Shown: positions 1-36,054 of the stretch, one piece after another
Layout: each line of letters starts with the position of its first letter
Position numbering within the stretch: position 1 is the first letter of the stretch
Origin: a bacterium BMS3Abin03
GTDB taxonomy: Bacteria; Bacteroidota; Ignavibacteria; Ignavibacteriales; Ignavibacteriaceae
Length of the DNA stretch: 36,054 bases
Direction: 5' to 3'
Assembly (NCBI GenBank): GCA_002898075.1
Contig: BDSV01000057.1
Span: 1 to 36,054, forward strand
Notes under the pieces: generated by a model
The model's database searches: none
What the model was told of the DNA's origin: nothing
Seen by the model: only the letters and a program-made list of their open reading frames with translations
Position numbers and translations under genes: made by a program

Positions 1-480
1 CCAAAGTCTAAGATTGAAAAATACTTTTCTGCCAACTTTAAACAATTTGGTATTGTTACGAAAATCCAAGAAATTTCCAGTGAAATTACTTTTTGGGAAC
101 AATTACAACAGTATGATGCAATATATTCTTTTGATATAACTCTTTCTGGTCCAAATTTATTCGGAGCGCGCTATAGAGCTAGTGAATTAGCAAAAGATAT
201 TCACGAGAATTATAATGCTTCAGAGTTCAATATTAAGCTAAAAAATGCTTTTGGTAAGTTGAAGCTTCTAAAGGATAATATTTCAGATTATATAAAATTA
301 GCGGCTGCTGGAGCAGGAAAGTTTGTAGTAGAAGTTGCAAAAAAGGGCATCAAAGAAAAGATTGGTAGCTTTACTTATATTTTAAAAAAGCATTATGATC
401 GGGATATTAATAAGATTTCAGAAGAACAGTTAAATAATGATTTTGAAGATTTGGATAAGCACAATGATGAAAAAAAATAA
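1..480 (+). CDS. 3' end of an unrecognised protein (5' truncated by window edge)
   Basis: The frame is open from base 1 to a TAA at 478-480 (159 codons), so the start lies outside the window. A TTG at 259 is an internal codon, not the start, because the frame reads through upstream with protein-like composition. The visible part has a mixed alpha/beta N-terminal half. A small Ala/Gly-rich helical stretch follows around residues 99-112, then a Lys/Glu-rich tail ending in acidic residues. I recognise no domain. The next gene overlaps its last bases, so the two are probably translated together. High AT content and the membrane-protein partner suggest an accessory module, but that is inference. 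Confidence 0.75.
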   Translation, partial: PKSKIEKYFSANFKQFGIVTKIQEISSEITFWEQLQQYDAIYSFDITLSGPNLFGARYRASELAKDIHENYNASEFNIKLKNAFGKLKLLKDNISDYIKLAAAGAGKFVVEVAKKGIKEKIGSFTYILKKHYDRDINKISEEQLNNDFEDLDKHNDEKK

Positions 481-997
481 ATTATCTACTGTGTATATAT
501 TAATAATATTTATTGTTTTATTTATCAGCTCGTGCCTTTTGATAAAGTATACTAATATTAATATTAAAGTTATTTCTGATAATCCCTTTTTGTTTACATA
601 TCTCGGAATATTTCTTGGTTTTGCATTAACAATTTTTACTTTTATAGTGTCAATGGTTGATAAAATAAAAGAAGCTATTGAAAATGATCGTTCAAAAACA
701 AGAGAACAAAAAGAAGATACAGAATCGAATATTTTATCATTCTACTCGGAAATAAAAGATGATATATTTTTAATATTTTACTTTTTCGTTATCGTAACAA
801 TATTATCATTGTTTGAAAATATCGATATCCCATTAATAAAATTGGACCAATTTTTCTTATCAAAAACTCAACTGATTGATTCTATTAAATTAGGAATGTT
901 TATTCTTAGCTTATATGCAATATATGACTTGACATCTAGTGCATTTAAAATATCAGAAGCTACAGGGATATTTAAAAAGGAGGATAAGGCAAGCTAG
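464..997 (+). CDS. Predicted four-TM membrane protein, overlapping the upstream gene
   Basis: This is a 177-residue protein from the ATG at 464; a second ATG follows at 467. The frame extends up to an ATG at 437, but that adds only a short extension inside the upstream gene. None of the starts has a clear Shine-Dalgarno, which fits translational coupling. There are two hydrophobic spans near the N-terminus (about residues 7-25 and 40-62). A charged Lys/Glu/Asp-rich loop follows (about 63-100), then two more spans (about 102-120 and 145-165). The topology is TM-TM-charged cytosolic loop-TM-TM. I recognise no family. A small membrane protein coupled to a soluble partner is a layout seen in abortive-infection and toxin-like modules, but nothing here proves that function. 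Confidence 0.7.
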   Translation: MMKKNKLSTVYILIIFIVLFISSCLLIKYTNINIKVISDNPFLFTYLGIFLGFALTIFTFIVSMVDKIKEAIENDRSKTREQKEDTESNILSFYSEIKDDIFLIFYFFVIVTILSLFENIDIPLIKLDQFFLSKTQLIDSIKLGMFILSLYAIYDLTSSAFKISEATGIFKKEDKAS

Positions 998-1199
998 CAC
1001 TTTAAATAAGTTAAAATTCAAGTAGATATAGTTTTTTAAGTAAATAAAATTTTTTATACATAAAAAGTAGTTGCGGTTAATTGGCATTACTTCCCGCGTC
1101 TGTTAAAGCTGCAGCGGGTAAATTCTGATTTACAGATTAGCGGCTATGCAGTTATTAAATCTTTAATATTAATTTATTATCAATATAATGGAGGTTACG

Positions 1200-1340
1200 A
1201 TGAAATGTGTTCAATGTAGTTCAACAGAAAAGTCAGGTAAATATTTTTATGTTTGTGATAAATGCGGATCACAATTTTGCAATAGTTGCGGTTCCAAAGG
1301 TAAGCAATGCCCTAAATGTAAGAGTGGATTTTTAAAATAG
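1200..1340 (+). CDS. 46-aa protein with four CxxC zinc knuckles
   Basis: This short gene starts at ATG 1200 behind GGAGGT (1190-1195) with a 4-base spacer and ends at TAG 1338-1340. Its 46 residues contain four regularly placed CxxC pairs: C3/C6, C19/C22, C27/C30 and C37/C40. These are enough ligands for two zinc sites in a rubredoxin- or RING-like fold. The remainder is rich in Lys, Gly and Ser and has no membrane segment. The strong ribosome site and Cys spacing make it a convincing gene despite its size. I cannot name a family. Possible roles include binding nucleic acid or acting as a small adaptor, but this is not shown. Confidence 0.7.
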   Translation: MKCVQCSSTEKSGKYFYVCDKCGSQFCNSCGSKGKQCPKCKSGFLK

Positions 1341-1383
1341 CTAAATTAAATTTTTTCGATAAATTATAACCTGAAAGGATTTT

Positions 1384-1662
1384 ATGTCAGAAACAAATAT
1401 AAAAACGATAATGCAAGAATTTAAAAATTTGGAGAAACAGTATGAGTTAGGAAGAGTTGCCTTTTTATTTGAATTTAGTGATACAGCAAAACGTTTTATC
1501 AATGATTTTGATATGTACGAAGTTAACACTTATAGTTTAGATGATTCATCAATTATAGCTGAGTGTAAAGATTTACTCAATTCTGGAAATGGTATTCTAG
1601 TTTTTCCAGATCCAGAATATAAATTTTATTATTTATATACAGCAAAATGGAAAGGAAAATAA
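1384..1662 (+). CDS. Hypothetical 92-aa protein
   Basis: The start is ATG 1384, preceded by AAAGGA. The protein is soluble with no signal peptide or membrane span. It has an N-terminal helix rich in Lys/Glu (about residues 5-22), then alternating hydrophobic and acidic segments and an aromatic C-terminal strand. It lies 43 bases after the zinc-knuckle gene on the same strand, so the two may be co-transcribed. I recognise no family. The overlapping minus-strand frame at 1341-1529 is a shadow with no ribosome site. Confidence 0.55.
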   Translation: MSETNIKTIMQEFKNLEKQYELGRVAFLFEFSDTAKRFINDFDMYEVNTYSLDDSSIIAECKDLLNSGNGILVFPDPEYKFYYLYTAKWKGK

Positions 1663-2292
1663 ATATTGACTTTAGTGAAAACCATAATTAATGAATAAAT
1701 TATAAAAATGTTGTGAAAATTTGATTACAGTACCAAATTGTATGTGTAAGACGATATTTATAACCTCTTCAATAAGTAAAACCTGCCTCTACCTATTCAT
1801 TACTAAACTGAAGATTGATTTCAAAATTAACAAATCCCCTCATAATATCTATTCGATATCACAAGTTAAGCCGGCTAACACTCAAAGTTTTTTTTATAAA
1901 ATAATAAACTGGGCTTTCGGGTGGAATTACATCCGCTTATATTTGCAGTTGTAAGTTTTGTTAGTGATTAAACAATTTAAAGCTTTCTTCGTTTGTCATT
2001 CACACGAAAGTGCAAACGCATCAACTTAATTGCCCCGACTTTTAAGTCGGGGTTCGTGTAAGCACTAGAGATATTAGGCTTTAGCCACATCTCAGCTTAT
2101 ATTTTTGGCTAAAGCCAATACTTGGGTTGTTAATTTAGCCCACGACCTAAAGGTCGTGGCAATTCAATCCTGACTCAGTCGAGATACTTTTTCTTAGGTT
2201 GATATTATGAAATAATCATTAAATTAACACCAATTAAAAAAAACAGACAATTAATTCAGATTCCGGATATTCCGGTAAACCGGAATTCCGGA
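1663..2292. other. Gene-free region with hairpin repeats
   Basis: About 630 bases with no convincing gene. The open frame from TTG 1721 has no ribosome site and an unprotein-like composition, so I do not call it. The right half (2033-2159) holds three strong hairpins, and a 16-bp palindrome abuts the next gene at 2260-2294. Confidence 0.7.
2033..2159. repeat. Cluster of three REP-like hairpins
   Basis: Three perfect or near-perfect inverted repeats lie in 127 bases. The first is CCCCGACT/AGTCGGGG at 2033-2052 with a 4-base loop. The second is GGCTTTAGCC at 2077-2086 with its exact complement at 2107-2116. The third is CCACGACCT/AGGTCGTGG at 2140-2159 with a 2-base loop. None is followed by a T tract, so they do not look like terminators. 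Compact GC-rich palindromes in AT-rich spacers resemble REP-type repeats mobilised by Y1 transposases. A broken transposase of that superfamily sits at 21512-21772, but the connection is inference. Confidence 0.6.
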
Positions 2293-2294
2293 AT
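2260..2294. repeat. 16-bp TTCCGG palindrome at the tex start
   Basis: The left arm ATTCCGGATATTCCGGT pairs with the right arm ACCGGAATTCCGGAAT over 16 bp, with one bulged base and a 2-base loop. The TTCCGG unit occurs repeatedly within it. The right arm runs into the first possible ATG of tex (2293), so the structure could mask that start or be a small mobile palindrome inserted in front of the gene. Confidence 0.65.
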
Positions 2295-4452
2295 GACACA
2301 TAAATCCATTTTACAGAATATGATGACGGAAATTTTAATTAAGCAGATAAGCGGTAAGCTTTCTATAAGTAAATCTCAAGTCTCAAATACAGTAAAGCTG
2401 TTAGAGGAGGGATCAACAATTCCATTTATTTCGCGATACAGGAAAGAAGCTACGGGAAGTCTCGATGAAACAGAGGTAACAGCTATTGAAAAAGAATGGA
2501 AACGATTGCTGGAATTGGTTAAAAGACGTGAAGCTATTCTTAAAAGCATAAACGACCGGGAAATGTTAACTCCCGGGTTAGAGGATAAAATTAATAACTG
2601 CTGGAATATGGCAGAGCTTGAAGATATTTATCTTCCATACAAACCAAAACGAAAAACCAGGGCAAGTGCGGCGCGCGAAAAAGGATTAGAACCTTTGGCA
2701 AAAATAATTATGGAGCAGAAGGAAGATAAAATAGAACCGGTTGCGGAAAAATATCTAAACGATGAAGTACCGGATATTGAAGCCGCGCTATCCGGGGCAA
2801 GAGATATTGTTGCAGAGTGGATTAATGAAAATGCGGATGCACGAAATACAATCAGGCAGCAATTTGAGCGTGATGCGGTAATCAGTTCAAAAGTGATAAA
2901 GAAGAAAATGGATGAAGGAACGAAGTACAGCGACTACTTCGATTTTAATGAGCCGTTAAAACATTGCCCCGGTCATCGCCTGCTGGCAATAAGAAGAGCC
3001 GAACAGGAAGGCATTTTAACTGTGTCGATATCGACAGATTCTGATTCGGCATTTGAAAGCTTGCAGAATATCTTTATAAAAAATAAAAATGAATCTGCGG
3101 CTCAGGTAAGTTTATCGATCAAAGATGCATATAAAAGATTATTGGCGCCGTCGATTGAAACCGAATTTAAGAACAGTGCAAAAGCAAAAGCCGATGAAGA
3201 GGCAATCAGCGTATTCTCTACTAACTTGCGCCAGTTGCTATTGGCTGCTCCTCTTGGTCCGAAAGTTACAATGGCAATAGATCCCGGGTTCAGGACGGGC
3301 TGCAAGCTGGTCTGCCTCGACCGGCAGGGGAACCTGTTACATAACACGACTATCTTTCCGCATCCCCCTCAGGAAAAATCAGATGAAGCATCGGAGAAAG
3401 TAAAAGGGCTATTGAAAAAATATAAAGTGGAAGCAATTGCAATCGGAAACGGAACTGCGGGCAGGGAGACAGAGCGGTTTATTAAATCCCTAATTAGTAA
3501 TTCCGGCACAACAGAAGTGTTTATGGTTAATGAAGCAGGCGCATCTATTTATTCTGCCTCGGAAACTGCAAGAGAGGAGTTTCCCGATCTCGACTTAACT
3601 TTCCGTGGTGCAATCTCTATCGGAAGACGGCTGATGGACCCGCTTGCCGAGCTTGTTAAAATTGATGCCAAGTCAATCGGTGTGGGGCAATACCAGCATG
3701 ATGTTAACCAGGATAATTTGAAAGAGGGTCTGAACCATGTGGTAACCTCGGTTGTAAACCAGGTTGGCGTAAAATTAAATACAGCCAGCCGGCATTTACT
3801 TAGTTATGTATCGGGTATCGGACCGAAGCTTGCAAAATCAATAACAGACTACCGGCGTGAAAACAGATCCTTTCGCTCACGAAAGGAACTGTTGAAGGTG
3901 AAAGGGTTGGGAGCTAAGGCATTCGAGCAGTCTGCAGGATTTTTAAGAATTCCCGGTGCTGAGAATCCGCTCGATAACAGCGCGGTTCATCCTGAAAGTT
4001 ATTCGATAGTTGCAAAGATGGCAAAGGATTTATCTCAACCTGTTAAGTCGTTAATTGAAGCTGCAAATATACGCCGGCAAATCGATATTAGTAATTATGT
4101 AACCGGTACGGTCGGGTTGCCGACGTTAAAAGATATTATGCAGGAGCTGGAAAAACCGGGGCTGGATCCTAGAGGTAAGGCAGAAACATTTTCATTTTCA
4201 GAAAACATTAGCGGTATAGCAGATTTAAAGCCGGGAATGCGTTTGCCGGGTATTGTAACAAACCTGACAAAGTTCGGCGCTTTTGTAGATATTGGAATAA
4301 AAGAAAACGGCTTACTTCATATTTCACAAATTACAGAACGCTTTATTAAAGACCCGGCGGAAGTTCTAAAGTTAAACCAGAAAATAATTGTTAGAGTTGT
4401 GAATATCGATGTTGAAAGAAAACGAATTCAGTTAAGTATGAAAGAGGGTTAG
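2293..4452 (+). CDS. tex: Tex-family S1 RNA-binding protein
   Basis: Tex is a conserved cytoplasmic nucleic-acid-binding protein related to eukaryotic Spt6, linked to transcription and RNA handling. The 719-residue length is usual for the family. A helical Tex N-terminal region covers about residues 10-190. A YqgF/RNase H-like domain begins at the MAIDPGFRTG motif (about 327). Helix-hairpin-helix motifs (SGIGPKLAKS and VKGLGAKAF) lie near 505-550. An S1 domain begins at about 645 and contains GAFVDIG and GLLHIS. The start is uncertain: ATG 2293 lies inside a palindrome, and ATGs at 2320 and 2323 would begin directly at the conserved TEILIKQIS segment. It stands alone on this strand. Confidence 0.95.
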   Translation: MTHKSILQNMMTEILIKQISGKLSISKSQVSNTVKLLEEGSTIPFISRYRKEATGSLDETEVTAIEKEWKRLLELVKRREAILKSINDREMLTPGLEDKINNCWNMAELEDIYLPYKPKRKTRASAAREKGLEPLAKIIMEQKEDKIEPVAEKYLNDEVPDIEAALSGARDIVAEWINENADARNTIRQQFERDAVISSKVIKKKMDEGTKYSDYFDFNEPLKHCPGHRLLAIRRAEQEGILTVSISTDSDSAFESLQNIFIKNKNESAAQVSLSIKDAYKRLLAPSIETEFKNSAKAKADEEAISVFSTNLRQLLLAAPLGPKVTMAIDPGFRTGCKLVCLDRQGNLLHNTTIFPHPPQEKSDEASEKVKGLLKKYKVEAIAIGNGTAGRETERFIKSLISNSGTTEVFMVNEAGASIYSASETAREEFPDLDLTFRGAISIGRRLMDPLAELVKIDAKSIGVGQYQHDVNQDNLKEGLNHVVTSVVNQVGVKLNTASRHLLSYVSGIGPKLAKSITDYRRENRSFRSRKELLKVKGLGAKAFEQSAGFLRIPGAENPLDNSAVHPESYSIVAKMAKDLSQPVKSLIEAANIRRQIDISNYVTGTVGLPTLKDIMQELEKPGLDPRGKAETFSFSENISGIADLKPGMRLPGIVTNLTKFGAFVDIGIKENGLLHISQITERFIKDPAEVLKLNQKIIVRVVNIDVERKRIQLSMKEG

Positions 4453-4801
4453 ACTAAACTAAAGTTTACTTAACGTTATAAAAAGATTCATCTCGAAGAC
4501 CACCTACGCTAAACAGCAGCTTCGGTAGGTAAAACTTGCCATGAGATAATCCAGTGTTTCTCGAAATGATTACTTCGTGAGAGCTAAGACAAGAAGATGT
4601 CCCGATAAAAAACATCGAGACTAACTTTCTAATTTCAAAGGAATGTTTTCATTGTAGGTTTCTATTTCTTTTTTTACAGCATAAAGTAAAATTTAGTTGA
4701 AATTAAACATGTTTAATAAATAATTTTCTTTGCTTGAGTTAGTCATCAAACATTTATTTTACATCATAATAAAAAAGCTACCATATTTGAGAGTTTTTTA
4801 G
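4453..4801. other. Gene-free spacer downstream of tex
   Basis: No gene is supported. Two small hairpins can be drawn: CCTAC...GTAGG around 4503-4529, nested in ATCTC/GAGAT, and TCTCGAA...TTCGTGAGA around 4558-4581. Neither carries a T tract, and there is no clear terminator for tex or for tRNA-Leu. Confidence 0.5.
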
Positions 4802-4887
4802 TACCGAAGGCCGGACTCGAACCGGCACCTGGTGTGAACCAGACTAGATTTTGAGTCTAGCGCGTCTACCAATTTCGCCACTTCGGC
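4802..4887 (-). tRNA. tRNA-Leu (anticodon CAA)
   Basis: An 86-base type II tRNA. The acceptor stem GCCGAAG pairs with CTTCGGT (one G-U), and the discriminator is A. The anticodon stem CTAGA/TCTAG encloses loop CTCAAAA, giving anticodon CAA. The long variable arm CTGGTTCACACCAGG and T-loop TTCGAGT fit tRNA-Leu. CCA is not encoded. Confidence 0.95.
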
Positions 4888-4936
4888 AATTCAATATTTT
4901 AATTGTTAAACAACTGAAAAGTCATTTTGAACAGCG

Positions 4937-4967
4937 CAAATTTAACAAACTTCTCTCCCGCAATCAA
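4937..4967 (-). promoter_or_regulatory. Promoter of tRNA-Leu
   Basis: Reading the minus strand, TTGATT (4967-4962) is followed by 17 bases and TAAATTTG (4944-4937). This matches the Bacteroidota -7 consensus TANNTTTG exactly. It predicts a leader of roughly 40 bases before the mature tRNA. The same arrangement precedes the other two tRNAs in the window. Confidence 0.65.
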
Positions 4968-5195
4968 TAACATTTACTACAGTTAAACTTTGAAAAATCT
5001 TCTCATCGGGGTTTAATTTTTACTGAAATTCTGTCCCGCGATTAAGTAGTAATATTCTTATAAGTCAGTTTAAAATCTAAAGATAGCTCCCCGATTGTTA
5101 AAAAAAGGACTTATTGTATATATTGAAGATAAAATGCACCTATGGCATAATATTTGGCAAAATAAACTGTTCAAAAACATTGCATAGGAGGCAAT
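4968..5195. other. AT-rich spacer, no gene
   Basis: Together with the tRNA-Leu promoter region this forms a gap of about 308 bases (4888-5195). Apart from that promoter and the ribosome site of the next gene (GGAGG just before 5196) I see no structured element. Confidence 0.5.
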
Positions 5196-5396
5196 ATGAA
5201 GCCAAATAAAAAAAACAGGCTGGATGATTCTTTATATGATGATACTTTTTCGTACCTCTCATTCACAGCACCGGGGGATGAATCATTGCTAAGTGAAGAT
5301 GAAGAGATAAACGATCTTTTAGAAGAATATCATATCGAAGATTTGGATCTAACTGATTTAGACAAAAATGCTTTTGATGAAAGCATAAATGTCTGA
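5196..5396 (+). CDS. Small acidic hypothetical protein (66 aa)
   Basis: ATG 5196 follows a strong ribosome site (AGGAGG, 5-base spacer). The protein is basic only in its first nine residues, then strongly acidic (Asp/Glu-rich, with clusters DEEINDLLEE and DLDLTDLD). It has no signal peptide or membrane span. Such composition suggests a flexible partner-binding protein, but I recognise no family. It is followed 31 bases later by another small gene on the same strand, so the two may form a pair. Confidence 0.65.
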   Translation: MKPNKKNRLDDSLYDDTFSYLSFTAPGDESLLSEDEEINDLLEEYHIEDLDLTDLDKNAFDESINV

Positions 5397-5427
5397 AAAA
5401 TTACAATCAAAAAAATAAGGGAATAAA

Positions 5428-5649
5428 ATGATCAGAACATTCATCGGAATCGAGGGGCACTACGATATAGACGATAGCGGTAGAGTAGTTCTTAAAGCTG
5501 TCGATGAGTTCGGCAAATTCACAGGAGAAATCAGAAGATTTATCAGCGCAAAAGGTATTAGAAATTCTTCTGACCGTAACGGCGTACTCCACTTGCTTCA
5601 ACTGATGCATATTTATAAAACTATCGGACCCGAGTACTTAAAAGCTTAA
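5428..5649 (+). CDS. Small hypothetical protein (73 aa)
   Basis: ATG 5428 is preceded by AAGGGA. The sequence is amphipathic and soluble, with a beta-rich N-terminal half (IGIEGHYDIDDSGRVVLKA) and a helical C-terminal half. There are no Cys residues and no signal peptide. It converges on glnS, whose stop is about 20 bases away. The opposite-strand frame 5407-5610 is a shadow. The function is unknown. Pairing with the acidic protein upstream is plausible from spacing only. Confidence 0.6.
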   Translation: MIRTFIGIEGHYDIDDSGRVVLKAVDEFGKFTGEIRRFISAKGIRNSSDRNGVLHLLQLMHIYKTIGPEYLKA

Positions 5650-5668
5650 CGTTATTGTGCAGAACTTT

Positions 5669-7402
5669 CTAATTTTTCTTTTGTGCCTTGGCTATTTTAG
5701 CCCAGGTATCACGCAGAGGAACAATCCTGTTGAACACAGGTTTTCCATCTTCACTATCAATTAGATCCGCACAAAAATAACCCAGTCGTTCGAACTGAAA
5801 TCTTTCGCCGCGCTTTGCCGATTTTAATCCCGGTTCGAGTTTACATTCTTTAAGTGTTTCGAGCGAATCCGGATTTAAGAACTCTTTAAAATCTTTTTCT
5901 TTATCACCTACCGGGTCTTCAACCGTAAATAATCTGTCGTAGAGTCTTACTTCAGCATTAAATGCATGCTGAACAGAAACCCAGTGAATTGTTCCTTTTA
6001 CTTTTTTATCACTTTTACCTAAACCGCTTTTTGTATCGATGTCGTATGAACAGTGCAGTTCTATTACTTTACCCGAAACCGGGTCTTTAATAACTTCTTC
6101 ACATTTAATTATGTATGCATATCTTAATCTAACTTCTTTTCCCGGTGCAAGCCTGAAAAATTTCTTTGGAGGGTCTTCTTTAAAATCATTCTGTTCAATA
6201 TACAATTCTTTACTGAACGGAACTTTTCTTTTTCCCATAGAAGGGTCTTCGGGATTGTTGACTGCCTCCAGTTCTTCTACCGTATTATCGGGATAGTTTG
6301 TAATGATCACTTTCAACGGGCGAAGCACACCCATCACACGCTGAGCATTTTTATTAAGATTTTCTCTAACGCTGTGTTCAAGTAAAGCCACATCAATTAC
6401 CTGGTTGCGTTTTGCCACTCCAACCCGCTCAGCAAAATGACGAATTGCTTCGGGCGGATAACCTCTTCTTCTCATAGCCGACAGTGTCGGCATTCTCGGA
6501 TCATTCCAACCAGTAACATATTTACCTTCAACAAGCTCGAGCAATTTACGTTTGCTCATTATAGTAAAACTTAAATTTAATCTTGCAAACTCAATTTGTC
6601 GAGGGTGATGGATTTCGAGCTGTTCTATAAACCAATCGTAAAGCGGGCGATGATTCTCGAACTCGAGTGTACAGATTGAATGTGTAATACCTTCGATCGA
6701 GTCCGACTGACCATGTGCCCAATCGTACATCGGATAAATGCACCACTTATCACCGGTGCGATGGTGAAATTCATGTCTTATCCTGTACATAACCGGGTCT
6801 CTCATATTCATGTTTGGAGAAGCCATATCAATTTTCGCTCTCAAAACACATTCGCCGTCTTTGAATTCGCCGTTCTTCATTTTCTCAAACAACTCTAAGT
6901 TTTCTTCAACCGGGCGATTACGATACGGGCTTTCCTTTCCTGCCTGCGTTGGCGTACCTCTATATTTCCTGATCTCATCGGAAGTTAATGAATCGACATA
7001 AGCTACTCCTTTACTAATAAGTTTTACGGCGTATTCATAAAGCGTATCGAAATAATCGGACGCATAATATTCCCTATCTTCCCAATCGAAGCCGAGCCAT
7101 TTTATATCTTCCTTAATCGAGCTGACATATTCTTCTTCTTCTTTTGTGGGATTAGTATCATCGAAACGGAGGTTGCATAAACCGTTATACTCTTCGGCAA
7201 GACCGAAGTTAAGACAGATAGATTTAGCATGCCCGATATGCAGGTATCCGTTTGGTTCGGGAGGAAATCTTGTATGCACGATGCCGCCGTATTTATTTGT
7301 ACGAAGGTGCTCGTCTATTATTTCCTTTATAAAATTTTGGGGCATTTTAGAGGTGGTTTCCTCATTAGGCGGCTGATTGTTTTTCTTTTCTTCTTTTTCC
7401 AT
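5669..7402 (-). CDS. glnS: Glutamine--tRNA ligase
   Basis: This cytoplasmic class I synthetase charges tRNA-Gln directly with glutamine. The 577-residue length matches bacterial GlnRS. The HIGH motif is at residues 55-58 within [16 protein letters not shown]. The KMSKS equivalent is MSKRK at 282-286. The C-terminal half is the beta-barrel anticodon-binding region. The first 25 residues are a charged, Glu/Lys/Asn-rich extension before the catalytic core. It begins two bases after the gltX stop on the same strand, so the two genes form an operon. Its presence implies that at least part of Gln-tRNA is made directly. Whether GatCAB is also present cannot be seen here. Confidence 0.97.
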
Positions 7403-7404
7403 TA

Positions 7405-8889
7405 TTAATTTTCTTCCGTTAAATCAGGATTTGTAGTTTTAATTTTTTCTAACGCACGGTTAATTCTATTTATACATTCATCTTTACCGATAATGTATAA
7501 TAAATTATAGATGCCGGGTCCTGTTCCGCTGCCGGAGACAGCGAGTCTTACGGGATGGATTAATTTCCCTTTGCCTATGTTCAGTTCTTCAGCAAGATTG
7601 TTTAGTATGTTTTCATAATCTTCTTTTTTAAGATCATCCAACTGTGCAATCTTATCTCTCAGTTTTAAAAGCAGCCCGGGTGAATCTTCCTTCCATCTTT
7701 TTTTAATAACTTTTTCATCGTATTCTGTCGGTGCTTCGTAAAAGTAAGGGCATTTTGTTATGAATTCTTTTACGAATTCTACTCTCGGTTTCATTGCCTC
7801 GATAATTAATAGAAGCTTATTATCTTCTATTTTTAAATCTGCATATTTTGATTTTTTCAGTTCTTCCCTTAACATTTGCAGCAGTTCTGCGTTTGGTTTA
7901 CTGCGTAAATGTTCGGCGTTAAGCCATACTAACTTTTCAAGATTAAAAACAGCACCGGCTTTGTGAACTCTTTCAAGTGTAAATTTATGTATCAGTTCAT
8001 CGAGCGTAAAAAATTCCTGTTCGTCGCCGGCATTCCATCCTAACAATGCTACAAAATTTATCAATGCTTCTTTAAGGTAACCTTTATCCTTGTAATCTTC
8101 TACTGCAACATCGCCCTGCCTTTTACTGAGTTTTGTTTTATCCGGATTCAGCAGCAGCGGAAGGTGGGCAAAGATTGGTTTTTCCCAACCGAAAAAATCA
8201 TAAAGCAAAACATGTTTGGGTGTGGATGATAACCACTCTTCACCGCGGATTACATGAGTTATTTTCATTAAATGGTCATCTACAACGTTTGCAAGATGAT
8301 AAGTAGGGAAGCCGTCGCTCTTAATTAGAATTTGATCGTCAACTATATTAGTATCGAATTCAACTTTACCTCTAATTAAATCATCAACAATTACAGATTT
8401 ATCTGGTGGTACATTAAGCCGGACAACATACGGTTCGCCGCTTTCTATTTTTTGCTTTATGACTTCTTCCGGTAAAGTTAAAGCGAACTTATCATATTTC
8501 GTTTGTTCGTTTTTCTTAAGCTGTTCTTCGTGCAACTGTTTAAGCCGTTCCGGTGTATCGAATGCATAATAAGCTTTGCCTTTTTCGATTAATTCTTCAG
8601 CATATTTTTTGTAAATATCCAGTCTTTTAGATTGATAATAAGGACCGTAATCACCACCAACTTCAGGTCCTTCATCGTAATCCAGACCGACCCATTTAAG
8701 CGTATTAAGTAAATTCTCAACAGCGCCCTCGATGTATCTTTTTCTATCCGTGTCCTCGATGCGCAGAATAAATTTTCCGTTCGTATTTCGTGCAAACAAG
8801 TAATTGTAAAGCGCGGTTCTCAAACCCCCGATATGCAGGTATCCTGTCGGGCTTGGTGCAAATCTTACTCTTGGTGTTTCGTTAATCAT
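7405..8889 (-). CDS. gltX: Glutamate--tRNA ligase
   Basis: This class I synthetase charges tRNA-Glu. At 494 residues it is the normal bacterial length. The HIGH-type motif HIGG is at 19-22 within [14 protein letters not shown], and the KMSKS equivalent KLSKRQG is near residue 253. The C-terminal helical anticodon-binding domain follows. It is the first gene of the gltX-glnS pair. Upstream on the minus strand there is a TAAGTTTG (8926-8919) that could be a -7 box, but no good upstream box accompanies it. Substrate specificity (discriminating or not) cannot be read with certainty, although a neighbouring GlnRS favours a discriminating enzyme. Confidence 0.97.
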
Positions 8890-9448
8890 AAGTCAGCAAT
8901 TCCTTAATGATGAAAATTCAAACTTAAAAGTTAACAATTTGGATTGAAAATAGTTGGCAGGGGATAAAAAAGTATCTAAAAAAATTGCCTGACCCGCATC
9001 TGTTTAAAATAAGTCGTTTATATACTAACAGGAGGCTTCGCGAAACTTATTCTTCACAAAATGCTTAATATACTTGATTGGTTTGGAAGTGCTATTTTAT
9101 TCATTTTTCAATGCTTCGCCTTCCTTATTGATTAATTTTGACACTAATATTAATACTATTTGTTTACCTTATATAGGTTTTGCAAAGGCTTCTAACAGTG
9201 TAAAAAATAAAATTGATTACAAATACTATTACTCCGGCAATAAAAAAGGTTTCATTCAGTCTACTTTTAATTTGGTTTTCGGATTTTGATTTATTAATGA
9301 ACTCACTCTAATCTCTCTTCCCGCAAAAGTCGGGACAGGTAAAAAGAGAGAAGAATTTGGTAAAATCCGAAAACCAATTGAAATAGTGCATAATATTAGA
9401 GATTAAATTTTTATCCAACCAAAAAAAATAATTTGGACAGCAGTGACA
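8890..9448. other. Gene-free region between the kinase gene and gltX
   Basis: 559 bases with no supported gene; the open frame 9074-9289 lacks a ribosome site and has no recognisable content. It contains a long inverted-repeat element (9269-9379). It also has a weaker AATAAGT/ACTTATT hairpin at about 9008-9053 in the region that would be the gltX leader. Confidence 0.55.
9269..9379. repeat. MITE-like inverted-repeat element, ~111 bp
   Basis: The arms TTGGTTTTCGGATTTT (9272-9287) and AAAATCCGAAAACCAA (9362-9377) are perfect 16-bp complements. Both extend two bases further after a single bulge. Inside is a second stem, TCTCTCTT (9312-9319) with AAGAGAGA (9344-9351), capped by CCCG/CGGG (9320-9323, 9331-9334). 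The nested layout would fold into one long hairpin as DNA or RNA. No T tract follows on either strand. It could be a miniature transposable element, or a structured 3' region of the kinase transcript. Confidence 0.6.
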
Positions 9449-11812
9449 TTAATTCTTTTGCTGTGCCATGGTTTTCTTTTCGGTATAATATTTTACCTTC
9501 TGGATAAATTCCTGGCTGTCGATAGGTTTGGGAATGTAATCGGTAGCGCCTGCGTCCAAACATTTTTCCCGGTCGCCCTTCATGGCAAAAGCGGTAAGTG
9601 CAATAATAGGAGTGTCTTTATATTCTTCGAGCTGTCTTATTTTTTGTGTGGCTTCAAACCCGTTCATAACAGGCATCTGCATATCCATAAGGATCAAATC
9701 ATATTTTTGCTGTTTCACCTGGTCTAAAGCTTCCTGTCCGTTTTCCACAACTACGATCGAATCGAAGTTATTCTTTTTCAGTAATCTTGTTACAATAATT
9801 TGAGAGTGTTTATAATCTTCAACTAAAAGAATTTTTACCGTGTCTTCTTTTTCTTTCACTTCTTCTGGATTTGACGGCTCTTCATAACGGTCTATCATCG
9901 AAGCAACAACATTTTGCAGCTCTTCAATATTTGTGCTGCTCTTCGTAAGCAGATCTTCAAACATGCCGTCTATTTTCTTAAGGTCTTCCTCATAATTTTC
10001 TTTACCGGTATAAATAATAATCGGTAATCTTGCAAAGTTTGGTTTCGATTTTATTAATTTGATCAGGTCAAATCCATCAATCTCCGGCATATCGAGATCG
10101 ATAATAGCAAGGTCGAGATCGATGTTTTCAATAAGGTCCATCACTTTTGGGGAATGTGTTTCGGCAATTGGGTTGAACCCTGCGTTGTGTACGGATTCTT
10201 TCAGCAAGTTTAATGTCGGGACATCATCATCCACAATTAAAATATTAGAATCTTTACGAAGTTTATAATGGGTTAAGACTTCAACAAGATATTTATAATT
10301 AATTGGTTTAACAAAGTATTCAACTGCGCCCATCAGAAAAGCTTTTTGCTGCTCGGCTTCTACCGAACAGATGATAACGGGAGTTCTCTTTGTCTTTGGG
10401 TTTTTCCTGAGTTTTTGTAAGAGTTCCAACCCGTTTGAGTCCGGCAAAACAATATCCATTAATACAGCGAGGAATGTATCCTTTTCGATAACCTGGAAAG
10501 TTTGTTCCGCCGAATTTACAATAGTAGGTTCGTAACCCCACTTTTGCAGGTAATTGCTCAAAAGTTTTGATGTTGCATAATCATCTTCAATAACTAATAC
10601 TTTGTTTATCTTCGATGGTTTGGGCAGCCCGCTAATTTGTCCTTCTATTTCTGAGATTTCTTTTACCGGAATTGCTAAATAGTAGGATGTACCTTTTCCC
10701 AGGGTGCTTGTTATATCTATATCGCCGTTCAAATAATCTATAAATCTTTTTACAAGTGTTAAACCCAACCCCGTCGTATTCCCGATTTTGTGAACTATCA
10801 GATCATTCAAGGCAAATGGTTCATATATTTTTTCCAGTTTCTCAGATGGGATACCCGGACTCGTATCTGTAATTCTAAAGCTTAGTTTGTTCTTTTCCGT
10901 TGTAAAAACAGAAACCGTAACTTTTCCCTGCTCTGTTAAGCGTAATGCGGTATTAATAATATTCAGCAAAATATACCTTAGCTTTTGAGCATCTAGATTT
11001 ATTGATTCGGGAAGATTATCATCTATGTTCACAATAAAATCGATAACATTACTATCGATCTTTTCATCAAATAATCTTATTACTTCATTCAGAAATTGCG
11101 GGATATTAACCGTAGAATAAGTTGTCTTACTTTCACCCTTTTCTAATTTGGCTATTTCAATTAAGTCGTTTATAAGCGAAAGCAGGTCGTAAGCATTTTC
11201 TTTTAGCGTATCGACATATTCGGTTTGAGCGGTAGAAAGGTTTTCTTCTGTTAGCAGCGAGGCAAAACCCATTATGCTGTTTGTAGGTGTGCGTAATTCA
11301 TGAGCAATCGATGCAATGATTTGACTTAACGAGCTGCTTAAACCGCCTTTCTTACCCATCCAGAGAAGCAAAATATTTTTCAGCGAATTTCCGATTACAA
11401 CTAAATTTCCAATGTCACTCTGGCTGAATTCGGTTTTCTTTGCAATCTTAAGCATCACTTTCTCATTTTCAGAAACACTTATGTGCAGGCAGCCCTCGTT
11501 TACAACTACATCAGTTGCAGTAAATCCACATTCTTCTTCAACTACAAAATAAGTTTCGGTTGTATTCTCTTTACGTGCCGTACAGTTATTGCACTTTATC
11601 AGCGATTCCCTGGATAAAGATTTTCTCGAGTTACCGGAAGTTCCTAAAATTTCTATGTTGCTCTCTGTAATCCTGGTCAAAACAACTGCTTCGAGTTCAT
11701 ATTCATTAACAAGAAATTCACATAGATCGTTGGGAAACTCATCTGCCGATGTGAGTGCCGATTCTATCAGGCTATTGTATTTAGACAAGAAATCTATTTT
11801 AGAGCTTTGCAT
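9449..11812 (-). CDS. Soluble hybrid histidine kinase with three receiver domains
   Basis: A 787-residue sensor kinase with no membrane span, so it acts in the cytoplasm. Residues 1-155 form a GAF-like sensory region with several Cys (C74, C77, C95, C108). The HisKA H-box has His171 in AHELRTP. An HATPase domain spans about 275-385, and three REC domains follow with phosphoacceptors D453, D572 and D710; the conserved Lys residues are present. There is no output domain, so signalling must pass to a separate partner. Oddly, the ATPase N-box reads NIINTA, with Thr where the Mg-binding Asn before Ala is expected, and the G1 box is DTSPG rather than DTGxG. The GLGL box is intact. It is transcribed alone. 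Confidence 0.92.
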   Translation of the reverse strand: MQSSKIDFLSKYNSLIESALTSADEFPNDLCEFLVNEYELEAVVLTRITESNIEILGTSGNSRKSLSRESLIKCNNCTARKENTTETYFVVEEECGFTATDVVVNEGCLHISVSENEKVMLKIAKKTEFSQSDIGNLVVIGNSLKNILLLWMGKKGGLSSSLSQIIASIAHELRTPTNSIMGFASLLTEENLSTAQTEYVDTLKENAYDLLSLINDLIEIAKLEKGESKTTYSTVNIPQFLNEVIRLFDEKIDSNVIDFIVNIDDNLPESINLDAQKLRYILLNIINTALRLTEQGKVTVSVFTTEKNKLSFRITDTSPGIPSEKLEKIYEPFALNDLIVHKIGNTTGLGLTLVKRFIDYLNGDIDITSTLGKGTSYYLAIPVKEISEIEGQISGLPKPSKINKVLVIEDDYATSKLLSNYLQKWGYEPTIVNSAEQTFQVIEKDTFLAVLMDIVLPDSNGLELLQKLRKNPKTKRTPVIICSVEAEQQKAFLMGAVEYFVKPINYKYLVEVLTHYKLRKDSNILIVDDDVPTLNLLKESVHNAGFNPIAETHSPKVMDLIENIDLDLAIIDLDMPEIDGFDLIKLIKSKPNFARLPIIIYTGKENYEEDLKKIDGMFEDLLTKSSTNIEELQNVVASMIDRYEEPSNPEEVKEKEDTVKILLVEDYKHSQIIVTRLLKKNNFDSIVVVENGQEALDQVKQQKYDLILMDMQMPVMNGFEATQKIRQLEEYKDTPIIALTAFAMKGDREKCLDAGATDYIPKPIDSQEFIQKVKYYTEKKTMAQQKN

Positions 11813-11958
11813 AACCGTCGTTAAATTTATTGATTCTATTTTAAATGTAAAATATAATTAACACAACCATAAATATAATTATAAGATAATAAAAATCCCC
11901 ATAAATAATTTAATTATAATGAAATACGCTATTTGCTATTAAATAAGTAACTGCAAGT

Positions 11959-13977
11959 TTAAATATTAATATCCATCTGGAAGCTGAGCCGGTTATCGAG
12001 GTTTCCCTCAATTTCGTTATAGCCCGACCCCAGGTTTTTTTCTTTCGGTTTGTAAGTTTCGGAGTATTTAGCAGAAATTGTAAGGAACCGGAGCGGGCGG
12101 AACCTGAGGATGAAATACCATCTTATTCCTTCCCCGAACAATGCACGGTTTGTAAGCACACCGGTTAAATCATTTTCATATTCATATATTGCCGAGTTGA
12201 ACGAATCTGTTCTGAAAAATATAACTCTGCCGTATATGTTTAAGTGCGAACTAGGAGCATACCGGATATCCTGAAAAAAAAGATATCCGTTTTCTTTCTC
12301 AATTACAGAAGCCACCCTGTAATTGTTGTATTCGAACCTTCCCTTGAGCCGTAATTTGCCGGCGATGTTGTAGATCAATTCAAAACGAAAAACCTGTCTC
12401 AACCTTTTTACCAATTGCTTCCTGTTATCTTTATCAACAGTAATATCTTTGTTTTCATATTTAAATCTAATCCTTGTTGCTACGTGTTCAAACGGTTTGC
12501 TTAATAAATCTATTAAGAATTCATCACCCTCGCTCGGCATCGGGTTGTTATAGGTGGCATAAGGAAATTTAAACTGGTCATAATAAAAATTTAAAAGCCC
12601 GATTGATGTTCTCCATTTTATCCCCGTATAAATACCAAATTCATTGTTCGTTGCACCCGATCTTTCCCCGAATGCATAACCATGCAGACTGATATAATTT
12701 CTCGGATAGCTTCGTATAGAGGCAATAAATGCAAAATCCCTGCTAACAGACAACTGAAACGAATTAATAGAAGCAACAGATGTTCCGTTGTATGCTAATT
12801 CCCCGAATACATTTATGCCGCTAAGAATTAAATCGTAATAGAACGAATAATAATTAAACGAGTTACCTTTTAGATTAAAAATAGCTTTTGGTAAAAACGG
12901 GTTTGAAAAATTAGAATTATAATAAAGAAAACCGGCAGATAAAAGATCTCTTTTCGAATAATCAATTCTTGCACCCCACACTTTTTCTTCGGCAGCATTT
13001 TTTTTGCTGATTTCACTTTGGGTTCTATGAAATCCGCTAACCGGAGCCGAAAGAATTTCGCCGGTAACAGTATCGATATGGGCATCAAATTTATTTTTTG
13101 AAAAGAAACCGGAAACAATAAAATCGTTTAACTTTATCGAAGCTGCGGCACCGCGGAAAAAATTGTTCTCTGTGGCGCTCGAATAAGGACGAATGTATCT
13201 GCCTTTCTTTTTTAAAGGGTAGATTGCATCGGAACCTTTCGAAAAACCGTAAGGACTCCACAAAACCAATCCCTGTCCAAACTCTACAAGATAATCACTT
13301 ATTACAAGTGTCTTTATAAAACCAAGGTTTTTAATAGCAAAATGAACCGAATAAAATTCATTAAGAGCCGATTCGCCCGCATCTTTTTCTGCAATATATC
13401 CGAACTGATAATTCGACATATACTTCAGGTAAAAGCGGTTGTAAATTTTGGGCTTGCTGCCCTGAAATTTCTCCTCTAAAAAGCCTCTTCGTGTTTGAAG
13501 ATCGTTCGAGAACCTGCTTCTCGAAACGAAATAGGTGTTGCCGAGAATTTGATTCACCGCACCTTGTTCCTGCTCTTTTTCAATTTGCAGTTCGGAAGGA
13601 TGAATTACTTTTATAAACGGCATCATCATTTTAACTTCATCTTTCCCGATTCCCTGTACCGCATATAATTCTTGTGTAGAAAAAAAATTACCGTATCTTT
13701 TTCTGTGTTTGATTATTATTTGTGCCGTATGCAAATCTACACCGGGAATCTGCTGAAGATCCGATATGTCCGCTTTGTTCAAATCGATTGGATTTCTTTT
13801 AAGCTGTTCCAGTATATCGAAAAGATTAGAATCATCCGATTGCCCTGTAGGTTCCTGTAAAATATCTTCCAGCACGTTTTCCGTTTCGATGTATGATGAA
13901 TCTGTTTGCGCTAAAAGGATGCCGGGCAGGTTAAAGGATAAAATCAAAAGAAGTAATATTTTCTTGTGCGGAAACAT
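11959..13977 (-). CDS. Helix-hairpin-helix protein with predicted outer-membrane beta-barrel
   Basis: A 672-residue secreted protein with a signal peptide (residues 1-23, ending LLAQ). Residues about 60-125 carry two ComEA-like helix-hairpin-helix units, with hairpins at QQIPGVD and YAVQGIGKDE preceded by the typical LNKADISDLQ. These are usual for DNA binding. From about residue 145 to the end the chain is a long series of aromatic-rich alternating strands ending in LSFQMDINI, which looks like an outer-membrane barrel. It starts two bases after the stop of the PorV-like gene on the same strand, so they are co-transcribed. I infer a role in moving DNA or another polymer across the envelope. 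A purely structural role for the HhH part is possible. Confidence 0.75.
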   Translation of the reverse strand: MFPHKKILLLLILSFNLPGILLAQTDSSYIETENVLEDILQEPTGQSDDSNLFDILEQLKRNPIDLNKADISDLQQIPGVDLHTAQIIIKHRKRYGNFFSTQELYAVQGIGKDEVKMMMPFIKVIHPSELQIEKEQEQGAVNQILGNTYFVSRSRFSNDLQTRRGFLEEKFQGSKPKIYNRFYLKYMSNYQFGYIAEKDAGESALNEFYSVHFAIKNLGFIKTLVISDYLVEFGQGLVLWSPYGFSKGSDAIYPLKKKGRYIRPYSSATENNFFRGAAASIKLNDFIVSGFFSKNKFDAHIDTVTGEILSAPVSGFHRTQSEISKKNAAEEKVWGARIDYSKRDLLSAGFLYYNSNFSNPFLPKAIFNLKGNSFNYYSFYYDLILSGINVFGELAYNGTSVASINSFQLSVSRDFAFIASIRSYPRNYISLHGYAFGERSGATNNEFGIYTGIKWRTSIGLLNFYYDQFKFPYATYNNPMPSEGDEFLIDLLSKPFEHVATRIRFKYENKDITVDKDNRKQLVKRLRQVFRFELIYNIAGKLRLKGRFEYNNYRVASVIEKENGYLFFQDIRYAPSSHLNIYGRVIFFRTDSFNSAIYEYENDLTGVLTNRALFGEGIRWYFILRFRPLRFLTISAKYSETYKPKEKNLGSGYNEIEGNLDNRLSFQMDINI

Positions 13978-13979
13978 TA

Positions 13980-14837
13980 TTATTTTTTATTTAAATATTT
14001 TTTTATCTGTCTTGAACGGCTTTCTGTTTTTCCGAAACTTATTATTACCCCAACCTGATGGGTTAGCCCCAGATCCTGGTGAGTAAATAAGGCATAATCC
14101 AGATTTATGATAGAATAATTTATTCCAATGCCGGCTGAATATCTCGCCGGTTCATTCTGAAAACCTGTTCTTAAGGTAAGGTATTTGATTATTGAGTATT
14201 CAACACCGAATTGTACCGACGGTTTAAATCTAATATCTTTTTCGAGGGCGAGATTCAAATTTAAATTATCAATTACATCATAACTAAAGCCGGTAGCAAA
14301 AACCATCGGTATCTGATCATCTTCTGCTGCAACTGTTGCTTTGTTTATGTTCGATACTGAAAAACCCCAGCGGAGTTTGTCGGTCAGGTAAGCAAGTCCG
14401 CCAAGGTTTATGTAAAACACGCCGGCACTGCCGTAATTCTGAATCGAAAAGGAGTGATAGTTAAAAGCTACCCCCGCAAAAAACAAGTCGTTATAATTGT
14501 AAGAATAGCCAAGGACAATTTTCGATTCCCTGTATAAATCAAAACCGTAAGTCATCCCTCCAAGAGCAACCGATCCGAATGAGAATGGCTCGATATATGC
14601 AACATAGCCGTTAGCCAGCTCGCTCAATCCAAACGGAGCGGGGGAATAATATACCCCAATTTCCCGCCAGTTTAATTGTGATAAACCCGCCGGATTGTTG
14701 AACACGGAAAACACATCATTACTAAGTGCAACATCGGAATTTGACAGAGCTATTTGTTTTGCTCCCGGGTTGAATTGAGAGTAAGAAACATTTATTATTA
14801 AAAACGGAACAATTAATAATATGCAGTGTTTAATCAT
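13980..14837 (-). CDS. PorV/PorQ-like outer-membrane beta-barrel protein
   Basis: 285 residues with a signal peptide (about 1-20, ending VSYSQ). An N-terminal segment with ALSNSDVALSNDVFSVFNNPAGL is typical of PorV/PorQ and FadL-related barrels, where an NPAGL element lines the inside of the pore. Alternating beta strands continue to the end. In T9SS organisms PorV shuttles cargo to the attachment complex and PorQ is a related barrel. Which one this is, or whether it is an unrelated paralogue, cannot be settled by eye. It is the first gene of a two-gene operon with the HhH/barrel protein and is divergent from the PorD homologue, sharing a 77-base spacer. Confidence 0.7.
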   Translation of the reverse strand: MIKHCILLIVPFLIINVSYSQFNPGAKQIALSNSDVALSNDVFSVFNNPAGLSQLNWREIGVYYSPAPFGLSELANGYVAYIEPFSFGSVALGGMTYGFDLYRESKIVLGYSYNYNDLFFAGVAFNYHSFSIQNYGSAGVFYINLGGLAYLTDKLRWGFSVSNINKATVAAEDDQIPMVFATGFSYDVIDNLNLNLALEKDIRFKPSVQFGVEYSIIKYLTLRTGFQNEPARYSAGIGINYSIINLDYALFTHQDLGLTHQVGVIISFGKTESRSRQIKKYLNKK

Positions 14838-14914
14838 AATTAAAAAATATCATTGAGACAGTATATCTATTTTCATATATTAAATCAATAAAAAATAATC
14901 AATCAGGTTAATTA

Positions 14915-15793
14915 ATGAAAAAGCTGATTCTATTACTACTGCTTTTTACTACTTACAATTATTCACAAGAATTAAATTGTAATGTTTTAGTAAATTATCA
15001 AAATCTTCCGGTTAATAACAGAGAACTGTTGAGTGATTTTAAAAATGTTGTAATGGATTATATGAACAACACCCATTTTACAGATGAAAACTGGGATGGA
15101 GATAAAATCGAATGTTCGTTGAATATATTTTTTACAGGTGCTTCAAGCGATGTTGACTATAGTGCGCAGATTGTTGTGGTAAGTCAGCGACCTATTTATC
15201 AATCGACGCGCAACTCGCCAATGTTAACCATTAACGACGGCAAATGGTCGTTCAAATATGAAGTGGGGCAATCGATGTATGCAAACCTCGATGCATTTGA
15301 TCCGTTAACAAGCTTGTTAGATTATTATGCATTAATAATTATCGGGTTCGATATGGATACATGGGCGGAATTTGGAGGCACACCGTATTTTAAAAAAGCA
15401 TATAACATAGTAAACCTTGCTTCAAACAGTCAAAACCGTAACGGATGGTTGGCTAGCAGCAGCCCTTATAGCCGGTGGGGATTGGTAAATGATCTGTTGT
15501 CTGAAAAATATGCAAGCTTCCGTTCTGCAATATTCGATTATCATTACGGTATAGATATTTTTGCGAAGAATAAACAGGTTGGGCAGACAAAGTTAGTTGA
15601 ACCGATTGACATTCTTTATACTATTTATAAAAAGGAAGGTTTAATTAAAAGTGTTCTTGTGAAGGTATGGTTCGATGCAAAGTATGGAGAGATAACCGAT
15701 CACCTTAAAGACTACCCCGATAAAACGATTTTTACAAAACTTAAAAAAATTGATCCTTCACACACAGGTCGATATGATTCTGCCGAACCTTAA
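14915..15793 (+). CDS. porD: DUF4835 / T9SS protein PorD
   Basis: The 292-residue protein has a signal peptide (1-17, ending NYSQ) and begins the mature region with ELNCNVLVNYQNL. That opening, plus the conserved WAEFGGTPYFKKA and SPYSRWGLVNDLL segments, is characteristic of DUF4835. The family is annotated as the periplasmic T9SS protein PorD in Bacteroidota. Its biochemical role is not well defined. The length matches the family. The stop overlaps that of the convergent cyclophilin gene by four bases. It lies divergent from the PorV-like gene, which fits a T9SS connection, as does the T9SS cargo protein at the right end of the window. Confidence 0.8.
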   Translation: MKKLILLLLLFTTYNYSQELNCNVLVNYQNLPVNNRELLSDFKNVVMDYMNNTHFTDENWDGDKIECSLNIFFTGASSDVDYSAQIVVVSQRPIYQSTRNSPMLTINDGKWSFKYEVGQSMYANLDAFDPLTSLLDYYALIIIGFDMDTWAEFGGTPYFKKAYNIVNLASNSQNRNGWLASSSPYSRWGLVNDLLSEKYASFRSAIFDYHYGIDIFAKNKQVGQTKLVEPIDILYTIYKKEGLIKSVLVKVWFDAKYGEITDHLKDYPDKTIFTKLKKIDPSHTGRYDSAEP

Positions 15794-17766
15794 GGGAGAA
15801 GAGTTACATTTATAATTTTAGTATCCTGATCAATTTTATAGACGACATCCATCCCTTTGGTGACACGGGCAAATATTGTGTACCTGCCGTTCAGATGCGG
15901 ATAGTTACCCTGCATAACAAACCATTGCGATCCTTCGGTATCTTTGCCGGCGCTTGCCATTCCAACCATTCCAATATCGTAAGGCAGAGGAGAGAATTCT
16001 GAAATGATGTCATAGCCGGGTCCGCCCCATCCCGTTGCCGATGGGTCTCCGCACTGAATTACAAAGCCGGGAACAACCCGGTGGAATTCAATACCGTTAT
16101 AAAATCCTTTACCGGCAAGCTTGCAGAAATTTCCAACTGATACGGGAGCATACCGGGGTAAAAATTCAATTGTGAAATTCCCTTTTTCTGTTTCAACATT
16201 TGCAGTTTTGTAAGTGAAAGCATTTCTCCAAATTTCGTTAAAATCTTGCAAAGGTTTTTCGTATTTTAATTTCTGTCCCGATTTATCTGCGATGAATTTC
16301 CTGATCGAGTAAAGATTTGATTCGTTTAATTCATCAATTACTTCTGTAAACAAACTCGAATCGATTCTTTCTGCAAGATAAGTTAAAGACATTATGCCTT
16401 CCATGAAATCGGGGTCATTTTTCCTGTAAGCTATCTGCCGTTGAATAATTGTAATAAGCTTTCCCCTGTCTTTTATTATCAGTAATGAATCTATTCCGTC
16501 GGCAGCAATTGAAACCAAAGGAGCAAATCCGGAGGAGAGACTATTTATAACGGCTTCATACAAATTTTTGTTTTGAGAAAAAGATTCTTGAAAGTTCAAT
16601 ATGTTTGATAGTAAGTCGATTTTTTCCGCGAGATTTTCTTCAATCTCATATTTTCGCAATAAAAATAACAGACTGCTTTTATCCTGAGTATTTGAACCGA
16701 GATAATCATAATAGAATCGGTCATCTATCGAGTCTAAAAATGGGGTTACATCGCTTTTCGGGAACAGCTTTGTATAGGAGAGAAAAAGTTCACCTTTTGT
16801 GTTTGCTGCAAGGTTCTTTTTAAGAATAAGCTTACTTATAACTGATTTTAAAGAATCTTCTGTGCCTATGGGCAAAGTAATATTTTTTAAAGAAGCTGCC
16901 GCAGAGACTGATACGTTAGGATTTCCATTATCTAAAAGTTTAAGATATTCTAAAACATCATCCGTACTGTTAAAATTATAATAGACCAAAGATTTGGCAG
17001 CTTCAATCAGCAGAAGGGGATTGGTTGCGGTGAGTAAAAGACTAAATAGTTGTTTATCCTGCGGGAAAAATTTTTCTACCCTAAGATTCATTAATGCAAA
17101 TTGTTTAAGTTTTACGGTATCAGGATTTTCAGAAGGATGAAGTAGTAGGATTCTTTTCAATTCATCATTAATTTTTTCCGAATTACCCAATCTTGCTAAA
17201 GCGAAAAGAGCGTCGTTCTTGGATTCAACCGGGGTAATAGGGTTATCGATTTCATCAATAAGAATTCGGATGGAACTTTCATTTTTTATTCCTCTAAAAG
17301 CAAATTGATAAACCGCCAAAGATATACCGCTATAAGGGAAAGACGGTCCATCGAAATTTGCATAAAGAGTAATTATTTTTTTCAGATCATCTTCACTTCC
17401 TACTTTACCCAATGCTTCGAATAAATAACGCGAGAATTTAGTTATATCATCGCTGTGAAGTTTACTCCAAACATAATCAGAAGAAATACTGCTGCTGCCG
17501 AGCTGTCCTAAAGCAAAACAGATATACTCTGCATGTTTTGCAAATTGTAATGAAATAATATCAGGAATAAAAGATGTATCTTCACTGTTTGATATACTTA
17601 GTAAAGCGGCATTAACTTTCTGCCCACCCCCGGCATTTAAGTAGTTTGATATTACCCGTTTATTGAACGATCGTTCAAAAGTTGTTTTTACCAGGTCCTG
17701 ATCATCATTAGTAAATTGTGCATAAAGCAGAACCGGGAGTAATAGAATTATTATAAATATTTTCAT
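15790..17766 (-). CDS. Secreted peptidyl-prolyl isomerase: HEAT-repeat region plus cyclophilin domain
   Basis: From ATG 17766 this is 658 residues with a clean signal peptide (MKIFIIILLLPVLLYAQ). A TTG six codons upstream (17784) would overlap the preceding gene and is less likely. Residues about 30-500 are helical and resemble HEAT-type repeats (a repeated pattern around LARLGNSE and KSLVYYN). The last about 140 residues are a cyclophilin domain. It holds the catalytic FHRVVPGFVIQ segment, the GSQWFVMQ strand and HLNGRYTIFARV. Cyclophilins catalyse cis-trans isomerisation of Xaa-Pro bonds and here would act on envelope or exported proteins. The start is seven bases after the stop of the acyltransferase-like gene, so they may share a transcript. 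Confidence 0.88.
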   Translation of the reverse strand: MKIFIIILLLPVLLYAQFTNDDQDLVKTTFERSFNKRVISNYLNAGGGQKVNAALLSISNSEDTSFIPDIISLQFAKHAEYICFALGQLGSSSISSDYVWSKLHSDDITKFSRYLFEALGKVGSEDDLKKIITLYANFDGPSFPYSGISLAVYQFAFRGIKNESSIRILIDEIDNPITPVESKNDALFALARLGNSEKINDELKRILLLHPSENPDTVKLKQFALMNLRVEKFFPQDKQLFSLLLTATNPLLLIEAAKSLVYYNFNSTDDVLEYLKLLDNGNPNVSVSAAASLKNITLPIGTEDSLKSVISKLILKKNLAANTKGELFLSYTKLFPKSDVTPFLDSIDDRFYYDYLGSNTQDKSSLLFLLRKYEIEENLAEKIDLLSNILNFQESFSQNKNLYEAVINSLSSGFAPLVSIAADGIDSLLIIKDRGKLITIIQRQIAYRKNDPDFMEGIMSLTYLAERIDSSLFTEVIDELNESNLYSIRKFIADKSGQKLKYEKPLQDFNEIWRNAFTYKTANVETEKGNFTIEFLPRYAPVSVGNFCKLAGKGFYNGIEFHRVVPGFVIQCGDPSATGWGGPGYDIISEFSPLPYDIGMVGMASAGKDTEGSQWFVMQGNYPHLNGRYTIFARVTKGMDVVYKIDQDTKIINVTLLP

Positions 17767-17773
17767 GAGTAAA

Positions 17774-18895
17774 TCAAGTTTCAATCTCCCAGATCCTGTA
17801 GGATTTATACCTGACTGCTTTCATCAATTCTAATCCGCGATTCATCATATCGTTATCTTCGAGCACCCAGCTTGCCTCACCGCGATAGACACCTAATTTT
17901 GCTGCACGCTGGAGGATTTCCCAGTAGAGTACGGCATCAAATCCTTTCTTCTGATGTTCGGGAATTATTCCAAGAGTAAGAATTCTTGCCCAGCTAATCT
18001 GTTTCTTTTTTGTGTATAGTTTAATAAAGTTAAACGGGAAAAGCTTTCCGTTCATCTCCTTGAAGACCTGATTATAATCCAGCATTACTAAAGCTGCACC
18101 GATCAATTCACCTTTTACTTCACCAAAAATTACAAGCGAGGGTTCGACAAGCGGCTTCATATCTTTTGCCATTTCGTCGATTTGTTCTTCGCTTAAAGGT
18201 ACGAATCCCCAATTTGGCGCCCATGCTTTGTTGTAAACTACTTTAAATTTTTCTAAGTCTTTATCGAAATTTTTCATTTCAAGCTGCGTTACTTTTATGC
18301 CGTATCTTTTCCTTACTATCTCCTGCCCACGCTTCAATTTTTCCGAAGTAGTTATTTTATCGTACTCTATCTTCCAGGCGTAAAGGTCTTTTGCTTTTTT
18401 CAGCCCGTAATTTGCGCAAAGGTCTAAATAGTACTTTGGATTATATGTCATAAGTATTCGCGGTGAATCATCAAACCCCTCTAAGAGCATTCCGTATTCA
18501 TCATTGCTCGAAGGGTTTGCAGGACCTCTCATATACTTTAATCCTTTTTTCTTAAGCCATTTTTTCGCGGTATCAAATAGAGCATTTGCAACTTCCTGGT
18601 CGTTTATACATTCAAAGAATCCAAAAAATCCGGCATCGTCATTATGATATTTCAGATGTACATCATTCTTTATCGCGGCAATCCTCCCGACGATTTTCCC
18701 GTTTCTTTCCGCAAGAAAGTATTCGGCTTCGGCAGCTTTAAAGAATGGATTCTTTTCCCGGTTCAGAAGTTTTTTCCTTTCCATTATTAATGGTGGAACC
18801 CAGTGTTTATCACCTTTATAAATTTCCCACTGGAATTTTATAAACCGCATTAAATCTTTTTTGTTATTGACAGTTGTTATTAAAATATCGTTCAT
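17774..18895 (-). CDS. YghO/bCerS-like GNAT-fold N-acyltransferase (candidate bacterial ceramide synthase)
   Basis: 373 soluble residues with ATG 18895 behind GAGGT. The N-terminal MNDILITTVNNKKDLMRFIKF and the long YKGDKHWVPPL segment are the hallmark of the YghO family. The conserved RGPANPSSNDEYGMLLEGF block follows, and then a C-terminal GNAT-like acyl-CoA-binding part (TLGIIPEHQKKGFD, a GxxPxxQxxG-type loop). The bacterial ceramide synthase bCerS described in Caulobacter belongs to this family. It lies 78 bases downstream of the serine palmitoyltransferase gene on the same strand, with a terminator-like hairpin between them. Context supports N-acylation of a sphingoid base, but a generic acetyltransferase cannot be excluded from sequence alone. 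Confidence 0.7.
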   Translation of the reverse strand: MNDILITTVNNKKDLMRFIKFQWEIYKGDKHWVPPLIMERKKLLNREKNPFFKAAEAEYFLAERNGKIVGRIAAIKNDVHLKYHNDDAGFFGFFECINDQEVANALFDTAKKWLKKKGLKYMRGPANPSSNDEYGMLLEGFDDSPRILMTYNPKYYLDLCANYGLKKAKDLYAWKIEYDKITTSEKLKRGQEIVRKRYGIKVTQLEMKNFDKDLEKFKVVYNKAWAPNWGFVPLSEEQIDEMAKDMKPLVEPSLVIFGEVKGELIGAALVMLDYNQVFKEMNGKLFPFNFIKLYTKKKQISWARILTLGIIPEHQKKGFDAVLYWEILQRAAKLGVYRGEASWVLEDNDMMNRGLELMKAVRYKSYRIWEIET

Positions 18896-18912
18896 AATTT
18901 TACCTCGTAAAT

Positions 18913-18950
18913 AAAAAAAGCATACCCGTTATATTAGAGAGTATGCTTTT
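18913..18950 (-). terminator. Terminator-like hairpin between spt and the acyltransferase gene
   Basis: On the minus strand AAAAGCATAC (18950-18941) pairs perfectly with GTATGCTTTT (18925-18916), with a 15-base loop, and the T run continues to 18913. It sits directly after spt and before the ribosome site of the next gene, so it may attenuate rather than fully stop transcription. Confidence 0.65.
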
Positions 18951-18973
18951 AATAATTTTAAAATGTTTTCAAT

Positions 18974-20164
18974 TTAAATAAGACCTACTTGTTTACCTGC
19001 TTGTTCAAAAATATGAATTATCTCATCCAGTTGTTCTTTTTCGTGAGTTGCCATATAGCTGGTTCTCATCATCTGACGCCCTTCGGGAACGCCCGGTGAG
19101 ATAAATACATTAACAAATACTCCGCCGTCGTATAACAATTTCCACATCTTAAATGCAATTTCATCATTGCCCACTATAACAGGAACAATAGCTGTTCTGC
19201 CGTCGATGATATGAAATCCTTTTCCCTTCAAACCTTTTCGCATATAGTTGGCGTTATCGATTAAGTTTGTAACTCTTTCCGGTTCTTCTTCAAGAATTTC
19301 AAGAGCCGCCAAAGCCGCTGCAACAGATGAAGGTGTGGGGGAAGCGCTAAATATTAAAGCAGGTGAAAAGTGCTTTATAAAATTGATTACTCTTTCGGCG
19401 CCCGCAACAAAGCCGCCCAACGATGCAAACGTTTTACTGAAAGTTCCCATCGTAAGGTCCACTTCATTTTCCAGGTTAAATTCGCTTGCGGTACCTCTTC
19501 CGCCTTTGCCTATAACGCCAACCGAATGTGCATCATCAATCATTATTCTTGCGTTATTTCTTTTCGCAATTTCAACTAACCTTGGAAGATTGACAATTTC
19601 ACCGCCGGTGCTGAACACCCCGTCGCTCACAATAAGCTTAGGCGCATCTTTCGGAATTTTTTCGATCACTCTTTGTAAATCATCCATATCGTTGTGTTTA
19701 TATCGAGCCAGATTACCCATCGCGCCTTTCGACATTAAAGTTCCTGCAACAATACAGGCATGGTTATCTTTATCCGAAATTACATATTCGTTTCTTCCTG
19801 CGAGTGTCGGAATTATTCCCTGTGCGGTTTGGTACCCCGTGCTGAAAAGCAGTACGGCTTCGGCACCGAAAAATTTCGCAAGACGTTCTTCTAATTCTAT
19901 GTGCAGATCGAGCGTGCCGGTTAAGTAACGAGAGCCGGAACAACCTGTTCCGTATTTTTCAATAGCTTTTATTGCTGCTTCAATTACTCTCGGGTGGGAG
20001 GTAAGCCCCAGATAATTATTGGAACCAGCCATGATAACTTTTTTTCCCTCAATTTGTACAATGGGGCCTTCATTTGCCTCAATTGGGCGAAAGTATGGAT
20101 AGACCCCTAAAGCTTTAACTTCATCTGCCCGGGTGAAATCGAAGCACTTCTTAAATAAATCCAA
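18974..20164 (-). CDS. spt: Serine palmitoyltransferase-like PLP enzyme
   Basis: A 396-residue alpha-oxoamine synthase. Members condense an amino acid with an acyl thioester and release CO2; serine palmitoyltransferase makes 3-ketosphinganine, the first step of sphingolipid synthesis. The N-terminal [10 protein letters not shown] and the [20 protein letters not shown] block resemble Bacteroidota Spt. His135 (DNHACI) would stack on PLP, D210 (DDAHS) would bind its ring nitrogen, and Lys244 in [12 protein letters not shown] is the Schiff-base lysine. Translation starts at TTG 20164 behind AAGGAGG. The alternatives are 2-amino-3-ketobutyrate CoA ligase or a BioF-like enzyme. No threonine dehydrogenase is adjacent, while a bCerS-like and an epimerase-like gene are, which favours Spt. 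Confidence 0.82.
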
Positions 20165-20260
20165 CTATTCCTCCTTAATAATAATGGAAAGTATGTAGAA
20201 TGTTTCTCAATTTTGTTTAATTTTGCAACAAATCTATTACTAAATAGGAATAAAATCAAA

Positions 20261-21259
20261 TTGTATATTGAATCAAAACCAATTGCTGTAGTTACAGGCG
20301 CTAATGGATTCGTTGGCAGTCACCTGGTCGATCTATTAATTGAGCGTGGAAATAACGTTAGATGTGTCGTAAGAAAAACAAGCAACCTCAGATGGCTTGA
20401 AGGAAAAGATGTTGAAATTTACGACTGCGGACTTTTTGATAAAGAAGGATTATCCGTTGCATTTAAAGATGTTAATTTTATCTATCATGTGGCGGGTGTA
20501 GTAAAATCCAAAACCAAAGAGGGTTATTTTAAAGGTAATGTTGAAACAACAAAAAATTTACTTGAAGTAGCTCTTAAGAATAAAGAAACTATAAAACGTT
20601 TTTTAGTAGTTAGCAGCCAAACTGTTACCGGTCCTTCTTATGACGGAAAACCTGTAAATGAAGAATCTGAATGTAATCCGCTTACAACGTATGGAAAGAG
20701 TAAATTGGAAGAAGAGAAACTCGCTTTGAGCTATAAGGAGAAACTTCCTATTACTGTTTGCCGTGCCCCGGCTGTGTTTGGTGAACGGGATACAGAAATA
20801 TTTATTTATTTTCAGAATTTTGCCCGGGGAATTACAACCACTATTGGTTTTGATAAAAAACTATTGAGCTTAATACACGTGGCTGATCTGGTAGAGGGAT
20901 TTTACAAAGCGGCGTTATCTGAAAAAGCAGTTGGTGAGATTTATTTTATCAGTTCCGAAAAGTTTTATAATTGGGATGAAATAAATAAAATCACGGCTGA
21001 AGTGTTAGGCAAAAAAGCTATCAGGATAAGGGTACCGCATTTTATAGTTTATGCAATTGCGGCAATTGCACAATTCTTTTCAGTCTTTTCATCAAAAGCT
21101 GCCACGCTGAATTTGGAAAAAGCAAAAGACCTTACGCAGCATGCGTGGATATGCGATACATCAAAAGCGATGAGAGATTTTGGCTATAGACAAAATGTAT
21201 CGATTGAGGAAGGAATTAAAAGAACGTGTGAATGGTATAAAAAAATGAAGTGGATTTAA
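20261..21259 (+). CDS. NAD-dependent epimerase/reductase, candidate CerR-type ceramide reductase
   Basis: An extended short-chain dehydrogenase of 332 residues from TTG 20261, preceded by AGGAA about ten bases upstream. The frame also extends to a TTG at 20213, adding 16 residues before the Rossmann fold; no in-frame ATG exists. The Rossmann motif GANGFVG is at residues 13-19 and the catalytic YxxxK is Y144/K148, with Ser in VVSSQTV. Family members are NAD(P)-dependent epimerases, dehydratases or reductases. In Caulobacter a related enzyme, CerR, reduces the keto group during ceramide synthesis. It is divergent from spt and close to it, so the same job is likely here, but a sugar or steroid substrate is possible. 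Confidence 0.72.
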   Translation: MYIESKPIAVVTGANGFVGSHLVDLLIERGNNVRCVVRKTSNLRWLEGKDVEIYDCGLFDKEGLSVAFKDVNFIYHVAGVVKSKTKEGYFKGNVETTKNLLEVALKNKETIKRFLVVSSQTVTGPSYDGKPVNEESECNPLTTYGKSKLEEEKLALSYKEKLPITVCRAPAVFGERDTEIFIYFQNFARGITTTIGFDKKLLSLIHVADLVEGFYKAALSEKAVGEIYFISSEKFYNWDEINKITAEVLGKKAIRIRVPHFIVYAIAAIAQFFSVFSSKAATLNLEKAKDLTQHAWICDTSKAMRDFGYRQNVSIEEGIKRTCEWYKKMKWI

Positions 21260-21511
21260 TTTTATTAATGGCAAGTTATATTCTCCGTATTAACCCCGCG
21301 TATAAAATCAATGGCATCTTCTTGAAAGAAAACATCTTTGTAAAAAAAAAAGCAAGGGTGCATAACTTTTATGATGCCTAAGGTTTTGAAAAGAAGTGGT
21401 TATACTCTTGAGATTATCTGTACTTCATTGGTTATGCCTTTTTAGCGAGTCTTTTCTTCAACCACTACGTGGTTGTTATTGCTGTTTCCCCTTTCAAAGT
21501 TTTAACAAATT
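21260..21511. other. Gene-free flank of the transposase remnant
   Basis: This stretch has no supported gene. It holds a small palindrome AACCAC-TAC-GTGGTT at 21460-21474. The matching right flank at 21866-21881 reads AACCACTTCGCGGTAG, an imperfect version of the same motif. Paired palindromes on both sides of a Y1 transposase are what IS200-type or REP-type elements carry at their ends. Confidence 0.4.
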
Positions 21512-21772
21512 TTAAACCAATTTTATAACATCGCTGGAAGCTAATTTAATATCTTTCACTAAATCAGATGTACAGATTGTTGGGTGCAATCCTACTAATA
21601 AATGTATATGATCGGGGACAGAATTAATACAAATCATTTTACATTTATTATTTTGTACAACACCGGTAATATATTTATGAAAAGATGTTTTTTTATTTTG
21701 AGGAATAATCCTGTCTCTGTTTCGCACTCGAAAAACTATTTGAATATAAATCTGATGAAATGTTCCCGCCAT
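21512..21772 (-). pseudogene. Truncated IS200/IS605-type Y1 transposase
   Basis: The first 86 residues match the N-terminal half of TnpA proteins: the opening GTFHQIYIQIVFRV, the KYITGVVQNNKCKM segment, and the HUH metal motif HIH in SVPDHIHLLVGL. Intact members are about 150 residues and carry a catalytic Tyr in the C-terminal half. Here the frame stops after DVIKLV, and no remnant of the usual C-terminal block can be read downstream, so the enzyme should be inactive. IS200/IS605 enzymes move DNA as a single strand by recognising hairpins at the element ends. Confidence 0.85.
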
Positions 21773-21930
21773 TTTATCCTCCAGTACTTGTAGATCAAAT
21801 GTTCTTTCTTCGATACCTTTGGCATCGTAATGATTTCAGTTTGTTAATTTCTTTTACAAACTTTTAACCACTTCGCGGTAGTATTACCCCGGCAAAAAAT
21901 TTGATACTTTAAAATATAAAAAACACATTC

Positions 21931-22323
21931 TTAATTATCCTTCGCACCTTCGGTTATCCAGGTTTTAACTCCACGGATTTGTTCGGAAGTTAAAGGTACG
22001 GAGTAATCCGGAGGCGGCATCGATGGAAATCCGGCTTTCCATTCTATCGTCCATACTAAAACACTGTTATCCGGCTCACCCGGTACAACAATTATTCCAT
22101 CGACGAAGTAAGCAGGGCTGGTTAAGTTCAATCCGGCTTCTGTTTTTCCATTGCCGTGACAGCTATTGCATTTCAATTCGAAGATAGGGGAAATGTTTTT
22201 GCTGAAACTAACGTTAGAATCAGGAATGGTTCTGTTATCTACTTCTTGAACGACTGTATCATCACAATCGGTGAAAGCTATCAGTAAAAAAGTAAAGAGT
22301 ATAATGTTAAGGAGTCTATTCAT
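21931..22323 (-). CDS. Small secreted c-type cytochrome domain protein
   Basis: 130 residues with an N-terminal hydrophobic export signal (about 1-18). A Cys at 20 (AFTDC) could be lipidated, but Asp before it is not a good lipobox. A single haem site CNSCH is at 52-56, and a conserved MPPPDYSVPLTSEQIRGVKTWITEGA tail is near the end, where the Met is a candidate sixth ligand. The pattern matches the small cytochrome domains often seen in Bacteroidota and Planctomycetes surface proteins. The role would be electron transfer in the periplasm or at the cell surface; the partner is unknown and no oxidase gene is adjacent. Confidence 0.82.
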   Translation of the reverse strand: MNRLLNIILFTFLLIAFTDCDDTVVQEVDNRTIPDSNVSFSKNISPIFELKCNSCHGNGKTEAGLNLTSPAYFVDGIIVVPGEPDNSVLVWTIEWKAGFPSMPPPDYSVPLTSEQIRGVKTWITEGAKDN

Positions 22324-22693
22324 ATAAATCTAATATTATTTTTATACAACTTATAATTACGCGATAAGCAAATCAATACAATTTTGTGCATCCTGATAAT
22401 AAAAGCTCTGCTTAGCAGCATTTTTAATTCCTGAAAAAGCACTTATTCTGCATGAGCAAGTGTCTATGCTTGCGCAAATTCTGTAACACAGATTAGCAAT
22501 CTGTGATTGAAAGTTGTTACCGGGTGAGCCGTAACGGGCGAGTAAAGAAATTCCTATCTACCTGGTGACGACAGGCAGTAAGGTGACGGGCAGAACGGTG
22601 ATTTTGATGTATCCGAAGCAGAAATTACATTTAGTTTAAATCATCTAAATTGACAATACTTTAAAAGATGGCTACTTTTGTACCGAAAAAAAC
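22324..22693. other. Structured intergenic region upstream of tRNA-Ala
   Basis: No gene is supported in these 370 bases. Hairpins are visible: GCAAG/CTTGC at about 22456-22473, CACAGATT-AGC-AATCTGTG at 22487-22505 (8 bp, 3-base loop), and GTTAC/GTAAC at about 22516-22535. The ACAGATTAGC core also occurs at about 1131-1141. The tRNA-Ala promoter is at the right end. Confidence 0.5.
22650..22680 (+). promoter_or_regulatory. Promoter of tRNA-Ala
   Basis: TTGACA (22650-22655), a 17-base spacer and TACTTTTG (22673-22680) precede the tRNA by 13 bases. TACTTTTG fits the Bacteroidota -7 consensus TANNTTTG exactly. Confidence 0.7.
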
Positions 22694-22768
<75 letters not shown>

Positions 22769-22774
22769 TATCAG

Positions 22775-22808
22775 GGCGTTGAAACATTTATTTCAACGCC
22801 TTTTTTTT
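22775..22808 (+). terminator. Rho-independent terminator of tRNA-Ala
   Basis: GGCGTTGAAA (22775-22784) pairs with TTTCAACGCC (22791-22800) over 10 bp with a 6-base loop, followed by eight Ts. It is nine bases after the tRNA. Confidence 0.9.
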
Positions 22809-22841
22809 ACTTTTAGGAAAGATGGTTATTTTGAATTTTTG

Positions 22842-22984
22842 ATTAATGAGTCCACTTTGAAAAGATAATTTCAGTGGGAACAAGAATCAAAAAAAACTAA
22901 AAATTTAATAAATTCCCGCTTCCATCGATAAACCGGGATTAATAACAATAAAGAATACTAACTTTTTAGATCGGACTCATTAAT
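22842..22984. repeat. MITE-like inverted-repeat element, 143 bp
   Basis: ATTAATGAGTCC (22842-22853) and GGACTCATTAAT (22973-22984) are perfect 12-bp inverted repeats at the ends of a 143-base intergenic segment. Inside it, CCCG and CGGG flank a CATCGATAAA segment near 22915-22937. It lies between the tRNA-Ala terminator and the MATE gene. It could be a miniature element or a long leader hairpin of the MATE gene. Confidence 0.5.
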
Positions 22985-23053
22985 GACAAAACATATTAAA
23001 ACCTGCAAATATTTTTTTTACAACATAATATGCTTTTCATATTTTAACCGGTT

Positions 23054-24412
23054 ATGAAACTTTTCCTTATTAACTCATACTACAAGAAAGTTCTCCGTGT
23101 TGCACTACCGGCTATTGCAGGTCTTTCAACGCAGATGGTTGTCTCTCTTGTAGATACAGCAATGGTGGGACGGCTTGATGAAGCAACCTATGCACTTGCC
23201 GCAATGGGTATTGGCGTTTTGGCAACGTGGGCACTAATAAGTTTCTTTTCCAGTCTCGCTACCGGTATTCATGTTATTGTTGCCAGAAAATACGGTCAAG
23301 GTGATTATATTAGCTGCGGTGTAACACTGAATAATTCTTTAATGCTTGCATCGGCTATTGGAATTATTGTTGCTGCCGTAGGAGTTTTCTTTGCCGGTCC
23401 GATAGCCCATCTTTTTGCTGCCGATAAAATAGTTGGGGATTTTGCAGGCGAGTATATTTTTTACAGGTTTCTCGGAATCCCGTTTTTTCTTCTGTCGGTA
23501 TCATACCGCGGTTTCTTTTTCGGAATCAGCAAACCGAAAATATTTATGTTCTCCGGTGTTATCACAAATCTTCTGAACATAATTTTCAATTATATGTTTA
23601 TCTATGGTGCATTTGGTTTTCCGCGTATGGGATTAGCAGGCGCCGGGTTAGGTTCCACACTCGCAACAGTTTCAGACGGGCTTTTTTATCTCATTATTAT
23701 TTTACTTCCGCATTACAGAAAAAAGTATCAAAACTTTAAGAATTTTAGAATTGATAAAAATATAATATCGGGAATTGTAAAAATATCGCTGCCCGTTTCA
23801 TTCCAAAATGTATTTATACTGATCGGGTTTTTAAGTTTTGTAGCAATCACCGGTTTGATTGGTACGGTAGAGCAAGCTTCGACACAGGCGGTTATAAGCA
23901 CTTTGTTTATTTCATTTCTGCCATGTTTTGGTTTCGGAATTGCAGTGCAGACTTTAGTAGGCAATAATCTTGGTGCAGGAAAATATACTCTGGCAAAACT
24001 ATACGGATTTGAAACAGCAAAAGTTTCTACTATTTATACGATTATACTCGGTGCTATTTTTATGATTATTCCTCAATATGTTTTGCTGATAGTTACCAAT
24101 AGTCAGGAAATTATTAAAGTTGCAGTCCCTCCTCTAAGGATTGCCGGCTTTGCACAGACTTTTTATGGAGTCGGTATTGTATTGGCGAACGGATTGCAGG
24201 CGGCAGGGAATACAAAATTCGTAATGAAAGCTGAAGTGATAACCAACCTTTTTATATTTGTTCCTCTTTCTTATTTATTTGGAGTTTACCTCGATCTCGG
24301 GTTATCGTGGGCATGGTTTGCATTACCTATTTACATTATTACTTATTCAATCGTAATATTTATCAAATTCAATTCAGGTAATTGGTACACACAAATCCCA
24401 ATAGACAGATAA
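23054..24412 (+). CDS. MATE-family efflux transporter
   Basis: 452 residues with about twelve hydrophobic spans and the two-lobed MATE layout. Each half carries the MATE signature: VLRVALPAIAGLSTQMVVSL early in the first half and VKISLPVSFQNVF in the second. MATE pumps in the inner membrane export organic cations or drugs using a sodium or proton gradient. The substrate cannot be told from the sequence. Start ATG 23054 has no clear Shine-Dalgarno. It is transcribed alone and is flanked by two inverted-repeat spacers (22842-22984 and 24439-24508). Confidence 0.93.
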   Translation: MKLFLINSYYKKVLRVALPAIAGLSTQMVVSLVDTAMVGRLDEATYALAAMGIGVLATWALISFFSSLATGIHVIVARKYGQGDYISCGVTLNNSLMLASAIGIIVAAVGVFFAGPIAHLFAADKIVGDFAGEYIFYRFLGIPFFLLSVSYRGFFFGISKPKIFMFSGVITNLLNIIFNYMFIYGAFGFPRMGLAGAGLGSTLATVSDGLFYLIIILLPHYRKKYQNFKNFRIDKNIISGIVKISLPVSFQNVFILIGFLSFVAITGLIGTVEQASTQAVISTLFISFLPCFGFGIAVQTLVGNNLGAGKYTLAKLYGFETAKVSTIYTIILGAIFMIIPQYVLLIVTNSQEIIKVAVPPLRIAGFAQTFYGVGIVLANGLQAAGNTKFVMKAEVITNLFIFVPLSYLFGVYLDLGLSWAWFALPIYIITYSIVIFIKFNSGNWYTQIPIDR

Positions 24413-24438
24413 CCGCGTATTTTGTACCGGTGGTTATT

Positions 24439-24508
24439 TTGACGGGATCCGACTCAATTTATCGCTAAAACTTTTCAGAATTTACTCTTAGACCGGGAAT
24501 CCTGTCAA
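24439..24508. repeat. Imperfect inverted repeat downstream of the MATE gene
   Basis: TTGACGGGAT (24439-24448) can pair with ATCCTGTCAA (24499-24508) over 10 bp with one G-U pair, across a 50-base loop. No T tract follows. The preceding GGTTATTTTGA (24432-24442) also occurs before the inverted repeat upstream of the MATE gene (22824-22834), so the two spacers may be related. Confidence 0.35.
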
Positions 24509-24556
24509 TAATGATAATTAATAAATAGTTTGAAAAGTCTTGACAAAGAACGGTTA

Positions 24557-24973
24557 ATGAAATATATTTTGAGTATGAAAAAAGGATTAATTGCACTTTT
24601 TTCCGTCTTAGTAATAATATCGGCAGTTTATGCCGGTGCATTTCTGGAATACTTTCAGGGTAGAAGCGAAGGCGATAATGTTCGTCTTGAGTGGAAGACC
24701 GGGGAAGAAGTTAATCTTCAGATTTTTAAGATTGAAAGAAAAACCCCTCAAAGTCCATACGTGGAAATTGCTTCGATAGAATCTAAAGGTAGTAATTCAT
24801 ACTATGTTTACATAGATGAATCAGCGTATAAAACAAATGATCTTATATTTGTTTACAGGTTAAAAATTATAGAGAATGACGGTACGGTTTCATATTCTTC
24901 AGAAGTAACGGTTTCACATAGTGTTTCAGGTGTTAAAAGAACCTGGGGTAGTATTAAAGCAATGTTCAGGTAA
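24557..24973 (+). CDS. Secreted protein with one FN3-like domain
   Basis: From ATG 24557 the protein has 138 residues; an ATG at 24575 is also possible. A signal peptide (LIALFSVLVIISAVYAG) leads into a single beta-sandwich. It carries the pattern VRLEWKTGEEVNLQIFKIER, which is the opening of FN3-like modules that precede T9SS sorting domains in many Bacteroidota proteins. Here there is no sorting domain, so the protein may stay in the periplasm or join a complex. The SpoIID gene follows nine bases after its stop on the same strand. The function is not recognised. Confidence 0.72.
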   Translation: MKYILSMKKGLIALFSVLVIISAVYAGAFLEYFQGRSEGDNVRLEWKTGEEVNLQIFKIERKTPQSPYVEIASIESKGSNSYYVYIDESAYKTNDLIFVYRLKIIENDGTVSYSSEVTVSHSVSGVKRTWGSIKAMFR

Positions 24974-24981
24974 ATTTATTT

Positions 24982-26313
24982 TTGAGATCACACCAATTCC
25001 CTCAGTTTCAGTCTTTTCAATTAATATCTTTTAAATCACAACTTAAAAAAAGCAGTGTTGTTTTTGGGCATGTCTTATTCTTTGCAGCACTCTATATATT
25101 AGTTTTAACTCTTTCCGGCTGCGGAGGTTCAAAGCGGTTTACATCTGATGAGAGCTATAGGAAATACTATGAAAAAGAATTTAAAACCGAAATAAACACT
25201 ATCAGAGTTTTATTAGATGAAAATCCTTCCAAAATAATCTTATCTCTCCAAAGTTCTGTTTATTTGTTCAGGGAGAATAGAAAAATAATTAAAGTAAACG
25301 GAGGAAGCAGTCTAGAATGTTACATTGAAAACGATGAATTAAATATCAGATATGGAAGACAGAATTTTACAGGTAAATATTTCCAGCTAATTCCTCTCAA
25401 CGGTGAAGGTGTTATAAGATTTAACGGTAAATCTTTTAAGGGGAGCGTGAAAATTGTTTTGGAAAACGCCGCTATTAAAATCATCAATTTTGTCGATCTT
25501 GAAAATTACCTGAAAGGTGTTATTGCAGAAGAAATGCCTTTAGGTGAAAACGATGAAAATTATGAGGCTCTGAAAGCTTTTGCTATTGTTGCAAGAACTT
25601 ACGCATTTAATAAAATGGATGAAGGCAAATTATTGTACGATATATTTCCCGACACAAGAGATCAGGTTTACGGGGGAAAGGATGCCGAATATTCATTATC
25701 GAGCAAGGCAGTGGATGAAACCCGGGGAATGATACTAACGTACGACGCCGAACCGGCTGTTGTTTATTATCATTCAACTTGCGGCGGTAAAACTGCAGCG
25801 GTGGAGAATGTTTTTCCTGTAAAACCATTACCGTATCTTCAAAGTATCCGGGATGGAGATGGACCGTACTGTAAAATTTCACCGCGCTTTAAATGGGAAG
25901 AAACTTTTACAGAATCTTCATTTATTAAAAAGTTATATAATGCTAAATTAATCGATTCGGAAGACTATGAAGTTAACGAAGTATTTGTTGAAAGCAGGTT
26001 TCCATCGGGAAGGGTGAATGAACTAAAAATTATTCTGGATAATAGAAGCGGCGGAAGAAAAGAAATAATATTATATGGAAACGATATTCGAACAAAAATA
26101 AGAACTGCCGAAAAGGATCTGGCTCTTTGGAGCACCCTGTTTGATGTTTATATGAATTCATACGAGCAGGTAATAATTAATGGGAAGGGCTACGGACACG
26201 GAGTTGGGCTTTGCCAGTGGGGAGCCATCGGGCAATCGAGAGAAGGTATTGGATACGAAAAAATATTAGAGCTTTATTTTCATGGAACAGAAATAGGCAG
26301 AATAAATGATTGA
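24982..26313 (+). CDS. SpoIID/LytB-domain lipoprotein
   Basis: 443 residues from TTG 24982, the only in-frame start before the lipobox. A hydrophobic segment ends in LSGC with Cys47 as the lipid site. The SpoIID domain contains VDLENYLKGVIAEEMP with a candidate catalytic Glu, YYHSTCGGKT, and the C-terminal GYGHGVGLCQWGA signature. SpoIID enzymes are lytic transglycosylases that cut denuded peptidoglycan, and LytB relatives modulate amidases. In a Gram-negative, non-sporulating lineage it would act on envelope peptidoglycan, perhaps at septation. Its stop overlaps the start of maf by 8 bases, so the two are translationally linked. Confidence 0.9.
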   Translation: MRSHQFPQFQSFQLISFKSQLKKSSVVFGHVLFFAALYILVLTLSGCGGSKRFTSDESYRKYYEKEFKTEINTIRVLLDENPSKIILSLQSSVYLFRENRKIIKVNGGSSLECYIENDELNIRYGRQNFTGKYFQLIPLNGEGVIRFNGKSFKGSVKIVLENAAIKIINFVDLENYLKGVIAEEMPLGENDENYEALKAFAIVARTYAFNKMDEGKLLYDIFPDTRDQVYGGKDAEYSLSSKAVDETRGMILTYDAEPAVVYYHSTCGGKTAAVENVFPVKPLPYLQSIRDGDGPYCKISPRFKWEETFTESSFIKKLYNAKLIDSEDYEVNEVFVESRFPSGRVNELKIILDNRSGGRKEIILYGNDIRTKIRTAEKDLALWSTLFDVYMNSYEQVIINGKGYGHGVGLCQWGAIGQSREGIGYEKILELYFHGTEIGRIND

Positions 26314-26884
26314 GACTAACTTACCGATTTACCTCGCATCTAAATCTCCGAGAAGAAGAAAATTATTAAAGCAGATCAATCTGAAATTTAAATCCTTTTC
26401 TGTTGATATTGCTGAAACAATATATCCGCACGAAACCCCGGTTCACTGTGTAAAAAGACTTGCCGAAGAAAAAATGCAAAAAGCCAGGGAAAGAATAAAT
26501 GAAGGAATAATTATTACGGCAGATACAATAGTTGTGCTTAAGGGAAAGGTAATAGGGAAACCTAAAAATAAAAATGAAGCTAAGAAATATTTAAAAGAAC
26601 TTAGCGGAAATATTCATGCCGTTTATACGGGTTTTTCTGTTTATAATTCAAAAAGTAATTTATTAGTTACTGATTATGAAAAAACACTTGTTGAATTCAG
26701 GAAATTATTTGATGATGAAATAGAAGATTATGTTAGTGGTGGAAGCCCAATGGATAAAGCAGGCGCTTATGGAATTCAGGATGATTTTGGTGCCGTATTT
26801 ATTAAGAAAATTAATGGCTGCTACTATAATGTAGTTGGATTGCCGTTAACCAGGGTTTACCAGGTATTGCGGAAGGTGATTTGA
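26306..26884 (+). CDS. maf: Maf-family nucleotide pyrophosphatase
   Basis: 192 residues, normal for Maf. Motifs are the N-terminal LASKSPRRRKLL phosphate loop, ITADTIVVLKGKVIGKP with the metal-binding Asp, and the SPMDKAGAYGIQ block. The latter is typical of the YhdE-type dTTP/UTP pyrophosphatase subgroup. Maf proteins hydrolyse non-canonical or specific nucleoside triphosphates, and in some bacteria they slow septation. It overlaps the SpoIID gene by 8 bases and is followed by the membrane protein starting 1 base after its stop, forming an operon that may link cell-wall and division functions. Confidence 0.93.
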   Translation: MIETNLPIYLASKSPRRRKLLKQINLKFKSFSVDIAETIYPHETPVHCVKRLAEEKMQKARERINEGIIITADTIVVLKGKVIGKPKNKNEAKKYLKELSGNIHAVYTGFSVYNSKSNLLVTDYEKTLVEFRKLFDDEIEDYVSGGSPMDKAGAYGIQDDFGAVFIKKINGCYYNVVGLPLTRVYQVLRKVI

Positions 26885-26885
26885 T

Positions 26886-27848
26886 GTGTTTCAAAAATTA
26901 AAAAAGAAATTCTTATTCTCTCTGGCTTTTGCCGGGGCGTTGTATCTTGCATTTACAATTTATGCAGATTACAACAAGGTAATTGCGGCTTTCTCTGAAT
27001 TTAGTTGGGCGCTGCTTCCGCTGTTGTTATTTTTATCACTTCTTAATTACTTAACAAGATTTTACAAATGGGATTTTTACCTTTCCATCATAAAAGTTAA
27101 AATCGGTAAGCTCGATTCATTATCGATTTTTATGTCAGGGTTAATTATGAGTATAACCCCGGGAAAAGTTGGTGAGCTGCTAAAATCTTATCTTGTAAAA
27201 GAAGTAACCAAAGAACCGGTAAGCAAAACGGCTCCGGTAGTATTTGCCGAAAGGGTAACGGATTTCCTTTCACTTTTATTAATAGCTGTAATTGGAGCTG
27301 TAGCTTTCGATTACGGATTAGGTGTATCAATAGGGGTAAGCATTTTCTTTCTTTTACTAATTATTGTAATCAGCAGTAAGAAAATCTCTTTAACAATAAT
27401 TGGATATGCAGAAAGAATTAAATTCGTAAATAAATATATATCAAACATTCATCACGCTTACGAAAGTTCTTATCGTCTGTTAAGACCGGTACCATTAATT
27501 AAGATGACACTTCTGAGTTTAATATCGTGGGGATTTGAGTGTTTGGGATATCATTTAATTCTCTTAAATTTCGATATTACTTTTGGTTTTTTTTGGGCGT
27601 CATTCAGTTATGCGTTTGCTATCATTGTAGGAGCGCTTTCGATGCTGCCCGGAGGATTGGGCGTAACAGAAGGTTCGCTTACTTTTATGCTTATTGAAAG
27701 GGGAGTTGCCGGTGAGATTGCGGTTACAACCACTTTTATCGTTAGAGTTGTTACCCTTTGGTTTGCAGTTTTAATTGGAATAGTAGGCGTATCAATCTAT
27801 CAAAAACGATTCGGTAAAATTATTATCGGATCTAATAACAACTTGTAA
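26886..27848 (+). CDS. UPF0104 / LPG-synthase-type transmembrane protein
   Basis: 320 residues from GTG 26886, right after the maf stop. About eight hydrophobic spans cover most of the chain. It contains the conserved motif MSITPGKVGELLKSYLVK and, near the end, SMLPGGLGVTEGSL, both hallmarks of the family shared with the membrane half of lysylphosphatidylglycerol synthase. No synthase domain is fused. Members are thought to act as lipid flippases or modifiers in the inner membrane; the lipid here is unknown. The operon with Maf and SpoIID suggests an envelope role. Confidence 0.85.
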   Translation: MFQKLKKKFLFSLAFAGALYLAFTIYADYNKVIAAFSEFSWALLPLLLFLSLLNYLTRFYKWDFYLSIIKVKIGKLDSLSIFMSGLIMSITPGKVGELLKSYLVKEVTKEPVSKTAPVVFAERVTDFLSLLLIAVIGAVAFDYGLGVSIGVSIFFLLLIIVISSKKISLTIIGYAERIKFVNKYISNIHHAYESSYRLLRPVPLIKMTLLSLISWGFECLGYHLILLNFDITFGFFWASFSYAFAIIVGALSMLPGGLGVTEGSLTFMLIERGVAGEIAVTTTFIVRVVTLWFAVLIGIVGVSIYQKRFGKIIIGSNNNL

Positions 27849-27864
27849 AATTAAGGAGTAAAAA

Positions 27865-29115
27865 ATGGGAAACTTCAAAAAAATTAAAATTCCAAAAAAA
27901 GGTGAGAAAATAACTGTTGAAAACGGGCAGTTGAAAGTACCCGACAATCCGATCATTGCTTTTATTGAAGGCGATGGGATTGGTCCTGATATATGGCGTG
28001 CATCTAAAAGAGTTTTTGATGCAGCGGTTGAAAAAACATTTAAAGGCAAAAAGAAAATTTCGTGGATGGAAATTTTTGCCGGCGATAAGGCGGTAAAAGT
28101 TTACGGGAAAAATAAGTGGCTACCGGCTGAAACTGTTGATGCAATAAGTGAATATGTAATTGCTATAAAAGGTCCTCTCACTACTCCTATCGGCGGCGGA
28201 ATACGAAGCTTAAATGTTTCGTTAAGACAGCAGTTGGATTTATTTGCCTGCGTTAGACCGGTAAAATATTACAACGGTACGCCATCACCAATGAAAAAAC
28301 CTCAATTGCTAGACATCGTTCTATTCCGTGAAAATACCGAAGATGTTTATGCGGGAATTGAATTCAAATCGGGCACAAAATTTGCCGAACAGTTGATAAA
28401 ATATATCAACAATCATATTAAGAAAAATATCCGTCCTAAATCAGGAATCGGGATAAAACCGATAAGTGAATTTTGCTCGGCAAGGTTGGTAAAGAAAGCA
28501 ATTGAATACGCAAGAGATAACGGCAGAAGCAGTGTGACGCTTGTTCACAAGGGCAATATAATGAAATTTACCGAGGGAGCATTTAAAGATTGGGGATACA
28601 AAATCGCTAAAAAAGAATTTGGCAACATTATTGTTACCGAGGATGAACTCTGGAATAAATTTAACGGGAAAATGCCAAAGGGTAAAATCCTTATTAAAGA
28701 TAGAATTGCCGATAGCATGTTTCAGCAGTTGTTGCTCAGACCAAATGAATACGATATTGTAGCAACTACGAACTTAAATGGTGATTTCCTTTCGGATGCT
28801 GCTGCTGCCCAGGTTGGCGGGCTTGGAATGGCGCCGGGTGCAAATATAAGTTACTTTACCGCTTTGTTCGAAGCCACACATGGTACGGCACCAAAATATA
28901 AAGGAATGGACAAGGTTAATCCCGGTTCGTTAATTCTTTCGGGTGTTATGATGTTCCGTTATATGGGATGGGATAAAGCAGCCGACACAATCGAACGAGG
29001 TTTGAAAAAAGCAATAAAAAATAAAGTAGTTACTTATGATCTGGCACGTCAGATGAAAGGTGCAAAGAAGGTTAAAACTTCTGAATTTGCTTCTGAAATA
29101 ATAAAGAATATGTAA
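27865..29115 (+). CDS. icd: NADP-dependent isocitrate dehydrogenase
   Basis: 416 residues, the same length as the E. coli enzyme. It oxidatively decarboxylates isocitrate to 2-oxoglutarate in the TCA cycle and reduces NADP. The substrate loop RSLNVSLRQ has Ser115 at the position of the E. coli Ser113 that is phosphorylated by Ace[21 protein letters not shown] and [11 protein letters not shown] are intact. The Lys-Tyr of APKY and the C-terminal TYDLARQM Tyr/Arg are the NADP-specificity residues, so NADP is expected. Start ATG 27865 follows AAGGAG. Confidence 0.97.
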
Positions 29116-29198
29116 AATGGGAAATTAATCTGATTAAAATTTATTCATAAATTAACTTAGGGATTAGGGTAAGAAAATCTCTTGTACGTACTGTTTTC

Positions 29199-29229
29199 TT
29201 GATTTTCAAAAACTCTATATATATATTCC
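29199..29229 (+). promoter_or_regulatory. Possible promoter of the ytxH-like gene
   Basis: TTGATT (29199-29204), a 17-base spacer and TATATTCC (29222-29229) sit ahead of the gene. The second box matches only part of TANNTTTG, so this is a weaker candidate than the tRNA promoters. Confidence 0.35.
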
Positions 29230-29264
29230 ATTCCCTTAAAATATTGATTAGAAAGGAGTTGGAA

Positions 29265-29681
29265 ATGTCTGAAGAAAGTAATCTTGGTAAAGGTGTAATA
29301 ATCGGTTTTATAGCCGGAGGTGCACTCGGTGCCGCTCTTGCATTGCTTTATGCACCGAAGAGCGGGAAAGAGCTTCGACAGGACATAAAAATAAAAACAG
29401 ATGATTATTTTGATGAAGCTGAAAAGTACATTGCCGAAGCTAAAGACAAGGCAATCGATCTGATTAACGAAGGCAAAAAGAAATCTGAGAAGATAATTAA
29501 AGATGCCAAAATAAAATCTGAGGAACTATTGAAAGATGCAGAGAAAGTTCTGGAAGAAGCAAGATCGAAAACCGACGAGTTAGTTAAAACCGGTAAAGAA
29601 AAAGTCGATAAGAAAACCGGTCAGCTTAAGTCTGCTATAAAAGCCGGTGTTGATGCATACAAAGAAACTAAGAATACGTAG
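29265..29681 (+). CDS. YtxH-domain protein
   Basis: The start is ATG 29265, chosen because of AAAGGAG directly upstream; earlier in-frame codons lack a ribosome site. The 138-residue protein has an N-terminal glycine-rich membrane segment (VIIGFIAGGALGAALALLYAP) followed by PKSGKELR, the YtxH signature. A long Lys/Glu/Asp-rich helix follows to the end, probably a coiled coil or amphipathic surface. YtxH proteins are membrane-anchored and often stress-induced, with no defined activity. The DUF948-like gene follows 15 bases later, a common pairing. Confidence 0.85.
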   Translation: MSEESNLGKGVIIGFIAGGALGAALALLYAPKSGKELRQDIKIKTDDYFDEAEKYIAEAKDKAIDLINEGKKKSEKIIKDAKIKSEELLKDAEKVLEEARSKTDELVKTGKEKVDKKTGQLKSAIKAGVDAYKETKNT

Positions 29682-29696
29682 GAATATTTTTAGTTA

Positions 29697-30083
29697 ATGA
29701 GTATAATTAATATTCTTCTCGTAATACTTATAATTGCCGCATCTGCGCTATGCATTGCTTTAATCATATATTTGTGGAAAATAACCCAATCGATTAAAGC
29801 AATGCAAGCCGATGTGGATGAACTATCAAAAAATCTTCAACCCTTAATTAATACCACCTCAAAACTCGCCGATGATATTTCGAAAATTACAGATAGTGCA
29901 AAAGATCAAATTGATATGTCTAAAGATATTGTTGTAAGTGTAAAAGACAGGGTAGATACTATTTTGGAATTTGAGGAAAATGTTAGGAAAGGAATTGAGG
30001 GACCGGTAATGACTTTTATAAGAGAAATAACAGCCATCAATAAAGGTTTAAATACTTTTCTTAGTTATTTCAGAAAAAAATAA
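29697..30083 (+). CDS. DUF948-like single-TM coiled-coil protein
   Basis: 128 residues: one N-terminal transmembrane helix (about 4-27) and a long helix with repeated small and polar residues (KLADDISKITDSAKDQIDMSKDIVVSVKDRV region). The arrangement resembles DUF948 proteins of Gram-positive and Bacteroidota genomes, which commonly occur next to YtxH. A short Lys-rich tail ends the protein. The role is unknown; a membrane-associated scaffold is possible. Confidence 0.7.
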   Translation: MSIINILLVILIIAASALCIALIIYLWKITQSIKAMQADVDELSKNLQPLINTTSKLADDISKITDSAKDQIDMSKDIVVSVKDRVDTILEFEENVRKGIEGPVMTFIREITAINKGLNTFLSYFRKK

Positions 30084-30127
30084 GTACGATAAATTTCACA
30101 CCTATAGTTTTTTAAGGAGGAACTCAG

Positions 30128-32221
30128 TTGAAAGAATACGGTACAGAAGCGATTCGTAACATTACACTTGTAGGTCACGGCGGAAGCGGGAAAACTTCTT
30201 TATCGGAGGTTTTACTTTTTACCGCCGGGGAGATAAACAGAATCGGAAAAGTTGAAGAAGGGAACACTATCTCCGATTACAACCCAAACGAAATTGAAAA
30301 ACAAATTTCCATTTCAACCGGCTTAATGCACCTGGAATGGAATAATTCGAAATTAAATATTTTAGATACACCCGGCTACTCTGATTTTGTTAGTGAAGTA
30401 AAAGCCGCGTTAAAGGTTTGTGAAACTGCGGTAGTCGTAATAAAATCGGCTGAAGGTGTTGAAGTTGGAACGGAAACAGCTAACGGTTACATTAAAGAAT
30501 ACAACCTGCCGACCGCAATTATAATTAATAAAATCGATAACGAACATTCAACATTTGCGAATACACTTGCACAGGCAAAAGACAGGATTTCACCCGGCGC
30601 AACTGTAATTACATTTCCTGCATCCGAAGGACTTAATTTTAATACGGTAATAGATGTTATTAAAATGAAAGCTTATACTTACGGCGACGCCGGCAGTAAA
30701 AATGTTACCGAAAGTGATATCCCCGATGATTTAAAAGATACTGCAGAGAAGTACAAAACAGAACTCATCGAAACAATTGCCGAAACTTCGGAAGAATTGA
30801 TGGATAAATATTTTGAAGCAGGAACTTTAACCGATGAGGAGTTCGACGATGGTTTAAAGAAAGCTATTCAATCGAAAGCTATTACTCCCGTGTTCGCTAT
30901 GTCTTCCGCTAAAGCTGTTGGTATGAACAACTTTCTGGATTTCGCCACAAAATATTTTCCAACTCCAGCAGATACAGAAGGTGAAGAGGCAACTTTAGCA
31001 GGTAAAGATAAAAAGGTATTTGTTAAACCGGATAAAAACGGTGAGCCGGTGCTCTTTATCTTCAAAACAATTTCCGAGCAGCATGTAGGAGAATTATCCC
31101 TGTTCAAAGTATATTCAGGCACAGTAAAAACCGGGATGGATTTACAGAATGAGAATAGTAATAAATCCGAACGGCTTAACCAGATGTTTATACTTAACGG
31201 GCATCACAGGAAAGATGTTTCCCAATTGGTTGCCGGTGATATTGGTGCGGTTGTTAAATTGAAAGACACACACACCAACAATACGCTCGCATCAAAGAAT
31301 TATTCGGTCATTATCAAACCGATCGAGTTTCCCGATGCTGTAATCCGCGGAGCGATCATTCCTAAAGCAAAAGGTGATGAAGATAAAATAGCTTCCGGTT
31401 TACACACGCTTCACGAAGAAGACCCATCTTTTAATGTAAAATATGATTCTGAAATTTCACAAACAATTATTTCCGGTCAAGGTGAATTGCAATTATCGTT
31501 GGCGGTAAAAAGATTGAAAGAACGTTACAGTGTAGAAGTTGATCTGGTCGAGCCGAGAGTTCCTTACCGTGAAACGATTAAAAAGTCCGTTGCAGATGTT
31601 GAATATAAACATAAGAAACAATCGGGCGGAAGAGGGCAATACGGTCATGTTCATTTTAAAATGGAACCGTTACCGCGCGGCGAAGGTTTTAAATTTGTAA
31701 ATGCTATTGTAGGCGGTGTTGTACCGGGAAGATTCATTCCTGCTGTGGAGAAAGGCATAATAGAAACGATGGAAAAAGGTGTGGTTTCCGGCAACAAAGT
31801 AGTTGATGTTAAAGTTACATTATTCGACGGAACCTTTCACAGCGTGGATTCAGATGAGATGTCTTTCAAAATTGCAGCATCACAATGTTTCCGAAAGGGA
31901 TTTCTCGAAGCAAACCCTTGCTTGCTCGAACCGATTTACGAAGTAGAGATAAAAGTACCCGAAGAATTTATGGGTGATGTTATGGGTGACATATCGAGTA
32001 AGCGTGGGAAAATTTTAGGTATGGATTCAGACGGACGTTTCCAGATAATTAAAACACTTGTTCCGCTTGCAGAATTATACAAATACTCGTCGCACCTAAG
32101 AAGTCTTACCCAGGGCAGAGGAGTGCACACACGGAAATTTCATCATTACGAGGAATTACCACGCGAAGTGGAACAAAAAGTAATTGCCGAGTATAATAAA
32201 TCTAGAGAAGAAGGCAACTAA
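30128..32221 (+). CDS. EF-G paralogue (EF-G2-like translational GTPase)
   Basis: 697 residues from TTG 30128 behind AAGGAGG. All EF-G domains are present and NKID (134-137) is intact, but several motifs differ from canonical EF-G. The P loop is GHGGSGKT (16-23), not GHIDAGKT. Switch I reads EIEKQISIS rather than ERGITI. Switch II is DTPGYSDF (80-87), so the catalytic His is Tyr84. These features fit the EF-G2/EF-G-like group rather than the main elongation factor. Domain IV (YKHKKQSGGRGQYGHV) is conserved. It probably binds ribosomes, but with altered GTP hydrolysis or a specialised role. No rpsL, rpsG or tuf is adjacent, unlike primary fusA. Confidence 0.88.
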   Translation: MKEYGTEAIRNITLVGHGGSGKTSLSEVLLFTAGEINRIGKVEEGNTISDYNPNEIEKQISISTGLMHLEWNNSKLNILDTPGYSDFVSEVKAALKVCETAVVVIKSAEGVEVGTETANGYIKEYNLPTAIIINKIDNEHSTFANTLAQAKDRISPGATVITFPASEGLNFNTVIDVIKMKAYTYGDAGSKNVTESDIPDDLKDTAEKYKTELIETIAETSEELMDKYFEAGTLTDEEFDDGLKKAIQSKAITPVFAMSSAKAVGMNNFLDFATKYFPTPADTEGEEATLAGKDKKVFVKPDKNGEPVLFIFKTISEQHVGELSLFKVYSGTVKTGMDLQNENSNKSERLNQMFILNGHHRKDVSQLVAGDIGAVVKLKDTHTNNTLASKNYSVIIKPIEFPDAVIRGAIIPKAKGDEDKIASGLHTLHEEDPSFNVKYDSEISQTIISGQGELQLSLAVKRLKERYSVEVDLVEPRVPYRETIKKSVADVEYKHKKQSGGRGQYGHVHFKMEPLPRGEGFKFVNAIVGGVVPGRFIPAVEKGIIETMEKGVVSGNKVVDVKVTLFDGTFHSVDSDEMSFKIAASQCFRKGFLEANPCLLEPIYEVEIKVPEEFMGDVMGDISSKRGKILGMDSDGRFQIIKTLVPLAELYKYSSHLRSLTQGRGVHTRKFHHYEELPREVEQKVIAEYNKSREEGN

Positions 32222-32238
32222 CTATTTTATAACCGGGA

Positions 32239-32373
32239 CTGTCCAAAAAGTTCTTTGTGTGCCTTTGAGACTTTGTGGCGAATGTTTAAAAATCATCTAC
32301 TAAACAAAGTTTTTATTTGCCACGAAGACACAAAGACCTCAAGAATCACAAAGAAATCTTACTTTTTGGACAG
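32239..32373. repeat. MITE-like inverted-repeat element, 135 bp
   Basis: CTGTCCAAAAAGT (32239-32251) pairs exactly with ACTTTTTGGACAG (32361-32373). The inner part is also complementary, with imperfections: TTCTTTGTG and CTTTGTGGCGAA on the left against CACAAAGAA and TTTGCCACGAAG on the right. It fills the spacer between the EF-G-like and HIT genes. CTTTGTG-type repeats of this kind recur in many Bacteroidota-related genomes, so a dispersed miniature element is the most likely explanation. Confidence 0.65.
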
Positions 32374-32393
32374 GCACCATTATTATTAAAAAT

Positions 32394-32894
32394 ATGGATA
32401 AACTCTGGTCTCCCTGGCGTTCTGTATATATAGAATCATTTATTAAAAAATCTGATGATGAAGAATGTATTTTTTGCGAAGCAGCGGAAAAAGATGTAAA
32501 TGATAATGATAATCTGCTTGTTCATAAAGGGGAATTGACATATACGCTCCTTAATTTATATCCATATAATAATGGTCATCTTATGGTCGTTCCGTACAGA
32601 CACATTGGTGAGTTTGAAGATTTAACAAAAGATGAAGCAACTGAAGTGATGCAGAAATTACAGCTTGCCCAGAAAGCTTTGGTTGAAATTTCGAAACCAC
32701 ATGGTTTCAATATAGGTGCTAACCTGGGAAAAATAAGCGGTGCAGGTATTCACGAACATATTCATTTTCACATTGTACCGAGATGGAGCGGCGATACCAA
32801 CTTTATGCCTGTTCTTGGCGAGGTAAAAGTTATCTCACAGGATTTAAAAGAGACAAAAATCAAACTGCTCGAAGCATATAAAAAATTAATTTAA
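32394..32894 (+). CDS. HIT-family hydrolase
   Basis: 166 residues with the histidine triad HEHIHFHIVPRW (H120, H122, H124, H126), where H124 would be the nucleophile. A CIFC pair (C25, C28) near the N-terminus, with nearby His residues, may bind zinc as in Ap4A-phosphorylase-like members. The conserved opening MDKLWSPWRSVYIESF supports that branch. These enzymes hydrolyse or phosphorolyse nucleotide phosphoramidates and dinucleoside polyphosphates in the cytoplasm. It follows a MITE-like spacer and is probably transcribed separately from the EF-G-like gene. Confidence 0.93.
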   Translation: MDKLWSPWRSVYIESFIKKSDDEECIFCEAAEKDVNDNDNLLVHKGELTYTLLNLYPYNNGHLMVVPYRHIGEFEDLTKDEATEVMQKLQLAQKALVEISKPHGFNIGANLGKISGAGIHEHIHFHIVPRWSGDTNFMPVLGEVKVISQDLKETKIKLLEAYKKLI

Positions 32895-32945
32895 TTTCCT
32901 GTTTTCCTCCTGCATATTTTTAACTTAATTCCAAAGGTTATTCCA

Positions 32946-33497
32946 ATGATTAATAAAACTTATCGAACATTTGTTACCCTGATTTTATTATCTATTTTTT
33001 CTGTGATTTTTATATCGTGCAGTAAAAATGAAGTGCCCGAAAGCCAGCTTGAAATGCGTGATACTCTTATTTATAAAAAGGGAAGCTCCGAGCCATTTAC
33101 AGGCAGAGAAAAAGCAAGAGTACAGGATAAAATAATTGAATATGATGTTGTAAACGGCGTTAAGAACGGCGAGTTTAAATTGTACCAGGCAAACGGTACG
33201 TTAGAAATAAGTGGTCAAATTGAGAACAATAAAAATGTGGGGAAGTGGCAATATTTTTATCCTTCCGGAGAATTGGAATCGGAAGGGTATTTTGTTAACG
33301 ACAACCCCGAAGGTAAGTGGGTGTGGTATTATCCATCGGGTAATTTAAAGGAGGAAGGCAATTATATAAAGGGGAAAAGAATAGGTTTATGGAAACAATA
33401 CGATGAGCAGGGAAAAGTGCTTGATGAAAAAACTTTTGAATTGAATGATTCAACTGAAATAGAGTCTTCTTTAAATGAAAAAATTAAACCGGATTAA
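32946..33497 (+). CDS. Lipoprotein with MORN-type repeats
   Basis: 183 residues. An N-terminal hydrophobic signal ends in the lipobox FISC (Cys26), so it is probably anchored in the envelope. From about residue 65 there are repeats of the pattern G-W-x-Y-Y-x-x-G-x-L-x-x-E-G, such as GKWQYFYPSGELESEG and GKWVWYYPSGNLKEEG. They are typical of MORN_2 modules, the same fold as YwqK antitoxins. Such repeats mediate binding at membranes or between proteins. No toxin gene is adjacent, so an antitoxin role is unsupported. Confidence 0.82.
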   Translation: MINKTYRTFVTLILLSIFSVIFISCSKNEVPESQLEMRDTLIYKKGSSEPFTGREKARVQDKIIEYDVVNGVKNGEFKLYQANGTLEISGQIENNKNVGKWQYFYPSGELESEGYFVNDNPEGKWVWYYPSGNLKEEGNYIKGKRIGLWKQYDEQGKVLDEKTFELNDSTEIESSLNEKIKPD

Positions 33498-33600
33498 ATT
33501 CAAAAGTGATAAGGTTTAGTACTTGCGGTTGGAAGTATGAATCGTGGAGCAGTATAATTTATTTGGTGTTCGATCGTTGAAATTTTCCTGAAGAAAGCCG

Positions 33601-33631
33601 TTGATTTCCGAATGTAATCATATTAAATTTG
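33601..33631 (+). promoter_or_regulatory. Promoter of tRNA(CAU)
   Basis: TTGATT (33601-33606), 17 bases and TAAATTTG (33624-33631) lie 13 bases before the tRNA. Box sequences and spacing are the same as for the other two tRNAs. Confidence 0.7.
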
Positions 33632-33644
33632 TAACCTGAATTTC

Positions 33645-33718
33645 GGGCCTATAGCTCAGTTGGTTAGAGCATCTGACTCATAATCAGAGGGTCGGTGGTT
33701 CAAGTCCATCTGGGCCCA
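33645..33718 (+). tRNA. tRNA with anticodon CAU (Met elongator or Ile2)
   Basis: 74 bases. Acceptor GGGCCTA pairs with TGGGCCC, and the D-arm has AGCTCAGTTGGTTAGAGC. The anticodon stem TCTGA/TCAGA encloses CTCATAA, giving CAU. The T-loop is TTCAAGT, the discriminator is A, and CCA is not encoded. The first acceptor pair is G-C, so it is not an initiator. Elongator tRNA-Met and the lysidine-modified tRNA-Ile2 both fit; the sequence alone does not decide. Confidence 0.93.
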
Positions 33719-33724
33719 CTTGGA

Positions 33725-33758
33725 AAGCTCTGATACTCAATAGTGTCAGGGCTTTTTT
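33725..33758 (+). terminator. Rho-independent terminator of tRNA(CAU)
   Basis: AAGCTCTGATAC (33725-33736) pairs with GTGTCAGGGCTT (33743-33754) over 12 bp with two G-T pairs and a 6-base loop, followed by Ts to 33758. It begins seven bases after the tRNA. Confidence 0.88.
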
Positions 33759-33853
33759 AATGCATATCATTTGGAATTACACTCAGAAACCCGATTACTT
33801 TTTATCGCTGTTTCAAAACTTTTATAATAATTTATGGTTAATATCATTAGATA

Positions 33854-36054
33854 CTATTTCAAAAGGATCATCTTTTTTGTTTGTATCAAAGACTTCTCAG
33901 AAACATTCGATCTGGCAATAAGCATATAAAGATATACCCCGGATGGTAATCTTGAGGCGTCAAAATCATAACGGAATCTACCTGCCGGTAAACGGTTATT
34001 ATCTAAAATTACTTTTACCTCCTGACCTGTTATATTATAAATTTTTAATGATACACCCGACTCTTCCGGTAAACCAAATTCTATTTTTGTAGATGGGTTA
34101 AATGGATTCGGGTAGTTCTGATAAAGTGTGTAAACCGTTGGTAAGAAATTGGATAAATATTCCACATCAGTTGTATTCAAAATTATAAAATCAGCATCAG
34201 AAAAGTCGAATACACTACTATCATCTACACTGGTTATTTTTATTTTAAAATCGTTTCCCGGCGGGACGTCCTGAGGAATATTCCACGGGTATTGACCGTC
34301 GCTAAAAGTTGAAGATTTAATAATAGAATGAAATACCTCACCTTTATAAAGTTCTATCTTTACCTTTGCGCTAATGTTATCTGTCCAGTTAATATCATGT
34401 GAAGCACCTGTTTGCCAAATTTCCCCGCCATTAGGTTTCGTTACTGTAAGTTCGGTAGGAAATATAGTAAAATCGGCGTCGGAAAAATCAAATACATTAC
34501 TATCATCTACACTGGAGATCTTAATTTTATAATCATTTCCCGGGGTAAGATCGTTTGGAATATCCCACGGATACTGACCATCGCTAAATGTTGATGCTTT
34601 TATTGTCGAATGGAACGACTCTCCTTTAAATAACTCGATCTTCACTTTCTCACTAATATTATCCGTCCATTTTATATCATGTGAAGAACCTGTTTGCCAG
34701 TTTTCGCCTCCATTCGGTTTAGTTACTAAAATCATCGAAGAAAAAATAGTAAAAGCGGTATCGGAATAATCAAAGACAGTATTATCTTCAACACTTGTAA
34801 TCTTAACTTTATAATCGTTTCCCAGCGGAGTGTTACCCGGAATATCCCATGGGTATTGCCCGTCGCTGAATGTAGAAGCAGTGATAGTAGATTGAAAAGC
34901 CCCGCCTTTATATAATTCAATTTTAACCTTAGCGCTGATGTTGTCGGTCCAGGTAATATCGTGTGTGGAACCTGTTCGCCAGTTTTCACCTCCATTTGGT
35001 TTTGTAACTATAATTTCCGTTCCGAAAATAGAAAAATCATTATCTGAGAAATCAAATACATTACTATCATCTACACTGGAGATCTTAATTTTATAGTCAT
35101 TACCCAATGGAGTATCGGATGGAATATCCCATGGAAACTGACCATCGCTATATGTTGAATCTGTTATAATTGACTGAAAGTTCCCGCCCTTATATAATTC
35201 AATTTTAACCTTAGCGCTAATGTTATCAGTCCAGGTAATATCGTGTGATGAACCTGTTTGCCAGTTTTCACCGCCATTTGGTTTCGTTACAATTATCTCA
35301 TTTGCAAAAATTGTAAAATTGGAATTGGAGAAATCAAAAACGTTACTATCGGCAACACTTGTAATCTTAACTTTGTAATCGTTTCCCGGCTGGGTGTTAC
35401 CCGGAATATCCCATGGATATTGTCCGTCGCTGAATGTAGAAGCAGTGATAGTAAATTGAAAAGCCCCGCCTTTAAATAATTCAATTTTAACTTTAGCGCT
35501 GATATTATCGGTCCAGATAATATCGTGGGTAGAACCTGTTCGCCAGTTCTCTCCTCCATTCGTACTGGTTACTATAATTTCCGTTCCGAAAATAGAAAAG
35601 TCATTATCTGAAAAATCAAATAAATTACTATCATCTACACTGGTGATCTTCACTTTGAAGTCATTACCTAAAGGTAAATTCGGAGGGATATCCCATGGGT
35701 ATTGTCCATCGCTAAATGTAGAAGCAGTGATAGTAGATTGAAAAGCCCCGCCTTTGTATAATTCGATTTTAACCTTAGCACTAATGTTGTCGGTCCAGGT
35801 AATATCGTGTGAGGAACCCGTTTGCCAGTTCTCTCCTCCATTTGGTTTAATTATGGTAATATCATTTCCGAAAATTGTAAAATCAGCATCTGAAAAATCA
35901 AATACATTGCTGTCATCGACACTTGTTATCTTAATCTTATAATCCGCACCAGCCGGAGTGTTTCCCGGAATATCCCATGGATATTGACCATCGCTGAATG
36001 TAGAAGCAGTAATCGTAGATTGAAAGACGCCGCCTTTAAATAATTCAATTTTAA
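33854..36054 (-). CDS. T9SS-exported surface protein with 94-residue tandem repeats (5' truncated)
   Basis: The frame is open through the right window edge, so the N-terminus is missing; the GTG at 35653 is an internal Val codon. At least six complete and one partial copies of a 94-residue module are visible. Each contains KPNGGENWQTGSSHDITWTD, KVKIELYKGG, SDGQYPWDIP and SVDDSNVFDFSD-like segments. This is the fold annotated as a Ser/Thr-rich GPI-anchored-type or Kre9/KNH-like extracellular domain. The last about 90 residues form a T9SS type A sorting domain with YPNPFNPSTKIEFGLP, the GQEV turn and a Lys-rich end. The protein should be exported through the outer membrane and attached to the cell surface or released. 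Confidence 0.93.
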   Translation of the reverse strand, partial: KIELFKGGVFQSTITASTFSDGQYPWDIPGNTPAGADYKIKITSVDDSNVFDFSDADFTIFGNDITIIKPNGGENWQTGSSHDITWTDNISAKVKIELYKGGAFQSTITASTFSDGQYPWDIPPNLPLGNDFKVKITSVDDSNLFDFSDNDFSIFGTEIIVTSTNGGENWRTGSTHDIIWTDNISAKVKIELFKGGAFQFTITASTFSDGQYPWDIPGNTQPGNDYKVKITSVADSNVFDFSNSNFTIFANEIIVTKPNGGENWQTGSSHDITWTDNISAKVKIELYKGGNFQSIITDSTYSDGQFPWDIPSDTPLGNDYKIKISSVDDSNVFDFSDNDFSIFGTEIIVTKPNGGENWRTGSTHDITWTDNISAKVKIELYKGGAFQSTITASTFSDGQYPWDIPGNTPLGNDYKVKITSVEDNTVFDYSDTAFTIFSSMILVTKPNGGENWQTGSSHDIKWTDNISEKVKIELFKGESFHSTIKASTFSDGQYPWDIPNDLTPGNDYKIKISSVDDSNVFDFSDADFTIFPTELTVTKPNGGEIWQTGASHDINWTDNISAKVKIELYKGEVFHSIIKSSTFSDGQYPWNIPQDVPPGNDFKIKITSVDDSSVFDFSDADFIILNTTDVEYLSNFLPTVYTLYQNYPNPFNPSTKIEFGLPEESGVSLKIYNITGQEVKVILDNNRLPAGRFRYDFDASRLPSGVYLYMLIARSNVSEKSLIQTKKMILLK
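34175..36054 (-). repeat. Tandem array of 282-bp coding repeats
   Basis: The conserved CCATTNGG (reverse complement of the PNGG codons) recurs at 34428, 34710, 34992, 35274, 35556 and 35838, exactly 282 bases apart each time; at 35556 the motif has diverged. Nucleotide similarity is high even at third codon positions in some neighbouring units. The array continues beyond the window. Confidence 0.92.

Follow-up and report, generated by a model that had tools for sequence, protein, structure and literature searches.

A helix-hairpin-helix outer-membrane barrel protein as a candidate part of the DNA-uptake machinery of Bacteroidota

Introduction

What is the role of a protein that joins helix-hairpin-helix (HhH) units to an outer-membrane barrel, and whose gene is paired with that of a PorV-like barrel next to the T9SS gene porD? 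The question is raised by contig 57 (BDSV01000057.1) of the bacterium BMS3Abin03, whose assembly (3.76-Mb, 94% complete) has its near relatives among the Ignavibacteria. This contig, 36,054 nucleotides in length, is referred to here as the window. PilQ/HofQ-type secretins form the outer-membrane DNA pore of type IV pilus-dependent competence. Competent Bacteroidota (Porphyromonas gingivalis, Riemerella anatipestifer) import DNA although no secretin of a type IV pilus is known from them. The initial annotation of the locus, made from its sequence, suggested an envelope DNA channel or a T9SS accessory part, and both suggestions are considered here.

Results and Discussion

The gene pair and its neighbours

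The HhH and barrel protein, here called HBB (672 aa), is encoded on the reverse strand at 11959..13977, and was recognised from its open reading frame, a match to HHH_3 and an AF2 barrel. Upstream of it, on the same strand, lies the first gene of the pair, PVL (285 aa, 13980..14837), for which the evidence is an open reading frame, a match to NF033709 (5.6e-21), an AF2 model and a Foldseek match to PorV. The TAA of PVL is separated from the ATG of HBB by 2 nt. A divergent intergenic region of 77 bp (14838..14914), in an arrangement kept in many families, lies between PVL and the forward-strand gene for T9SS PorD (DUF4835, 14915..15793). The product of the latter matches PF16119 (3.7e-73) and scores 235.4 bits against the T9SS_PorD model NF052317, which has a cut-off of 170, so the PorD homologue named in the initial annotation is a genuine porD and the overall arrangement of the locus was correctly described. 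Adjoining porD on the reverse strand is a gene for a HEAT-repeat protein with a C-terminal cyclophilin-type PPIase (15790-17784), and its position beside porD is held in some relatives (L013, L014, L023, L027 and L029). Co-transcription of PVL and HBB, which had been claimed together with the 2-nt gap, is suggested by this spacing and by conservation. A scan for promoters and terminators did no better than on shuffled sequences.

The PVL-HBB pair was found in at least 20 Bacteroidota families, mostly with porD, and is conserved across the phylum, as the initial annotation required. The HBB profile is matched by 384 of 395 Bacteroidota genomes, a number which includes the HhH of other proteins, most matches being full-length. 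Where both genes lie on one strand they are no more than 30 nt apart in 66 of 79 loci (median gap 3 nt), and therefore the pairing is not due to chance. The first contig scan took in Ignavibacteria-type genomes only, and in those of its loci whose flanks are long enough HBB comes directly after PVL, nearly always with a divergent porD alongside. In the wider sample, obtained by genome searches, the same order recurs at loci from many further families and the divergent porD is conserved. Genomes were called HBB-negative by profile and synteny, which very divergent copies may escape. The families labelled f30 and f26 appear to be Flavobacteriaceae and Bacteroidaceae, respectively. Five genomes of families f21, f24, f39 and f51 (loci L105-L109) encode, away from HBB, a PVL with its own C-terminal HhH (371-408 aa), an arrangement that speaks for joint action of PVL and the HhH module.

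Gut species also carry HBB. Parabacteroides distasonis has WP_121956131.1, with PVL (WP_121956132.1, 'hypothetical protein') 13 nt upstream, and Bacteroides finegoldii has WP_237924592.1 and no PVL; both are full-length HBB homologues (hhalign probability 100). These two loci (L174, L175) are on plasmid-labelled records carrying nadA or leuS, which look like mislabelled chromosomal fragments, and in both a radical SAM gene is next after HBB. In families f25 and f48 (L123, L124, L095) HBB is followed by a gene of TonB-dependent-receptor size (1007-1089 aa), and TonB receptor domains were confirmed in the L123 and L124 genes.

Predicted structure of the two barrels

HBB begins with a probable signal peptide of 23 residues (13909..13977), a hydrophobic N-terminus ending before QTDSS with the near-invariant Q24 and D26, and continues through an acidic linker to a single HHH_3 domain (residues 61-122, 13612..13797) and the predicted barrel (residues 148-671, 11965..13536). 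The AF2 model, built with 29 homologues, has a mean pLDDT of 82 (about 85 in the barrel) and a pTM of 0.78. It predicts that the C-terminal part folds as a barrel, as initially proposed, with about 24 strands as counted from the listed elements, joined by short turns on the periplasmic side and by long loops on the outside. One outer loop of 43 residues (231-273, FGQGL...SPYGFSKG, 13159..13287) is more conserved than the strands (0.57 compared to 0.45) and may be a plug. Foldseek with this model returned only generic large barrels, among them AlgE, BtuB and PfeA, at a TM of about 0.37, with no specific PDB relative. When PDB sequences were searched with the HBB profile, the only matches were to HhH domains, the best including ComEA and EEPD1.

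PVL is modelled (pLDDT 86) with 14 strands and an N-terminal NPAGL hatch, and its top Foldseek match is PorV (8gl6_F, TM 0.71, E 2e-11), in agreement with a FadL-type fold with hatch. The PorV/PorQ-like nature claimed for it is therefore borne out by the fold, although its scores fall below the cut-offs of all three family models (NF033709 PorV_fam, 75.5 bits of 90; NF033710, 22.6 of 250; NF033711, 28.9 of 220). As modelled, PVL is a minimal PorV/FadL-type barrel in which most loops have 2-5 residues. Net charge at lumen-facing strand positions, a sequence-based estimate from alternating strand positions made without coordinates, is +7.5 for HBB and -1.9 for PVL.

The HhH domain lacks the usual signature of a DNA receptor

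The HhH domain of HBB matches PF12836 (HHH_3) with an E-value of 2.6e-13 and 50.3 bits over a cut-off of 27, this one domain comprising two HhH motifs. Against the comE model TIGR01259 it scores 39.8 bits, below the cut-off of 152, and the short ComEA-like protein of the same genome is also below it at 55.3 bits. The GhG turn is the mark of DNA-contacting HhH hairpins. In the window copy hairpin 1 is degenerate (GVD) and hairpin 2 reads GIG. The domains were aligned to one profile, the controls being short ComEA-like proteins of the same phylum, most of them encoded in the sampled genomes themselves. A full GhG in either hairpin was found in 8 of 95 distinct HBB HhH domains compared to 21 of 31 HhH domains of the short ComEA-like proteins. 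The class to which the window's HBB belongs contributes only one of these (1/56, the window's own GIG) and the other HBBs seven (7/39). Mean net charge is -0.4 and -1.8 in the two HBB sets, or about -1 overall, compared to +2.9 in the short proteins. The GhG turns and basic surface of a ComEA DNA receptor are thus largely missing from the HBB family: the HhH fold is present, and the DNA-binding surface supposed in the initial annotation is for the most part not. The argument that the HhH must bind DNA because it is an HhH is not supported by these figures, and the domain is probably a docking module instead. In some divergent HBBs no HhH could be detected. In family f7 (L119, L120, L113) the HBBs are shortened (550-588 aa), very divergent and located beside porD, and an HhH can scarcely be recognised in them, if at all.

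HBB tends to follow ComEC

In family f22, comEC (PF03772 and DUF4131) lies directly after HBB in four genomes of three genera. The junctions are gaps of 3 nt (L088, genome G080) and 2 nt (L172, G138) or overlaps (L090, G122; L145, G002), and in L145 a RecQ-like helicase gene follows comEC. The HBBs at these loci are 32-77% identical pairwise and the more distant flanks have changed. Among the families looked at the linkage occurs in f22 only, and it is not found in the window's own genome.

ComEC is missing in 15 of the 395 genomes: all eight of f43, G317, G391 and five of f26, including four with a completeness of only 77-84%. None of the f43 genomes, nor G317 or G391, has the HBB barrel, and G410 is without both ComEC and HBB. 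In the genus of G317, HBB is absent from six of six ComEC-negative genomes and present in two of three ComEC-positive ones. Among 80 sampled genomes HBB occurs in 0 of 5 that are ComEC-negative and 63 of 75 that are ComEC-positive (Fisher p 3e-4, a descriptive value that ignores ancestry). All such distribution tests count related genomes as independent; the independent joint losses of HBB and ComEC number about four. The exception is G260 (98% complete, 290 contigs), in which HBB is present and ComEC absent.

HBB is largely complementary to another uptake system

In R. anatipestifer, RA0C_RS04915 and RA0C_RS04920 are DNA-uptake genes that are required for transformation and are described as a unique machinery (PMC8459023). 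DUF5689, the marker of RA0C_RS04920, has strong matches in 9 of the 80 genomes, seven of which are without HBB, and in eight of the nine a homologous barrel of ~900 aa adjoins the DUF5689 gene. Strong DUF5689 matches occur in 7 of 12 genomes that are HBB-negative and ComEC-positive compared to 2 of 63 that are HBB-positive (Fisher p 1e-5, again descriptive and ignoring ancestry). Family f25 contains both states: G017, G115 and G126 have DUF5689 without HBB, G007 and G033 have HBB without DUF5689, and G391 lacks both of these as well as ComEC. The exceptions are five ComEC-positive genomes with neither HBB nor a strong DUF5689 match and two f34 genomes with both. The window's genome has no DUF5689 match.

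A role in DNA uptake and its alternatives

Three independent signals, adjacency to comEC, loss together with ComEC and complementarity with the Riemerella pair, tie HBB to DNA uptake. We put at about even the chance that HBB acts at the outer membrane in the natural uptake of DNA by Bacteroidota, where it would most likely form the pore. The support for this function is genomic throughout. The envelope DNA channel of the initial annotation therefore stands as a candidate on these signals, and the HhH-based reasoning that led to it fails. In the mechanism we propose, DNA would reach the periplasm through the 24-strand barrel, which has a net positive lumen and is closed in part by conserved outer loops. 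It would be bound there by a short ComEA-like protein, separate from HBB, and ComEC would convey one of its strands inward. The HhH at the N-terminus of HBB would not be the DNA receptor but would dock HBB to a partner, which may be PVL, ComEC or the short ComEA. PVL would be a small PorV-type partner barrel, a T9SS-linked accessory used only where a T9SS exists.

Alternatively, the pair could be a T9SS accessory made up of a PorV-like carrier, PVL, and an outer-membrane barrel for export or anchoring, HBB. The commonest neighbour of the pair is porD, divergent in many families, and PorD is a translocon accessory which binds SprE/PorW (PMC10994853, PMC8754138); PorV is also the closest fold to PVL, and PVL adjoins HBB in no SprA-negative genome, although G063 has an unlinked weak match. 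This last observation indicates that PVL, and not HBB, tracks the T9SS. HBB itself does not co-occur with SprA and PorD: it is present in five of six SprA-negative genomes, being kept without SprA and PorD in G002, G010, G063, G181 and G230, all of which keep ComEC, and it is absent from many T9SS-positive, SprA-encoding genomes (f30, f27). Conversely, G317, G167 and G246 have kept SprA and PorD and lost ComEC and HBB. Dissociation in both directions suggests that HBB follows ComEC and not the T9SS. In B. finegoldii HBB occurs without PVL, and the near absence of loops in PVL argues against a PorV-type cargo carrier, as PorV is reported to bind cargo by its extracellular loops (PMC10994853). 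We consider the T9SS explanation unlikely for the pair as a whole; the T9SS accessory part of the initial proposal fits PVL better than HBB.

It is similarly improbable that HBB transports another polymer or lipid, such as exopolysaccharide, LPS or a siderophore-like ligand, and that both its adjacency to comEC and its loss with ComEC are coincidental. The generic matches to AlgE, BtuB and PfeA would be expected on that explanation, as would the near-universal presence of HBB in the phylum whether or not a lineage is known to be competent, and the positive lumen also suits polysaccharide or LPS transport. Among 45 loci with partly annotated neighbours, however, comEC and porD/PVL recur beside HBB and no polysaccharide or LPS gene does, and the joint loss with ComEC is left unexplained. 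A function in LPS or capsule machinery was rejected, since no such neighbour recurred in those loci. The literal form of the initial proposal, in which the DNA receptor is HBB itself, with an HhH that binds DNA like ComEA and a barrel that conducts it, has in its favour the HHH_3 score above cut-off, the sequence matches to ComEA and EEPD1, and the GIG of the window copy. Within its class of 56, that copy is alone in having a full hairpin, the genome holds a separate canonical short ComEA (L002, PGIGEKTA...VKGIGKSK), and the scarcity of GhG turns and the negative charge across the family make a receptor role very improbable.

HBB as a candidate pore fits the gap in the uptake pathway of P. gingivalis, in which ComEA and ComEC are essential and DNA entry to the periplasm is stated to be unclear (PMC11532111). 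A wider reading, to which we give a little short of an even chance, is that in most Bacteroidota the long-missing channel for DNA across the outer membrane is HBB, a single-chain barrel of 24 strands and not a secretin, tied to the T9SS through PVL and replaced by the unrelated Riemerella pair in Flavobacteriaceae-like lineages. HBB is a near phylum-wide gene, annotated without function, that has three separate genomic ties to the outer-membrane uptake step, and this missing step becomes testable through a single gene deletion. No HBB mutant was found in the literature searched. HBB could also be relevant to gene flow into the gut Bacteroides and Parabacteroides that carry it.

Comparison with known systems

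Secretins have a homo-multimeric fold (PF00263) and differ in this from the single-chain barrel of HBB. None was detected in 46 of the 80 genomes, 32 of which carry HBB and ComEC. The window's genome does encode a 420-aa PilQ/GspD-like secretin (G000:C79, L177) with a weakly PilM-like neighbour, so HBB need not be the sole DNA route there. This secretin may represent the 'T2SS' related to T4aP that PMC6668835 discusses for Bacteroidetes.

PorV and BamG, of the FadL superfamily, share the 14-strand fold and NPA hatch with PVL, which is distinguished from PorV by its 285 aa, its minimal loops and its failure to reach the PorV and PorQ equivalog cut-offs. BamG is a weaker fold match (9n2d_B, rank 33). 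Membership of the pair in the Bacteroidota BAM, of which the FadL-type BamG is a part, was rejected because BamG and BamH are reported as universal and PVL and HBB are missing in many lineages; PVL is also closer to PorV than to BamG, and the BAM literature examined names no HhH protein.

Short ComEA proteins, such as L002 and PGN_0421 of P. gingivalis (PMC11532111), have in common with HBB an HHH_3 domain in an exported protein. They are about 130-190 aa, without a barrel, and basic with intact GhG turns, whereas the HhH of HBB is degenerate and acidic. PGN_0421 fits this short class as judged by the position of its domain alone (94-165). The P. distasonis and B. finegoldii homologues are labelled 'helix-hairpin-helix domain-containing protein' by NCBI, which recognises the HhH and assigns no barrel or function. 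Identity of HBB with the Riemerella HhH protein RA0C_RS02645 was rejected, as the latter is described as periplasmic and as having its HhH units around residues 236-301; its layout resembles that of the three-HhH open reading frames of ~300 aa in L139-L143.

A parallel is offered by the Riemerella pair, which like HBB is proposed to act at the outer membrane in the natural transformation of Bacteroidota and combines a large barrel with a surface protein. No sequence relation between the two was seen, HBB matching HhH families only. The Riemerella pair consists of a carboxypeptidase-regulatory/TonB-receptor-like barrel of ~900 aa and a DUF5689 protein, and is unlike HBB in its unrelated sequence and its largely complementary distribution.
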